A DNA stretch of 64,000 nt, taken from assembly GCA_014654705.1 (NCBI GenBank), contig JACVZY010000029.1:1-64000 (forward strand). Reading direction: 5' to 3'. The stretch comes from Ignavibacteria bacterium. GTDB taxonomy: Bacteria > Bacteroidota > Ignavibacteria > Kapaibacteriales > UBA4661. Positions 1-64,000 of this stretch are shown here, one piece after another. Numbering within the stretch: the first letter of the stretch is position 1; every line of letters starts with the position of its first letter. The translations under genes were made by a program, and so were the position numbers. Below the pieces are notes generated by a model. That model saw nothing but the letters and a program-made list of their open reading frames with translations. It was not told the origin of the DNA and ran no database searches.

Positions 1-46
1 GCAAACTTACGCAAACTCATACAAATAAACATTTTGTACTTAAATT

Positions 47-1252
47 TTGTCTATTACAGTTTCAGAGAATTATCAACGACTAATATCACAAACTCTTTCA
101 GGAGTATTTGAACAAGCTAACAATTCAAAAACCGTAGAACAACTAAGAGAAGAATTGATTGGTAAAATAAAAACTTCCCTTGCAAATGTATTTGATGAAC
201 TAAACTTAAGTTCCATCGGAGATCCACTTTCAAACGGAAGTTTTTATTTTGAAAAGGGAGTTTCTAAAGATTTTCATTATAAAAATTTATCTGCCGGTGA
301 AAAGTCTGTTTTTGACTTATTGCTTGATATGATAATAAAGTCAACATACTATAATGACGCAGTATTTTGTATTGACGAACCAGAAGCTCATATGCACACA
401 AGACTTCAAGCAAAAGTCTTAAAGGAGCTTTTCAGTCTCACACCCGCAAATTCCCAATTATGGATTTCAACACATTCAATTGGAATGTTAAAGCAAGCTG
501 AAGATTTGGAGAAATCCTCTCCTGGCAGCGTAGTTTTTCTGGATTTTGATAATAGAGATTTTGATTTAACGGAAGTCATAACGCCCGCTATCATCAATAA
601 AACAATATGGAATAGATTTTTCGATTTAGCTTTTGCAGATTTTTCCCAATTAATAGCACCACAGAAGATTATTTTTTGCGAGGGGACTTCACAAGGAAGA
701 AAATATAAAGATTTTGATGCTCAGATTTATGGTAAAATATTCGAGAATAAATATCACGATACCAAGTTCATTTCAATAGGTTCAAGTGCCGAGATTGAAA
801 ACATAGAAAATCAATCTGTGAAAATTGTTTCAAATATTTTGAAGTCTTCCAGTATTTTAAAGTTTGTTGATAGGGATGATAAAAGTCCGGAGGAAATAGC
901 CGAATTGCTTCAAAAAGGTATTAAAACATCCAAAAGGCGACATATAGAAAGTTATCTATTAGATGACGAAATAATAAAAAAACTATGTGACAGCATTGGC
1001 AAAACTGAATTATACCAACAATGCATTCAAACTAAACAAGATGCTATTCGAGACAGTAATGAAAATCGTAACAATCCGATAGATGACATAAAATCTGCTA
1101 GTGGACAAATTTTTACTGAATTAAAGAGAATATTATCTCTAACGCAATGTGGGAATAATAAATGTGCTTTTTTAAGAGACACATTAACTCCATTGGTTAC
1201 TGAAGAGACAGCTATATTTAAGGAGCTCGAAAGTGAAATATTCTTAGAATAG
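47..1252 (+). CDS. OLD-like ATPase/TOPRIM protein, lacking its P-loop
   Basis: The 401-aa product keeps the C-terminal half of an ABC-type ATPase: a signature-like NLSAGEKS near residue 80, a Walker B with VFCIDEPEAHMH near 105 and an H-loop WISTHS near 140. A TOPRIM-like segment follows, with IIFCEG near 210 and FVDRDD near 275, and then RHIESYL. This order is that of OLD/GajA-type nucleases, many of which act in phage defence. No Walker A (GxxxxGK[ST]) is present. The frame is closed by TAA at 41-43 just upstream and the only start is TTG at 47, so the N-terminal half is lost, frameshifted or encoded as a separate piece left of the window. Base composition is visibly AT-richer than all neighbours, which suggests transfer. 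It ends 4 bp from the convergent peroxiredoxin gene. Activity is doubtful without a P-loop in trans. Confidence 0.7.
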   Translation: MSITVSENYQRLISQTLSGVFEQANNSKTVEQLREELIGKIKTSLANVFDELNLSSIGDPLSNGSFYFEKGVSKDFHYKNLSAGEKSVFDLLLDMIIKSTYYNDAVFCIDEPEAHMHTRLQAKVLKELFSLTPANSQLWISTHSIGMLKQAEDLEKSSPGSVVFLDFDNRDFDLTEVITPAIINKTIWNRFFDLAFADFSQLIAPQKIIFCEGTSQGRKYKDFDAQIYGKIFENKYHDTKFISIGSSAEIENIENQSVKIVSNILKSSSILKFVDRDDKSPEEIAELLQKGIKTSKRRHIESYLLDDEIIKKLCDSIGKTELYQQCIQTKQDAIRDSNENRNNPIDDIKSASGQIFTELKRILSLTQCGNNKCAFLRDTLTPLVTEETAIFKELESEIFLE

Positions 1253-1256
1253 CCCC

Positions 1257-1721
1257 CTACACTTCCGTTGTATTTTTCCGTAATTCTGCCAGCATCTGTT
1301 TGATATGCCCGCTAAAGTCAAAGAGGTTCTGATAGACAGCCGCAATGCGCATATTCTCGTCAATCAAAAACGTCACGCGCTGCACAAAGCCCACAAACGG
1401 TGCAAGAACGTCATACGCACGGGCGGCAGTCTTTTCGGTATCGGCAAGCAAATGAAACGGTAGGTTCAGCGAATCGCGGAAGCGCATGTGCGTTGCCACG
1501 TCGTCAGCACTAATGCCGACAACAGGCACATCCAGCCCGCGAAATTCTGCAAAAGAATCGCGGAAGGAGCAGGCTTCCATCGTGCATCCGCCCGAAAAAT
1601 CTTTTGGATAGAAGTAGAGGATACCAATTTTTCCACGAAATTCTTCGTGAAGAGTGAAAGTGCTGCCCGATGTGGAAGGCAAGGTAAAATTAGGCGCTTC
1701 TGCGCCGATAGAGAGTGCCAT
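1257..1721 (-). CDS. Peroxiredoxin, BCP/PrxQ type
   Basis: This is a 154-aa thiol peroxidase that reduces hydrogen and alkyl hydroperoxides in the cytosol. The thioredoxin-fold core is clear: an N-terminal APNFTLP, then GKIGILYFYPKDFSGGCTMEAC with the peroxidatic cysteine at 46 and the likely resolving cysteine at 51, then FRDS, VVGISADD and FHLLAD. The usual TPGCT is SGGCT here, with Ser in place of Pro two residues before the cysteine. The reading frame is open further upstream, but the family N-terminus begins at the ATG at 1721, so that start is used. It is the last gene of a likely ispH-DUF427-prx run. A dyad, AACGGA-N2-TCCGTT, lies 16-29 bases upstream of the start. Confidence 0.9.
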   Translation of the reverse strand: MALSIGAEAPNFTLPSTSGSTFTLHEEFRGKIGILYFYPKDFSGGCTMEACSFRDSFAEFRGLDVPVVGISADDVATHMRFRDSLNLPFHLLADTEKTAARAYDVLAPFVGFVQRVTFLIDENMRIAAVYQNLFDFSGHIKQMLAELRKNTTEV

Positions 1722-1736
1722 GGAATAGTGGTGAAA

Positions 1737-1750
1737 AACGGAAATCCGTT
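1737..1750. promoter_or_regulatory. Inverted repeat upstream of peroxiredoxin
   Basis: AACGGA-AA-TCCGTT forms a perfect 6-bp dyad immediately upstream of the peroxiredoxin start. The same half-sites with a 3-base centre recur at 11028-11042 across the -33 element of a promoter. An operator role is inference. Confidence 0.35.
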
Positions 1751-1795
1751 GAGGTGATAAAAAAGCACGAAATACATTTGGAATCCTAACAATAA

Positions 1796-2080
1796 TTATT
1801 TTTCTACCGTCACTCCCTTCCAAAATGCCACATAGCCTTCGATATGTTTTGCCGAAGGCATTGTTTGTGGGTAGAACCAGGCAGCATCGGCATTTTGCTG
1901 CCCGTTCACTTCGATAGTGAAGTAGCTCGCAGTACCTTTCCAAGGGCATTTAGTGTGGGTGGAGCTATCCTTAAAATACTCTTTTTTAATTGCTGAAGCA
2001 GGAAAATAAACGTTACCTTCGACAAGCTCATATTTGTCGCTTTCGGCAATAACGGTGCCGTTCCAAAGTGCTCGTGCCAT
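1796..2080 (-). CDS. DUF427 domain protein
   Basis: The 94-aa protein matches the small DUF427 family by its typical order: an N-terminal ARALWNGTVIAES, GNVYFP, then THTKCPWKGTASYFTI, DAAWFYP and a C-terminal GYVAFWKGVTV. The family is a compact beta fold of unknown biochemical function that is common in bacteria and fungi. The upstream extension of the frame has no family resemblance, so the ATG at 2080 is chosen. It lies 74 bases before the peroxiredoxin gene and 107 bases after ispH on the same strand, so co-transcription is plausible. Nothing in the sequence shows a reaction or partner. Confidence 0.85.
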   Translation of the reverse strand: MARALWNGTVIAESDKYELVEGNVYFPASAIKKEYFKDSSTHTKCPWKGTASYFTIEVNGQQNADAAWFYPQTMPSAKHIEGYVAFWKGVTVEK

Positions 2081-2187
2081 AGATTTGATAGTGTTGAATT
2101 TTGAATATTGAGTTTTGAGTGAAAAGATAAGAACGTCAGGCGAGACAAGTATTTTTGAGTTACACAATGTGCTATTAAGTACTCATT

Positions 2188-3108
2188 CTACGCCGCTTCA
2201 GCCACCGCATAGCGCTCTTCAATCGCTTTTTTGAGGTTTTCCATGAGCCATTGCGGGGTACTGGTCGCGCCGCTAATACCGACCTTTTCTACGCCTTCAA
2301 ACCACTCATCCTGAAGTTCGTCGATGTCTTCGATGAAGTATGTACGCGGATTGGCGGATTTCGCAACGTTGTAGAGCACTTTGCCATTCGAGGACTCATG
2401 CCCTGCGATAAAGACCATAATATCTTGCCCCCCAGCAAACGCTGCCAGCTTGTCTTCCCGCCCCGACACCTGCCCGCATATCGTGTCTTTTGCGTGAAAT
2501 TCTACCGCAATATTTTGCATCGTATCGACAATCAGTTCTTTCACGCGGGCTTGCAGTGCGTCGCGGAGTGCATAAAACGTTGGTCTGTCCATCGTGGTTT
2601 GCGAAAAAAGAACGGTCTTGCGCTCAACGTTCACCTCGTCAAGACCTTCTTGTACGCTTTTGACAACGATACATTCGTCATTGCAAACACCACGCACACC
2701 AATAACCTCTGCATGGTCTTTCTTGCCAAAAACGACGATTTGGTAGCCTTGATCGTAGAACTTGCGGACGCGCTCTTGGAGCTTCGTTACTACGGGACAA
2801 GTGGCATCAATGAGTTCAATGCCAAGTTCAAACGCCTTGCGATAGGTCTCCGGCGGCTCGCCATGAGCACGAATCAGCACACGCGGCGTGGAGCCGCTTT
2901 GCTTGGCATCTTCAGCAAGACGCTCAAAGTCGTGTACGTGTATCGTTCGCAAACCCTTTGCCTCAAGGCGTTCAATTTCTTTGGGGTTATGGATGATATG
3001 CCCCAACACCGAGACATTATCGTACTCGGCGAGGTATTGTTCGGCTATTTGTACCGTGCGGACAACGCCCCAGCAAAAGCCGGAATGGGAATCAATCGTA
3101 ACAGTCAT
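2188..3108 (-). CDS. ispH: 4-hydroxy-3-methylbut-2-enyl diphosphate reductase
   Basis: IspH (LytB) is the last enzyme of the non-mevalonate isoprenoid pathway. It reduces HMBPP to IPP and DMAPP using a [4Fe-4S] cluster in the cytosol. The 306-aa length is normal. The three cluster cysteines are visible: C12 in SGFCWGV, C104 in DATCPVV and C211 in DTICGQVSGRE. Substrate-binding landmarks are also present: GHIIHN with H40, RAHG near 80 and the C-terminal SGATSTPQWL. The third-cysteine context ICGQVSGRE differs from the common ICNATQxRQ, which suggests a divergent subgroup. It is the first gene of the run with DUF427 and peroxiredoxin. The 221-base region upstream holds a REP-like hairpin and no promoter that could be recognised with confidence. 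Confidence 0.96.
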   Translation of the reverse strand: MTVTIDSHSGFCWGVVRTVQIAEQYLAEYDNVSVLGHIIHNPKEIERLEAKGLRTIHVHDFERLAEDAKQSGSTPRVLIRAHGEPPETYRKAFELGIELIDATCPVVTKLQERVRKFYDQGYQIVVFGKKDHAEVIGVRGVCNDECIVVKSVQEGLDEVNVERKTVLFSQTTMDRPTFYALRDALQARVKELIVDTMQNIAVEFHAKDTICGQVSGREDKLAAFAGGQDIMVFIAGHESSNGKVLYNVAKSANPRTYFIEDIDELQDEWFEGVEKVGISGATSTPQWLMENLKKAIEERYAVAEAA

Positions 3109-3149
3109 TTGTAGGATAATTTGGTGAAATGTGGCATAGTAACTGGTTT

Positions 3150-3187
3150 CGGTGGCACGGACTGAGCGCTGTGCTCACTTGTCTGTG
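3150..3187. repeat. Expanded REP-like hairpin
   Basis: The element begins CGGTGGCAC and ends TTGTCTGTG, as do the copies at 14951-15045. Its centre is longer: outer arms CACGGAC (3156-3162) and GTCTGTG (3181-3187) enclose an inner stem TGAGC/GCTCA. It lies between ispH and the OmpA-type gene and could also help terminate transcription of the latter. Confidence 0.45.
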
Positions 3188-3314
3188 TTCCCAATTCCGT
3201 TATCTAGATGCCTGATTAGGAAATAGTCTCACACTCTTTAGACGCAGACTTGCAAAATATTATTGTGAGCAAAGCAAAACAATAGTTTGTTGAAAGGAAA
3301 ATCAGACAAACAAA

Positions 3315-3328
3315 GGAATCCTAACTAT
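3315..3328. repeat. Short dispersed repeat GGAATCCTAACTAT
   Basis: The 14-mer here lies just past the stop of the OmpA-type gene. It recurs exactly at 4768-4781 inside that gene, and with one mismatch at 1780-1793 between the peroxiredoxin and DUF427 genes. Three copies in 3 kb is unexpected. Origin unknown. Confidence 0.4.
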
Positions 3329-3329
3329 G

Positions 3330-5324
3330 CTACTGCACTCTGAGTGGTAATCTATATTTTGCTTGCAATTCATCTTTCGTTTTGACGGCGCTTTCCAGCG
3401 TAGGAAAGCCCCATAATTTTAAGCGATAGGCAGGAATCCTATTCACTAGAAATGAGTCGTAATACGCATCGTAACCGCGAGCGCTCCACGCAGCTTCAAG
3501 CCGCATTGCCTCTTCTTCGCTGGAAACCGCTTCGGCTAAAATTTCATACGGCACGAGAGCGGGGTCGAGCCAGCGTAATTCTACGCGCCTATTCACACGG
3601 GCTTGCCACTCTGCGCTCTCGAAATAATAGACCGGCTTTTCGCGTCCCGCACTGCGAAGACGTATTTGTGCGGGATTTGCGCCCATAGTACTTAGTCGCG
3701 CCTTTACCGCCTGCGCTCGCCTGAGTGCAAATGTGCGGTTTATGCCGTCATTACCCTGCATATCAGTATGCCCAATGAGTTCAATCACCTTCGAGGGATT
3801 ATCTTTCAGTACTTGCGCTAAAGCTCCAATTTGCGAATCAAATTGCTCATCCGGCTCAAAAGAATTTGCTGCAAATGTTGCGAGAATCTGGTGTGCGGAG
3901 TAATAAGACTGTTCGTTTAGAGCAAAAGGCTTTGTTTCGCTGAGTGTGCGCCCATCCCCTGTTTTGAACGCAAGCGTAGCGTCAATCACTTTTGAGTGTG
4001 CCTGTACGCTCGTCCCGGAGGTTAATGCAAGTTCATAGAAGGCTTTGTACGACATTGAAATCTCTTTCAACACCGCCGCAAACTCTTCCGATTTTTCATC
4101 ATCAATAGCGTAGAATCGCCCTCCAGTATAATCGGCAATGGTACGCAACGCGTAGGTATCAGCATTAGAACCAACGGCAATGGTATAAACAACGACACCA
4201 AATTCCCTTGCAGAACGCATAACATCTTGCATAGTGTAAAGAATCGAGGCATCATCCTTTCCGCCGGAGATGAGCACAAGTGCTTTATGCCGCCGCCCAC
4301 TCTGCTTCAACGTCAGAACTCCTTTGTATGCAGCTTTGTAAAGTGCAGTGAGTCCTCCGGTAGCATTTTCAACACGTGGCAGAGGCTCATTCAGTGTGAT
4401 ACGATGGTCGAAGTAAATACGATGCTGCTCCACTCGGGCACCTAGCGAGCGCATAAAATCTTGACATGACGACGAAAGCGACGAAAGCGACGAAAGGGAG
4501 CGCATATATCCGGCGTTATCCAGACACAGTGTTACCGCCAAATCAGGTGAGTCATAGAGCGAGGCTTCACGGATACGGAATGGCGGGTCATTAGCACGCA
4601 CGCGCCCTTCTCTCACTGACGTTGCCGCACTTGAATCAGACACGTCAAGGAGCGTCAACTGAAAGACTGAAACTTGGGCAGGGCTTTGCGCAGAAAGTAC
4701 TGGCAAAAAATTCCCAAACTCATCTAGCATTACTGCATGAAAAAATGTACCTTCAAGGCTATTATCTGGAATCCTAACTATCTTCAACGTCTTGGCTTGC
4801 TTGGAAGCAACCGTATTACCGCGAACTATTCCGGCATAATACTTTGAAGGGTTCGTATTTGCCGCCGAGACTGCATAGACACTCTGTGGGAGCATTGAGC
4901 TAACATCAGACTGTAACTGTACAGCGCCTCGTGAGGCAGTTTCTAACGGCGTATTTGATTCTATTTGTGCAAGGCTATCAGCCTGTGCCTCAGTAAGCAC
5001 TACTACACGCCAAAGTGTATCAAGGCGTTTTCCCTTTTGCCCAAGAGCCGTTATCGTATAGACCGTCGTCTTGGTCGGGGCTATCGTAATCATATCCCGC
5101 GCCCCGCGAATAACGCTCAGAGTATCGCCAACAATCTTTACGGATTCAAAGCCTTGAAAACGCCATGCAATAAAACCCTTATCGCCGGATTTCAATTCAC
5201 GAGAACCGGTCAGTAGTTGCACCAACGCGCCCTCTTGGGCATTAAGCCTTAGATTGGAATATGTGAGAGCGATTACACAACAGACAACCACCACTCCGAG
5301 AGGAAGAGCGCGGATGTTTTTCAT
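3330..5324 (-). CDS. VWA-OmpA-SPOR envelope protein
   Basis: The 664-aa protein starts with a signal peptide (hydrophobic stretch at about 8-28, ending NAQ). It has an N-terminal beta region, a von Willebrand A-like domain from about 255 to 435 (LAVTLCLDNAGY, later ALVLISGGKDD), an OmpA-family peptidoglycan-binding domain near 485-590 (IGHTDMQGNDGINRTFALRRA) and a C-terminal SPOR-like repeat (last 70 residues). It is likely periplasmic or outer-membrane-anchored and binds the cell wall. The metal site is degenerate: DNAGY replaces the usual DxSxS. A 9-base repeat encodes SLS-type repeats right after it. The ATG overlaps the stop of the upstream ClpB-half gene in an ATGA, so the two are translationally coupled. 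Its partner ligand cannot be read from the sequence. Confidence 0.85.
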   Translation of the reverse strand: MKNIRALPLGVVVVCCVIALTYSNLRLNAQEGALVQLLTGSRELKSGDKGFIAWRFQGFESVKIVGDTLSVIRGARDMITIAPTKTTVYTITALGQKGKRLDTLWRVVVLTEAQADSLAQIESNTPLETASRGAVQLQSDVSSMLPQSVYAVSAANTNPSKYYAGIVRGNTVASKQAKTLKIVRIPDNSLEGTFFHAVMLDEFGNFLPVLSAQSPAQVSVFQLTLLDVSDSSAATSVREGRVRANDPPFRIREASLYDSPDLAVTLCLDNAGYMRSLSSLSSLSSSCQDFMRSLGARVEQHRIYFDHRITLNEPLPRVENATGGLTALYKAAYKGVLTLKQSGRRHKALVLISGGKDDASILYTMQDVMRSAREFGVVVYTIAVGSNADTYALRTIADYTGGRFYAIDDEKSEEFAAVLKEISMSYKAFYELALTSGTSVQAHSKVIDATLAFKTGDGRTLSETKPFALNEQSYYSAHQILATFAANSFEPDEQFDSQIGALAQVLKDNPSKVIELIGHTDMQGNDGINRTFALRRAQAVKARLSTMGANPAQIRLRSAGREKPVYYFESAEWQARVNRRVELRWLDPALVPYEILAEAVSSEEEAMRLEAAWSARGYDAYYDSFLVNRIPAYRLKLWGFPTLESAVKTKDELQAKYRLPLRVQ
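4471..4497. repeat. Three-copy 9-base tandem repeat
   Basis: GACGAAAGC is repeated twice exactly, and a third copy differs at its last base. Read on the minus strand it encodes serine/leucine repeats beside the VWA metal site. A change in copy number would keep the frame. Confidence 0.75.
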
Positions 5325-6661
5325 ACTTTACTCATTTCCAATTCGCCATTCATGCCCATATCCACGCGCACGGTGTCGCCGGAAGTCATCTCGCCCGAAA
5401 GAACTTTGATGGCAAGGGGGTCGGCGATGCTTCGTTGAATAAGGCGCTTGAGTGGACGCGCACCGTAGGTAATCTCGTAGCCATGCACCGACAGCCATTC
5501 CAGCGCGGTATCGGTGATGTCGAGCGTCAGCTCTACGTTCCGCATGGTTTCTTCAAGACGTTTGATTTGTACTCGCGCTATCTGACGGACGTTTTTGCGA
5601 GAAAGCGGTCGGAAAAGAATCACATCGTCAATACGATTAAAGAACTCAGGACGGACGCGGGTTTTGAGCAAGTTCACGACTTTTTCTTTCAAACGCTCTA
5701 GTTCATGTTCCAGCTCCACATCGCTTTTGCGGTCATCCGTACTTTGCAAGGAATCCTGAATAATTTCCGTTCCGATGTTGGAGGTCATAATGATAATCGT
5801 ATTGCGAAAATTCACCTCACGCCCCTTGCTGTCGGTCAGTCTTCCTTCGTCCAGCACTTGCAAGAGCACATTAAACACGTCGGGATGTGCTTTTTCGATT
5901 TCATCAAACAGTACAACCGAATACGGATGCTGCCGAACGGACTCCGTTAGCTGCCCGCCTTCGTCGTAGCCTACGTATCCGGGCGGAGCGCCTATCATGC
6001 GCGAAACGGCGTGTTTTTCCATGTACTCCGTCATGTCGAGGCGCACCATTGCTTGCTCATCATCAAAAAGGAACTCTGCCAGCGCCCGCGCCAGTTCTGT
6101 CTTTCCGACCCCTGTTGTGCCAAGAAAAATAAACGATCCTATCGGACGATTTGCATCCTGTAAGCCCGCCCGTGCGCGGCGAATGGCATTGCTTACCGCT
6201 CGCACGGCTTCTTCCTGTCCGATGACCCGCTCATGCAAGCGGTCTTCCATCTTCAGTAATTTTGTGCGCTCGGTCTCCAGCATACGGCTTACCGGTATGC
6301 CCGTCCAACGCGAGACGGTTTCGGCAATGTCGTCCGCTCCGACCTGCTCCTTTAGCATCGTGCCGTCCTTATGTGCCGTGCGGAGAGCTTCGTTTGCTTC
6401 TATGAGTTCTTTTTCAAGCTGCACAATCCGTCCATAGCGAATTTCTGCCACTTTGCCCAAGTCTCCGCGCCGCTCGTAGTCTGCTGCATCGGTTTTGGAG
6501 AGTTCTATGGCGGCTTTGAGCGCTTGAATGTGCTGAATTGCGTCTTTTTCTATTTGCCACCGCGCTCTGAGTGCTGAACGCTTTTCTCGTAAGTCCGAGA
6601 GATCGCGGTCAATGTCCTGAAGACGCTTGCGGGTGGCTTGTTCGGTGGAGATGTCTAGCAT
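5321..6661 (-). CDS. ClpB-type half protein (M-domain plus second AAA+ domain)
   Basis: The 446 residues correspond to the C-terminal half of the ClpB disaggregase. A coiled-coil middle domain spans about 10-105. The second AAA+ module has Walker A GTTGVGKTE (181-189), pore loop GYVGYDEGG (228-236), Walker B VVLFDEIEKAH (249-259) and the C-terminal ARPLKRLIQ. Full ClpB is about 860 aa. The N-domain and the first AAA+ domain are absent, and the ATG at 6661 falls at the beginning of the M-domain. The 50 bases upstream and the DUF433 gene beyond them hold no NBD1 remnant. The ATPase motifs are intact, so the half may be functional, perhaps as a single-ring unfoldase, or it may be a decayed copy. 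Its stop overlaps the OmpA-type start (ATGA). Confidence 0.9.
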   Translation of the reverse strand: MLDISTEQATRKRLQDIDRDLSDLREKRSALRARWQIEKDAIQHIQALKAAIELSKTDAADYERRGDLGKVAEIRYGRIVQLEKELIEANEALRTAHKDGTMLKEQVGADDIAETVSRWTGIPVSRMLETERTKLLKMEDRLHERVIGQEEAVRAVSNAIRRARAGLQDANRPIGSFIFLGTTGVGKTELARALAEFLFDDEQAMVRLDMTEYMEKHAVSRMIGAPPGYVGYDEGGQLTESVRQHPYSVVLFDEIEKAHPDVFNVLLQVLDEGRLTDSKGREVNFRNTIIIMTSNIGTEIIQDSLQSTDDRKSDVELEHELERLKEKVVNLLKTRVRPEFFNRIDDVILFRPLSRKNVRQIARVQIKRLEETMRNVELTLDITDTALEWLSVHGYEITYGARPLKRLIQRSIADPLAIKVLSGEMTSGDTVRVDMGMNGELEMSKV

Positions 6662-6713
6662 GATTGTGAGATTTGAATTTCAAGAAATATGGTTCATTTT
6701 TCGCTTCAGAATT

Positions 6714-6926
6714 TCATACCGCAAGCACCGCATAGTCAAGATACCGTGCTGCATAACGAAAACAAGCCTGAATGTCTTCTCGTTCCAAATCGGGCGGTTC
6801 TTCCAATATCTCTTCCGTGCTGAGGTCGGCAGTAATCAATTCCAACACGTCCGTCACCCGAATCCGCAGACCACGAATACACGGGCGACCACCACACTGC
6901 TCTGCGCGAATGGTTATGCGCTCCAT
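6714..6926 (-). CDS. DUF433 small protein (antitoxin-like)
   Basis: This 70-aa protein fits DUF433: an N-terminal RITIRAEQCGGRPCIRGLRIRV, then a helical LITADLSTEEILEEPPDLEREDIQACFRYAARYLDY. DUF433 proteins have a short DNA-binding-like fold and are usually the antitoxin partner of a DUF5615 (PIN/Mut7-C-like) toxin encoded next to them. No such toxin is present: the next gene downstream is the ClpB half, 52 bases away. It is therefore an orphan, or it has been rearranged. An imperfect dyad at 6967-6984, about 40 bases upstream of the start, could be an autoregulatory site. Confidence 0.85.
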   Translation of the reverse strand: MERITIRAEQCGGRPCIRGLRIRVTDVLELITADLSTEEILEEPPDLEREDIQACFRYAARYLDYAVLAV

Positions 6927-6966
6927 GAGTACGAACCTTTCAAACGGTGAAAAAAATCTTTTTTCC

Positions 6967-6984
6967 TTTCCCTAAATTAGGAAA
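6967..6984. promoter_or_regulatory. Dyad upstream of DUF433
   Basis: TTTCC (6967-6971) and GGAAA (6980-6984) flank an AT-rich centre, giving an imperfect inverted repeat. An operator role is inferred only from its position. Confidence 0.25.
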
Positions 6985-7042
6985 ATTGTAGCAACTCTCG
7001 CAACTTCCCCATGAAATTTTGTGCAGAAGTGCAATAACGTCA

Positions 7043-7074
7043 CAAGGCTGATGCACCGAAGCGCACCAGCCTTG
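7043..7074 (-). terminator. Hairpin downstream of barrel-like gene
   Basis: CAAGGCTG (7043-7050) pairs with CAGCCTTG (7067-7074), with GTGC-type pairing inside the loop. It sits 20 bases past the stop of the 352-aa gene. No U-tract follows on the minus strand, so it may be a processing or REP-type hairpin instead of an intrinsic terminator. Confidence 0.4.
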
Positions 7075-7093
7075 CAAAACCTAGCCTTCAGCA

Positions 7094-8152
7094 TTACCAC
7101 TGAAACAGCGTTCCGCTCGTAAAGGCGTTTACAATATCGCCCAGTACGTTACGACCGAAGTAGAGCAAGAGAGTGAGTGAGGAGGAGAAGCCAATTCCGG
7201 CACTAACATTTACATTAACGCCACCTGTTACACTCTGATTATCTTGCTTACTGGAGGTTGATGGACTATAACTGTTTATCGAATTTGTCTGCGAGGTTGA
7301 TAATCCTTGATCCAATCTACTTTCAGCAGAAAAGTTTCCCGTGAGACCGCCAAATACAGCTACCTGTGCAGCCAAAGATATAGATGGAAGTACAAAATAT
7401 TCCGCTCCGGCAAGAATATGAGCAGATATATTCACTGATGTTTGCGTTACAATTGTTTGCCTTGAAGTTAATTGTTGTGATTGAGCATTTGGGTCATAAT
7501 AAATTCCATTGAAATATGTTCTTGTGCCATTTGTATCACGACTGTTTGATGAATTCCCTGAAATGTTTGAGTAATTCGTTGAATTCACAAATAAACCCAT
7601 ACCGAATCCGACAAATGGTGAAAGATTTCGCTTTGCAAAAAGGTGCTTTTCGATAGTTGCCGATAGACCTAAATTAAGAGTTACGCTGGGACTGCCAAAT
7701 GGTGAAAAGGATTGTCCATTGGAAGAACTTTTGCTTTGAGAAGAATCACGACTATAAAAACTGTTTGAATTATTTGCGGAAACTGAAAAATTTCCAGACA
7801 AACCTAATCCTAGATTAATACCAGTATTAACATACACACTTAGCGCCGTTACTTCCGACAACCAATACTTCACCCCCGCACCCACTCTCCCCGACTGCCA
7901 CATTCCCATTTGCAGCGCCAAATTATCCTTCCGCGCTGTAGAATCGAAGGGCGTTGTAGCGGAAGAAGCATTCGTGCTTTGCAGAACAACGCTATTTATC
8001 GTGGACAAAACAGCTTGTGGGAAGGTGGAAAGCATATCCGAAAAGGTTGCGGATGTTGTAACCGTGCTTGGCTGCGCCTGCACGGAAGCCACATTCAGAG
8101 ACAAGAGGCTTATCGCAAAAGCCCCAACAAGAACCAACAAACGATTACGCAT
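7094..8152 (-). CDS. Secreted protein, probable outer-membrane beta-barrel
   Basis: The family is not recognised with certainty. The 352-aa product starts at the ATG at 8152, where a clean signal peptide begins (RNRLLVLVGAFAISLLSL, cleavage near VQAQ). The longer frame upstream only adds an unrelated hydrophobic stretch and runs into the terminator of the preceding gene. The mature part is rich in Ser, Asn and Gly and shows alternating-residue amphipathic strands (GRVGAGVKYWL, SVYVNTGINLGLGL, SPFVGFGMGLFV, HILAGAEYFVL). It ends in an aromatic residue (LFQW), as outer-membrane barrels do. Several Ser/Asn-rich loops (for example SNSFYSRDSSQSKSSSNG) look like surface-exposed turns. It follows the YD-like gene on the same strand but is separated from it by a strong terminator. 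Confidence 0.65.
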   Translation of the reverse strand: MRNRLLVLVGAFAISLLSLNVASVQAQPSTVTTSATFSDMLSTFPQAVLSTINSVVLQSTNASSATTPFDSTARKDNLALQMGMWQSGRVGAGVKYWLSEVTALSVYVNTGINLGLGLSGNFSVSANNSNSFYSRDSSQSKSSSNGQSFSPFGSPSVTLNLGLSATIEKHLFAKRNLSPFVGFGMGLFVNSTNYSNISGNSSNSRDTNGTRTYFNGIYYDPNAQSQQLTSRQTIVTQTSVNISAHILAGAEYFVLPSISLAAQVAVFGGLTGNFSAESRLDQGLSTSQTNSINSYSPSTSSKQDNQSVTGGVNVNVSAGIGFSSSLTLLLYFGRNVLGDIVNAFTSGTLFQW

Positions 8153-8199
8153 AAAAGCAGAAGAAAGGGTAAAAAAAGAGGTTGAATTCAAACAAAAAA

Positions 8200-8239
8200 G
8201 TGTAGCCTGCTTTACCAATAAAAAGCAAACTACACTTGA
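8200..8239 (-). terminator. Intrinsic terminator after YD-like gene
   Basis: AAGTGTAG (8200-8207) pairs with CTACACTT (8232-8239), with an inner GCTTT/AAAGC stem. On the minus strand the hairpin is followed by a T-run (A-run 8196-8201 on plus). It lies 16 bases past the stop at 8255. Confidence 0.8.
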
Positions 8240-8254
8240 AGAGCGCTTCACACC

Positions 8255-9190
8255 TTACGGGAAGAGCGCATAGACGTATTTGCGGAGATAGGCAGGCTTT
8301 GCCGGTGGCTTCTTTGCTGACCAGACTGTTGTCTCGATGACTTTTCCGGTGGCATCATAGGAGTGTACAAGTTTGGAGACGATAACATTTTTCGCCGTAT
8401 TTTCGGTTTCACTCGTGATGTTGCCGTTTGCGTCATAAGTGAAGACTTTTTTCGACTGCAATTTTGCCGATTTTTCGTCGAACTCCATGCCGCCAAAAAT
8501 TGCTATTTCCGTGAGATTGCCGTTTGCATCATACTTATACTCTTCTTTTTTCTCAATGCTGTCGTCAATGCGGAAGCGCATGAGCTTTGTAGCACGCTTC
8601 GTTGCGTCGTCGTAGGTGATTACATCACGGTAGCCGACTTTATCCTTAGCAATATAAAATTTCACTTCTGTCAAAACGCCGTCATTCGCCGTAAACAAAC
8701 CCTCACGGTACTTGAAGACTTGGCGCTGTGAGGAATTGCTCATCTGGCTTGAATAGACGGCTTCGGTCGTGCGACCTTTTTCGTCGTACTGATACTTCCA
8801 CGTAAAGCCGGGCGTATTGAACTCCATGAAATTCGTCGTTTCGGCAAGTTGATTTTTGTCGTTAAAGACAAATTCCTGCTTGGTATCTATCACATCTTTG
8901 TTGTAGCGTCCTTCCAGCGTTTTGTTACCATTTTTGTCATACCGAATGAGCATATCCATTCTGCCCTTTTTCTCCGGTTTGTTGCCCTTGAGCGCATATT
9001 CCCACACGATAACGCTATCAATTTTTTGCGCTTGAATTTTTTTGCGAGCACTTTCCAGTTTTTCCGGCGTTTGCGGGATTTGGGCGAAAGCGAAGATTGG
9101 CAAGAAAGCGAGTATCAGTGCGGCACAGACAAGAATGTCTGTGCTACGAAGGATGGTTGTGTCACGAAGAGTTTTTGTCTGCTTTTTCAT
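8255..9190 (-). CDS. Secreted YD/RHS-like repeat protein
   Basis: A 311-aa exported protein of unknown function. After an N-terminal signal (hydrophobic core AALILAFLPIFAFA) come short beta units of the type YDKNGNKTLEGRY, YDEKGRTTEAVY, YDANGNLTEIAIF, YDANGNITSETE and YDATGKVIETTVW. These resemble YD (RHS) repeats, which form beta-strand shells; the repeat number is too small for a full RHS toxin. The signal-peptide region contains a REP-like palindrome (9123-9144) that encodes TDILVCA, so a dispersed DNA element supplies coding sequence here. The start codon overlaps the stop of the WG-repeat gene by one base (TAATG), which points to coupled translation. A terminator follows. Confidence 0.75.
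   Translation of the reverse strand: MKKQTKTLRDTTILRSTDILVCAALILAFLPIFAFAQIPQTPEKLESARKKIQAQKIDSVIVWEYALKGNKPEKKGRMDMLIRYDKNGNKTLEGRYNKDVIDTKQEFVFNDKNQLAETTNFMEFNTPGFTWKYQYDEKGRTTEAVYSSQMSNSSQRQVFKYREGLFTANDGVLTEVKFYIAKDKVGYRDVITYDDATKRATKLMRFRIDDSIEKKEEYKYDANGNLTEIAIFGGMEFDEKSAKLQSKKVFTYDANGNITSETENTAKNVIVSKLVHSYDATGKVIETTVWSAKKPPAKPAYLRKYVYALFP
9123..9144. repeat. REP-like palindrome inside a coding sequence
   Basis: GCACAGACA (9123-9131), loop AGAA and TGTCTGTGC (9136-9144) form a perfect 9-bp stem. It matches the stem of the elements at 14951-15045. It is read in frame as part of the signal peptide of the YD-like protein. Confidence 0.8.
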
Positions 9191-10782
9191 TATTTTTTTT
9201 CCTTTCCTGTGAGGTCAATAATCATTGCTTTTCCGGCGAGTTTCACGTTTGTAAAGCCGCCTTTGAATGCCACATCAGCTTCATCGTACTGAGGCGTTAT
9301 GACTTCTGCGCCTGTTTTGTCCACATAGCCAAACTTTCCGCCAACCGCCACACGCGCCATTCCTTCCACGTGCGCGTCAGCTGCATCATATTTCGGCGCA
9401 ACAAGTTCTTTCCCGTCTGCAGACACGAAACCCCATTTATCGGCAAGTTTTGCTTGCGAAATATTATCAGCGAAAGTGCGAAGCGAATCGTATTTTGGTG
9501 CAATCACCTCTGCACCGTCTTTGTTCACCAAGCCCCATTTTCCTGCTGCTACCACACGCGCAATACCACTTTTCATCGTTTCGGTAGCATCATACTTCAG
9601 TGCAACTTTTTCCTTGCCGTCAGGTGCTAAAAAGCCCCATTTTCCGCCTATTTGAGCAAGTGCCACGCCTTCTGAGAATGCTTGAAGCGAATCATATTGC
9701 ACGGGAATCAGTTCTTTGCCCGTCATGTCCAGAAAGCCTGTTTTGCCGCCGCGTTTGGCTCGAAGAAGATTGTTCACTGGCTCTTCTACGGCGCTATATT
9801 CCACGCCCGCAGCCGTCCAGTAGGAAGTTTTACCCGCCAGCGTTGCCACAGCAACAACTTTTGCCATTTTCACATCGTCATATTTTGGCGCAAGAAACTC
9901 TTTGTATTCCTTGCCTGCGCCTTGCGGAGCGATTGCGCCAAATTTTCCCGCAGCCTTTACTTGAGCGCGACCGTCCACGGCAAACAAAATTGCATCATAC
10001 TTGCACGGGATAAGCAGATTTCCTTGCATATCGTAGAAGCCGACTTTTCCGGCATTTTTGACCTCGATACGCTCATTGGCGCTGAGTTTCACGGTTTCAT
10101 ATTCGGCAGGAACAAGCTGCTTGCCGGTAGCGGTGAACAAGCCCATTTTCGTACCCAATTTCGTCTCCGCATATCCTGTAGCACCAACGGAAAAGAACTT
10201 AACAGCATCGAATTTAGCAGGCACAATTTCCACACCTTTTTCGTCCAGATAGCCCATTTTACCGCCTTCGGTGATTTGCACACGACCGTTTTTCATCATC
10301 AGCACGGCATCATATTTCGGGGCAACAAGTTCTTTACCCTTTTCGTCAACGAAGCCCATTTTGCCGTTCAGTTTCACTTGAGCGCGTCCGTCTTGCGCCA
10401 TGATGATTTCATCGTATTTCGGAGCAACAAGCTCTTTGCCCTGTGCGTCCAAAATGCCCATTTTACCGCCCAATTTGACTTCATATTTGCCATTGCCGTA
10501 GAGGTCAATGTTATCGTATTTCGGAGCAGTTGCTTCTGTGCCGTCGGGCATCAAAATACCGTATTTGCCGCCGTCTTTGACTTTCAGCCATGCATTAGAA
10601 AAGACAATAATATCATCGTACTTAGCGGGAACAAGGATGACGTTGTCGCTCGCGCGAACAAGACCTTTTTTGCCATTTTTTTCAAATGTTGTGCCCTGTG
10701 CCAAAAGTTGGTCAACGGAGCACAAGCCACACCACACGAAAAGCGCACAAAAAAGCGCTTTACGCAATACACATTGCATCAT
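9190..10782 (-). CDS. Secreted WG-repeat (KWG) protein
   Basis: The 530-aa protein has a signal peptide (CALFVWCGLCSVDQLLAQ) and then some twelve to fourteen WG repeats of about 30-40 residues covering the whole mature chain. Each has the pattern GKxGxxDxxGKELVAPKYD, for example GKMGFVDEKGKELVAPKYD and GKWGFVSADGKELVAPKYD. WG repeats are beta-hairpin units found in many Bacteroidota and Leptospira envelope proteins; their ligands are mostly unknown. No enzymatic domain is fused. The repeats are well conserved with each other, which suggests recent expansion. It is the first gene of a pair with the YD-like gene (one-base overlap). A Bacteroidota-type promoter lies about 215 bases upstream (10998-11029). 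Confidence 0.88.
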   Translation of the reverse strand: MMQCVLRKALFCALFVWCGLCSVDQLLAQGTTFEKNGKKGLVRASDNVILVPAKYDDIIVFSNAWLKVKDGGKYGILMPDGTEATAPKYDNIDLYGNGKYEVKLGGKMGILDAQGKELVAPKYDEIIMAQDGRAQVKLNGKMGFVDEKGKELVAPKYDAVLMMKNGRVQITEGGKMGYLDEKGVEIVPAKFDAVKFFSVGATGYAETKLGTKMGLFTATGKQLVPAEYETVKLSANERIEVKNAGKVGFYDMQGNLLIPCKYDAILFAVDGRAQVKAAGKFGAIAPQGAGKEYKEFLAPKYDDVKMAKVVAVATLAGKTSYWTAAGVEYSAVEEPVNNLLRAKRGGKTGFLDMTGKELIPVQYDSLQAFSEGVALAQIGGKWGFLAPDGKEKVALKYDATETMKSGIARVVAAGKWGLVNKDGAEVIAPKYDSLRTFADNISQAKLADKWGFVSADGKELVAPKYDAADAHVEGMARVAVGGKFGYVDKTGAEVITPQYDEADVAFKGGFTNVKLAGKAMIIDLTGKEKK

Positions 10783-11198
10783 ATTTTTGATTTGAAAAGT
10801 GAAAAAAATAAATGAGAATGAACAATAGTCTTGAGGAAAATTGACAGGAATACGTATTCGTAGGCTTTTGCTAGAATTTGGGTTGCACGGTCACATTCGT
10901 TTAGGGTTGCAAAGCAGACCACCATGGACGCACAGAGGAACGTGTTGTGCATAAAAAAGAGGGAGCAAAACAACACGTTTTGTGATTGATTCGGCTGCAA
11001 ATATAGGAGATATTGCGCGGAAAATCAAACGGAATCTCCGTTCCCGATGCTAACGCATCATACCCCGCACTTTAGAGTGTGCTAGGAACTCTGAAGAAAT
11101 ATTTCTCTGTGTGCAGCGCTGAAATAATCTTATTTTCTCCTTCGTATCCGTTCACGGTTTTAGCAGACTGCACTGTCTTTCCTCCAAGTTCACCCGCT
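10783..11198. other. Divergent intergenic region
   Basis: These 416 bases separate the WG-repeat gene (minus) from the adenylate cyclase gene (plus). They hold a Bacteroidota-type promoter pointing left at 10998-11029 and an AACGGA-N3-TCCGTT dyad at 11028-11042 that touches its -33 element. Nothing else convincing was seen. The short frames in this stretch have no coding character. Confidence 0.6.
10998..11029 (-). promoter_or_regulatory. Bacteroidota-type promoter for the WG-repeat operon
   Basis: On the minus strand TTTG (11029-11026) and TATATTTG (11005-10998) are separated by 20 bases. This matches the Bacteroidota housekeeping consensus TTTG-N19-21-TAnnTTTG. It would give a leader of roughly 210 bases. 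Confidence 0.6.
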
Positions 11199-12713
11199 AT
11201 GAAAAAACGATATTATTTCTCAATGCTCAGTTTGTTCCCCATCATTCTCATTTTTGATGGCATCTACTTCCTGTACCATCGGTCATTGACTATATTTTTG
11301 ACATTGGGTTCTGTTCATTTCGTTTTGTATGTACTTCTGAATTTGCTTGGTTCGTATTTCATTTACAAGCCAATTGACAAGGTGTTTGCTCGCGTTGGGG
11401 ATATGGACGTAGCGAAAAAAAGAATCTCCCAGCTTACGTGGTATTCATCTGCTTGGATTTTTTTCCTTGGCAATCTATACGTTACGATAGCTTTTTTACC
11501 GCTCTACTTCTTCCCAACCATTTTTTCCAGCCCTGAGAATTTTGCTATTGAAAAGCTACCACCAGAACTGTTTTTTTACTCCATTGTTCCCGGAATATAC
11601 TTCATTTATGCAGTTTTTCCTGCCTTTTTAGCGTATTTTTTAATCAATGATTTTATTCTTGATCTCAAAGAAACAGTTTACAAAGAATTCAAAATTCTGT
11701 TTGCCACCGGAAAGAAGAAGATAGGTTTCACGCTCTTTTTCGTCTTTCTCTTCCTTGTTTTTGTGCCGTCGTTGCTGGTAATGTTGGAATTAACAGTCGC
11801 ATTGGAAATAGAGGGTAAATTTGCTCAGTTCACGAAATTAAGCCCTTTGGAAACGGTGATGATAGATCGCTTTGTGGTTTTTATCGGAACTATTCTTGCC
11901 GTCGTTCTCATCACTCGTGCCTTTACAAAGCCGATAAACTCCCTCCTCCACGCAATGAGCAACGTGCGCGAGGGTGATTTTTCCACGCAAGCGGCTCTGA
12001 TTACGGAGGATGAAATTGGAGTGCTGACAAAAGAATTTAACGAGATGGTGCAAGGCTTACAGGAGCGAGAGTTAATGCGGGATACCTTCGGAAAGTACGT
12101 CACCAAAGACGTAGCAACGGTTATTCTCAAGAACAACATCAATCTGGAAGGTGAAGTCCGCTCTTGCACAATTTTGGTTACGGACATTGCGAACTACACC
12201 ACCATTTCAGAAGAGCTTTCGCCGAAAGAGACCGTACTGATGCTGAATGAGTATTTTTCAGTGCTGGTCAATATCATTCAACAGAACAAAGGAATCGTGA
12301 ATAAATTCATTGGCGATGCCGTCTTTGCGATGTTCAATGTGCCGCTCGACGACCCTCATCATGCTGTTCACGCGATACGAGCCGCCTTAGAAATAGAAAA
12401 AATCACCACTACGCGCACATTTGGAAACAAGCACCAACTCACAACCCGCATAGGCATAAACACGGGCGAAGTGGTGGCAGGAAATATCGGTTCTGCCGAT
12501 AGAATGGAATACACGGTCATTGGCGATGATGTCAACGTTGCCGCTCGTTTGGAGCAGCTCAACAAACACTACGACACGCATATTCTTGTGGGAGAAAACA
12601 CTTATTCGATGGCGCAGAATCACTTTCGTTTTACCGAACTCGGCGATTTTCAATTAAAAGGCAAAGAGAAAGTCATTAAAGTTTATACGCCGTCTGCGCC
12701 GGAAAAAGAGTGA
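11199..12713 (+). CDS. Membrane adenylate cyclase, 6TM-HAMP-class III
   Basis: The 504-aa protein makes cAMP (inferred from the active site). About six membrane segments fill residues 8-28, 33-55, 85-107, 125-150, 175-200 and 222-240. A HAMP domain follows (240-290, KPINSLLHAM then DEIGVLTKEFNEM), then a class III cyclase domain (320-500). The metal-binding aspartates are D329 (LVTDIANYT) and D373 (FIGDAVFAMF). K369 and T439 (EYTVIGDD) fit ATP specificity, and N446/R450 of VNVAAR are the transition-state residues. The architecture resembles the six-TM HAMP cyclases such as mycobacterial Rv3645. The ATG at 11199 is chosen over an earlier GTG because the membrane part starts there. It is a single gene facing DUF779 convergently. 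Confidence 0.9.
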   Translation: MKKRYYFSMLSLFPIILIFDGIYFLYHRSLTIFLTLGSVHFVLYVLLNLLGSYFIYKPIDKVFARVGDMDVAKKRISQLTWYSSAWIFFLGNLYVTIAFLPLYFFPTIFSSPENFAIEKLPPELFFYSIVPGIYFIYAVFPAFLAYFLINDFILDLKETVYKEFKILFATGKKKIGFTLFFVFLFLVFVPSLLVMLELTVALEIEGKFAQFTKLSPLETVMIDRFVVFIGTILAVVLITRAFTKPINSLLHAMSNVREGDFSTQAALITEDEIGVLTKEFNEMVQGLQERELMRDTFGKYVTKDVATVILKNNINLEGEVRSCTILVTDIANYTTISEELSPKETVLMLNEYFSVLVNIIQQNKGIVNKFIGDAVFAMFNVPLDDPHHAVHAIRAALEIEKITTTRTFGNKHQLTTRIGINTGEVVAGNIGSADRMEYTVIGDDVNVAARLEQLNKHYDTHILVGENTYSMAQNHFRFTELGDFQLKGKEKVIKVYTPSAPEKE

Positions 12714-12764
12714 CTGTTTTCGGGCGAAATGCTGGGCGCACGTACTACTTTTTTTTTCTCAATT

Positions 12765-13184
12765 TCACTCCTCCTGTCCGCCTCGCGTAGTCGGCTCTAG
12801 GCGCTCACTCTCTTCATCGGTGAAAAGGCGCGATTGCGTAATGAAGCGCACACCCAGCGGAATTTCCAGCGAAAAACTCGCGCCTCTGCCCTTCACAACA
12901 TCTATCGTGAGCTGCGTGTGCTTCCAGTACTCAAACTGGTCACCGCTCATAAAAAACTCGCACCCGTGGATTGTTCCCATCTTCACGTCGTTTGCGCCCA
13001 CGCGGAACTCGCCTTTCGGGTAACACATCGGCTGCGAACCATCGCAGCAACCGCCGCTTTGGTGGAACATGAGTTCTCCATTGTCAGCACGGAGCGTGTC
13101 TATCAGCGCGGCGGCGGTCTCCGTTACCAACACACGTTTGACAGTTTCGGTCATTACAGCCTCAGCAAAAGGAATGGTTTCCAT
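12765..13184 (-). CDS. DUF779 protein associated with aldehyde dehydrogenase
   Basis: The 139-aa product carries the DUF779 core: GELMFHQSGGCCDGSQPMCYPKGEFRVGANDVKMG, then GCEFFMSGDQFEYWKHTQLTIDVVKGRGASFSLE and GVRFITQSRLF. The cysteine pair in GGCCDGS with the later MCYP suggests metal or redox binding, although the function is not established. DUF779 genes are regularly found beside ExaC/AldB-type aldehyde dehydrogenases, and that is the arrangement here, with the dehydrogenase 93 bases upstream on the same strand. A strong terminator (13217-13249) lies between the two, so expression of this gene depends on read-through or on its own promoter. The start could also be the internal ATG at 13154, which gives the more usual length. 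Confidence 0.88.
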   Translation of the reverse strand: METIPFAEAVMTETVKRVLVTETAAALIDTLRADNGELMFHQSGGCCDGSQPMCYPKGEFRVGANDVKMGTIHGCEFFMSGDQFEYWKHTQLTIDVVKGRGASFSLEIPLGVRFITQSRLFTDEESERLEPTTRGGQEE

Positions 13185-13216
13185 AGCACAGAAGAAAAAT
13201 GGATAATGTGAAAAAA

Positions 13217-13249
13217 AGTTGTCGCCTACGTTCGGCGCAGACGACAACT
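13217..13249 (-). terminator. Intrinsic terminator between ALDH and DUF779
   Basis: AGTTGTCG (13217-13224) pairs with CGACAACT (13242-13249). On the minus strand it is followed by a run of seven T (A-run 13211-13217 on plus). It lies 28 bases past the dehydrogenase stop and 33 before the DUF779 start. Confidence 0.8.
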
Positions 13250-13277
13250 CAGGTGAAAGGTGAATCTAGTGGAAGTT

Positions 13278-14828
13278 TTAGAAGAAACCAAGTGCTTTTT
13301 TGTCGTAGGAAATCAGCATATTTTTCGTCTGACGATATTGATTGATTGCCATTTTATGCGTTTCTCTGCCGTAACCCGATTTTTTATACCCACCAAAAGG
13401 AGAGTGCGCCGGATACGCATGATAGCAATTCACCCACACCCGTCCGGCGTGGATAGCGCGGGGCATCGTGTAGAGTTCGTGCGCATCGCGTGTCCACACG
13501 CCAGCACCTAAGCCGTAGAGCGTATCGTTTGCGATGGCTATTGCTTCTTCGGCGGTCTTGAAGGTTGTTGCAGAGGTAACAGGTCCGAAGATTTCTTCTT
13601 GGAACACACGCATTTTGTTGTGTCCTTTGAATATCGTCGGCTGAACGTAGTAGCCGCCTTCCAAGCCGCTATTGAGCAACATAGGTCCACCGCCCGTCAG
13701 CACCTCTGCACCTTCTTCTTTGCCAATTTTGAGATAGGAAAGAATTTTCTCGTACTGGTCGTTCGATGCCTGAGCACCCATCATCGTTTCGGGGTCGAGC
13801 GGATGACCGACTTTGATTTTGCGAACGCGCTCGGTAACACGCTTCAAAAAGGCATCGGCAATGGATTCATGCACAAGAATACGGGAAGGACACGTGCAGA
13901 CTTCGCCTTGATTGAGCGCAAACATCACAGCGCCTTCCAAGCATTTATCGAAGAAATCGTCGTCATGATCCATCACGCTTGGCATGAAGATATTCGGGGA
14001 TTTTCCGCCCAATTCCATCGTGACGGGGATAATATTCTCCGATGCATATTGCAAAATAAGTCGTCCCGTCGTGGTTTCACCCGTGAAAGCAACTTTGGCA
14101 ATACGCGGCGAGCTTGCAAGCGGCTTACCGGCTTCCACGCCAAAACCGTTCACGATATTGACCACGCCCGGCGGCAGAATGTCTTGCAAAAGTTCCATAA
14201 AGCAGAGGATTCCGACCGGTGTTTGCTCGGCGGGCTTCATCACAACCGTACAGCCTGCGGCAAGCGCGGGTGCGAGTTTCCACGTTGCCATCAGCAAAGG
14301 AAAGTTCCATGGGATAATCTGCCCCACAACGCCGATTGGCTCGGAGATTTGCAACGAAAGCGTATTTGCATCATGCTCCGACAGCGTACCTTCATCGGCA
14401 CGGAGGCAACCTGCAAAATAACGGAAGTGGTCAATAGCAAGCGGCAAATCAGCAGCCATCGTTTCGCGAATGGGTTTGCCGTTGTCAACCGTTTCCACGG
14501 CAGCAAGATAATTCAAATTCTTCTCCATGATGTCGGCGATTTTGAGCAAGATATTGCTTCGGTACGCTGCCGAGGTGCGCGACCACGACGGGAACGCAGC
14601 GTGTGCTGCGTCGAGTGCCATTTCAATATCATCTGCCGTTGAGCGAGCAACGTTTGTAAACGGCTTGCCGTCTATGGGCGAGACGTTCTCAAAATACTGA
14701 CCTTTCTTCGGCGCAACCCATTTGCCACCAATAAAATTATCATATTGACTCTTGAACTCTGGGCGAGCCACAAGATTTTTTGCCGAATGTTTAACGGTCG
14801 GCGCGGTTTGGACTTCTGCTGTTGCCAT
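13278..14828 (-). CDS. NAD-dependent aldehyde dehydrogenase (ExaC/AldB type)
   Basis: This 516-aa enzyme of the ALDH superfamily oxidises an aldehyde, probably acetaldehyde or a related short chain, to the acid with NAD(P)+. Conserved features are the [20 protein letters not shown] cofactor region (171-190), VMKPAEQTP (197-204), FTGETTTGR (248-256), the general base E272 in MELGGKSP, the catalytic C311 in [11 protein letters not shown] and the C-terminal [13 protein letters not shown]. Length and the CTCPSR context match the group that pairs with DUF779. The start at 14828 (MATAEVQ) gives the family N-terminus. The AraC regulator is divergent and DUF779 follows downstream, so an AraC-controlled aldehyde response is likely. 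A REP doublet sits in the shared upstream region. Confidence 0.95.
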
Positions 14829-14950
14829 AGCGATACACACAGATAAAGGAGGGTAACGAACACACAGTCGCGCTTGCAAGCAATCTCACAATAACGTTTC
14901 CTTTTACATGATACACGACAAAATTTCAGAACCATCTTGCAATCAGGCTT

Positions 14951-15045
14951 CGGTGGCACAGGCATTCTTGCCTGTGTAGTCCTCTCAGAGCGTGTCGCTT
15001 AGAAAACTGCTTCAAACCTCACAGACAGGAATGTCTGTACCACCG
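14951..15045. repeat. REP-like inverted doublet
   Basis: Two copies of one element face each other. The left copy (14951-14978) begins CGGTGG and has stem CACAGGCA/TGCCTGTG around TTCT. The right copy, read in reverse, also begins CGGTGG (CCACCG at 15040-15045) and has stem ACAGACA/TGTCTGT around GGAA. The two differ mainly at paired stem positions, as compensatory changes would give. The arrangement resembles BIME elements. Confidence 0.8.
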
Positions 15046-15223
15046 ATTGATAAATTTTGCCTAGTAGCTATTTATCCCGAAAATCACTGCTTGCAGCACA
15101 CTGCTTTGAATTGACGACAAACTATGATATTTTTTTTAGACCGTTGTTCTGGATTCTCTCATAAAATGTTGTTATCCTATCATTTTGCACGAAAACAAAA
15201 GTTTATTACCAAAGTTTATTGTG

Positions 15224-15231
15224 TATTTTTG
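15224..15231 (+). promoter_or_regulatory. Possible -7 box for the AraC gene
   Basis: TATTTTTG fits TAnnTTTG and lies about 150 bases before the chosen start. Only a partial -33 (TTTA) is found 20 bases upstream. Confidence 0.3.
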
Positions 15232-15382
15232 TTTTCTGGTGTTTGTGTGTTCTTGCTCTGCCCCTAAGCGCGGGCGCTTATTTGTGCGGATGCTTGTGTT
15301 GGTGATAGTTATACGTCGTTGTGTAGCATGTATTTTTAGCTTTAATCCCCTATTTTCCCCTCTCTTTGTCTTCAGAGTTTCC

Positions 15383-16360
15383 ATGAAAATGCTGGTCAAT
15401 AGCCTCCCTACGACCGCTCTTCCGGCGAGCAAACTCTTTCGCCCCAAAGTGCAGGCTCTGACTGCGCCGGACAAGTTACAGACGCTCATTGAGAACCGTT
15501 CGGTGCATACGATGAGTCACTGCGAGTTCAACCTCTTCGAGACGCACCGCCAAAGTGAACGTGTCTCGCTCACCTTCGGCAGCCTCACTTTTACGGCTAT
15601 GCTGCGCGGCAAAAAAGTGATGCACCTTTTTAACGGCAGGAATAATTTCGAGTACGTGCCGGGCGAATCCGTCATTGTGCCGGAGAACGAAGAAATGGTC
15701 ATCGATTTCCCCGAAGCGACGCCGGAGAACCCCACACAGTGCATTGCGCTCGTGATAGACCGCCAGAAAGTACAAGAAACGCTGGATATGCTGAACGAAC
15801 ACCACGCCAAAGTGGAAGCACACGACGAATGGGCAATCAATACCGAACGCTTCCATCTGCAAAACACACACGCCATGACCGGCGCAATAGACCGCTTAGT
15901 TTATATCTCCCAAGAACAGCACAAAGCCAAGGATATTCTCGCCAATTTTGCGCTCCAAGAATTACTCATTCGGCTTATGCAAACGCAAGCTCGCAGTGTG
16001 ATTCTGGACAATTACGGACGCTATTTGACCACACACCGCTTTGCTGCTGTGGTGGAGTACATCAAAGACCATCTCACCGAAGCGCTAACGATTGAGCGCC
16101 TCAGTGCTGTTGCGTATATGAGCCAGTCACATTTTTTTCGTAGCTTCAAGCAGGAATTTGGCATCTCGCCGATGGAATATATCATCCAAGAGCGTTTGGC
16201 ACTTGCAAAGCAGTACCTCGCAGCACCCACCGCAACAGTGACCGATGCTTGCTTCCGCTCAGGATTCAACAGTGTCAATTATTTTTGTACGCTCTTCAAA
16301 AAGCACGAAGGCGTTTCACCGAAAGCATATCGCCAGACTATCATAAAAGGACATTACTAA
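15383..16360 (+). CDS. AraC-family transcriptional regulator
   Basis: The 325-aa protein has an AraC_N-type sensing domain (about 30-200, with FGSLTFTAMLRGKKVMHLF and YVPGESVIVPENEEMVIDFPEA). Two C-terminal helix-turn-helix motifs follow in roughly the last 100 residues: LTIERLSAVAYMSQSHFFRSFKQEFGISPMEYI and VTDACFRSGFNSVNYFCTLFKKHEGVSPKAYRQ. Regulators with this N-domain are commonly encoded beside the DUF779/aldehyde dehydrogenase pair. Divergent orientation here suggests that it activates that operon in response to the aldehyde or its alcohol. The start is ATG at 15383 (MKMLVNS), because the upstream extension of the frame is hydrophobic and not family-like. It converges with the 4739-aa giant gene 60 bases away. 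Confidence 0.93.
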   Translation: MKMLVNSLPTTALPASKLFRPKVQALTAPDKLQTLIENRSVHTMSHCEFNLFETHRQSERVSLTFGSLTFTAMLRGKKVMHLFNGRNNFEYVPGESVIVPENEEMVIDFPEATPENPTQCIALVIDRQKVQETLDMLNEHHAKVEAHDEWAINTERFHLQNTHAMTGAIDRLVYISQEQHKAKDILANFALQELLIRLMQTQARSVILDNYGRYLTTHRFAAVVEYIKDHLTEALTIERLSAVAYMSQSHFFRSFKQEFGISPMEYIIQERLALAKQYLAAPTATVTDACFRSGFNSVNYFCTLFKKHEGVSPKAYRQTIIKGHY

Positions 16361-16420
16361 AAAACGTGCTGTGAACTACTTTTTATTGACGTGCTCAATC
16401 CACATTTTTTCAGCAGCGCT

Positions 16421-19400
16421 CTACCGCACCACTTCCACCTTACCTGTCGCCGTTTCCGTCGAAGTCGAAATGCGTAGTAAATAAGAACCGCTACTCAGCC
16501 AGCCCAGTTTGAAACTCATTTTGTGCAGACCTGCGGCTTGCACTTCACTTGCAAGGCGCTGCACTTCGTTCCCGCGAGCATCTATGAGCGACAGAGTAAC
16601 GAAATCATCCTTCGGTAATGAGTATGCTACTTCCACTTGCTCTTTTGCCGGATTGGGCGCAATGGCAGTAATAGCAACCGCTTGAGCCACCGTGCTAATA
16701 AGACGACGACCACCGGCAGTGGAAACCTTTGCCGTAAAGCTAAACAGCGTCGTATCGGCAGGCTCTTCCACAAAGACTTTACGTTCCCACGCCAGACGGG
16801 CGCTTGCGGTTGTTCCCCACTCCACACTTGCCAAATTGAGCAGTGTGCGATTGGTAGAACCTGCCACAGCTCGTGTTTCCGCCGTAGCCACAAATGAAGT
16901 TCTGCCGTCCCAGCGCGTATTGAAAAGAACATTTGCCGTTGTGCTACCTGTCGGGTCAGGCAGCAGCCTTGCGCCGCCGTTATTGGAAGCCAGCGAGAGT
17001 ACTTGGCGGTTGAACTGAATACGGGCAATAATTTCAGGTTGTGCAGCTTTGAAAAGCGCATCTAGTTTTTCTTTCGTTGCATCTTCGATATACACGTTCA
17101 GCCGGACAAGCGTACCGGGCGGCGCAGACTCCGGTTCTGCCTTGACACGGAGGGTTACTGCGGCATCATCAGGCTTTGGCAAACGTGCATAAGCAGTGAT
17201 ACCAGCGACAGCTACATCAACAATACTGCTATCTTTCGTGCTGTGTGCATCCACTCGCAATGCAGCACGTCTGACACCCTCTTCCGGCGCAGCAGCCCGA
17301 ATGGTAATGTATGCAGTCTCGCGCGGCGCTATCAGCAAACCACTCGCATCTTTAATCACAAAAGCCGTCTCACGCGGCGCACCCCGCACGGTCAATATCC
17401 GCACGGCATCTACTTGCATTGTGTGAATGGTGCTGCGGTTTGTTATCTCAATACTTTGCACCGATGCCTTGCCCACCCGTATCGTATCAAAATCCACCGC
17501 CTTCACCGAGAGTGCGCTGCCGCGACCGCGAAGTGCATCAGCAAAGGTTGCCACTCGCTGTGATCCTTGCGCATCGCGATAGTTCACTTGCAGCGTCGCC
17601 ACAATCGGCTCTGCTTCTTGTGGTGTGAACTCAATGCCCAGGACCAGTTCGCCATTCGGCAGAAGCGTCGTATCTTTCACAATGCCTGCCACTTGTTCGG
17701 TTTTTACTTTGAATGCAGGGTCACGCGAGATAATGCTCAATCCATTTTTCAGAATGGTGAGCGGATTCGGGCTGACGTTAATCAAAATGCCCCCCGGCAC
17801 GTCGCGGTTGTCTGCAATCGTCGTTTTTCCTGCATCCACCGTGCTGAAGGCAAGGTCAACACCTGCTGTGACAACGCGGAAGAACGCAGGAGTTGAAACG
17901 TTACTATTCTCGCTCACAGCGCCACGGTCGTTGCGAATCATTGCGCGAACGCTCCACTCATAGGATGCGCCACGCTCCAAGTTCCGCAGCACATAGATAG
18001 GTTCGCCTTCGTCGGGCTGCCCCAGCGTATCCACCCTTGCCGGAAGAGGTGCTGCGCCTTCCAGTTTCCACCAGCGTATTTCGTAGTCTGTCGCTCCTTC
18101 CACACGCGACCAGCGCAGCGTCAGATTCGGGCTGACATTGATGGCGCCGGGAGCCGGAGAAATAACCTCCGGCACAGCCAAAAGCACGTCCACGCTTGCT
18201 ACCGAGACCGACACACGAGCGGTTTCCAGCGTCATTCCGGGAACGGCTGGATTGGTAGCGCGACAGAAATACGTGCCGCTATTAACCCGCACAGCACTAT
18301 CTACCTTGAATGTGGGCAAGCGACCTGCCATGCCGCGAACAAGATTATCGTCTTTATACCATTGATGGACAGTGCTTGCGCCACTGATACCGGAGCGCAA
18401 TTCCAAAAGTGCACCGCGCTCCAGCACCGTATCACGCGCCACGCCCAAACGTCCTTGCGGAATATACTCGAAGAAACGAGGACTCCGAGTGAGTTTGGCA
18501 ATAGGCTCCAATGAACCAAATTCTATAAAATTATTTTCTACACTGAGCGTATCAATGGACGTGCGTAGCAGATTGGGCAAAGCCGTGAATCGGTTATTGG
18601 CGGCACGAATGGTGCGGAGACGGCTAGATTGTGCGAGTTCAAGCGGTAATGCACCCGTGAAACGATTGTTTTCTACGTTTAATTCCACAAGATTATCCCA
18701 CTGTACACCGCTTGGAAGCTCGCCCGACAAACCATTATTGGCAAGGCGCAGCGCCGTAAGCGACCGCCACGATGCGATACCGCGCGGCACCACGCCCGAC
18801 AACCGGTTTCTGCTCACATCCAGTTCGCGCAAGTTCGCCATACCTTCCCACTCCGGCGGAATTGCGCCGTCGAAGTCGTTTTGGCTCAGGTCGAAGATTT
18901 GAAGCGTCTGAGCTTGTGTTACGTTCGCGGTTGTTTTGGCAGCAGTTGGTTTTATGCCCACGATACCAAACTCGCGCGGCAACTGCCCAGATAAGCGGTT
19001 GTTGTTTAAGCGGAGTTCTCGCAAATTGGTCATTGCAGCGAGTTGCCACGGTATTTTGCCGCTAAACTGATTGCCGGAGAGGTTAATAATTTCGCCATTG
19101 TCGAGCGTCGATAGGCAAACAGGAATCTCGCCCGTGATATTATTGCTGCTTACATCAAAGCGGCGTAACCTCCGCCACGAACACACTACCTCAGCAAGCG
19201 AGCCGCTCAGTTGATTGCGCCGGGCATCAAATTCTTCCAAACGAACAAGCCCCGAAAAACTTGCCGGAATACCACCTGTGAAGCCGTTGCCCGACACATC
19301 CAGCACTTTTAATTCCGACAGCGCTCCCAGTGCAGGCGGCAGCGCTCCCCGCAAGCCCAACGAAGGTACGCGCACCGCCACAATGCGGTTACCGACCACT

Positions 19401-22400
19401 TCCACGCCCTGCCATTCGGTTATAGGCGTATTTGCTTTCCAATTCAGCATAGTTCCGCCTGCGGGCATGAGGCGAATAAACTCTGCCACTTGCGCTGAAT
19501 CTGCCTCCAATGATTGAACAAAGCGGAATGACTCACGCGAGACCGTCTCGCCAAGCGGTGAGGTAAGCTGTATGAAGCCCTGCGCTGTGCGGCTGACTCC
19601 AGAGGCAATGCTAATGCTCAGTTCCGTTGGCGAAAGAAGTCTGAATGTTGCCACAGGTACGCCACCGACTGCAACTGCACTGACGAGGCTGAAGTTTGCA
19701 CCCGTTACGATAATTGTCGTGCCACCATTGCCTGAAGCAGGGCTGAAGCTCGTTATTGCGGGCAAACCTCCTGCCAGATTAGCATTGATAATCACCCCAG
19801 TCGGTGTGGTAATGCCACCCACCGAAAGCAAATTCAAGCGCCCCGAAAGCGGCAACCCCGACGCATTAGCAGAAGGTGGCATCTGCACAACAATGCGCGT
19901 CGTGCCTTCCAAACGGAACGTTGCCCGTGTGCCGCCGATAGTAACGGCGCTGACCAAATCCAAATTGCTGCCCGTAATGACGATTTCTTCGCCGGAGGCG
20001 GCATCGATAGGCGTAACTTTCGTTACTTCGGGTGTGTTGATGATGCTGAACGCATTCTGTACCGCAACGGAGTTATAGGGTCCCAAAAACACAACCGTCG
20101 TTGCCGAAGAAGAGACCGTGCCGCCTGTGCCGGAAAGCAGATTTTGCTTGGGTAAAAGCAGCGTAATTTGCCCCGATGAAGAAGTCCGATATTCCGCTCT
20201 TCCTGTGCTGACGCTTGTTTTAAGCGAAATATCTGTTACCACATTCAGATTGGAGCCGCGCACTCGCACCTCGCCACCATTACCGACAATTTTATCAAGG
20301 AATTCTGTGACCTCAATTCGCTGCGACAAGTCAACACTGCCCGTTGTGGAGCCAGTTTCCAAACTTTTGTACGCGAACTTCGTAGCGCTTACCACGCGCA
20401 CTCCTCCTGATGCGACAATCACAATCGGCACCTCAGTTCCCATGCCGGCTACACGCGCCGGAACCGTTACCGTGAGCCGTGTCGAATCATTGCGCGTGAA
20501 ATTTGCGATTGCCGACGCATTTTCAGTACCAAAACGGACACTTTGAACCGTTGCAAAGCCTGTTCCACGCACGGTGATGATAGCACCGGTAGTTTCCACT
20601 GCCGGAGCAAAACTGGTAATGGTGGGCTGTGGCACAAAGACTACCGATGTTGTTGCCTGTACCGAACCACCCTCAGCATTCAGGCGTATTTGCGTATTGG
20701 TCGCGCCGGGCATTGCACCCGCAGGCACAACGAAGGTAATGCTGCCGTTGGGATTGATAGTAAAGTTCGTGATGACAACACCGCCAAACGTCAGCGTCGT
20801 TACGTTTTGCAAATTCTGTCCGGTAATTGTTACCGTCGCTCCGGGACCAGCCATTTGCGGGCTGACAGACTGAATGACGGGCGTGGGAACAAACGTAAAA
20901 ATACCATTGGAAGCAGTGCCGCCGTTCGGTCCGCCGAGCTGGATAGGACCGGAGTTGACATTGCCGACCGTTAGACTGATACCGGTGGAAGAAAGTACAC
21001 GGAAATCTGCCACCGGAACAGTGCCGATAGCCACCGAATTGACACCCGTAAGATTCTCACCAACAACCAATACAACCGTTTCGGCGCCCCCTCGCTCAGG
21101 AGAAAAACTTGTAATGCGTGGCAGAAGTATCGGCGTAGAATCTCCCGGAGCGGGTGCAGCACCGGCAACAGCAAAGAAACGCTGTGCGCCCACGCTGCCC
21201 GCAGGAATGCCATCGCTCACAACTGCCTGTGCAGAAGCAACATTTTGCAGCGTTCCGCCGATGTTTTGATAGGTTCCGCTCTTCGTGGAGCCGGAAGCCA
21301 CACGGGTATTATCGTTCACCCCTGTGCGAATCAGCCCAATTTGTGCGCCCGTCAAATCTCCTGCAAGCGGTGTCCACGTCCAATACTCTGTCTTGCTCAG
21401 TGCGCCCGTCAAACCGATGCCCGAACTTCCGCCTGAACCAACATTAAACGCCTCTATCGCAAGAGTTGGCGACACACTGCCTGTTGTCACACCCTGCACA
21501 AACGCGGGCAAATACTGCACACCTTTGCCAACGGGGTACATCCACAATCGCCCATCAGCAGGCGTGAGATTGGGCGGTAGCACACGCGCAACACTACCCA
21601 CCACAAACGACCCCAACGAACCACCCGACAATGCGGTATCAGCGGTGCCGGCAAGCGTCAGCACTTGACCGCTTGGTACGACGACATTTCCTCTGCCCAG
21701 CACCAGCGAACCTGTCAAATGAAGATTTCCCTCAAGAGTCAAGTTTACCCCCATACGCTGCATAGTAAGGCTGCCCAGCATACTTACCCCCGAACCATTA
21801 TCGAAGAGGACGCTTCCAGAAATTGTACCGGAACCTGTCACGGCAAGCGCATTCGTGGAATCCGTACCCAAGCGGCTTGCCGTCAGCGTTATACTGCCAC
21901 CAAGCGTGAGTCCGTTATTTGCGCCAAAGCGAAGAATACTACCGTTCACTGCGGTTAAGGCACCCTGAATACTTTTGCTATTATTCAAGCGCACCGATGC
22001 TGAATCTATGCGCACTGATGCTGAAAACGCGGGTGGGAATTCGGTATCGGAAGTTACACGATTTGAGCCGCCACGATATTCCAGCGTTGCATTGCCCCCA
22101 AGATATTGTACCCCCCCGACGCTTGAGACAGCGCCCGTTCCTTCCAAGCGCAAGCGACCACCGTCATTGACTCTAAGTGAGCCTTGTACGGTCAGCACTC
22201 TGCCCGTGGCAACAGCAAGGACACTACCGTTTTCGACCTGCATCGTAACACCCGCACCAATAGTAGCGCCGGCAGTGAACGTAGCAGTCCGCGCATTAGA
22301 AACATAAAAATTGTGTCCGGGCGTAGAGAAATTACTTGCTGTGATACCACCACCACCGGGCAGAGTATTCCAATTTGCTGGATTATCTGCCGCTCCCGAT

Positions 22401-25400
22401 TGATAATAAAATTCCGATGCCGAGGCAACTAACATAAAAGACACGGCAGAAGCTGCCATACCAGCGGGCGTGGTAACGGAAACAGGCGCATTCGGCGCTC
22501 CCACCGGAACAATCGCCGTAATCTGCGTTGGAGAAACAACGGTAAAGGACGTAGCGTTCAATCCACCGAACTGTACTTGCGTTGTGCCGATAAAACCAGT
22601 TCCGGTAATCGTAATCATTGACCCCGCAGCAGCAACCATGGGCGAAATAGCCGTTACCGTTGGCGGCGCAAAGAACGAATACACCCCTAGCACGGCAGTA
22701 CCGCCGGGAGTTGTTACGTTGACATTGCCTGTTGCTCCGCCTGCCGCTACCACAGCCGTTATCTGCGTCGCGGATACAAACGCAAACGATGCCGCCGGAA
22801 CCCCGCCAAAGCTCACACCCGTTACCCCTGTGAAGTTCGTACCGTTAATTGTTATCGTCGCGCCTGCCAATGAGCCTGTGGGCGTGAAGTTCGTGATGGT
22901 AGGCGGTGCTTGGTTGATGGTGATGCTGAATGGAGCGGCATTGAACGTGCCCGCACCGTTACTTGCCTGCACGGTAATTGGTCCGAATGTCCCCCCAACG
23001 CTCGGCGTTCCCGCAATCTCACCCGTAGCCGCATTCAGTGTCAAGCCCGTTGGCAGCGTTCCGGCAACCACACTGTAGGTCGGTGTCGGTGAGCCATTTG
23101 CCGCCATCACATAGCTATACGCCGTGCCGACGTTCCCGCTTGGCGGTGTTTGCGCTGTAAAAGCCGTTGGTGCTGTGGGTGTGGCGGCAATGGTAATGCT
23201 CAAGGAAACAGTATTCACATTACCAAAGGCATTTTGTGCTTTTATGACAATACTGCTCGATACGCCCGCAGCAGTCGGTGTGCCGGAGAGAACGCCGCTT
23301 GCCGAAAGTGTTAAGCCCGCCGGAAGCGCCCCCGAAACAAGCGAGTATGTGGGAGCTGGATAGCCATCGGCAGAAATCACGTAGGAATATGCCACGCCAA
23401 CAGCTCCACTTGGCGGAGTCTGCGCAGTGAAGGTGGTGGGAGCAGCATTAACCGTGATGTTGAACGGCGCAGAATTAACCGAACCCGAACCATTCATTGC
23501 CGAAAGCGTTATCGGACCAAATACCCCCGCAACCGACGGAACACCAGAGAGCAAACCATTGGAGCCGTTCAAGGTTAGCCCCGTTGGGAACGCCCCAGAC
23601 ACAAGGCTAAACGATGGCGCAGGCGAACCGTTTGCCGCAAAGGTATAAGCGTATGGACTTGCAACTAAGCCGTTTGGAGGGGATTGGGCGATGAAAAGTG
23701 TCGGTGCGCTGCCTGTTGCAGCAATAGTAATGCTAAATGCTGAGGTATTGACACTACCCGCACCGTTACTTGCTTGAACGGTTATCGGTCCAAACATGCC
23801 CGCCACAGTCGGTGTACCGGAAATCACGCCCGCACCGCTCAACGTCAAGCCCGTAGGCAATGTGCCGGAAACAAGACTATACGTCGGCGCTGGCAGACCG
23901 TTTGCTGCAAGAGCATAGTTGTACGGTGTTCCGACAACACCACTGCCGGGCGTTTGCGCGGAAAATGAGGTCGGAGCGCCGTTAATAGTCATCGTAAAAG
24001 GTGTAGAACCAAGCGAACCGGAGCCGTTACTTGCTTGCACGGTAATTGGTCCGTAACTACCCGAGACGGTTGGCGTGCCTGTGATTTCCCCTGTTACTGC
24101 GTTCAGCGTCAGTCCGGGCGGTAGCGCGCCGGAGGCAACGCTAAAAGTCGGTGAGGGAAAACCGTTTGCAGCAAAGGTGTAGCTATACGGCGTACCGCTT
24201 GTGCCAACCGTAGGCATTTGTGCGCTGAACGCCGTCGGTGAGGAGGGCGCTCCGGCAATGGTTATCGAAAAGCTATTGGAATTGAGTGAACCCGCACCAT
24301 TGCTTGCGCTGATAATTGTTACGCCAAACACACCCGCCATTGTCGGTGTACCCGAAAGTTCACCTGTTGCACTGTTCAAGCTTAATCCCGGAGGCAATAC
24401 ACCCGAAAAAACAGCGTAGGTAGGAACGGGAAAACCATTCGCCGTGAAGAAATAGCTATAAGGCGTTCCGACTACCCCGCTCACGAGTGCGGCAGCAAAA
24501 ACAGTCGGCGCACCACTAACGGTAATCGTAGCCGGAGCGGAGTTGAACGCACCCGCCACATTACTTGCACGAATAACAATGCCGCTATATGTGCCGCCGG
24601 CGGTCGGCGTGCCCAAGAGTTGCCCGTTTGCGCTGTTGAGCGTCAGTCCGGGCGGAAGCGTTCCGGCAAAAAGGCTATACGTGGGCGCGGGAGAACCGTT
24701 GGCAGCATAAAAATAATTGTACACCGCGCCAACTGTTCCCGCAGGCGGTGCTTGTGCCGTAAATGCTGATGGCGCGGTATTGATGGCAATTGAAAATGGC
24801 GCGGTGTCAAATGTTCCCATCATATTCGTTGCGCGAATCGTGATTGGACCAAATGTTCCGGTTGCCGTTGGTGTTCCCGAAATTTCCCCCGTAGCGGCGT
24901 TCAATGTTACGCCTGTCGGAAGCGTACCCGACTGCACAGAATATGTGGGTGCAGGGAAACCATTTGCCGTAAAAATGTACGAGTACGTCAGCCCCAACGC
25001 GCCCGATGGCGGTGTTTGAGCGCTAAAGGCTGTGGGCGCAACGTTCATTTGAATCGTAAAAGGCGCAGTATCGAATGTTCCGGCAATGTTAGCAGCGCGA
25101 ACGACTATCGGACCAAACGAGCCGGAGACGGTCGGCGTTCCCGACAGCACACCCGCAGCACTCAGAGTCAATCCTGTGGGCAATGTTCCCGAAAAGACCG
25201 AATACGTCGGCGCGGGAAAACCATCAGCAACAAACGTATATCCGGCATAAACAACGCTCGGTGTTCCCCCGGACGGCGTTTGCGCAGAAAAAGCAGTTGG
25301 TGCGGCGTTGATGGTGATGGTGAAGGGCGTACAATCAAAGGTTCCGCCAATATTCGTGGCGCGAATGACGATTGCTCCGGACACGCCGCCTGCTCCCGTT

Positions 25401-28400
25401 GGCGTACCACTGAGAACGCCAGCAGCACTTAATGTTAATCCCGCCGGAAGCGTTCCCGAAAAGACCGAGTACGTCGGCGCGGGAGTTCCGTTGGCAACAA
25501 AAGTGTACGTGTATGCACTGCCCACCACGCCTGTTGGCGGTGTTTGTGCGCTAAAGGCGGTCGGCGGAACAGCGAAGGTAAATCCTGCGAGATTTGCAGT
25601 GCCGCCGGGCGTGGTAACGGTAACGTTTCCGCTTGCACCAGCGCCTACAACTGCCGTAATTTGGGTAGGTGAATTCACAACAAAAGAAGCGGCGTTTGTT
25701 CCTCCGAACTGTACGATTGAAGCGTTGTTAAAATTTGTACCCGTGATTGTTACCGTCGCTCCGGCAATGGCACTGGTCGGTAAAAAGCCTGTAATGGTCG
25801 GTGCCGGGGGCGGCGCAGGAGTTCCGTAAAGTACAACGCGATTGTTATTCCATTCCGACGAAATTAAAACATTGTCGCCAGGAACATACGTTAAAAACTG
25901 CCCTAGATTCATGCCTGTTTGCGAAGTCGCCGCAACGTTGGTAGTAAAGGTTGTTTGCCCGAATACTCGGTCTGCCGATGCTCCATTCGCCTTTGCCAAA
26001 GCATTATTGAAGCCAAGAATACGATTATTGCTCCTATCATTGACAAAGAGATCTCCGGCAGGTGACATAGCAAGACCACCTGGGAAATTCATTGCTGTTG
26101 CGGAAACTGCAGCGCTATTGGTTGTAAATAATGTCTGCCCAAGAACTCCATCAGCATTTGCACCATTGGGTTTTGAAGCGGCACTGTTGTAACGCAAAAC
26201 ACGGTTCGCATTGACATCAGCAACGTAGAGGTTTCCGGCAGCATCAATCGCAAGGCTAATCGGGGCATTCATGCCTGACTGTGAAAGGCTTGGTGCAGAG
26301 GAAGTAAAATTGGGCTGCCCCAAGACGGCTGAAGCATTTGCGCCATTTCCAAGGGAAGAAGCATTATCAAAACGCAAAACTCGATTGCTCAGAAAATCAG
26401 CAACCCACAATCGTCCACTGGCTTCGAGAGCCAGCCCATGTGGCTGATTCATGCCGTTTTGTAAAGCTGCCGCAGCATTAGAAGTAAAATTGGGCTGCCC
26501 CAGCACTTGCGTAGCATTAGTCTGATTAGTGGCAATCGCGTGAGCAGCAGCAAAACGGAGAACACGGTTGTTGAGGTAATCTGAAACCCACAAATCTCCA
26601 TTTGATGGATCAACAATAATATCAGTTGGCTGATTCAAACTACTTGCTGACAAGCCGCCGTTATTCGCAACGGCACTTGTAAAATTAGGCTGTCCAAACA
26701 CGAGTTGTGCTGTAGGATTATTCGCCGTTACGGGGTACGCATAGCGCAAGATGCGATTATTAAGACGGTCGGCAACGTAGAGTTTTCCTCGCGCCACGTC
26801 CACCGCCACGCCTTCGGGAAAATTCAAACCTGTGGAAGTAGTCGCAGCGACATTTGAGGTGAAGTTCGGCTGTCCAACAACGAACGTACCGTCAAAGCCA
26901 AAACCTGTGGCACTTGTCCCGGTGCCGACGGGCGTGGTAACGGAAATAATTCCACCACCGCCCAGTACAGGAACCGTCGTGGTTATCTGCGTTGCGGAAA
27001 CAACGGTAAATCCGACACTCTGACTCCCGATTTGCACCGCAGTCGCACCAGTGAAGCCATTTCCATTGATAGTGATGGTTGCTCCGGCTTGAGCGGTAGC
27101 TGGCACAAAACCGCTAATCGTCGGCGGTACAAGAAAGGAGAATCCAGCAAGATTTGCCGTACCTGCGGGCGTTGTAACGCTTACGTTTCCGCTTGCACCA
27201 CCAGCAGCGACAACAGCCGTAATCTGCGTTGCCGACACAATCGTAAACGAGGCAGCATTTACTCCACCAAACTGCACTTGGGTTGTGCCAGTGAAATTTG
27301 TGCCGTTTATCGTTACCGTTGCACCCGCTATGGCGCTTGTGGGTGTGAAGCCGGAAATAGTCGGCGCAGGGGTAGCAAAAGTAGGACCAAAGACAAGAAC
27401 GCGATGATTCCCTTGGTCTGCGATAAACGTCTGCCCCGCAGCACTTACGGCAACGTCACGTAAACCATTCAATTTTGATTGCGTCAGACCGCTGGTGAGG
27501 GTTATGAAATCAGGCTGCCCAATGACGGCATCGGGAGCCGCACCGGAGGTTTTACTATTCACATTTCGATAGATAAGCACACGGTTATTTGCTACGTCCG
27601 CAAGAAACAAATCCGTTCCGTTGGTGTACAAATCCTGAGGAAAATTTAAGCCGAGTGTAGAATTGGGACTGTTCGCAGCACCCGTTCCCATCGTTGGCTG
27701 CCCCAGCACAACGCTTGCAGCCATGCCTGTTGTATAGGGCGCATCGAACCTTAAAATTCGGTGGTTAGAAATATCGCTCACATAGATGGACGTTCCGACA
27801 ATTGCAACATCGCCGACGGTACCGGTTCTTGTGGCACTTGGCGCAACGACATTATTCGTCGTAAAATCCGGTACACCGATGGCGAGGGAAGCAGCGAGAA
27901 ATGTGCTCAAGGGCGCATTAAATCGCAGCAGACGACGATTTGCTTGGTCGGCAACCCACAGATTGCCCGAAGCATCCAGACGCGGAGCGTAGGGATTGAA
28001 TAGGTTTTGTGAACTCACCCCTGCACCATTCGCCGTGAAATTCGGCTGCCCCAAAACAAGTGTCGCAGATGCTCCGTTGGCAGCAGTATGCGCCGAGGGA
28101 ATCATAACCATGCGATTGTTCAAAATATCCGAAATCCACAAGTCACCGCCCGTGCCGACGTTCATCGTAAATGGTCCATTGAAGACGGCTGCACCAGTTG
28201 TGCCGCCGCCATTAGCAAGACCGCTCGTAAAATTCACCTGCCCAAAGACTGCTTCGGGCAGTTGGGAATTTTGCGTTATCGGCAAGCTAAAGCGCATGAC
28301 GCGGTGATTGCCAAATTCTGCGACATAGAGTTTATTGTTCGTGGCATCAATAGCCATGCCGTTGGGCGTAGTAAACTTATTGTTGAGCGTGCCGGGAGTT

Positions 28401-30640
28401 CCGGTGGTGAAATTCGTTTGCCCAAGCGTATAGGTTGCCAGAAAATTAAACCCCGCAAATGTGCCGGTTCCATTTGGTGTGGTCACGGAAATAAGACCAC
28501 TTCCGGCAACATTCGGCACGGTAGCGGTTATTTGCGTTGCCGAGACCACCGTATATGAGGCAGCCGGCATACCGCCGATAAGCACTTGCGTGGCTCCGGT
28601 GAAACCTGTGCCGTTGATAGTGATAGTCGTTCCGGCTTGCGCACTTGTGGGCGCAAAAGAGGTGATAGTTGGCAGATTCAGTATTCCGGCAGAAATCACG
28701 ACTTCCGCAGTCGCAGTAAATTCCGTTGCTCCCTCGGCGTGTCCAAACCAGCGATTATTCCAAGGCGAAAAGGTAATGGAAGCCATATCGCTAAGATTTG
28801 TAAAGGGGAACGCAAGACCTTCGGCTCCAGTGCTAGCATTACGACGCATAACTCTGTTGGCATTAGCTCCTGTGCCACAATACAATACGGTATATGTGCC
28901 TGCATTATGCTCGGCAATTCCCCACGTGAGCCAGTTTTCTGTGGTTTGGAACGAGCCAGCCATTGCTACGGTGCCGAGCGTTGTAACGGCACCAGTTCCG
29001 ATATTGATAGCATAGAATACGCTATTGGCAGAATTCCACACCAGAAAAACGCCATTCCCGGCAAAAATCATAGAACCGGGGCTAAGCGCTATACTCGAAG
29101 ATAACGTAACGATTGTGGGAAGAAGATTGAGGTTTGCATCCAACTGGCGAATGGCAGTGAGATTGTAGGGGCTTGTGTTCGAGCCATTACTCGGAACAGC
29201 CGAACCATTCCAAAGCGTCCATAACTGCCCGGAACCAAGATCACTAAACAACCCGTCCTGTATCGGCAAGACCGTCAAGGAACCAAGAGTATTAGCATCC
29301 AAACGAGCAGTACCACCATCTTGAACACGATATACAAATGTTGAGGTAACAGCGATACCTCCTCTATCATCACCAGCTGCAGGTTCCACGCTTGCCGAGA
29401 CAAGAGCAGCATTATTTCCCATACCGGGTACGGTAAAATTCGGAACTGAAACCGGGTCGAATTGCAGAACGCGATGATTATTTTGCTCACTGACAAAGAG
29501 TGATGTCCCATTCACTGCAATTCCACGCGGGTTGTTGAACTGCGTTGCAGACAAGCCTGCGCCACTTAACCCGAAACCGGTTTGCCCTAAGACTGTGTTG
29601 GCACTTGCTCCGTTAGCAAGCCCCGTTGCGCTGTTGAAAGCGAGTACCCGATTGTTTGATTGGTCAGTAACATACAGCGTACCGGAGGCATCCATGGCAA
29701 CATCGCGTGGATTGTTCATTTGATCGGCACCAGTACCCGTAGCGCTTACACTAAAACCTGTTTGCCCTAATACTGCGGCTGCAGAAACATTAAACACCAT
29801 CGCAGGCGGTGTAGCGAAACGCAGGACACGATTATTAGCAGCATCAGCAATAAAGAGCCACGTAGCGGCTGCATTCGTACAAACACCGGCAGGCGAGTTC
29901 AACTGATTAGCGCCATTGCCTGTGGAATTATTTGTCCATGCTGTTTGTCCGATACAAAAATCAAAATTTGGCTGCGTTGAGGTAATACTGGCGTTAGGAA
30001 GTCGCAAAACACGGTGATTTCCTTGATCCACAATCCACATATTGCCAAAGCCGGGTGTGATAAAAACAGCGTGCGGCGCATTGAGCGTGTTTTGAGAAGC
30101 ACTACCGACGTTTGTGGTAAAATTTGGCTGCCCGATAACGCTAGCTGCGCTTGGTCCGTGTGCACCATTGGCAACAGTGTGCGCAGCAGCAAAACGAACA
30201 ATGCGATTATTGCTATTTTCGACAACAAACAAATCGCCGGTAGCGGGGTTGACTGCGACGCTTGTTGGTTGATTAAAGCCAATTGCTCCGAGACTTCCAC
30301 CGGCGTTCGGTAAATTATTGGTCGTATTTGTCTGCCCAAAAACAACTTCCGCATTTGGTTGATTCGCCGTGATAGGAAAAGCAAACCGTAAGACACGATG
30401 ATTTGCTCTGTCACAAACGTATATTTTGCCATTGGTCGCATCAATAGCAATTCCCTCACCCCAATTCATCCCGTTTGCACCCGCCGCTGGGGTATTAGAA
30501 GTGAAATTACTCTGTCCTATGACGTAGGTGGCAGTTTGACCGTTTGCAAACTGGGCAATACCATCGCAGATGCTGCTGAAGAAAATTACAGAGGCGATTA
30601 GGTAATGAGATATACGAAAGAAGGTTTGGAGGGATTTCAT
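16421..30640 (-). CDS. Giant T9SS-secreted surface protein 1 (NHL, Ig-like, IPT, LRR)
   Basis: This 4739-aa exported protein has approximate domains as follows: signal peptide 1-30; six-bladed NHL propeller 31-400; a beta region; IPT/TIG at 655; second NHL propeller 737-1085; two IPT; third propeller 1252-1602; IPT; ten He_PIG-type Ig-like repeats 1690-2575; two IPT; one beta-rich FYYQSG module 2740-3167; six IPT 3173-3710; plant-type LRRs 3742-4045; Ig-like 4057-4148; FN3-like 4153-4257; choice-of-anchor-D-like 4260-4500; cohesin-like 4500-4620; the VSTAGGRRL motif; and a T9SS type-A sorting domain (last 80 residues, from APNP to KVEVVR). It is probably a surface adhesin or filament. The upstream region holds degenerate GGGGT pairs (30755-30776). 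The ATG at 30640 starts a normal signal peptide. Confidence 0.92.
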   Translation of the reverse strand: MKSLQTFFRISHYLIASVIFFSSICDGIAQFANGQTATYVIGQSNFTSNTPAAGANGMNWGEGIAIDATNGKIYVCDRANHRVLRFAFPITANQPNAEVVFGQTNTTNNLPNAGGSLGAIGFNQPTSVAVNPATGDLFVVENSNNRIVRFAAAHTVANGAHGPSAASVIGQPNFTTNVGSASQNTLNAPHAVFITPGFGNMWIVDQGNHRVLRLPNASITSTQPNFDFCIGQTAWTNNSTGNGANQLNSPAGVCTNAAATWLFIADAANNRVLRFATPPAMVFNVSAAAVLGQTGFSVSATGTGADQMNNPRDVAMDASGTLYVTDQSNNRVLAFNSATGLANGASANTVLGQTGFGLSGAGLSATQFNNPRGIAVNGTSLFVSEQNNHRVLQFDPVSVPNFTVPGMGNNAALVSASVEPAAGDDRGGIAVTSTFVYRVQDGGTARLDANTLGSLTVLPIQDGLFSDLGSGQLWTLWNGSAVPSNGSNTSPYNLTAIRQLDANLNLLPTIVTLSSSIALSPGSMIFAGNGVFLVWNSANSVFYAINIGTGAVTTLGTVAMAGSFQTTENWLTWGIAEHNAGTYTVLYCGTGANANRVMRRNASTGAEGLAFPFTNLSDMASITFSPWNNRWFGHAEGATEFTATAEVVISAGILNLPTITSFAPTSAQAGTTITINGTGFTGATQVLIGGMPAASYTVVSATQITATVPNVAGSGLISVTTPNGTGTFAGFNFLATYTLGQTNFTTGTPGTLNNKFTTPNGMAIDATNNKLYVAEFGNHRVMRFSLPITQNSQLPEAVFGQVNFTSGLANGGGTTGAAVFNGPFTMNVGTGGDLWISDILNNRMVMIPSAHTAANGASATLVLGQPNFTANGAGVSSQNLFNPYAPRLDASGNLWVADQANRRLLRFNAPLSTFLAASLAIGVPDFTTNNVVAPSATRTGTVGDVAIVGTSIYVSDISNHRILRFDAPYTTGMAASVVLGQPTMGTGAANSPNSTLGLNFPQDLYTNGTDLFLADVANNRVLIYRNVNSKTSGAAPDAVIGQPDFITLTSGLTQSKLNGLRDVAVSAAGQTFIADQGNHRVLVFGPTFATPAPTISGFTPTSAIAGATVTINGTNFTGTTQVQFGGVNAASFTIVSATQITAVVAAGGASGNVSVTTPAGTANLAGFSFLVPPTISGFVPATAQAGATITINGNGFTGATAVQIGSQSVGFTVVSATQITTTVPVLGGGGIISVTTPVGTGTSATGFGFDGTFVVGQPNFTSNVAATTSTGLNFPEGVAVDVARGKLYVADRLNNRILRYAYPVTANNPTAQLVFGQPNFTSAVANNGGLSASSLNQPTDIIVDPSNGDLWVSDYLNNRVLRFAAAHAIATNQTNATQVLGQPNFTSNAAAALQNGMNQPHGLALEASGRLWVADFLSNRVLRFDNASSLGNGANASAVLGQPNFTSSAPSLSQSGMNAPISLAIDAAGNLYVADVNANRVLRYNSAASKPNGANADGVLGQTLFTTNSAAVSATAMNFPGGLAMSPAGDLFVNDRSNNRILGFNNALAKANGASADRVFGQTTFTTNVAATSQTGMNLGQFLTYVPGDNVLISSEWNNNRVVLYGTPAPPPAPTITGFLPTSAIAGATVTITGTNFNNASIVQFGGTNAASFVVNSPTQITAVVGAGASGNVTVTTPGGTANLAGFTFAVPPTAFSAQTPPTGVVGSAYTYTFVANGTPAPTYSVFSGTLPAGLTLSAAGVLSGTPTGAGGVSGAIVIRATNIGGTFDCTPFTITINAAPTAFSAQTPSGGTPSVVYAGYTFVADGFPAPTYSVFSGTLPTGLTLSAAGVLSGTPTVSGSFGPIVVRAANIAGTFDTAPFTIQMNVAPTAFSAQTPPSGALGLTYSYIFTANGFPAPTYSVQSGTLPTGVTLNAATGEISGTPTATGTFGPITIRATNMMGTFDTAPFSIAINTAPSAFTAQAPPAGTVGAVYNYFYAANGSPAPTYSLFAGTLPPGLTLNSANGQLLGTPTAGGTYSGIVIRASNVAGAFNSAPATITVSGAPTVFAAALVSGVVGTPYSYFFTANGFPVPTYAVFSGVLPPGLSLNSATGELSGTPTMAGVFGVTIISASNGAGSLNSNSFSITIAGAPSSPTAFSAQMPTVGTSGTPYSYTFAANGFPSPTFSVASGALPPGLTLNAVTGEITGTPTVSGSYGPITVQASNGSGSLGSTPFTMTINGAPTSFSAQTPGSGVVGTPYNYALAANGLPAPTYSLVSGTLPTGLTLSGAGVISGTPTVAGMFGPITVQASNGAGSVNTSAFSITIAATGSAPTLFIAQSPPNGLVASPYAYTFAANGSPAPSFSLVSGAFPTGLTLNGSNGLLSGVPSVAGVFGPITLSAMNGSGSVNSAPFNITVNAAPTTFTAQTPPSGAVGVAYSYVISADGYPAPTYSLVSGALPAGLTLSASGVLSGTPTAAGVSSSIVIKAQNAFGNVNTVSLSITIAATPTAPTAFTAQTPPSGNVGTAYSYVMAANGSPTPTYSVVAGTLPTGLTLNAATGEIAGTPSVGGTFGPITVQASNGAGTFNAAPFSITINQAPPTITNFTPTGSLAGATITINGTNFTGVTGVSFGGVPAASFAFVSATQITAVVAAGGATGNVNVTTPGGTAVLGVYSFFAPPTVTAISPMVAAAGSMITITGTGFIGTTQVQFGGLNATSFTVVSPTQITAIVPVGAPNAPVSVTTPAGMAASAVSFMLVASASEFYYQSGAADNPANWNTLPGGGGITASNFSTPGHNFYVSNARTATFTAGATIGAGVTMQVENGSVLAVATGRVLTVQGSLRVNDGGRLRLEGTGAVSSVGGVQYLGGNATLEYRGGSNRVTSDTEFPPAFSASVRIDSASVRLNNSKSIQGALTAVNGSILRFGANNGLTLGGSITLTASRLGTDSTNALAVTGSGTISGSVLFDNGSGVSMLGSLTMQRMGVNLTLEGNLHLTGSLVLGRGNVVVPSGQVLTLAGTADTALSGGSLGSFVVGSVARVLPPNLTPADGRLWMYPVGKGVQYLPAFVQGVTTGSVSPTLAIEAFNVGSGGSSGIGLTGALSKTEYWTWTPLAGDLTGAQIGLIRTGVNDNTRVASGSTKSGTYQNIGGTLQNVASAQAVVSDGIPAGSVGAQRFFAVAGAAPAPGDSTPILLPRITSFSPERGGAETVVLVVGENLTGVNSVAIGTVPVADFRVLSSTGISLTVGNVNSGPIQLGGPNGGTASNGIFTFVPTPVIQSVSPQMAGPGATVTITGQNLQNVTTLTFGGVVITNFTINPNGSITFVVPAGAMPGATNTQIRLNAEGGSVQATTSVVFVPQPTITSFAPAVETTGAIITVRGTGFATVQSVRFGTENASAIANFTRNDSTRLTVTVPARVAGMGTEVPIVIVASGGVRVVSATKFAYKSLETGSTTGSVDLSQRIEVTEFLDKIVGNGGEVRVRGSNLNVVTDISLKTSVSTGRAEYRTSSSGQITLLLPKQNLLSGTGGTVSSSATTVVFLGPYNSVAVQNAFSIINTPEVTKVTPIDAASGEEIVITGSNLDLVSAVTIGGTRATFRLEGTTRIVVQMPPSANASGLPLSGRLNLLSVGGITTPTGVIINANLAGGLPAITSFSPASGNGGTTIIVTGANFSLVSAVAVGGVPVATFRLLSPTELSISIASGVSRTAQGFIQLTSPLGETVSRESFRFVQSLEADSAQVAEFIRLMPAGGTMLNWKANTPITEWQGVEVVGNRIVAVRVPSLGLRGALPPALGALSELKVLDVSGNGFTGGIPASFSGLVRLEEFDARRNQLSGSLAEVVCSWRRLRRFDVSSNNITGEIPVCLSTLDNGEIINLSGNQFSGKIPWQLAAMTNLRELRLNNNRLSGQLPREFGIVGIKPTAAKTTANVTQAQTLQIFDLSQNDFDGAIPPEWEGMANLRELDVSRNRLSGVVPRGIASWRSLTALRLANNGLSGELPSGVQWDNLVELNVENNRFTGALPLELAQSSRLRTIRAANNRFTALPNLLRTSIDTLSVENNFIEFGSLEPIAKLTRSPRFFEYIPQGRLGVARDTVLERGALLELRSGISGASTVHQWYKDDNLVRGMAGRLPTFKVDSAVRVNSGTYFCRATNPAVPGMTLETARVSVSVASVDVLLAVPEVISPAPGAINVSPNLTLRWSRVEGATDYEIRWWKLEGAAPLPARVDTLGQPDEGEPIYVLRNLERGASYEWSVRAMIRNDRGAVSENSNVSTPAFFRVVTAGVDLAFSTVDAGKTTIADNRDVPGGILINVSPNPLTILKNGLSIISRDPAFKVKTEQVAGIVKDTTLLPNGELVLGIEFTPQEAEPIVATLQVNYRDAQGSQRVATFADALRGRGSALSVKAVDFDTIRVGKASVQSIEITNRSTIHTMQVDAVRILTVRGAPRETAFVIKDASGLLIAPRETAYITIRAAAPEEGVRRAALRVDAHSTKDSSIVDVAVAGITAYARLPKPDDAAVTLRVKAEPESAPPGTLVRLNVYIEDATKEKLDALFKAAQPEIIARIQFNRQVLSLASNNGGARLLPDPTGSTTANVLFNTRWDGRTSFVATAETRAVAGSTNRTLLNLASVEWGTTASARLAWERKVFVEEPADTTLFSFTAKVSTAGGRRLISTVAQAVAITAIAPNPAKEQVEVAYSLPKDDFVTLSLIDARGNEVQRLASEVQAAGLHKMSFKLGWLSSGSYLLRISTSTETATGKVEVVR
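22915..25570 (-). repeat. Ten tandem Ig-like (He_PIG) repeats
   Basis: Ten units of about 88 residues (about 265 bases each) lie head to tail in giant protein 1. Most begin near APTAFSAQTP and contain a YSxxSGTLPxGLTLxxxxGxxxGTPT core. The high similarity makes the array prone to copy-number change. Confidence 0.9.
25835..30550 (-). repeat. Three six-bladed NHL propellers
   Basis: Eighteen NHL blades of the form VxGQxNFTxN ... LYVADxxNNRVLRF form three propellers (about 29440-30550, 27385-28430 and 25835-26885) separated by IPT domains and one other beta region. The loop between blades 2 and 3 begins with an AAH/SAH segment in all three, and blade 2 carries NGG/AGG, so whole propellers were duplicated. 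Confidence 0.85.
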
Positions 30641-30658
30641 AATAATCACCAAAAGATA

Positions 30659-30776
30659 TTTGGGGTGTTGGGTTCTGCAGCGTACCAAAATAGGCGGTAG
30701 TACGGATTAAAATACACAATCTGTGCGACACAACGTGTCACCGATTTTTGCGGAGGGGTGCTGGAATTTTGCGGGG
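30659..30776 (-). promoter_or_regulatory. Degenerate GGGGT sites upstream of giant gene 1
   Basis: TTTGGGGTG lies at 30659-30667, and a pair GGGGT (30755-30759) and GGGGT (30773-30777) is spaced 18 bases. They resemble the TTTGGGGYRAAA sites of the neighbouring giants but match less well. Confidence 0.3.
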
Positions 30777-30791
30777 TATGTCATATTTTTG

Positions 30792-30828
30792 CTTCACAAA
30801 ACGAAGCACTACGACACATTTTGTGAAG
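30792..30828. terminator. Hairpin across the response-regulator stop
   Basis: CTTCACAAAA (30792-30801) pairs perfectly with TTTTGTGAAG (30819-30828) around a 17-base loop that contains the response-regulator stop codon. No long U-tract follows, so termination is uncertain. The right arm shares ACATTTTGTGA with the hairpin at 55026-55053. Confidence 0.4.
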
Positions 30829-31435
30829 GGGCAAGCAAAAGAATATCCTGAACGTAACGCGCCAAGTCGGGGCGAGTAGTAATGCTAGTTTTTTGATAGA
30901 TTGTGGAGAGTGTATTCCGCACTGTCCCTTCGGAAATACCCAGCACAATAGCAATATCCGTATTGGAAAGCGTGATATTGCGTAATATATTCATCTCCAC
31001 TACGGTAAAATTATATTTGAGAAGCTCCTGTGCCGCTGTAAAGAATTTTTCACCCAGAAGTGGGCTTACCCAGATGCCGGAGGAAGTATCCCAATCTAAA
31101 ATGTGACGAATCACCTGCGGGCTATCCTCTTTCAGCATACAGCCGTTTGCGCCCGCTTCCAGAGCCAACTTTGCTAAATTTGCCCGTGCAGACATAGCAA
31201 AAATAGCCAGAGCAGGAAAGTCTTGCCGGATTCGCCTAATAATATCCACGCCCTGCATATCCGAGAGCATCATATCTTGAAGTATAATATCGGGCTTGAG
31301 TTCATGCACCATGCTGATAGTTTGTGCGCCGGTCGGTGCTACGCCTACTACTTCAGCCGAAGCATCCTGTTGCAGCCACATTTTTATCATCATGGCGAAC
31401 ATCGTATGGTCTTCGGAAATAAGGACTCGTTTCAT
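30809..31435 (-). CDS. NarL/LuxR-type response regulator inside the giant array
   Basis: The 208-aa protein has a receiver domain (1-120) with acidic pocket E8/D9, probable phospho-acceptor D54 (DIILQDMM), a conserved alcohol position (FAMSAR) and K in MLKED. A LuxR/GerE helix-turn-helix follows near 140-200 (LRNITLSNTDIAIVLGISEGTVRNTLSTIYQKTSI). It is a two-component output protein that binds DNA as a dimer. No histidine kinase is encoded in the window, so it is an orphan here. It sits between giant genes 1 and 2 on the same strand, and a TTTGGGGTAAAA site lies 74-88 bases upstream of its start. Control of the array and of itself is a reasonable inference. ATG 31435 is chosen because it begins the receiver fold directly. 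Confidence 0.92.
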   Translation of the reverse strand: MKRVLISEDHTMFAMMIKMWLQQDASAEVVGVAPTGAQTISMVHELKPDIILQDMMLSDMQGVDIIRRIRQDFPALAIFAMSARANLAKLALEAGANGCMLKEDSPQVIRHILDWDTSSGIWVSPLLGEKFFTAAQELLKYNFTVVEMNILRNITLSNTDIAIVLGISEGTVRNTLSTIYQKTSITTRPDLARYVQDILLLAPSQNVS

Positions 31436-31507
31436 TGAACAAAGATTGTGCTCATGGTAGCTTTGGCGCCACAAGCGATTGTGTCAAATATCCATGTAGT
31501 TTTGTGC

Positions 31508-31522
31508 TTTTGGGGTAAAAAT
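31508..31522 (-). promoter_or_regulatory. TTTGGGGYRAAA site upstream of response regulator
   Basis: TTTTGGGGTAAAAAT on the plus strand; its core TTTGGGGTAAAA fits TTTGGGGYRAAA and differs by one base from the site at 44534. It lies 74 bases before the response-regulator start. Confidence 0.5.
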
Positions 31523-31531
31523 CCAGATTGT

Positions 31532-34500
31532 TTACCGCCCAATATCCATGCGTTGTGTTACCGACGACGCACCATTTGCCCGAAGGCGTAGCATATACGT
31601 GCCCGTCGGAAGCGTACGGACACTCGCGGAAAGGCTATATTCTCCCACGCTACGGCTTGTTTCGGCAAGTAATATCTGTACCACATCGCCTTTCATGTTC
31701 AGCACATCAAGCGTTACAAGAGCATCGTCGAATAACGTGTAGGAAAGGCTAATTACGTCACTTGCAGGATTGGGGCGAGCCAGCGACAACAAAGGAGGCG
31801 TTGCCGACGAGGTAGTACCCGAAATCAATCGCCTGCCGCCTGCGGTCGAAACTCGTGTGGTGAACGTGGAAGCACGTGCAATATCAGGCTCCTCCACAAA
31901 CACACGGCGTTCCCAATCAGGTTTTGCTGTTGCCGAAGTAGAACCCCACTCAGCATTGATAATCTCAAGCGAAGTGGTTGTGCGCTCTCCTGCCACCGCA
32001 CGGCACTGGAGACTGGCAACTGTCCGCGAACGTCCGTCCCAACGCGCCGAGACTGTTACACTGGCATTGGTTGAGCTTCCGCGCTGCATTCTGGCAATAC
32101 CCGACGCATCATCGAGCGCAAGAACTTGCTTATCAAAGCGCAGAGTCAAGCGCACTTCCGGTTGAGCCGCACCAATCAAGGCTGTGGCAAGTTGCTGCGA
32201 AAAATCGTTGATAACAACATCGAGGCGGACCGCACTGCCCGGGGCTGCTTCGCTTGGCGAGGGTTGCACTGAGAACGATACCGCCGGGTCATCGGGGCGA
32301 ATCAAACGTGCAATTGCCGTAATATCAGCCTGTGTTTTGTCGTTATCGGTCACGATTTCAAGAATGGAACTCTTGAAACCACGTGTAAGTGTCAAACAGC
32401 GAATAGGGATAAATATCGTGTCCCGTGCAGATATTTTCAGATTCGCAACGGGCGCTACCAGTTCGAACGCGCTTTCCATGCTTCCCCGCTGTGCCAGAAT
32501 TCGTGCGCTATTGATTATCACTTCTTTATCACTGCGATTGATAATGCGAGCGCTTTGAACCGAAACCTTACCCACACGCACTGAGTCGAAATCCAACGGG
32601 TCAACCTGCAATGCTCCACCACGACCCACCAGAGCCTTGTCAATACTCACCGAGCGTGCGCCCTGCCCTGCTGCATCTGCATAACGAACGGTAACATTGG
32701 CACGAATGGTATCGGCACGGTTAGGCTTGAATAGGACATCAAACGAGGCGGAGGCATCTTTGGGTAGGAGTTTTTGCGTAAAATTCAGTGCAAAAACATT
32801 CTCTAAACCGCTTTCTACCTGTGCGGACTGCACCAGAAGTGCATCGTCGCCGATATTAACTATCGAACCCGTCGCACGAGCGCTGTCACCAATCGTTGCT
32901 TTGCCCACATCCACACTGCTGAAGGCAAGGTCTTGTCCGAAAGGCACGACACGGAACGAGAGCGTATCCGACCACGACGGAAGAAACTCTTCCGAACTGG
33001 CAGCCGCCCGCACCGACCAATAATACTGCACTCCGCGCTCCAAGAGCACACCGCGCCCCGCAGCGCTCGCCCATGGAAGAACGATACTATCGCCTAACTC
33101 GGGCTGCGCAAGCGTGATGCTCTGTGCGTCCGTCCGCAATGCCCTATCGCGGGCAACCAGAATAGTGTAGGAATCAGCACCCGATGCACGCGACCAGCGG
33201 AAAGACGGGCGCGGTGCGATATTCGTGGCATTCGCAGACGGAAAAATAAGGCTCGGTGCAGCAATTGTCTGTGTAGCGCTTGTAAGCACAATTCGTTGGG
33301 ACTGCGTGAAGAGCGTAACACCCTGCACCCTACTATTGGTCGCACGGCAAATATACGTGCCTACATCTTGTGGCACGATGCCTTGCAGCGTGAGTGTTGC
33401 TCCTGCTGCACCTCGCACTGCTACGCCGTTTTTGAGCCATTGATAGCTTGTACTTGCTCCGCCGATGTTGGAAGCTAGCTGCACCACATCACCCAAACTG
33501 GCAATAATGCTATCTCCCGCCGGTACACTGTCTTGCCCATTCGCTTGAAAAAATGTTGCACGAATCGGCTCAAGGCTGCCAAACTCCAAGCGGTTGCTGT
33601 CAAGACGCACCGTATCAAGTCTGCCGCTCACGGCAAGATTAGGAATGAGCGTCAATCGGTTGTTTGCAGCGCTGAGTGTACGCAGTACGGGTGCTTGCGA
33701 GAACGATGCGGGAAGTGCGCCCGTGAAGCGGTTATTATCAACGACAAATTCACGAAGACTTCCGGCATAAAATTCCGGAATAACACCACTAAACTTATTA
33801 TTTGCCAAACGTATGATTGATATTCGTTGCCAATCCCGAATTGTGGCGGGTAATTTACCCGTCAGACCGCAATTTACCGCGCTCAGTTCGGTAAGCTGCG
33901 GAATGTTGCCCCATTCGTCGGGAATTCCGCCGGAGAACTGATTGTTGCTCACGTCTATCACCTGCACGGTTGGGACTCGCGTTGTTACGGCAGTTTTCTT
34001 TGCCGTTACGCGCACCCCGCCCGTACCGAGTTCTGCGGGCAACTCACCCGTCAACTGGTTATTGCCGAGGCGGAGTTCTCTCAAACTCGTCATTTTGCCT
34101 AATTGCCACGGGATTAAGGACGTAAAGCGGTTGAAGGTGAGGTTGAGTATTTCAATCTTGTCAAGGTCTGCTATACAGACAGGGATTTCGCCCGTGAGAT
34201 TATTCCGGCTCACATCCAAAAAGCGCATATTCCCATAAGAGCAGAACACACCGGGCGTGAGAGCGCCGGAAAGCAGGTTATTACTGAGATTCAGACGTTC
34301 CAGCTTTTTCAACGCAGTAAGACTGACAGGAACTGAACCACTCAAGAAGTTATTCGATAAGTCCAACTCGCGTAATTCCGTCAGCGTGGCAATAACTGCC
34401 GGAATTGGTCCTCGCAAGCCGGCACCGCTCAACCGCAACACCGTGATACGATTATTGTCAGTTTGAATTGTCAGGCGACTTGGGTCACCGCCAAGACTTG

Positions 34501-37500
34501 TCACAATCGCATTTGCAGCGTTCTGGTCGGCTTCCAATGAGTATGGGAATGAGTACAAGGTGCGTGAATCCACGCTTGTTCCAAATGATGTTTGCAGCGT
34601 GATAGGTCCTTGCGAACGCAAACTTGCAGCCGTGCTCAGCACAAGTGTCATGCGCGTTGGAGAATTCACCACAAAACTAGCCACCGGAATACCGACAACC
34701 GCCACATCGCGTACCGAACCCAAGTTCGCACCCAGCAGGACGACTTCCGTACCCGGCGGACCACTTGTGGGGCTAAAGCTAGTGATAACAGGCTGACCGC
34801 CAGCCAGGGCGCTGTTGATAATTGTACCGCCCGTGCCAGTAATTCCGCCAAACGACGTAAAGCCCAATACGCCCGAAGCCGGAAGCCGTACACTATCGGC
34901 AGTAAGGCGAAATGGGACTGTAACACTAATACGAGTGCTATCCAGAACACGGAAGGTAGCTGCTGTACCGCCAATGGTGATGTTGGTAATCAGATTCATC
35001 GCCGTTCCGCCTACAATCACTTCCTCGCCTCCATTTGCTTCGGTAGGAGTAATACTCAGAATAGAAGGAATACCGAAAACAGTAAAGGCATTGGAAGACA
35101 CAACGCGGTTAAACGCCCCCAGCACATCCATCGTAACGGGCGCTGAAGAAAGCGTTCCCGTGGAACTCTTGAGAAGCCCTGTCGTCGGTACAATCAGCGT
35201 CAGAGCGGCAGATGAAGACAGCAGCCATGAGGCATTCGTACTACCCGCAACGGTGATGAGCTTGATTTGTTGAATTAGCTCCATATTTGCGCCTGTTACG
35301 CGCACGCGACCGCCCAGAGTCGTGATTTTATCTCGCGCTTCGGAAATGACGACCAAACGAAGCGGGTCAACGCCATTCGGTATGCCACCGGGCTGCGGGT
35401 TATAGGCAAACCGCGTTGCCGTTGTCGCCGTGCCGCTCCCCGTCTGCACTGTGATAAAGACTTGAGAAGGCGCTGTATTCAATCGCGGCGGAACGATAAC
35501 CGTGATGCGGGTTGGCGAATTAACAGTGTATTGCGCCGATGTCGTACCGAAGCGAACTGATTGTACATTCACGAAATTTGTTCCGAAGAGCGTAATGATT
35601 TCACTCGTGGACGCTACTTGCGGATTGATGCTCGTAATCGTTGGCGGCGGCAACAAGACAAGCGCATTGGTCGAAATCGCCGTGCCGCCGGGAGCACTAA
35701 TCATAATCGTTGGATTGGTCGCATTCACGGGCACGGTTGTCGTGATGACAGTGCCGCCCATTGTCACCGTAAAGAGATTGCTGGGAATATCTACTCCGCC
35801 AATGTTCATATAGCTTGCGCCCGTAAAATTATCACCGGTAATGACAATGGGCACACCCAAGCCAGCAGGGCTGGGCGAAGCATTAAAGATACGGGGCGAC
35901 GGTACAAACGTAAAACTAGAGTCCGATGCTGCGCCTCCAATAGGAGAACCAATCTGCACGGGACCGGATGCAACTGCACCGACGGTAATGCTAATGGTCG
36001 TGGAGGATAAGACCTGAAAACTTGCCACAGGTATCCCGCCGATAGCCACTGCACTGACACCGGTCAAATTTGTACCCGTAACAAGCATTGTTGTTTGCTC
36101 ACCACCTCTGGAGGGCGAAAAACCCGTAATACGCGGCGAACCGAGCGTGGGACTTACGGCAGAATAGAAACGCTCGGTACTGTTTTCCACCGCATCGCCC
36201 ACAAGCGATGTTCCTTGCGCTATTGGCGTGAGAACGCCGCCTGCACTTTGATACACGCCCGTTTTTGTACTGCTCACCACCAGTTTATCGCTTGCTGTGA
36301 AGGACGTACTGGTGCGCATCACGCCGACTTGCGCACCCGCAAAACCGCTTGAAAGCGACTGTACGCGCCAGTGTTCAGTGTTACTGAGTGCTCCGTTCAC
36401 TCCTAATGCCACCGAACCACCTGCACCAATACTGAATGCTTCTGCGGCGACAAGCGGACTAACGCTGCCTGTGGTAGCATTTAAGAGCGTAAGCGGCAGA
36501 TAGGTTGCGCCTTTGCCAATCGGATAAAAATGCGTTTTTGCGTCCGCGGGCGTAAGACTTGCCGGAAGAACTCGCGCAAAAATCCCACTCACAAAGGATG
36601 AGAACGAACCGCCCATGAGAGCCGTATCTGCGCTATTGGTCAAGGACAGCACTCGCGATGCAGGCGGCATAATGTTCCCGCTAAAAAGCGATAATTGCGA
36701 ACCAATCTCAAGCGAATCGCCCAAAAGCAGTGTTACGCCCGGGCGCTGCATTGAGAGCGAACCAATCACATTATTGCTAAAGTTAATAGTACCGGAAATA
36801 GAACCACTTCCGGCAATAGTCAAGCTATGCGTACGATTGGTGTTAAACTGCGATGGGTTGAAGGAGATTGCCCCTTCGATGCGCAAGCGCGTTGAGTCTT
36901 TGCCGAAGTCCAGAGCCGAGTTTTTGAGCGTCAGTGCGCCTTGAATGGTGATATTGCGGACACTTGTGGTCGTGTCCAAGCGCACCGTACCATTGCTCAC
37001 CATCACGCTTCCGGGCATAGTGGCAGGAAACTCGTTGCTTGTGGCGACGCGGTTGGCGGACGGTGTCTGATAAAGCAACTGCGCAGTTGGTGAAAGGTAG
37101 TTCACCCCGGAAGGCGCATTGATTTTTGCTGAATCCGCAAGCGACAGAGTAGCATCAGCACCAACACGAAAAATGCCGACATTGAGCGTACTTCCATTAC
37201 GCACACTCAGCGTACCGCCACCATTGACCAAAATAGTAACACCCGGCGCAAAGGTTTGATTGCTGGTAAAGGGAGCATTTTTACCCGATGGGACGATAAA
37301 CGTTGTGCCGCCAGTGATAAAATCCGTTGCCGGAGCGCCAATGCCGAGTATATCCGAGTTCCAACTGGTTACATTTTCTGCCGGACCGGAATTGTAGTAA
37401 AAGACATTAGACAATACGCCAAGTGCGAAGAATCTATCGGCAGACAGAACGGGACTTGCGCTCAAAACATTTGGCGACGAAACCGAACCGCCGATGCCTG

Positions 37501-40500
37501 TATATGAGCCTGTTTGCGTTGCAGAATGCCCCACCACTGCCGCAGCAACAAGCGGCGGAGCGGGACGAGAAAGCTGCACAAGACCACTGGAAAACGCGCC
37601 GCCCTGAAGACTTGATTGCCAATACTCAGTCGCGCTAACACTGGAAAAGCCCACACCTGAAGCCCCACCGGAGCCTACGGCAAATGCCTCTGCCTGAAGA
37701 ACAACATTATTACCTGTTACATTTAGAAAGGTTATGGGCAAAAACACACCGGATTTGCCGACGGTAAACTCAAAAGAACCTGCGTTATTGAGTGTAGCCG
37801 GAAGCAAGGCGCGGCGGAGCTTGCCTTCGATGTATGTCGTCGCTGAACCGACAGGCGTAAAGGTTCCGGCAACATCAACATAATCAGCAGCAGCACTTGT
37901 ACGAATGATACCATTGAGCAAACTCAAATTCACGGCGCGAAGATTAGAACCGGCACTCAAAGATAATACTTGATTAGCCCGATTCATCGTAAATTGCGCG
38001 AACTGTACACCACCGCCGAGCGTTCCCGAAATCGCTCCAGCGCCGTTAATATCAAGCGTTCCAAAGCCTGCCGAGGGTGTAACGGTGCCCGCACCGAAGT
38101 TGATTGCGCCACTAAGAGTAAGAGTAGTTGCGCCGATATTCACCGCTCCACCTTGCGATGAAAATCCACCTGCAATCGTCGCAGCGCCCGTTCCTGTGAG
38201 ATTGAGCGAGCCGCCTGTGATAAGAAATGTGCCGGATGCCGGGACGTTGAGCGACCCCGTACCGGTTAGGTTCAGAGGACCACCCGAATAATACGTTCCT
38301 CCCTGCAAATCAAGCACCTGCCCTGTTCCAACGACCATTGTGCCGGCAGCATTTTTTTGGAACTCACCCAGAACAGTTTTGGAAGCATCCAGATTGAGGC
38401 TGAATGCACCCATTGAACGACTGACAATCAAACGTGCGTTCAAAGGTGAAGGAAACTCAATCGGGTTTGTAGTACGATTCATAGCTCCACCGCCCGCGTA
38501 CTCAAGCGTGGCATTAGTGGTAGTATATGTAACAGGATTGGCAGATACGGCAGCAATCGTACCATCATCGGTAAGAAGCAAACGACCGCCTCCTTGAATA
38601 GACAATGTGCCATTATTGGTCAGTGTTTGCCCAGCATTCACGTTGAGTGTGGAGCCGCCCGCAGTGCCGCTTATTTGGAGAATAGAATTGGGGTTGATAG
38701 TCAACGGTGCGGTGATATTTGCAGCGGCGGGGTCAAACGCTGGCGAACCAACGATATACGTTGCGTCCGATAAACCAATAGCTACCGGATTAATGGTAGG
38801 GAAACCCGCAAGTTGCCAATTCGTTAGCACATTAGCACTTGCACTTGCAAACTTGAAATGGAATGTTGCCGGAACGACGTTAAAACTCATACTATTGGTT
38901 GTTGTCAAACCTCCTGAAGACTCACTCAGGACTCCATTAGTAAAAGCAGCATTAAAAGCAAGCCCAGAAAAGGTTGCAATGCCTGATGTCGAAGGAATAA
39001 TAATTGGCGAACCGATGAGCCTTGGATGGGATATCGAAATTGGTGTAACGTAGTCAACATCAATATTATTATTGATATCAACAGCACGGATAGTAATCGG
39101 GGCAGTAATGAGAGTGCCGACTGGCGTAGAAGCGGGTGGCTGTGCTGTATAAACGGTTTTTGTGGCAGTAACAGTGACCCGATTATCGTTAAGGTTATTT
39201 GTACTGGTGGCAGTTACGAAGGGCGTAATCATACTCTTTTGTGTGCTCACTGCATTGGGGGCAGTTACGACATTTGCTGCACTGATGCTGAACGAAAACT
39301 GCCGATTATCCATTGGCGGCGTTAAAGCAGACGTTCTGAAGTTTGCTCGCACCAGAATATCAATTACTCCGTTGTCAGGCGCTATAACGACCGTACCTAG
39401 TGTTGGGAAGGTAATCAAACCCGACCCCGTTACCGTCACCGGAGTGCTAATCTGCCCTGCCCCTTGATATAAGGCTATTGACTGCAAGACACCACCCGGG
39501 TCAGTAACATTAATACCTAATGAAGTGATTTGCGTTGGCTTATTGTCCACATCGCCTTGCGTAGGAATTGTACCGTAATCCCGAACACGAAAGCCCCAAA
39601 CCGCAGGGTTTCCAACACTCATGGTACTACTCGTGAATACAGCATAATTAATATTCGCAGGGTAAACAAAACCGGGTGTTTCGATAATATCAGGCTCATT
39701 GCATGCTCCCAGTGGAGTGGGTTCAACAACTTGAATCACTGCGATGGCATTAGCTGTATCTGATCCAAAAGTAACAGGATGTGGATTACAGTAATAGTGT
39801 AATGTCCAGTTTTGTTTAATATAGTAAACACCAGGCTTCGCTGGAGCATTAAATGTAAAATTCATTGTACCCGTAGAACCATTATACACACCGGAGCCTA
39901 AACACTGGGTAAAGCCACCTGCACTAGAGCCGTTACCAGCAGCCCCGAATCCACTTCCAATGCCCACGTACATCTGCACAACACAGCCCGGACAATAAAC
40001 ACCGCCGGGCCAATTCATTACCCAATCACCGGTAATCAGGATTGTCGTACCTGGAGCAACATTTGTAATACTATTTTGTCCGAGAACAGGAGGTGTTGGA
40101 GGGATACTCAACGTAACATTAGAAAAATTCATACTGCGACCACCAATAGGAAGCATCGGAACCGAAGCCGGAATTCTAGGTATCGTACAATCCCAATAAG
40201 TCGGAATGGTCGTAACATCAAATGTTGCGCTGTTTCCCGTTAATGCACCCATTGTTGCAATTAGAGATCCGGTCAAGCCAGTATTACTGACTTGCAACCC
40301 GGCAAACGAACTTGTTCCGGTTCCAAGCGGGACGGCGGCACTACCTCCTGCCGATATTGTAAACAAACCGCTTGATAGGGTTATTGTCCCGGTTATTGTT
40401 CTGTCCACATTGAAAAACGGATCCACAGCAAGAACGGTAATCGAGGGCGTAAAATTCGTATTGACAATTTGATTACCGATTGCATCCGGAAACGCTAACT

Positions 40501-43500
40501 GCGTCGCAACAATATCAATTCGATTTTTCAGCAGATTCGCCGGTAATCCCGTGGTAACGGAATTGTCAATGCTGATGGCACCGCCTGCATTAGCAGTTGC
40601 GAAGGTAGAACCCGCGATATTAGCCGCCGCGGAGACCACCTGGAAGCGCACATTAGCCGTGTCTATCACCCCTGTTTGCTTAAAAGTACCACGCAGAACT
40701 ACATCAATAAAACCATTATCGGGAGCAGTAACATTCGCACCGAAAAGTCCCGCAAACGTTACGGTCGTTGCAGTTGTTCCCGATACGTTTTGTGTTACTC
40801 CGATCTGTACACCGCCTGGAGTAAAAAGAGCGACTTGATAGAGGGGGCTGGAAGGTGAATCCGTTGTGATATTCAACGTAAGCGAATTCAACTCAGTCGT
40901 CAAGGCGTCAGCATCAGCTGCTCCACCACCGTCGCGAAGACGCATACTCCAGAGTACATCCGAACCCGTTGTGGGCGATGCAGGTTCGCGGTTTGCGGGA
41001 TTGCTGTGCGCAATGGATGACGTATAAGTATAACCCGGGGTTTCGATAATATCGCTATTGGCAGACGGTCCCGTGCCAATAACCACAAATCCTGCCGCCA
41101 ATGCCAATGTGCTTTGCATATCGCCACTGCCGGGCGAGTTGACTGTCGCAGTCTGATTATTATAGGTTCCATTTACCGTTGAAGAATATCCTAAGCGCGA
41201 AGTTCCCGGTAACACTGTCGGTGTACGAGAGGGTCGCATTTGCGTGCTGGTGAGGTTTGCTCCCTGCACCGACCAATATTCCGGCACAGTGGCTATGCCC
41301 ACAAAGCCGCCGCCGTCGGTAGCACCACCGCCCGGCGCACCTGCAAACACTGATGTCGTAACAGAGCCAAGCCCAGACATGGTCGTCGTAGAAAGGGTTA
41401 TTGGACGATAAAATCCGGCACCATTCCCAAGAGGCATCGTAAATGGTCCGGCAGTGAGTCCTGCGGGCAATACCAGCGAGAGCGTTCCGCCACCCGCACA
41501 GTCGTAGTACGACGTACCACCTCCGCCAATAAGATTGGCTCCCACTACCGTTCCAAAACCACTCGAAATGAGCCTACCGGAAGTAAAATTCAACGTATTG
41601 ATGGTCTTGCCTGCATTAAGCGTTACACCGCCGGAGTTATTGACAAGGACAGTTCCTGCCATAGCAGCCGGAAGCTCACCGCCAGTGGCAGCTTTGCCGA
41701 TAGTGCCTGCATACTCAAGAGTTGATGTGGCGGCTGAATAGGTTGTCCCTACACCAACTGTAACAACGCTATTTTCCTGCATCCGCAAGCGTCCATTGGC
41801 GGCAACGACCAGATTTCCAGTGATTGCGTGCGTGAGCGACACGCCGATAGGAGCGGTTTGCAAAATGCCTTGCGTAATTGTTGCGTTCATACCGACTGTT
41901 TTTCCGGTGTTCAATATCACCATATTGCCCGCCACTGCACGATTGACTACGACACTACTAACACCAATGGCAGGAAATTCTTTCCCGGTCGTAAAACTCG
42001 GATTTGTGCCCGTATAGCGCAAAACTCCTGTAATTGTGGGTGAATTTGCGCTCGCTGCGTTATAAGAGCCAGTACCGTCCAGTGTGAGTGTACCATTAAT
42101 ATTCATTGTGCCGTTGTTGGTCAAATCGCCACCGCTTGTGATGACGCATTCTGCCGCACCCGCGTTCGCTACGAGAGTCGAACCGTTACCGATAGAATTC
42201 CCCCCTCCGGCAAGCGTGAGAATATTCGGGCTTGCTATTGTAAAAGTGCCGTTATTGGGCGATGCAGCCAGAAGTAGATTGCCATTCAACACTGTACTTG
42301 CGCCAAGAGTAGCATCACTTCCGGGGCTATTGAGGCTAATATTTCCATTCATTGTTGCAGGCAATTCCACGCCAGTGGTAAAAGGTCCACCGAAGTATTC
42401 CAGCACGGAATTGACTTGGTAGGTGGGCATGCCTGTCCATGTTGCCTTGGGTGTATTGACAAATTGCAGTTTTCCGCCAGTTTGAACAGTAAGATTCGCA
42501 CCGCCGCCGACAGTTGAATTATTGACCGCCTGAAGCGTAGCACCATTCTGTACTTGGCTTCCGGCACCGAGGGTGAGATTGCCTCCAGCAGTTATGACGG
42601 CAAGACATCCCGACTGAACAATCATCGGTCCGGTCATGGTTTTGGTACTAGTAATAAAGAGCGTCGCATTACCGGGTTTGATAACATTGACCGTCCCGGG
42701 CATTGGGCTGGGAAATTCGGGACCTGCTTCCCAGACCCCGGATGCACTGCCGAGAGTATAATTAAGATTTGCCAGCGTACCACTGTAATTATACACCCCA
42801 GCTCCTGAAATGCGAGAATTGGGATTATTATCGCCTTGAAATTCAAGGATGCCGCCATTATTGATATTGATGGTGCCGCTATTGATAAGACCTCGTGTCG
42901 GCAAAATCGTTACTTTACCGCCATTGTTGATATTGAGAATGCGCCCGGCTGGAACAGTGAGTGCAGCCGGTATCGAAGCAATCAAATTACCAGTATTGTT
43001 GACATTCAGCGCACCGCTCGTGTAGTTCAGATTGACAATGTCCATCGTGTTGGTCAGGTTTACCCCGCCAGCGCGGTTGATGTAAAGATTATTCATGCCC
43101 GGAACATAATGATTTCCGTCAAGGTTATCGTCCTGCATATCCAGACCACTGCCGCAGCCTACGAGCGATATTCGCCCCGTGCTTGTTTGCGAAACACCTA
43201 TTCCGTCAACGATACTCAATCCGCCACAATTCACAAAGAGATTACCTGTATTGACGAGTTGCAGTCCTCCGTTACCAACAGTCAGTGATCCGGTATAAGT
43301 AACATCAGTTGGGCGGTCAACAATAAGACAATAAATCCACGCCGACGTAAAGTTACCAGGAGTAAGCGTGGCAGCTTGTATCCGCACCGTACCATTGGAA
43401 TTGGCTTTGATAAGCCCAGCACCGGTAACAGTAGAATTTGTAGCAAGAACGAGTGTTGAACTGGGAATATCAAGTTGGTCGCCGCCGCCGTTCAAGTTCA

Positions 43501-44272
43501 TTGTGCCGTTCATAGTAAGCGTTTGACCACTGGCAACGGTTACTAATCCTGACGCAGCAACTGTCAGAGTACCATTAACCGAGACCGAACTGGCGGCTGA
43601 GAATGTTGAAGTAAAGCCTGCAGCGTCGAATACGCCCTGCGTAACAGTCAATCCCGCAATATTTGTTCCTGCGCTTAGAGTAATAGTTTCAGCTGCTAAT
43701 GATTTATTAACAATCACAGCGCCATTCATCGTAGCGGGAAGCTCTTGACCTGTTATTCGATTACCGGAGCCACTATACTCCAGCGTTGAACCTGCAAAGT
43801 ATTGGACTGCCGCCCCAGTAATAGTTGGGTTGCCGTTAATTCGCATCCTACCACCAGACTGAATGCGATAGCCGGAGGCGCCAGTTGTCGAGGCACCATT
43901 GGTAAATTCTATCGTTCCCAATACATCAATAAAGGATGTACCATTCACATTGCTGCCAGCTGCGGTAACAACCAACGTAGATCCGGCTGCGATTTCAACA
44001 TTTCGCCCACTGATATTAATGATTCCCTGCACACTTGCAGGAAGACCCGAGAGCGTTATCGTTGTATAAACCCCCAAATCAGGGAAATTCGCCACATCGC
44101 CGGGACCGGGTGCCACACCTCCTGCCCAATTAGCACCATTGCTCCATGTGTACGCACCTCCTGCAGCCACATTCCAGCTAATAGTAGCGGCAGAGGACAG
44201 TACAGGGCGAAAAAACAGTATTGGCAAGGAGAGAAGAAGTACCCACAACTTCCACGAGCACCGCTTGTGCAT
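31532..44272 (-). CDS. Giant T9SS-secreted surface protein 2
   Basis: This 4246-aa exported protein starts at 44272 (MHKRCSWKLWVLLLS signal peptide, cleavage near SSAA); an in-frame ATG at 44326 would spoil the signal. Residues 31-1069 are adhesin-like beta repeats (LEYxGSGNRxTGxELPATMNGxVxVN type). Next come two DIIETPG units (about 1071-1355 and 1528-1805) around a cysteine-containing domain (YCPGC, then FTQCLGSG, then YYCNPHP). Two further beta modules span about 1806-2707, with YYNSG near 2292. The shared core follows: six IPT (2711-3242), LRRs (3258-3574), Ig (3581-3669), FN3-like (3672-3779), choice-of-anchor-D-like (3784-3987), cohesin-like (3991-4124), the VSTAGGRRL motif and a T9SS sorting domain. 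Two TTTGGGGYGAAA sites lie upstream. Confidence 0.92.
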   Translation of the reverse strand: MHKRCSWKLWVLLLSLPILFFRPVLSSAATISWNVAAGGAYTWSNGANWAGGVAPGPGDVANFPDLGVYTTITLSGLPASVQGIINISGRNVEIAAGSTLVVTAAGSNVNGTSFIDVLGTIEFTNGASTTGASGYRIQSGGRMRINGNPTITGAAVQYFAGSTLEYSGSGNRITGQELPATMNGAVIVNKSLAAETITLSAGTNIAGLTVTQGVFDAAGFTSTFSAASSVSVNGTLTVAASGLVTVASGQTLTMNGTMNLNGGGDQLDIPSSTLVLATNSTVTGAGLIKANSNGTVRIQAATLTPGNFTSAWIYCLIVDRPTDVTYTGSLTVGNGGLQLVNTGNLFVNCGGLSIVDGIGVSQTSTGRISLVGCGSGLDMQDDNLDGNHYVPGMNNLYINRAGGVNLTNTMDIVNLNYTSGALNVNNTGNLIASIPAALTVPAGRILNINNGGKVTILPTRGLINSGTININNGGILEFQGDNNPNSRISGAGVYNYSGTLANLNYTLGSASGVWEAGPEFPSPMPGTVNVIKPGNATLFITSTKTMTGPMIVQSGCLAVITAGGNLTLGAGSQVQNGATLQAVNNSTVGGGANLTVQTGGKLQFVNTPKATWTGMPTYQVNSVLEYFGGPFTTGVELPATMNGNISLNSPGSDATLGASTVLNGNLLLAASPNNGTFTIASPNILTLAGGGNSIGNGSTLVANAGAAECVITSGGDLTNNGTMNINGTLTLDGTGSYNAASANSPTITGVLRYTGTNPSFTTGKEFPAIGVSSVVVNRAVAGNMVILNTGKTVGMNATITQGILQTAPIGVSLTHAITGNLVVAANGRLRMQENSVVTVGVGTTYSAATSTLEYAGTIGKAATGGELPAAMAGTVLVNNSGGVTLNAGKTINTLNFTSGRLISSGFGTVVGANLIGGGGTSYYDCAGGGTLSLVLPAGLTAGPFTMPLGNGAGFYRPITLSTTTMSGLGSVTTSVFAGAPGGGATDGGGFVGIATVPEYWSVQGANLTSTQMRPSRTPTVLPGTSRLGYSSTVNGTYNNQTATVNSPGSGDMQSTLALAAGFVVIGTGPSANSDIIETPGYTYTSSIAHSNPANREPASPTTGSDVLWSMRLRDGGGAADADALTTELNSLTLNITTDSPSSPLYQVALFTPGGVQIGVTQNVSGTTATTVTFAGLFGANVTAPDNGFIDVVLRGTFKQTGVIDTANVRFQVVSAAANIAGSTFATANAGGAISIDNSVTTGLPANLLKNRIDIVATQLAFPDAIGNQIVNTNFTPSITVLAVDPFFNVDRTITGTITLSSGLFTISAGGSAAVPLGTGTSSFAGLQVSNTGLTGSLIATMGALTGNSATFDVTTIPTYWDCTIPRIPASVPMLPIGGRSMNFSNVTLSIPPTPPVLGQNSITNVAPGTTILITGDWVMNWPGGVYCPGCVVQMYVGIGSGFGAAGNGSSAGGFTQCLGSGVYNGSTGTMNFTFNAPAKPGVYYIKQNWTLHYYCNPHPVTFGSDTANAIAVIQVVEPTPLGACNEPDIIETPGFVYPANINYAVFTSSTMSVGNPAVWGFRVRDYGTIPTQGDVDNKPTQITSLGINVTDPGGVLQSIALYQGAGQISTPVTVTGSGLITFPTLGTVVIAPDNGVIDILVRANFRTSALTPPMDNRQFSFSISAANVVTAPNAVSTQKSMITPFVTATSTNNLNDNRVTVTATKTVYTAQPPASTPVGTLITAPITIRAVDINNNIDVDYVTPISISHPRLIGSPIIIPSTSGIATFSGLAFNAAFTNGVLSESSGGLTTTNSMSFNVVPATFHFKFASASANVLTNWQLAGFPTINPVAIGLSDATYIVGSPAFDPAAANITAPLTINPNSILQISGTAGGSTLNVNAGQTLTNNGTLSIQGGGRLLLTDDGTIAAVSANPVTYTTTNATLEYAGGGAMNRTTNPIEFPSPLNARLIVSRSMGAFSLNLDASKTVLGEFQKNAAGTMVVGTGQVLDLQGGTYYSGGPLNLTGTGSLNVPASGTFLITGGSLNLTGTGAATIAGGFSSQGGAVNIGATTLTLSGAINFGAGTVTPSAGFGTLDINGAGAISGTLGGGVQFAQFTMNRANQVLSLSAGSNLRAVNLSLLNGIIRTSAAADYVDVAGTFTPVGSATTYIEGKLRRALLPATLNNAGSFEFTVGKSGVFLPITFLNVTGNNVVLQAEAFAVGSGGASGVGFSSVSATEYWQSSLQGGAFSSGLVQLSRPAPPLVAAAVVGHSATQTGSYTGIGGSVSSPNVLSASPVLSADRFFALGVLSNVFYYNSGPAENVTSWNSDILGIGAPATDFITGGTTFIVPSGKNAPFTSNQTFAPGVTILVNGGGTLSVRNGSTLNVGIFRVGADATLSLADSAKINAPSGVNYLSPTAQLLYQTPSANRVATSNEFPATMPGSVMVSNGTVRLDTTTSVRNITIQGALTLKNSALDFGKDSTRLRIEGAISFNPSQFNTNRTHSLTIAGSGSISGTINFSNNVIGSLSMQRPGVTLLLGDSLEIGSQLSLFSGNIMPPASRVLSLTNSADTALMGGSFSSFVSGIFARVLPASLTPADAKTHFYPIGKGATYLPLTLLNATTGSVSPLVAAEAFSIGAGGSVALGVNGALSNTEHWRVQSLSSGFAGAQVGVMRTSTSFTASDKLVVSSTKTGVYQSAGGVLTPIAQGTSLVGDAVENSTERFYSAVSPTLGSPRITGFSPSRGGEQTTMLVTGTNLTGVSAVAIGGIPVASFQVLSSTTISITVGAVASGPVQIGSPIGGAASDSSFTFVPSPRIFNASPSPAGLGVPIVITGDNFTGASYMNIGGVDIPSNLFTVTMGGTVITTTVPVNATNPTIMISAPGGTAISTNALVLLPPPTITSINPQVASTSEIITLFGTNFVNVQSVRFGTTSAQYTVNSPTRITVIVPPRLNTAPSQVFITVQTGSGTATTATRFAYNPQPGGIPNGVDPLRLVVISEARDKITTLGGRVRVTGANMELIQQIKLITVAGSTNASWLLSSSAALTLIVPTTGLLKSSTGTLSSAPVTMDVLGAFNRVVSSNAFTVFGIPSILSITPTEANGGEEVIVGGTAMNLITNITIGGTAATFRVLDSTRISVTVPFRLTADSVRLPASGVLGFTSFGGITGTGGTIINSALAGGQPVITSFSPTSGPPGTEVVLLGANLGSVRDVAVVGIPVASFVVNSPTRMTLVLSTAASLRSQGPITLQTSFGTSVDSRTLYSFPYSLEADQNAANAIVTSLGGDPSRLTIQTDNNRITVLRLSGAGLRGPIPAVIATLTELRELDLSNNFLSGSVPVSLTALKKLERLNLSNNLLSGALTPGVFCSYGNMRFLDVSRNNLTGEIPVCIADLDKIEILNLTFNRFTSLIPWQLGKMTSLRELRLGNNQLTGELPAELGTGGVRVTAKKTAVTTRVPTVQVIDVSNNQFSGGIPDEWGNIPQLTELSAVNCGLTGKLPATIRDWQRISIIRLANNKFSGVIPEFYAGSLREFVVDNNRFTGALPASFSQAPVLRTLSAANNRLTLIPNLAVSGRLDTVRLDSNRLEFGSLEPIRATFFQANGQDSVPAGDSIIASLGDVVQLASNIGGASTSYQWLKNGVAVRGAAGATLTLQGIVPQDVGTYICRATNSRVQGVTLFTQSQRIVLTSATQTIAAPSLIFPSANATNIAPRPSFRWSRASGADSYTILVARDRALRTDAQSITLAQPELGDSIVLPWASAAGRGVLLERGVQYYWSVRAAASSEEFLPSWSDTLSFRVVPFGQDLAFSSVDVGKATIGDSARATGSIVNIGDDALLVQSAQVESGLENVFALNFTQKLLPKDASASFDVLFKPNRADTIRANVTVRYADAAGQGARSVSIDKALVGRGGALQVDPLDFDSVRVGKVSVQSARIINRSDKEVIINSARILAQRGSMESAFELVAPVANLKISARDTIFIPIRCLTLTRGFKSSILEIVTDNDKTQADITAIARLIRPDDPAVSFSVQPSPSEAAPGSAVRLDVVINDFSQQLATALIGAAQPEVRLTLRFDKQVLALDDASGIARMQRGSSTNASVTVSARWDGRSRTVASLQCRAVAGERTTTSLEIINAEWGSTSATAKPDWERRVFVEEPDIARASTFTTRVSTAGGRRLISGTTSSATPPLLSLARPNPASDVISLSYTLFDDALVTLDVLNMKGDVVQILLAETSRSVGEYSLSASVRTLPTGTYMLRLRANGASSVTQRMDIGR

Positions 44273-44343
44273 TGGAGTACAAGCGGAAAAAAGTGTAAAT
44301 GACGGTTCTGATATGAGAGGTTGCATAACCCAAGCTCCAAAAA

Positions 44344-44351
44344 CAAAAATA
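44344..44351 (-). promoter_or_regulatory. Possible -7 box for giant gene 2
   Basis: TATTTTTG on the minus strand fits TAnnTTTG and lies 72 bases before the chosen start. No good -33 element is found at the expected distance. Confidence 0.3.
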
Positions 44352-44513
44352 AGATAGATTCTTCGTTTATACTAAAAACACGCGGATACTTTTCTAACGA
44401 AATGTGCAGACGAAGGAACAACGCGGAATATACGAAATTTTCGGAGTGTGGACAAGTGCCGAAAAGTCATATTCCATCAGAAAATAAGCGCTTTAGAGGA
44501 ATTGTTCAATGTA

Positions 44514-44545
44514 TTTGGGGCGAAAGGTCATTTTTTGGGGTGAAA
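44514..44545 (-). promoter_or_regulatory. Tandem TTTGGGGYGAAA sites upstream of giant 2
   Basis: TTTGGGGCGAAA (44514-44525) and TTTGGGGTGAAA (44534-44545) are direct repeats 20 bp apart, about two helical turns, next to ATGCAAAA. The same bipartite layout is found at 54918-54957. Confidence 0.6.
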
Positions 44546-44550
44546 TGCAA

Positions 44551-44585
44551 AAAGTGCCGCTCGCTTTGATTACGAACGGCACTTT
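44551..44585 (-). terminator. Intrinsic terminator of giant gene 3
   Basis: AAAGTGCCG (44551-44559) pairs with CGGCACTTT (44577-44585). On the minus strand the stem runs into TTTTT. It lies 43 bases past the stop at 44629. Confidence 0.85.
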
Positions 44586-44628
44586 CTATGCCAATAAAAA
44601 TATCTCACTGCACCGCAGCGTTACTTAC

Positions 44629-47600
44629 TTACTTCACCACATTCACACTTTGGCTCACCTGCCCGTTGCCTGTGGTCAGCACCACGCGGTAACTCCCGCT
44701 TGCCATGCCGCGCAAACTCGTTTTTAGCTGATATTCGCCTGCTTCTTGCCGTCCCGCCCAGAGACGTTGCACTTCCTCGCCCGCAGCCGTCACAAGGGTT
44801 AGAATAATATTTCCCGGCTCTTGGATGGTGTAGCGTATTTCCACATCTTCACGTGCCGGATTCGGCTGCACAGCAAGAATTTTCGACTGTGCGGCGCCAA
44901 TCAAGCGTGTTCCGCCGGCTCTGGAGACGTTGGTGGTAACCGTATCTATCAGTGAACTATCCTGCTCTTCTACTATCACAGCACGGTCGCCCGGCAGGCG
45001 CTCTAATAGAGGCTTACCCCACTGCAAACCTGACAACAAAAGAGGTGTCTTGACACGCTCACCCGCCACCGCTCGACATTCTATCGTTGCTATCACACCC
45101 GAACGGTTTGTCCATGTCGTCTGCACTTCTACCACCGTCTGCGCACCACTGCTCGTCCTTAGTTGACGTGCTCCACTGACCAATGCTAGCACCTGTGGGT
45201 CAAAACTCACACGCGCACGAATATCGGGCTGCGCGGCTTTGAAAATCGAATCACGGGGACTACTACCATCAAGAATATACACATCCAGCTGCACAAGGCT
45301 TCCTGGAGGAAGATTGTCCTGCCGTGCCTTCACACCGACGGATACCGATGGATTATTCGGATTGACTGCCCGTACCGTTGCCTTCACAAGTGCCGTTGCG
45401 GAATCTTTCACCCCGCCCGCCAGCCATTCTACCTGCACCTGCGCCCGCAAGTCTGCTTCTTCCGGCGCTGTACACCTCACCGTTACAAAGAGCGTATCGT
45501 TCGAATTGAGTGTTATCACCCCCAGAGCCGCTAGATTCTCAAGGCTAAAGGCAGTAACATCTCTCCTTGACTGCTCCGAGCTATTCGTCGGTAAAAGACG
45601 TACCGCACTCAACCTGACCGTATCCTTGCTCAAGTTAATCATCCGTAGGCTCTGCAATACCGTTCGGCGCGGACGAGCGGCTTCAAAGTTGACTTCATCA
45701 ACGCGCAGCGCACCGCCTCTACCCTTCAGTGCATTATCAAATCGCACCTGTCGTGAGGTTTGCTGCGCATCCTTATACCAGACCTGCACACTCGCCAATG
45801 CCTCACCAGCCGCAACAGGCGTAAAGACGACGTTAATCGGAACCTCCGCATTCGGTGCCATCACCACATTCCGCGTCTGATTGGCAAGCGAGAAGACTGC
45901 CGTATTCGTAATCGCCGTTGCTGAGTCCAGTGTTATCGCACTTGTACCCACATTCACAATCACACCATCGCCCTGGCGCTGCGTCCCGATAAGTGTACGC
46001 CCCGCATCAATCGTACTAAAGCCTACATCAATGCCCAAGGGCACAATACGGAAACTCCGCGTCTCCGAAGGAATGCCTTCGCTTCCCACTGCCAGTGCCC
46101 GAACTCGCCAGTAATACTGCGCCCCGCGCTCCAGAGCTGCGTCGGTTACCTCCGGTCGGTAGGATTGTTCGCTGCTTTGGGCAAGCGCATTCACCGTACG
46201 ACGCATCAATACATCCCGCAAAGTGGCATCACGTCCGATGGTGATTTCGTATTGCTCTGCACCCTCCACGCTGCTCCACTTCAAGCGCGGACGAACGGCA
46301 ATATTCTCTGCTTGCTGTGAGGGAAACAGCAACTCCGGTGCATCGAGCGTTTGGTCGGCTCCCGTTACCACCAGCCTATACGACCGCGTAAAGAGTGTCA
46401 ACTGCGGCAAGTCCTTGTTGGTCGCACGGCATACATACACCCCGCTGTGGAATGCTCGCGCACTTTCCAGTGTAAGCGTTGGCGACGTTGCACCTTCCAG
46501 CACCCGTCCGTTCCGTAACCACTGATACATCGTCTTTGAGCCGCGAATAGTGGACGGTATCACCAGACGGCTGCTCACACGCACGACCGTATCACCGCCG
46601 TTGCCGATACTATCTTGGGGAACATAATCAAATATTTTTGCGCTAGTATTTGGCTCCAAACTGCCAAATTCTATTTTGTTTCTTCCCAAACGAAGCGTGT
46701 TTATTCTTGGTAGTTTAGGCAGACCGGTGAGACTATTATTCTCAGCCGTCAGAGTACTAAGACCCGATGCGCCTAATTCCTCCGGCAGACGACCTGTAAA
46801 GCTATTATTCTCCAGTGCAAGGGTTGTCAAAGATTTTGTGGTCAATGCAGGCACGATTCCCGTAAAGCGGTTATTTGACAAACGCAGCGTTTTAAGCGAC
46901 TCCCAGCCGATAATGCTGGCAGGCAGCGCTCCCGACAACCGATTATTACTCACATTTATCTGCTCCAGAGCACTCATCCCGCCCCATTCCGAGGGAATCG
47001 TACCGGTCAATTCATTCGTGCTCACATCCAGAACAAGCAACGTTTGTGCGCTTTGCGCCCTCGAAATCAACTTTGTACCAACCACTCCGCTCGGCGCACC
47101 AAACTCCGGCGGTAAGCCGCCTGTGAGCTTGTTATTGTTTACCATGAGTTCTTTCAAACTCACCATACCGCCCAACTCCTTCGGCAGACCGCCTGTAAAC
47201 TGATTGTGCGACAAATTCAGCGTCTGAACTTTATCCAGCGTCGCAATACACACCGGAATCAGACCATCTAGCTTGTTCCGGCTCACATCCAATATCTGTA
47301 AATTTTTATACGAGCAAAATACTTCGGACGGAATGCTACCTGTAAGACTATTTCCGCTCATATTCAAACTCTCCAGCTTTGTGAACCGCGCTAGTGATCG
47401 CGGGATTACGCCCGTCAAACCGGAGTTCGATACATCCAAATTGCGAAGTTCCGTCAATGGCGCTAGCGCACTCACAAACGGCTCGGCAGCAATATTGAGC
47501 GCACGACCATTAGTACGAATACTCGTGATGCGGTTGTCCGTCTGCTCAATGCCAACATCTTTTATTGTTAAGTTCGCAAGCTGCAAGGCACGTTCCAGTG

Positions 47601-50600
47601 CTTCGGTATCACCCGCCAAAGAAGACGAAAAGACAAAAGGCTGCAAAGACACAGTACTTCCGAACGGGCTTAAAAGTGTAATTCCGCCCTGCGAACTTGC
47701 CGTTACCTGCGCCGACAACGTGATGGTAAGTTGGGTCGAAGAATTAATCACAAAACTTCCCACCGGTACACCGCCCACCAGAGCGTCCGTAACACGTGTA
47801 AAGTTCACCCCCGACACCTGAACCGTCGTACCCGGTCCTCCATTTGCGGGGCTAAAACTCATCACAACTGGCTGACCGCTTGCCAATGCCGCATTGATGA
47901 TTGCGCCTGTCGTGCTAACGCCGCCGATAGAAGTAAATTCTAAGACTCCGGCGGCAGGAAGCGGCACACCCGAAACAGGTACGGTAGGCACTCGCACAAA
48001 CAACTGACCATTGACTAGGCGGAAGGTAGCGTTTGTGCTGCCGATAGCAGCTCCGGTGATCAAATCAAGGTTCTCACCGATAACGAGTACCTCGTCGCCC
48101 GGAGCAGCATCGGTAGGCGTAACGCTTGTGATGATCGGTACGCCGACAACGGTGAACAAATCTGCCATCACTGTTCGATTGAATGCTCCCAATGCGTCCA
48201 CCGTTACGAGTGCTTGGCTCAGGCTGGCATTTGTACCGCGAAGTAAGCCTGTTCTTGGGATAAGAACTGTCATTGCTGCCGACGACGAAATAAGATAACT
48301 TGCCTTGGTGCTGCCGATACTCGTGCGCAGCGTCAGTTCTTGTATCAACTCCAGATTTGCACCCGTTACTCGCACCTGAGCGCCCACCGGAACAACTTTA
48401 TCGCGTGCCTCGCTCAGCACCACCAATCGCAACGGATCAACTCCATTGCCCGAACCACCATTCGGGAAAGGACTATACACAAACTGCGTTGCCGATGTAA
48501 CCGTACCGCCGCCAGTACGAAGGGTCAGAAACACTGAAGTTGGTACCACCGACGTTACGCTGCTCCCAGGTTTGTCATTCACCAAAGCCGTCAGAGAAGG
48601 TATTTGCGCCGGAACAACCACGCTCAGGCGACCGCTATTATTCACCGTTACTGCCTGCGCAAAAACGTCCCCGAACTTTACCGTTATTCCCTGCGTGAAG
48701 TTTTGCCCAAGTATCGTTATCACCGCTCCGGTGGATGACACAGCAGGACTGAAACTCGTCAGGACAGGTGCAGCAACAAAAGTCAGTGCGTTGGTAGAAA
48801 TAGCCGTTCCGCCCGGTGTGCTCAGGATAATCGTCGAAGTTGTCGCCGTAAGCGGTATTTGCGTTGTGAAACTGCCGTCGGCATTACTTGTAATGTTACC
48901 TTGTGGTATATTAACACCGCCGATACTAAGACCATTCAAGCCGCCAAGATTCGTTCCGCTTATTGTTATCACCGCCCCTACGCCCGCAGGATTAGGGAAA
49001 ATGCCACCAATAACGGGCATTGGCACAAACGTAAAACTCGAATCTGATGCCGCACCGCCCAGAGGGCTACCGACTTGTATCGGACCTGTCGCCACCGCTC
49101 CCAAAACGACGCTTATCGTTGTGTCACTTAGTCTCATGAAACTTTGCACCGGCACACCACCAACCGCCACCGCATTGACGGTTGTAAAATTGATGCCCCT
49201 AATGAGCATAGTCGTTCCTTCCCCGCCAATGCTTGGTGTGAAGCCCGTAATTCGAGGGCTACCCTGCAGCGTTCCGACGATGGAATAAAACCGCGTGGAG
49301 CTATTGCTTACGCCATCGCTTAAAAGCGATAAGCCTTGGGGAAGATTACTGAACGAACCGCCAACGCTTGTGTACAAGCCTGTTTGTGTCTGCGAACTTG
49401 CCAGTGAGTTCATCGCGGTAATACCGCCGCGCATAACACCCACACGAGCACCTGTGAACGAGCCACTCACCGGCGTAAGCCGCCAATACTCACTCGTACT
49501 CAGTGCGCCCGGCACACCCAACGCTGGAGTACCACCCGCACCCACAGCAAAGGCTTCAGCGCCCACCTGTGGTGCAAGGGTGCCTGTCGTCGCTTCGGTG
49601 AGCGTCAGTGGTAGATAACTGATACCGCGACCTATGGGGTAAAATATCGGCTGCGTCGTCGTCGGTGTGAGATTGGGGCGAAGTTGGCGCACTAAAGAAC
49701 CGGAGACGAAGGAAAGTGCATTTCCGCCCACCAGCGCTGTATCGGCGCTGCTTTGGAGCACAACGTTTGCACCATTGGGCACACTGATATTGCCGCCGAA
49801 TAAGCCTAATTGTTGCGTTATCTGCGTTGTACCAGCAAGCGTGAGAGGCAATCCGCCACGATTCATCGTCAAGCGTGCAAGCTGCGGTATGGAAACGGCT
49901 CCGGCTAATGTTCCGCTACCATCTATGATAAGCGTATCGGTTGAATCGGTGACAAAACCCGTGCTGGAACCTAAGAACGTCGTACTGCCTGAGAGACGTA
50001 AACGGTCAGCCGTACCAAAGGTAAGGGTGCCATTATTGAGCAGGAAGCTACTTTGCAGGTGTTTACTTGCATCCATGCGTACCGAACCGTTGTGTATTTC
50101 TACTTGAGCTGGCATAGTATTCGGGAATTCCGTGCTTGAAGTAAGACGGTTTACAGGAGCGTTGTACTCCAGCGTTGCCGTGGGAGCGAGGTATTGTACT
50201 CCGCTTGGTGCAATGACGCTGCCCGTACCTTGTAGCGTCAAACGCCCGCCACCATTAACACGCATCAATCCATTCACCGTGAGTGTCCGACCGTTGGCAA
50301 TGGTGATCGCACCACCACTTTCGATTTGGAGCAACGTACCACTGGCGAATATTGGCAGTGTCATGGCGGTAAAAGGAGCCGTGCGTCCGGCGGGAACGTA
50401 AAAACTACCCGTTGCAAACCCGCTTGGTTGAGAACCACCGCCATTGGGATTGGAATCCCAATTAGAAAGTATTTCGGCAGCACCGGTTTGATAGTAAAAT
50501 GTGGTTGGCGCAGCGCCGGTAATTGCCACAAAATTTTGAATCGCTCCATTGATGACAGGGGTTGTTACCGTATTCATTGCTCCCAAGGCTACTGTTGTTG

Positions 50601-53600
50601 TTGGAGTGAGAATCGGACTATACGTGACGTTTGGGGTCGGCAAATTGGCATACGCAATTAAACTTGCTGACACTACGGGTGAAGCCGTACCGAGCATTAA
50701 TTGCCCTGAGGTATATTGTGCGGCATTGGCAATGGTTTGTACGCGCCAATACTCATTTCCCAAAGGCAGTGTTATCGCCGTTCCGCCGGAGGGATAGTTA
50801 AAGGCTTCCACTTCCACCGTTGGTCCCGGTGCACCAGTCGTCACATTTTGCAATGTTACCGGCAAATATGACGCTCCGCGCCCGACGGGAATGATGCGCG
50901 TCGTCACACTTGATGCAGGAAAAGTCAGTTGAGCAGGACCGTTGATAAAACTATTTGAGGCTCCTCCCGATATACCGATACCACGGACATTGACTGTATT
51001 CCCCGTGGAAGTCGTCAAAATTCCCGTAACAAAGTTAAGATTGTTAGTGATGGCAAGATTATTCGTGAGGGTAACGCCACCGGCATTGGCAATACTGAGA
51101 TTGTAGACGGAATTTGAGGAGAACCAATTACCATCCACATTGGAACGCTGGAGTAGAATAGTTGCGCCGACAGCAGAAGCATCTATACGATTGGCACCGG
51201 CAGTTGTAATAGGACTCACGCCAGTAGGTCTGAGAGTAATACCGGCATTAACTGTTAAGGAACCTATGGAGATATTAAGCCCTCCGTTGAGTGTTCTATT
51301 ACCTGCAAGTTGGGGTGTCCCATTTTGAATATCAATATCGCCATTCATTGTGGCAGGTAATGTTTGGAAGTTTATCGCTCCTGCCCAAGCACTAGTGAAT
51401 TGTAAAGTACCACCCGGCAAATACGTAGCGGAACCCGTGCCTGTTATCTGTGGTGAGAAGCCAGCAGCCCCACTCAATTCCAACGTACCTGTTCCGGAAA
51501 CGGTTAACGACCCGGGAGCCGTAACAATGAGCGGATTTGCTGCTGAACTTGCTTGAATACGCCCTGCAGTAACAGTTGCTGCACCAGTCAGTGTTGTGGC
51601 TGCTGCACCGACAGCAAAATACTGACCACCATTGACGTTAAATGCTCCGTTAAAAGTATGATTAAAACCATTTGTAAATACATTATCATTTAGTAATCCA
51701 AACGTTCCGGCAACAGTTTTTCCCTGATTCAGAAAGAAACCAAAGCCTCCTGTACGATTAATCTCTACACTTCCGGGCATCATGTTCGGAAATTCCACTC
51801 CAGTCCCGCCTGGTCCTGCACCATTAATATAGCGCAAAAGAGCTGTTACACCAGCGTAGGTAACTGCTCCAGTTCCACTCATGGGAACACTGCCGTCAAT
51901 TTCAAGTATTCCACCATTATCCACTTGTATCGTTACTCCAGCCGAGACATTAAATGGAGCAGTATACGTTGCTGTTTTTCCCATTTCAATCACAAAAGTC
52001 AAGCCACTTGTGGTAAAATTAGGCGGGTTTGCTCCCGAACCACCGGGATTGATACCCCAGCTGGTAAGCAGCGTTGGGTCGCCTGCATTGTAGTAATAGG
52101 TGCTTGCTACGGAAGCATATGCGATAAATTTTGGCACTCCGGCTGTAAAGGTTGCAACAGCAGGGGCTGTCTGAATATTATTTGCGGCAACAGATGCCGT
52201 TGCTAGAGCGGTATAGCCCCCCCCAAGTGCCGGAGCTTCAGCCAGCGTGGAAAAAGCATTAAATGAGGAAGTGTAACGGTCAGCATTAAAGCTAACAACA
52301 CTCAAATTCACAGTCGAGGTAAAATTAATCGCCTGTGATGTAAACGGAGTTGCCAGTGACCCAGAAGCAGTTTTGCCACCTGCACTTGGACTTGCGACAG
52401 CAGAAATTGTTCCGACACCAGCAGCAGTTTCATTGATGATAATCGCCAAATTTTCCGTTGCGCTACTTCCAATCGGAAAGCTATAGTTACTGGCACCTGC
52501 TAATATTGCACGAGTAAGCGTACCGACAATCCAGCTTTGGTTGCTCACAAAAGTAATAGCTCCTGAACTGGAATTATTCACCGTAAAGCCTCCTGCACTT
52601 GCGTCTAAAATACCCTGCGTAAGGGTGAGTGTACCGGCGGCAGGCAAAGAACGCGCAGCAGGCAGTGTTACAATGCTGGTAGTAGCAGACTTATTGATAA
52701 TCAGGTTCGTTGGTCCTGACACCGGGAACTCCGTGGCAGAAGGATTATTATTGTTGGGACCGCTATACGTTAGGCTTGAACCGGGATTATAGGTAACTGT
52801 TCCGCCGCCCGTAATAGCAGCAATGTTGGGTACAGTGTTATTGAGTTCGACACCACCAGTAACCGCAAGACCAGTACCTCCGCCAAGAGTTAAATTGTTA
52901 CCGGACACTCTTAGTACGCCATTGAGAGGAACAACCACGCTATTCGCCCCGGGACCATTAACAGCATTAGCACAGCCGTTTGCAACCGTGCCAGCAAGAG
53001 TAAGAGTATTTGTTCCGGTGCTGAATTGACCACCACCGGGACCACCGAGAGTCAATGACCCGTGAACAGTTTTCAATGAGTTCAGTGTCAGCGAAGCATT
53101 TGCAGTAAATGTTACTGTTACATCACCGTTCATCGTTGCCGGAAATTCTTGTCCGGTTACGCTTGGCGGTACATTACTACTAACAATATATGCCAAACCA
53201 CCCCGCGGCGATGCAGGACCTGCGTATATTGGTACACCAGTCCATGTACTGCTTGGCGGCATAGCCATGAGAATCCCCGTAGCACCACCGGCAATGTTGA
53301 CATTCCCACCGCCGGAAATAGGTCCGGCAGTACCACCGGCAAGGATTCTCCCTGTACCACTGATAGCACAAGCAGCATTGAACTGCGTACTTGTTGCATT
53401 ACTACGAAGATTAAGGTTTCCGCCAAGAACTGTTACCGTACCATTAAATATCTGTGCTTGCGAAGGAATATCGACGGATGCCCCAGCGCCTTTATTCACA
53501 ATAACGTTACCGGGCATTGTTGCGGGAAGCTCTCTACCTGCTGTTACTCCGGCTCCAATGTATCGCAATGTCGAGCCAACATCATACTGCGTTGTCCCAG

Positions 53601-54828
53601 CACCGCTAAGGGACAAATTACCATCAATTTCAAGCGTTCCTCCCGAATATACACGAATAGCATTAGCCGGAGTAATCGTACCGCCGCCGCGTAAGCTAAG
53701 TGTTGGCGAGCCACACGATCCTACACCTAATTGCTGTCCGGCAGCGACCGTTAAAGCACCGTACAATGTCAGATTAGTCCCCAAGCCCATTCCACTGGCG
53801 TTCAGAACAAGTGTGTTTAATTCCTGTGGGGCTATAAAGTTGACACAACTACACGCCTGCGCCACCGCACCCATAAAACGCAAAGACGCGGTGTTATTGC
53901 CCTGCAAAGAACCGCCCCAGCAGTAACTTCCCGCGAACAAATCAAGAACTGTGTTGGCATTAAATGCAAGTACCCGCCCGGGATTCATCGTCATACCGCC
54001 ATAAAGCTGGTATGTTACGCCCGCACCAAGCGTTACCCCGCCAGCATTGTCGAGAGTAATAAGCGCATTCATCGGTGCGGCGACAGGAATTTCTGCGCCG
54101 ACCGTCTTCGGGGTGATTCCCGTATATTGGAGCTGCGAGCCTATGGCATACACTGGCGGCGTACCGGTGAAAGAACCGTTATCAACAATACGGATAAAGT
54201 TTGGTGCCATACCCGCAACGTTGATTGTACCGGTATTATTCAGTGTACCGCCGCCGTTGATAGTAAGAGAAAGTATCGATGAATTGCCGTGGTCAAGTGT
54301 AATCGTACCGGCATTTGTGAGCATCCCGGTTGCTCCTACGGTTAGGGTTCCACCCCAAATATAACTAATTGTCGAACCGCCATTTACTGTAAGAGTACCA
54401 TTCAGAGCAATATTACAGCCATTAAAAAACATTCCTGCATTACCCGATAGCAGAAGCGTTGCGCCAGCGTTTAGAGTCATCGTTGAGGGTGTTTGAAAAC
54501 CAATAGATGCCACTCCGTTTACAAAACTTCCTATTCCCGTAATGGTAAGAGCGCAGTTTGCCCCGTTTAAAAAGCTAACATCTCGTCCCGTAATCTGTAT
54601 GGAATTTAACGAAAGTGCTCCAATGCCGATGTTAAGCGAAACAGCAGGTCCGGCATTAAAGACTGCATCATCACCTGTCGTGGGAAAGGGGAAACCACCC
54701 CAATTTGTATTGTCGGTCCACATACCAACTACACCACCACCTGTCCACGTGCGCGTAGCAGAGAGAAGATTGTTTGGGAAAATGGTAAGCGCAAGCAGAC
54801 ACAGAACCAATGTACAAAACTTTTTCAT
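44629..54828 (-). CDS. Giant T9SS-secreted surface protein 3
   Basis: The 3399-aa exported protein starts at ATG 54828 (signal peptide KKFCTLVLCLLALTIF, cleavage near LLSA). Three adhesin-like beta modules follow: 25-906, 907-1439 (starting YYYNAGDPTLLTSW) and 1441-1851 (starting FYYQTGAAEILSNW). Each tends to end with a PIGRGxSYLPLTL segment and an EYWR segment. The shared core comes next: six IPT (1853-2399), plant-type LRRs (2410-2722) with the C-x21-C pair, Ig (2730-2816), FN3-like (2827-2931), choice-of-anchor-D-like (2932-3161), cohesin-like (3162-3279, with ECRAVAGE), the VSRAGGTRL motif (about 3300) and the T9SS sorting domain (3317-3398, from QPNP to SVNVVK). It has its own terminator and an upstream TTTGGGGCGAAA site. 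Confidence 0.92.
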   Translation of the reverse strand: MKKFCTLVLCLLALTIFPNNLLSATRTWTGGGVVGMWTDNTNWGGFPFPTTGDDAVFNAGPAVSLNIGIGALSLNSIQITGRDVSFLNGANCALTITGIGSFVNGVASIGFQTPSTMTLNAGATLLLSGNAGMFFNGCNIALNGTLTVNGGSTISYIWGGTLTVGATGMLTNAGTITLDHGNSSILSLTINGGGTLNNTGTINVAGMAPNFIRIVDNGSFTGTPPVYAIGSQLQYTGITPKTVGAEIPVAAPMNALITLDNAGGVTLGAGVTYQLYGGMTMNPGRVLAFNANTVLDLFAGSYCWGGSLQGNNTASLRFMGAVAQACSCVNFIAPQELNTLVLNASGMGLGTNLTLYGALTVAAGQQLGVGSCGSPTLSLRGGGTITPANAIRVYSGGTLEIDGNLSLSGAGTTQYDVGSTLRYIGAGVTAGRELPATMPGNVIVNKGAGASVDIPSQAQIFNGTVTVLGGNLNLRSNATSTQFNAACAISGTGRILAGGTAGPISGGGNVNIAGGATGILMAMPPSSTWTGVPIYAGPASPRGGLAYIVSSNVPPSVTGQEFPATMNGDVTVTFTANASLTLNSLKTVHGSLTLGGPGGGQFSTGTNTLTLAGTVANGCANAVNGPGANSVVVPLNGVLRVSGNNLTLGGGTGLAVTGGVELNNTVPNIAAITGGGTVTYNPGSSLTYSGPNNNNPSATEFPVSGPTNLIINKSATTSIVTLPAARSLPAAGTLTLTQGILDASAGGFTVNNSSSGAITFVSNQSWIVGTLTRAILAGASNYSFPIGSSATENLAIIINETAAGVGTISAVASPSAGGKTASGSLATPFTSQAINFTSTVNLSVVSFNADRYTSSFNAFSTLAEAPALGGGYTALATASVAANNIQTAPAVATFTAGVPKFIAYASVASTYYYNAGDPTLLTSWGINPGGSGANPPNFTTSGLTFVIEMGKTATYTAPFNVSAGVTIQVDNGGILEIDGSVPMSGTGAVTYAGVTALLRYINGAGPGGTGVEFPNMMPGSVEINRTGGFGFFLNQGKTVAGTFGLLNDNVFTNGFNHTFNGAFNVNGGQYFAVGAAATTLTGAATVTAGRIQASSAANPLIVTAPGSLTVSGTGTLELSGAAGFSPQITGTGSATYLPGGTLQFTSAWAGAINFQTLPATMNGDIDIQNGTPQLAGNRTLNGGLNISIGSLTVNAGITLRPTGVSPITTAGANRIDASAVGATILLQRSNVDGNWFSSNSVYNLSIANAGGVTLTNNLAITNNLNFVTGILTTSTGNTVNVRGIGISGGASNSFINGPAQLTFPASSVTTRIIPVGRGASYLPVTLQNVTTGAPGPTVEVEAFNYPSGGTAITLPLGNEYWRVQTIANAAQYTSGQLMLGTASPVVSASLIAYANLPTPNVTYSPILTPTTTVALGAMNTVTTPVINGAIQNFVAITGAAPTTFYYQTGAAEILSNWDSNPNGGGSQPSGFATGSFYVPAGRTAPFTAMTLPIFASGTLLQIESGGAITIANGRTLTVNGLMRVNGGGRLTLQGTGSVIAPSGVQYLAPTATLEYNAPVNRLTSSTEFPNTMPAQVEIHNGSVRMDASKHLQSSFLLNNGTLTFGTADRLRLSGSTTFLGSSTGFVTDSTDTLIIDGSGTLAGAVSIPQLARLTMNRGGLPLTLAGTTQITQQLGLFGGNISVPNGANVVLQSSADTALVGGNALSFVSGSLVRQLRPNLTPTTTQPIFYPIGRGISYLPLTLTEATTGTLAPQVGAEAFAVGAGGTPALGVPGALSTSEYWRLTPVSGSFTGARVGVMRGGITAMNSLASSQTQTGLYTSVGGSFSNLPQGLSLLSDGVSNSSTRFYSIVGTLQGSPRITGFTPSIGGEGTTMLIRGINFTTVNAVAVGGVPVQSFMRLSDTTISVVLGAVATGPIQVGSPLGGAASDSSFTFVPMPVIGGIFPNPAGVGAVITISGTNLGGLNGLSIGGVNIPQGNITSNADGSFTTQIPLTATTSTIILSTPGGTAISTNALTFVAAPVLTSFSPAVSSTGAVITILGQNFTQGITVKFGDVFAQAVTVNNSGRLSVVVPAQIPSLTALVNDKPGSSVTSVVPTSVFLTLRTGGGTVTSATQFVYSPFPNGGSGNGVDPLRLVVLSEARDKVVPVGAQVRVTGANLELIQELTLRTSIGSTKASYLISSSAAMTVLIPRTGLLRGTNASLSQALVTVDALGAFNRTVMADLFTVVGVPIITSVTPTDAAPGDEVLVIGENLDLITGAAIGSTNATFRLVNGQLFVRVPTVPVSGVPLPAAGVLEFTSIGGVSTTGAIINAALASGQPVVMSFSPANGGPGTTVQVSGVNFTRVTDALVGGVPVGSFVINSSTQLTITLSAQVTASSQGGITLLSPFGSTVSLQPFVFSSSLAGDTEALERALQLANLTIKDVGIEQTDNRITSIRTNGRALNIAAEPFVSALAPLTELRNLDVSNSGLTGVIPRSLARFTKLESLNMSGNSLTGSIPSEVFCSYKNLQILDVSRNKLDGLIPVCIATLDKVQTLNLSHNQFTGGLPKELGGMVSLKELMVNNNKLTGGLPPEFGAPSGVVGTKLISRAQSAQTLLVLDVSTNELTGTIPSEWGGMSALEQINVSNNRLSGALPASIIGWESLKTLRLSNNRFTGIVPALTTKSLTTLALENNSFTGRLPEELGASGLSTLTAENNSLTGLPKLPRINTLRLGRNKIEFGSLEPNTSAKIFDYVPQDSIGNGGDTVVRVSSRLVIPSTIRGSKTMYQWLRNGRVLEGATSPTLTLESARAFHSGVYVCRATNKDLPQLTLFTRSYRLVVTGADQTLDAPELLFPSQQAENIAVRPRLKWSSVEGAEQYEITIGRDATLRDVLMRRTVNALAQSSEQSYRPEVTDAALERGAQYYWRVRALAVGSEGIPSETRSFRIVPLGIDVGFSTIDAGRTLIGTQRQGDGVIVNVGTSAITLDSATAITNTAVFSLANQTRNVVMAPNAEVPINVVFTPVAAGEALASVQVWYKDAQQTSRQVRFDNALKGRGGALRVDEVNFEAARPRRTVLQSLRMINLSKDTVRLSAVRLLPTNSSEQSRRDVTAFSLENLAALGVITLNSNDTLFVTVRCTAPEEADLRAQVQVEWLAGGVKDSATALVKATVRAVNPNNPSVSVGVKARQDNLPPGSLVQLDVYILDGSSPRDSIFKAAQPDIRARVSFDPQVLALVSGARQLRTSSGAQTVVEVQTTWTNRSGVIATIECRAVAGERVKTPLLLSGLQWGKPLLERLPGDRAVIVEEQDSSLIDTVTTNVSRAGGTRLIGAAQSKILAVQPNPAREDVEIRYTIQEPGNIILTLVTAAGEEVQRLWAGRQEAGEYQLKTSLRGMASGSYRVVLTTGNGQVSQSVNVVK

Positions 54829-54917
54829 TTGACCACCACGAGAGAATGAGGTTTGGAGAGAATATGCTGAGAATGACAGCAAACAATGTACAAGAAATCA
54901 CGCGAAAAATCAAATAC

Positions 54918-54957
54918 TTTGGGGCGAAACAACACCAGAAAGGGGCGAATTGCAAAA
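54918..54957 (-). promoter_or_regulatory. TTTGGGGCGAAA site pair upstream of giant 3
   Basis: TTTGGGGCGAAA (54918-54929) is followed by AAGGGGCGAATT starting 54940. The GGGGCGAA cores are 21 bp apart and TTGCAAAA adjoins. The layout matches 44514-44552 upstream of giant 2. It lies 90 bases before the start. Confidence 0.55.
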
Positions 54958-54970
54958 CCACTACCATAAA

Positions 54971-55010
54971 AAAACCACTCGCACGAAGATTATCTCCGTA
55001 GAGTGGTTTT
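54971..55010 (-). terminator. Intrinsic terminator of giant gene 4
   Basis: AAAACCACTC (54971-54980) pairs with GAGTGGTTTT (55001-55010). On the minus strand it continues as a run of seven T. It lies 79 bases past the stop at 55089. Confidence 0.88.
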
Positions 55011-55025
55011 ACTTACTTTTCGAGC

Positions 55026-55053
55026 ATTTTTCACAACATTTTGTGAGTAAAAA
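55026..55053. other. Small hairpin after giant gene 4
   Basis: TCACAA (55031-55036) and TTGTGA (55041-55046) flank CATT, with A/T arms outside. It sits between the stop and the main terminator of giant 4. ACATTTTGTGA is shared with 30816-30826. Confidence 0.4.
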
Positions 55054-55088
55054 TGAATCACATTTTGCAACATCAACGCCGGACTTCA

Positions 55089-58000
55089 TCACCGCTGCAC
55101 TTGTACTCGTTCGGTCAGAAGTATTGCCGGAGTACGCAGCAGGACAAAATACGTTCCCGTCGGAAGGTCGTTGACCGGCACAGAAGCGACGTATTTTCCT
55201 TTCGCGTGGTCGCCGTCTGCCAGCACTTTCATCACTCTGCCGAAAACGTCCACCAGCACGACCTGCGCAGGTGTTAGCTCAGGCACAGAATATGTGATAT
55301 TTCCAACATCCAAAACCGGATTGGGGTGCATTGCGCTCAGAGTGGCGCTCGTTCCGGCACGCCCAATCAGGCGTGTGCCGCCCGCGCGAGAAACCTTCGC
55401 AGTAAAACTACCGGCTCGCAAGCCTTCCACAAATATCACGCGCTCGCCCATAAATGGCGTAGGCAGAACAGTTGTGGGCAGCGTATCCACCGCAAAACGG
55501 AAATACTCCAGTTCGATGGCTGTTTGCGTCGTTTCGCCCGCAACTGCTATGCAGGAAAAGTGCAGTAAGACGCTATCGCGCAGCAGCGCTGAGATATTAC
55601 GAGTGGTAATGGTGGCTGAGGTAATAGAAACGCGCTGCACATTATTTGACGGGTCGGGATTAGAAATCGCTTTCAGTGTTGCCGGATTCGTTCCCAATGC
55701 CAGCGCTTGCCTATTAAAGCGAATAATGGTGCTGTATGAAAGAGGGAGGTTTTGCAAAATAGTGCTGATACCTGCACCATTACCATCGGCATCATCCACT
55801 TTTTCAATAAAAAGCTCCATCGTAACTGATGCTCCAGGTGCAAGCGATTCCTGCCCGCGTGCGGGACGAATTCCGACCGTTACAGGAATATCACGACCCG
55901 GACGTGCGTTTCGTGCAAATGCCTTGACTTTGGTGGTAAGGGTGTCGTAAAATACAGTCTCGCCTTGAGAGCTTGTTTGGATAAAGCGTGCGAAATAGCG
56001 AATGGTTGCTGAAATATTACCCTCATTGATAGGAGTACACGTTACAACGACAGACGACGATGCGCCGGAGTTGATGTAAAGCGGACCGCGCGGGCTATTC
56101 ACTGCAAAACCATTGGTGCTGCCGAGAATCATTGCACTGTCAATAATTACGCGCGTCGAAACGCCCCCGCGATTACTGATGAGTACGAGTGTTTGTGCGG
56201 TCTTGCCGATGCGTATGGTATCAAGATTTGCCGAATCCGCTTTGATAGGCGTTCCGCGCCCCATCAGTACATTCTCAAGCCTGATGCTGCTTGTATCGCC
56301 CGTTGGCAGAACGTACTTCACCGTTACCGCTGCCGATTTTATGCCCGGGCTGCGTGGCGCAAAGGTAATGCCGCGAATGGAAAATGTTTGCTCCGCTCGA
56401 AGGCGCAAGCCGCGCACGTCCAGCGGGATTCTAAAGCTAAATTCGTTATCATTACCGTCCACATCCAAAATCGTGAGATCTTGGCTCGTAAGATTCGTCA
56501 AAAAGGCAAAGTCGGAAAGGGACTCACCCAGTACAACGTTACCAAAGTTGACAGAACTCACCGCTACTGCGCTTCCGGGCGGCGCCGTTACAAAACTATT
56601 CAGCCCCGACCATGCGCTGGCAATATTCACACCATTCAGCGCCCTGACACGCCAGAAATATTGTGTAAGCGGCTGCAAGCCCTCCATGCGCGTATTGATG
56701 GTCGTGAGCGTCGTATCGGCAGAGCGCACGGAGGCTGTCGTGGCGATAAGCGAAAAATCGCGGAGTTGCGACACCTGCACTTCGTAGAGAATCGCATTGT
56801 CCACGCGCGTCCACTGCATTGTGGGATTGAAGGCAATAAAATTTGCACCATTTTGTGGGAACACAAGGTCGGGTGCTTGACTTGGCGGGCGTGGTGCTAC
56901 GCCTCTCACACGAATGGGACGAGAGTAGAGCGTGAGCTTATCCACAAGCCGATTTGTGATGGCACACACGTAGGAGCCGGTATCTTGCGGCATAAATTGT
57001 TCTATCCGATAGCCGATTGTTGCCGATGTAGCCTGCACCTGTACGCCGTCCTTGAACCACTCATATAAATTATCACGCCCCGACACCGCAATCGCCAGCA
57101 GCATCGGATTACCGATGACAATGCCTGTATCCCGCACTGCACCAAGACTATCCTGCGGAATATAGGTAAAATCAGTAACAGCAGCATTTGTTTGCAAATC
57201 GCCGAATTGGAGGTTGTTGCCTTGCACTGCCAATGCCGAGAGAATAGCGCTCATACGGGGCAGCGAGGTAAATTTATTATACGACAGTCCAAGCGTCTGC
57301 AAATTACGCAATGCGCCAAGCTGTGCTGGAACTGTGCCGCTAAAGCTATTGCTATCCACATACAGCGTCTGAAGTGAGTCAAGATTACCCAACGTGCTGG
57401 GGAGCGCCCCGCTAAAGGCATTGCTCCGCAGAGACAAAAAGCGTAAACGCCTCAGATTACCGAGGTCGGCAGAAACAGAGCCTGTAAATGTGTTCCGCCC
57501 AATGTCCAGCGTCTGCAAATTCGGCAACGCAGGCAGAATACGCATAATGCTTTCACCCGCTAATTGGTTATTGTCAATCAACAATTCTTCGAGCGACGTC
57601 AAAGACCGAAGCGTCTCCGGCACTTCGCCCGTCAGTTTATTCCCGCCCAGCCACAGCCTGCGAAGCGCATTTGCGGCGGTGAGCGCTGAAGCATTTTTTG
57701 AAGATGTACTCGCCGCCACTGTTACCGTAGCCACCGTAGCATTACCCAACGTTTCGGGAATTGCACCTGTTAGCTGATTACGGTGCAGATAGAGCGATTG
57801 CAGTGTTGTCAAATTGCCAAGTTCCGGTGGGATAGCCCCCGTGAGCGCATTTTGCCCCAAGTCCAGACTTTGCAGAAGCGGAAGTCCGCCCAAACAAGGC
57901 GGTATTGTGCCTGAAAGTGCATTTTGATTCAGATTAATTTCTCGTGCTGTCGCCAGCGAACAAAGCGATTGCGGAAGCACCCCGCTCAGGCGATTGCGGT

Positions 58001-61000
58001 CAGCCACGAGAACGCGCAAATTCGGCAGTAACCCAATGCCTTCCGGCAAGGCTCCGCTGAACTGATTCCCTCCCAGACGCACTTCTTCAAGCGTTGTGAC
58101 CGACGGAATCCATTGCGGAAAGACACCTCTGACGCCATTATCGGTAAGGTCGAGAATACGCAAAGCCGTCAGTTCTCGCAAAAGCTCGGGTAATTGTCCT
58201 TGCAGATTGTTGTCCGGAAGGCGTATTTGCGTGATGCGTCCGCCCTCAACCGTAACACCTGCCCATTCAGAAACAGGGTCGGCAGAAAGCCAACGATTTG
58301 TAGCACGATTCGTCCATGCTGCACCGCCCAAACTATCGTAGAGAACGCCCAGAATTGAGGCTTCGTATTCAATGCGTGAGAGTACCTTAATCTCCTGAGT
58401 GGACTGAGCCGTGCCTCTGGCTCCTGTGATGCGGATAAGCCCCGTCGAACCACTGCCAACAACCACCGTGAGCACAGTGTCAGAGCGTATGGAAAAACTG
58501 GCTGCGGGCATATTACCTATCACAACGGACGTTGTACCGTTAAAATTCCCACCGCTAATGGTTACGGTCGCACCGGAAACAGCAAAAGCGGGCGTAAAAC
58601 TTGTGATATATGGTGAGGGAACAATAGTCATCCGCACGGTAGAAGTAGTCGAGCCGCCCAAAGTCGTGATGGTCATTGTGCCGCTTGTGCTCAAACGCGA
58701 TACTCGCACAAGCAGTTCGGTCGGTGAGACGCTCTGCACAATGTCTGCCGCGCCGCCGCCAATTGTTACACTTCTCACACCGGTCAAAAACTGCCCCCGC
58801 ACCTGGACAACGGAACCAAAGGTAGCATTAAGCGGTGAGATGGACGTGATGACAGGCTGCACAGACGTAACAAAAAATTCGGACGTTGTGCTCGCCGTAC
58901 CCAGAGTGCTATTCACAAAGACTGCTCCACGAGTCGTTCGTGGGGGGAGTGTACCCACCACAGCAAATATTTGTGTGGTCGAAACTAACGTTACGCTCGT
59001 AGCAGTAGTGCCGCCAATACTAACAGCGACATCGCTGGTAAAACCACGCCCCGAAATCCCAACGAGCGTTCCTGCCGTACCCACAATCGGGCTAATATCA
59101 GTTATTGCCAAAGCGGGCTGCACATCGAACCGTGCCGAAGCAGTCGTTGTACCACCCGGCGTAGAAATACGGAGATTAGCAGTGGTGGAGCCTCGCAGTG
59201 GCAGGCGAATCGTCATCTCGGTAGAGGACAGAATTGAAACGATGGCAGCTGTTACATTCCCAATGGTTGCTTGGGTGGCAAATAGTAAATCTCGCCCACG
59301 CACAAGCAGCGTAGAACCGGCAACGGCAGCAGATGTGGGCAAACCATTAAAGAATGTTGCTGTTACCGTAGGCTGAGGGGAGTAAAAAAACACCGTTGCT
59401 GTTGTGGCTTCCCCACCGGGCGTACGGACAACAATTGTGCCTGTTGAGCCTTCCAGCACGGCAACGCTTATTTGCGTAGGCGAATTCACTGTTACCGAAA
59501 GCACAGGAGCACCGCCGACAAGCACATTGCTAATCTGGCTCAGGTTCGTGCCGGTGATGGTGATAACAGAGCGACGTGTACCGATGGTGGGCGTAAAGCT
59601 GCTAATTGTGGGTGGCAAAAAGAATGTAAAACTATCGGTCGTCGTAGCAACACCGCCAAGCGTTCCCAGACGAATAGATCCCGAAACATCACGGTTGGGG
59701 CACCGTACTTGCACGAGTGTGTCATTGCGCGTAATAATCGGTATTACATTTCCCCCAAACGTCACCGATGCCGTGGAAGAAAGATTTCGCCCACGCAGAG
59801 TAATCACCGTATTAAAGCCACCGTTGAGCGGCGTGATGGAGGTAATTTGCGGCGGAGGCGCGTAAACAAACGTTGAAGGTGAAAAAGCCGTACCGCCGAT
59901 GGTAACAACGCTCACCGGACCGGTCGAACCATTATTGACCCTTGCGCGAATCACGGTAGGCGCGACAATCTCAAAACTCTGCGCAGGCGTACCGCCAAAG
60001 AACACCTGGGTTGCTGTCGAAAGGTTCAGCCCCACAATGGTCGCGACCGTCGCGTTACCGCCTGTAACGGGTGTAACACTGGTAATCAAAGGTAAGGGCG
60101 TAGCATTGCCCACAGCGAAAAACGATGGACCCACGAGACTGACGGGAAAAATATTACTTCGCAAAATTGAGCCGGTGAGTGTGCTACCAATGAGTGAAAA
60201 TGTCGCATTTGTAGCATTTGCTCCGGCAAAAACAGAAGTAGTAACAAAAAACGGTGCTGAGCTGCGAGTTGCGGTAAGCACAATCTGGGAATAATCGCCT
60301 GCAAGAGCCGGCTGTACGTGCCAGTAATAGTTACTGAGCGAAGCCAAACCTGTGCCAAGCGTTCCGGTCGCAAGCCCTGTCAATGCTTCCACCACCACTC
60401 CCGGATTACCTGCGCTGGTCACAGCATCAGAAACATTGACAGGGAGATATGAACCAAGTTTTCCAACAGGAAAAAAGAATAACGAAGTACCGTTCTGATT
60501 TGCACCCATACGACGAAGCATTTGTCCCAGCACAAAGGAAGCCGCCGAACCACCCTGAACAGCACTAAGAGAGGTCGTTTCAATGCGGACTTGGGGTGCG
60601 GACAAATACCCCTGCTGCAAAGACAGCACCGAAGCGATTGGCAGTACAGATACACACGTAAGCGTTGCTCCGGCGCGATTCAGCGTCAAACTGCCCAGAT
60701 TATTGGGTCCACCCTGCCAGTTAAATTCACCTGTTATCGTTCCTGTTCCGGCAAGCGTTAAACTTCCGCCACCACCGCCGGAATTATCCTGAAACATCGA
60801 CCCCGTAACAAACGTGATATTTCCGTTCCACGTCAGCGTTCCGGCTTTCAGGTCAATCACTCCCGTTGCATTGGCAGTAAAAGAGCCATTTTGCGAAAGC
60901 GAAAAGCCCGCACAGTCTAGTGTGCCGTTCACTGTCAAAGCACCATTGATTGATTTTGCACTATTCAGCTGAAGACTGGTATTGAGCACGATTTGGACAT

Positions 61001-61853
61001 CACCGGGCATGGAAGCGGGGAATTCGCCGTCGGTAACGACTGCACCGGTGGCATCATACTGTAGCCGCGCATTCGGCGTTCCGGTTTGATACTGAAATGT
61101 CCCCGCAGCAGCAGTTACATTACCCGTTCTCCGCAAAAAAACTGCTCCGGGCGCAATCACAACCGTATTAGCACCACCATTGAACGCATGATTTTGTGCG
61201 CCGCAGTCGAAAGTGCCCCGTTGCACAGTGAGCGAACCTGTTAGCGTAATGCCGTTGTCCATTTGAAGCGCTCCGGCAGTCGGTGCATTTTGGTTATTAA
61301 CCGTAATGGACTGCGCCCCGGTGATGGCGGTGCCCGTAGCAAAGCCTGAAATCTGTGTGGCAGCGGCAGCATTAAAGGTGTAACTGGCGGTGGGATTGAA
61401 TGTGCGCGTTCCGGTTACCTGCACAACGCCACCATTGACACCGCCTGCATTTGCCGTGATGAGCGATGCACCTGCTTGAAGATCAAAATCACCAGTTCCC
61501 ATCACCGAAAATGACTGTCCGTCGAATGCACCGCCGGTCTGCACTTGCAGTATCACTCCGGCACCAAGAGTGAGATTGGCAGTAATTACTGCCGTACGAC
61601 CACTCGGCACAAGGAATCTATCGGTGGCTGTTGTGAAGTTTGCAGGTGTTGCACCTCCGCCCGCCAATATAGTGTTCCAGCTCGCTAAAAGCGTTGCATC
61701 ACCGGATTGATAAAAATAATCAACCGCGAGCAAAGGCGATGTCGGCACGGCAAAGCTAATGATGGCGAGGAAGATGAGCCTGCACAACCGTGAATGCAGA
61801 ACCAAGCCTTTCCAAAAGTCAGTGCGGAGCGTTCGATTTTTCAATGCAAGCAT
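55089..61853 (-). CDS. Giant T9SS-secreted surface protein 4
   Basis: The 2254-aa exported protein has a signal peptide in residues 1-43 (core CRLIFLAIISFAV, cleavage near LLAV). One beta-rich module (43-581) begins YFYQSGDATLLASW and ends with a FFPVGKLGSYLPV segment. Seven IPT/TIG repeats (590-1151) and a long plant-type LRR (1152-1552, LxxLxSLYLHRNQLTGAIPETLG pattern, C-x21-C pair) follow. The rest is Ig-like (1562-1646), FN3-like (1658-1759), choice-of-anchor-D-like (1762-1976), cohesin-like (1987-2131), VSRAGGTRL (about 2155) and a T9SS sorting domain (2175-2253, HPNP to RVQVQR). It is the shortest complete member and probably the simplest architecture. Unlike giants 2 and 3 it has no TTTGGGG site upstream. 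Confidence 0.93.
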   Translation of the reverse strand: MLALKNRTLRTDFWKGLVLHSRLCRLIFLAIISFAVPTSPLLAVDYFYQSGDATLLASWNTILAGGGATPANFTTATDRFLVPSGRTAVITANLTLGAGVILQVQTGGAFDGQSFSVMGTGDFDLQAGASLITANAGGVNGGVVQVTGTRTFNPTASYTFNAAAATQISGFATGTAITGAQSITVNNQNAPTAGALQMDNGITLTGSLTVQRGTFDCGAQNHAFNGGANTVVIAPGAVFLRRTGNVTAAAGTFQYQTGTPNARLQYDATGAVVTDGEFPASMPGDVQIVLNTSLQLNSAKSINGALTVNGTLDCAGFSLSQNGSFTANATGVIDLKAGTLTWNGNITFVTGSMFQDNSGGGGGSLTLAGTGTITGEFNWQGGPNNLGSLTLNRAGATLTCVSVLPIASVLSLQQGYLSAPQVRIETTSLSAVQGGSAASFVLGQMLRRMGANQNGTSLFFFPVGKLGSYLPVNVSDAVTSAGNPGVVVEALTGLATGTLGTGLASLSNYYWHVQPALAGDYSQIVLTATRSSAPFFVTTSVFAGANATNATFSLIGSTLTGSILRSNIFPVSLVGPSFFAVGNATPLPLITSVTPVTGGNATVATIVGLNLSTATQVFFGGTPAQSFEIVAPTVIRARVNNGSTGPVSVVTIGGTAFSPSTFVYAPPPQITSITPLNGGFNTVITLRGRNLSSTASVTFGGNVIPIITRNDTLVQVRCPNRDVSGSIRLGTLGGVATTTDSFTFFLPPTISSFTPTIGTRRSVITITGTNLSQISNVLVGGAPVLSVTVNSPTQISVAVLEGSTGTIVVRTPGGEATTATVFFYSPQPTVTATFFNGLPTSAAVAGSTLLVRGRDLLFATQATIGNVTAAIVSILSSTEMTIRLPLRGSTTANLRISTPGGTTTASARFDVQPALAITDISPIVGTAGTLVGISGRGFTSDVAVSIGGTTATSVTLVSTTQIFAVVGTLPPRTTRGAVFVNSTLGTASTTSEFFVTSVQPVITSISPLNATFGSVVQVRGQFLTGVRSVTIGGGAADIVQSVSPTELLVRVSRLSTSGTMTITTLGGSTTSTVRMTIVPSPYITSFTPAFAVSGATVTISGGNFNGTTSVVIGNMPAASFSIRSDTVLTVVVGSGSTGLIRITGARGTAQSTQEIKVLSRIEYEASILGVLYDSLGGAAWTNRATNRWLSADPVSEWAGVTVEGGRITQIRLPDNNLQGQLPELLRELTALRILDLTDNGVRGVFPQWIPSVTTLEEVRLGGNQFSGALPEGIGLLPNLRVLVADRNRLSGVLPQSLCSLATAREINLNQNALSGTIPPCLGGLPLLQSLDLGQNALTGAIPPELGNLTTLQSLYLHRNQLTGAIPETLGNATVATVTVAASTSSKNASALTAANALRRLWLGGNKLTGEVPETLRSLTSLEELLIDNNQLAGESIMRILPALPNLQTLDIGRNTFTGSVSADLGNLRRLRFLSLRSNAFSGALPSTLGNLDSLQTLYVDSNSFSGTVPAQLGALRNLQTLGLSYNKFTSLPRMSAILSALAVQGNNLQFGDLQTNAAVTDFTYIPQDSLGAVRDTGIVIGNPMLLAIAVSGRDNLYEWFKDGVQVQATSATIGYRIEQFMPQDTGSYVCAITNRLVDKLTLYSRPIRVRGVAPRPPSQAPDLVFPQNGANFIAFNPTMQWTRVDNAILYEVQVSQLRDFSLIATTASVRSADTTLTTINTRMEGLQPLTQYFWRVRALNGVNIASAWSGLNSFVTAPPGSAVAVSSVNFGNVVLGESLSDFAFLTNLTSQDLTILDVDGNDNEFSFRIPLDVRGLRLRAEQTFSIRGITFAPRSPGIKSAAVTVKYVLPTGDTSSIRLENVLMGRGTPIKADSANLDTIRIGKTAQTLVLISNRGGVSTRVIIDSAMILGSTNGFAVNSPRGPLYINSGASSSVVVTCTPINEGNISATIRYFARFIQTSSQGETVFYDTLTTKVKAFARNARPGRDIPVTVGIRPARGQESLAPGASVTMELFIEKVDDADGNGAGISTILQNLPLSYSTIIRFNRQALALGTNPATLKAISNPDPSNNVQRVSITSATITTRNISALLRDSVLLHFSCIAVAGETTQTAIELEYFRFAVDTLPTTVLPTPFMGERVIFVEGLRAGSFTAKVSRAGGTRLIGRAGTSATLSAMHPNPVLDVGNITYSVPELTPAQVVLVDVFGRVMKVLADGDHAKGKYVASVPVNDLPTGTYFVLLRTPAILLTERVQVQR

Positions 61854-62172
61854 TGGTATCGGAGAAAAAATGAAACAGAAGCAAGGTGAACGGTATATTT
61901 CAAGACAGATCCTTGAGACACAGACAGTGCTCAGAAAACAACCACTTGGGTAGTGTTGATTTTAGAGTGATAAGTGTTAAGTACAGTTTTCCGAAAGCAT
62001 TAGTTGAGCAGTTATTTACACCTGCCAAACTCAAAGCTCATCATTCAGCACGGAACACTATCTTTTTTGTGCTCTTGGCTCTACTATTATCCGGCTATCG
62101 CCTTTTACTCTCCAAAAATCATACCATTTTTCAACAATCCATTAGAAAGAACGACACCGTATTCACAATTAC
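61854..62172. other. Intergenic region between giants 4 and 5
   Basis: These 319 bases contain no recognised gene, no clear terminator for giant 5 and no TAnnTTTG box for giant 4. A weak AGCAC/GTGCT hairpin spans 62046-62072. No GGGG run occurs. Confidence 0.5.
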
Positions 62173-64000
62173 CTACCGCACAACCTGTAATCGCTCCGTA
62201 ATTACCTCGCCGCCCGAAGTCTTCATCCGAACCAGATATGACCCGCTTGCCAGACGCGATGTTTCCAAGCGCAGCGAATGTGCTCCGGCTTCATAATGTT
62301 CCCCGTTCGTACCCATCACCGCCATGCCTTGCAGCGTCAGTACCTCAAAGGAGAGCGCTCCCGCAGTTTGCACAGTAAAAGCCAGTTCGACGGAATTATC
62401 GGCGGGATTTGGGCTGAGCACAAGCATAGACTTTGCTGTATCAATAGGGGCGACAAGCCGCTTGCCGCCTGCCCGCGAGACGGCGGCGGTGAAACTTGCG
62501 GTCGAACCTGTCACTAAAGATTCGAGGTTAATAATCACCTGACTTTTATCTGCCAGATTTTTTCCGGCACTGGTCGTGTCCCAAAGAAATCGTGTTACAC
62601 GGAGCGTTGTGGCATCGGTGCTTCCGGCAATGACGCGGCAGCGAATGCGCGTCAGGACAGAATCAAGCGCCCCCGCATCATCCGGCACCCAGCGCGTAGG
62701 AGCAATCGTGTACGTTACAAAGTCGCCCGAACTTGCCACTCGCCGCAGAGAAGATTCTCCCGCTTCGGGCAGGAGCACTTGGCTATTAAAGACAATATCA
62801 GCGGTGAACACCGGGTCAGCGGCACGATTCAGTGTCCCGAGGGCGCATTGTGCCTGCTCTTTCGGAGTAGTTCCGCAGGTAGAAGTTGCCAGATAATCCA
62901 ATTGTGTAATTTTTAAGCCAAGCGTTACAATACCCCCAGGCGGAATCTGCTGTTGGTCTGCAATTAAGCGCGGGGCAATCGTTACGTCGCTCGTCTGCGG
63001 TGAGCGTACACTAACCAGAGTCGGTATCAATAATGTGTCAGTAACAGTACCGGATGCGGTTGAAACTTGCGCAACAAAACGAATGAAACCTGAAACTTTT
63101 GCTGTGGCAGTGTCAGCAGTCAGAATACAATTCACATTCACAAATGCGCTTTCATTGGGTTGCAGCGCAATAGGCTTTATCAGTGGGTCACTTAGTCCGA
63201 ATAGGGCTTTGCTGCCATTCTCTGAACCGGATTCCACTTTCGTTCCAATCGATAGTGCGGTAGTCGCAACATTCGTTAGCTGAATATTTTCGGTCTTTGT
63301 CAGCCCGGCGGTCAGCAAACCAAAATCGACTTCCGACCCAGCAAACATCAGCGCACCGCCTACACCCGTCAGCACGGTGCCGAAGGAAACTTCCGTTGGG
63401 ACGTTGCTGCCCGACGACGCTACCGTATAACCCACCACCACCGATGCGGTCTGCTCGCCAACATTTGTGGGCGTGAAGCGTACCTTCACAACAACGCTGC
63501 TATCCGGCTCCAAACGCACAGCACTCGTCAGTCCGCCGGATTGGAACTGCCCTTGTGTGCCCTGTTCCACGAGCCGAACACTCTGAACAATAACCGCCGC
63601 GCTGCTTAAATTCTGCACCGTCAAAGAGCGCTCCACAGATTTGCGAAGAATTACGCGCCCAAAATTTATCGTTTCCACATTCACGGTGCGTCCGGCGGGA
63701 ATTGTCGTAAAACGCCCTACGTCCGACCACGCGCCCTGCAAGCCTTCGCTCACCGCCCGCACACGCCAGAAGTATGTCGTCAAATTCTCCAGTGCTTGCG
63801 CTGCCGCGAGCGAGAGCCGCGTACGGAAGGGGTCGCTCACTGTCAGCTTTATGACCATGTCAGAGAAATCACTCTTGGTGGAAATTTCGACTTCATAATT
63901 GCTCGTAAATGCCGTTGTGGACCACACAAGAGTCGGGGTGATGGTCACGCTCTGCGCTGCGAGCTGTGGTGCGATTAGCACAGGGCGCTCGGACGGAGCT
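62173..64000 (-). CDS. Giant T9SS-secreted surface protein 5 (C-terminal part, cut by window edge)
   Basis: The frame is open to the right edge, so only the last 608 or so residues are visible. The GTG at 63981 is unlikely to be the true start, because the residues before it continue the domain. The visible part begins in the FN3-like domain (TPTLVWSTTAFTSNYEVEIS). It continues through choice-of-anchor-D-like domains (VNFGRVILRKSVERSLTVQN; VDFGLLTAGLTKTENIQLTN), the cohesin-like domain (PGGIVTLGLKI, VFNSQVLL, RIRCRVIAGST) and VSRAGGKRL. It ends in a T9SS sorting domain (SPNPADNSVELAF to ERLQVVR). The order is that of the other four giants, so IPT, LRR and Ig-like domains are expected beyond the edge. 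Confidence 0.9.
   Translation of the reverse strand, partial: APSERPVLIAPQLAAQSVTITPTLVWSTTAFTSNYEVEISTKSDFSDMVIKLTVSDPFRTRLSLAAAQALENLTTYFWRVRAVSEGLQGAWSDVGRFTTIPAGRTVNVETINFGRVILRKSVERSLTVQNLSSAAVIVQSVRLVEQGTQGQFQSGGLTSAVRLEPDSSVVVKVRFTPTNVGEQTASVVVGYTVASSGSNVPTEVSFGTVLTGVGGALMFAGSEVDFGLLTAGLTKTENIQLTNVATTALSIGTKVESGSENGSKALFGLSDPLIKPIALQPNESAFVNVNCILTADTATAKVSGFIRFVAQVSTASGTVTDTLLIPTLVSVRSPQTSDVTIAPRLIADQQQIPPGGIVTLGLKITQLDYLATSTCGTTPKEQAQCALGTLNRAADPVFTADIVFNSQVLLPEAGESSLRRVASSGDFVTYTIAPTRWVPDDAGALDSVLTRIRCRVIAGSTDATTLRVTRFLWDTTSAGKNLADKSQVIINLESLVTGSTASFTAAVSRAGGKRLVAPIDTAKSMLVLSPNPADNSVELAFTVQTAGALSFEVLTLQGMAVMGTNGEHYEAGAHSLRLETSRLASGSYLVRMKTSGGEVITERLQVVR

Follow-up and report, generated by a model that had tools for sequence, protein, structure and literature searches.

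How does a dispersed palindrome come to supply codons to the signal peptide of a predicted secreted protein? The question is raised by a locus in a 64,000-nucleotide stretch of an Ignavibacteria bacterium genome (contig JACVZY010000029.1; hereafter the window), where the initial annotation had reported a REP-like palindrome with a 9-bp stem and a 4-base loop at the N-terminus of an ORF, and a matching element near 14951-15045. Examination of the window recovers both: the perfect palindrome, GCACAGACA-AGAA-TGTCTGTGC, lies in frame within the ORF, and the matching element resolves into an inverted pair of copies (Table 1). Perfect stems of at least 8 bp enclosing loops of 3-8 bases occur at four places in the window, two of which belong to this REP family. 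Counted from the ATG, the in-frame reading of the element on the minus strand runs R15-S-T-D-I-L-V-C-A23. The annotation placed the element just ahead of the hydrophobic core, which needs correction in that ILVCA constitutes the first part of the core itself. The maximum hydropathy over 13 residues is 2.88 in the window's own genome (G000) and 2.86 in its sister genome (G001), both REP bearers, versus 1.81, 2.20 and 2.29 in G002, G006 and G007, a comparison that excludes G005, whose core lies beyond the scored segment; the higher peak of the two bearers results from ILVCA joining the core. The 33-bp stretch holding the REP was delimited by eye, since the signal-peptide sequence on either side has diverged, as signal peptides do rapidly.

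Table 1. Positions in the window of the REP copies, the gene that carries one of them and adjoining features
Feature	Position	Strand	Basis or remark
Predicted secreted protein, 311 aa, RHS-type repeats	8255..9190	-	Pfam PF05593 over cut-off; secretion predicted from the N-terminus
Hydrophobic core ILVCAALILAFLPIFAFA, residues 19-36, first five residues REP-derived	9083..9136	-	Translation and hydropathy; limits by eye
33-bp REP-holding stretch (ILRSTDILVCA)	9122..9154	-	Start-region DNA of six genomes; nt +37 to +69
Perfect palindrome, 9-bp stems, 4-base loop	9123..9144		Predicted RNA hairpin, -14.2 kcal/mol
REP copy, GTAG head and palindrome CACAGACATTCTTGTCTGTG	9124..9147	-	Family match
WG-repeat protein; stop overlaps start of REP-bearing gene (TAATG)	9190..10782	-	Pfam PF14903
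Putative ribosome site GGAAAGGA upstream of ATG, same in six genomes	9200..9207	-	
REP copy, first arm of inverted pair	14953..14976	+	
REP copy, second arm of inverted pair	15020..15043	-	

Whether the palindrome might be absent from the rest of the genome, as the initial annotation had asked, is answered by its copy number. The 18-base core gives 105 matches with up to two mismatches in the 5.72-Mb genome and the GTRG-headed 24-mer gives 106 with up to three, with 0 for the reversed-pattern control in each case, numbers that are far beyond chance. The consensus, built from 101 copies with full flanks out of 102 collected, reads YTTCGGT[A/G]GC-ACAGACATTC[C/T]TGTCTGT-G and consists of a GT(A/G)G head followed by a 20-bp palindrome; the head positions are strongly conserved across the 101 aligned copies (G in 98, T in 96, A or G in 100, and G in 101). 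Many of the 18-base-core matches are paired in opposite orientation at a spacing of about 46 bp. REPs are generally presented as extragenic elements. Most copies of the present family are indeed extragenic and, together with the head, the high copy number and the close inverted pairs (BIME), this identifies them as GTAG-type REPs, which have been described as a head with a short palindrome, arranged in inverted dimers and located mostly behind ORFs (Di Nocera, De Gregorio, Rocco 2013, PMC3733652). With a GTGG head the element is open in all six reading frames, and with a GTAG head in five of six, so that many insertions can be read through. Among 107 distinct copies in DNA fetched from the genome, 24 fall in ORFs of at least 120 aa; judged by eye, 14 of these are intragenic, one is unsure and nine lie before a likelier start or in a doubtful ORF. 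The 14 are spread over seven genes. A DEAD-type helicase ORF of 1305 aa (L115:1883-5797) holds five of them in frame, recG three, and the gene of an OmpA-like protein, whose Pfam OmpA match stays below cut-off, two; the genes of a predicted lipoprotein, the window protein, an AMP-binding enzyme and a DUF2279 protein make up the rest.

Comparison with relatives bears directly on the claim that the palindrome lengthened the signal region. In all six genus genomes compared, the window's own included, the ATG at 9190 or its equivalent overlaps the WG-repeat stop codon, TAA, and GGAAAGGA precedes it unchanged. Orthologs in G020 and G009 are too distant at the start region, and only the start-stop gap of the latter, a member of another genus of the same family, was used: it is 83 bp, with no REP. 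Within the genus the REP is present in G000 and G001 and absent from G002, G006 and G007. From the start to the mature protein G001 exceeds the REP-free G002 by 33 bp (11 codons), and G000 is longer by a further 18 bp directly before the REP. Given this upstream start and orthologs both with and without the element, the view that the palindrome supplied codons to the signal peptide stands. The G001 copy differs by a single change, which lies in the loop and leaves the stem intact. The 18 bp by which G000 exceeds G001 (9155-9175; CTTCGTGACACAACCATC) resemble the left flank of the REP and are perhaps a partial tandem copy, and in G005 (L036) another repeat-like sequence occupies the signal-peptide place of the ortholog. 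A further suggestion of the initial annotation, that the hairpin acts near the start codon, fares less well: the palindrome begins only at nt +47, and the start region has a predicted openness of 0.60, or 0.73 once the element is removed by script, against 0.43-0.98 in the other five genomes. As this measure fails to single out the REP-bearing genomes, we reject a start-codon hairpin as a translation switch.

The window gene is not the sole case, since signal-peptide REPs are found in three of the seven genes with intragenic copies. The search for further TDILVCA-containing ORFs that the initial annotation had advised recovers, in the same genome, the lipoprotein MKTRILQIKTSRSTDILVCAAILITLAPFFQSC, which contains an identical RSTDILVCA; the OmpA-like protein carries a REP pair in its signal peptide. 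The lipoprotein has a match in 7 of 10 genomes searched, among which G007 shows a REP of opposite orientation in this signal peptide and five lack one. In the OmpA-like gene the pair is common to G000 and G001, pairs in other frames occur in G005 and G006, and G002, G003 and G004 have none. Orthologs of both genes probably gained their REPs separately. The OmpA-like gene of G007 (L207) shows a long in-frame REP array of well over 100 residues before the hydrophobic core. All three signal-peptide REP genes of the window's genome begin on the stop codon of the gene before them; as REPs prefer the space just behind ORFs (PMC3733652), such an overlap turns that very space into a signal peptide. 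A general preference of REPs for signal peptides is unsupported: among 78 copies in 40 regions of G006 taken in list order none was judged clearly intragenic, and we reject that idea on this sample. Although 47 of those 78 lie in mechanically called ORFs of at least 100 aa, the sample indicates that coding copies are a minority.

A candidate for the enzyme behind these copies is found in the same genome. The IS200/RAYT-type transposase domain (PF01797) has one match there, over cut-off and in frame inside recG, in a 997-codon open frame (L031:16-2814; C10:38683-41478 of the genome). The insert lies between the RecG motifs DEQH and SATPIPRT (helicase motifs II and III), replaces residues 513-519 of the solved RecG structure 1gm5 and retains the RAYT motifs DHVH (HUH), WQD and YIIENP, the last of the YIxxNP type. 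REPs surround it in inverted orientation, with one on the left in sense and two on the right in antisense. It is not a separate gene with a start of its own: it reads in frame with recG and, with Met as the only start considered, none lies within 30 aa before its core. The same arrangement is seen in G006 and, over two contigs, in G007, with a short loop at the site in G001, G002, G003, G004, G008 and G009; another repeat-like sequence is seen at the RecG loop of G005 (L076). Between G000 and G001 the RecG flanks of the site have dN/dS values of 0.042 (left) and 0.008 (right), and RecG on both sides of the insert is thus under purifying selection. The embedded RAYTs of G000, G006 and G007 are 48-54% identical, as against 83-92% for the right part of RecG; with RAYT identity so far below that of the host, they may stem from one old insertion or from repeated insertions. 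Synonymous sites of the RAYT parts are saturated, and the one estimable pair gives a dN/dS of 0.165. The RecG-RAYT is present in the REP-rich G000, G006 and G007 and absent from the REP-poor G002, G003 and G004; G005 (741 REP matches) and G001 (224) are REP-rich with no RAYT in recG. In G005 the RAYT protein query found no match, and PF01797 matches two other places. The RecG-embedded RAYT, the only RAYT-type protein found in the genome, is most likely the enzyme that copied the signal-peptide REP, and its protein would be made and working.

In light of the repeat family, its frame, the conserved start, the orthologs with and without the element, the open RecG-RAYT frame and the selection on RecG, we propose the following account, to which we give a probability of roughly 0.8. 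The RAYT would recognize the GT(A/G)G-headed hairpin as a single strand, as is known for the E. coli RAYT (PMC3733652), and place copies mostly behind ORFs. One such copy would have inserted directly after the WG-repeat stop codon, where REPs typically settle, and fallen into the signal peptide because the next gene starts on that stop (TAATG). It would have survived because the element is open in that frame, leaves the frame intact and encodes TDILVCA, which is compatible with a hydrophobic core and here joins it. Of the mobile, dispersed palindrome that the initial annotation envisaged, the dispersal is a matter of observation; mobility is what the GT(A/G)G head, the inverted pairs, the REPs of this family on both sides of a RAYT and the presence and absence among relatives point to, and export of the protein presumably persists. 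Alternatively, the REP might be kept for a role in RNA or DNA, either shielding the WG-gene mRNA at its 3' end or adjusting translational coupling, with the peptide merely tolerated. All three signal-peptide REPs do follow an upstream stop at a distance of tens of bases, the predicted hairpin is strong (-14.2 kcal/mol), and the one G001 change spares the stem; however, the orthologs in G002, G006 and G007 dispense with the REP, and the start-region openness sits inside the range of the other genomes. Such a role, which would be compatible with the proposed account, strikes us as rather unlikely, though tenable.

Embedded RAYTs are also encountered beyond the genus. A scan of genome contigs gave 28 loci related to the RecG RAYT, 10 of them in open frames of more than 300 aa running through other proteins. 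Pfam searches on nine of the ten (all but L170) show clear hosts: leucyl-tRNA synthetase (LeuRS), Hsp70, the exonuclease VII large subunit (two), MetH (two) and an Eco57I-type methylase; two methylase-like hosts (L187, L188) are below the Pfam cut-off. The LeuRS-RAYT (L186) is from a cultured strain, Luteolibacter pohnpeiensis KCTC 22041, which has no other LeuRS above the TIGR00396 cut-off; its insert lies at residues 365-376 of 1h3n, in a loop of the editing domain. A RAYT occupies the same LeuRS site in 6 of 30 genomes searched around this species, itself included; L186 and L232-L243 are the loci for this loop, with and without RAYT. Of six RAYT-free LeuRS loops read, one (L240) holds a perfect inverted REP pair, two (L238, L239) have possible traces and three (L241-L243) look empty; we rejected L238 and L239 as REP remnants, finding no palindrome of at least 6 in them. 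Among the matches listed for the same 30 genomes, 34 of 90 RAYT-only matches are in frames of more than 400 aa. Twenty of the 34 were fetched and 14 scanned with Pfam, giving as hosts MetH (4), IspG/GcpE (3), CarB (2), TPR proteins (2), alanyl-tRNA synthetase (AlaRS; 1), adenosine deaminase (1) and an Eco57I methylase (1); PF01797 was found in 13 of the 14, the AlaRS case being the other. One of the three IspG cases is in the L. pohnpeiensis genome, which thus has RAYTs inside both IspG and LeuRS (L263, L186). In 395 genomes of the window's phylum, the RAYT query gave 10 matches in frames of more than 400 aa among the matches listed, with RecG, HsdR and methylases as hosts (by Pfam or by eye). 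As a control, the IS66 TnpB gave 0 of 30 matches in frames of more than 200 aa in those 395 genomes, a set that is not matched to the 30 Luteolibacter relatives of the 34-of-90 count. Y1_Tnp-like segments also lie inside Eco57I/MmeI-type methylases of G001 (L222) and G027 (L223), the G001 frame ending within the segment.

Within 30 residues ahead of the RAYT core, a Met occurs in 7 of 27 embedded entries (7 of 26 distinct genes, as L244, one of the four MetH cases, is the same gene as L194) versus 12 of 14 free-standing ones (Fisher p = 0.0007), where the entries were those at hand, hence non-random, and one of 15 free-standing entries given had no anchor. The HUH motif is present in 26 of the 27 entries. 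The RecG and LeuRS inserts sit in length-variable loops (1gm5 513|519, 1h3n 365|376) and not in a conserved active-site motif as inteins do, and no splicing families appeared in the Pfam tables of the RAYT hosts. Just as in-frame REP copies would survive at tolerant protein sites, such as signal-peptide n-regions and length-variable loops, RAYTs with their REPs could land at such sites too and become domains of the host enzyme. With odds only a little better than even, we propose a protein-embedded mode of RAYT life, in which the RAYT, together with REPs, lies in frame in variable loops of RecG, LeuRS, AlaRS, MetH, CarB, IspG, Hsp70, exonuclease VII and DNA methylases, has mostly lost its own start and would be produced as one domain among those of its host. 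The embedded RAYTs could instead be dead remnants or meaningless assembly joins, as might be suspected from four XseA/MetH cases (L191, L192, L194, L195) that lack the NP of YIxxNP, a TPR case with no recognized HUH motif, the G001 methylase frame that stops inside its insert, and the draft or metagenome-bin status of most of the genomes. Against this stand the recurrence of the same RecG site in three genus genomes and of the same LeuRS site in six genomes, including the only LeuRS over cut-off of a cultured strain, the near-universal HUH motif, and RecG dN/dS values far below 1. We consider decay or misassembly improbable.

The remaining alternatives concern the window gene. Di Nocera et al. 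suspected many N-terminal REPs to be untranslated (PMC3733652), and the initial annotation had likewise raised a start downstream of the element. Consistent with such a reading, nine of the 24 ORF copies in this genome were placed before likelier starts or in doubtful ORFs, and one TTG lies in mid-core. The overlapping ATG and GGAAAGGA are, however, conserved in all six genus genomes, the remainder of the signal peptide, counted from the element onward, contains no in-frame ATG or GTG, and a later start would lose the positive n-region; given the conserved start-stop overlap we reject a downstream start, whose likelihood is very small. A chance palindrome outside the dispersed family has next to no likelihood and is rejected, as both head and palindrome match the consensus of a high-copy family with a reversed-pattern control of 0 in 5.7 Mb. 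The REP-like palindrome in the signal peptide is confirmed as an observation, and a REP that fell into an overlapping gene remains our preferred reading.

Palindromes in frame in protein genes are also familiar from the Rickettsia palindromic elements. RPE-4 and RPE-6 of that group carry a CGTC tag (PMC3733652), whereas the present family has a GT(A/G)G head and is accompanied by a RAYT. With the GTAG-type REPs, as described in the same source, it shares the GTAG head, palindrome, inverted dimers and a mostly extragenic location with some copies in frame; intragenic REPs, including those in N-termini and in DNA-repair genes, are likewise in print there (PMC3733652). What differs here is an N-terminal case with a conserved start and orthologs with and without the element, its recurrence in three signal peptides, and the start-stop overlap. 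With the RAYT/REPtron systems, as presented by Nunvar et al. 2010 (PMC2817692), Corneloup et al. 2021 (PMC8266576) and Quentin et al. 2018 (PMC6006769), the RecG insert shares an IS200-like HUH-Y1 protein and inverted REPs, and it is single copy; unlike the RAYTs of those accounts, it and its counterparts are not genes of their own but are read as domains of RecG and other enzymes, and most lack a Met close to their start. A few unexpectedly long Y1 proteins were ascribed to gene fusions or annotation errors and discarded (Quentin et al. 2018, PMC6006769). Intragenic REPs are already known, and long RAYT fusions have been noted and discarded in one paper; in the titles, abstract openings and searched passages of the open-licence literature, no description of RAYTs embedded in housekeeping enzymes was found. 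Inteins (PMC4853749) and IStrons (PMC4227781) likewise represent mobile elements in important genes that do not kill the gene, but the Pfam tables give no hint of splicing for the present inserts, which occupy length-variable loops and stay in frame.

Together these observations show a dispersed REP family entering the export signals of three genes, as seen through close relatives, with a simple rule that predicts the place: the REP inserts after a stop codon on which the following gene already begins. The presence of RAYTs in RecG, LeuRS, MetH, CarB, IspG and others bears on the open question of why single-copy RAYTs behave like housekeeping genes and not like transposons (PMC8266576). For a transposase that has become a domain of an essential enzyme, loss by frameshift would be harmful, an idea that is testable in cultured strains. 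If RAYTs do live embedded in this way, any nonsense mutation or frameshift within them would also inactivate the host enzyme, and this would go some way toward accounting for the long persistence of single-copy RAYTs; RAYT-spread REPs such as the signal-peptide copy in the window would represent the same trick on a small scale.
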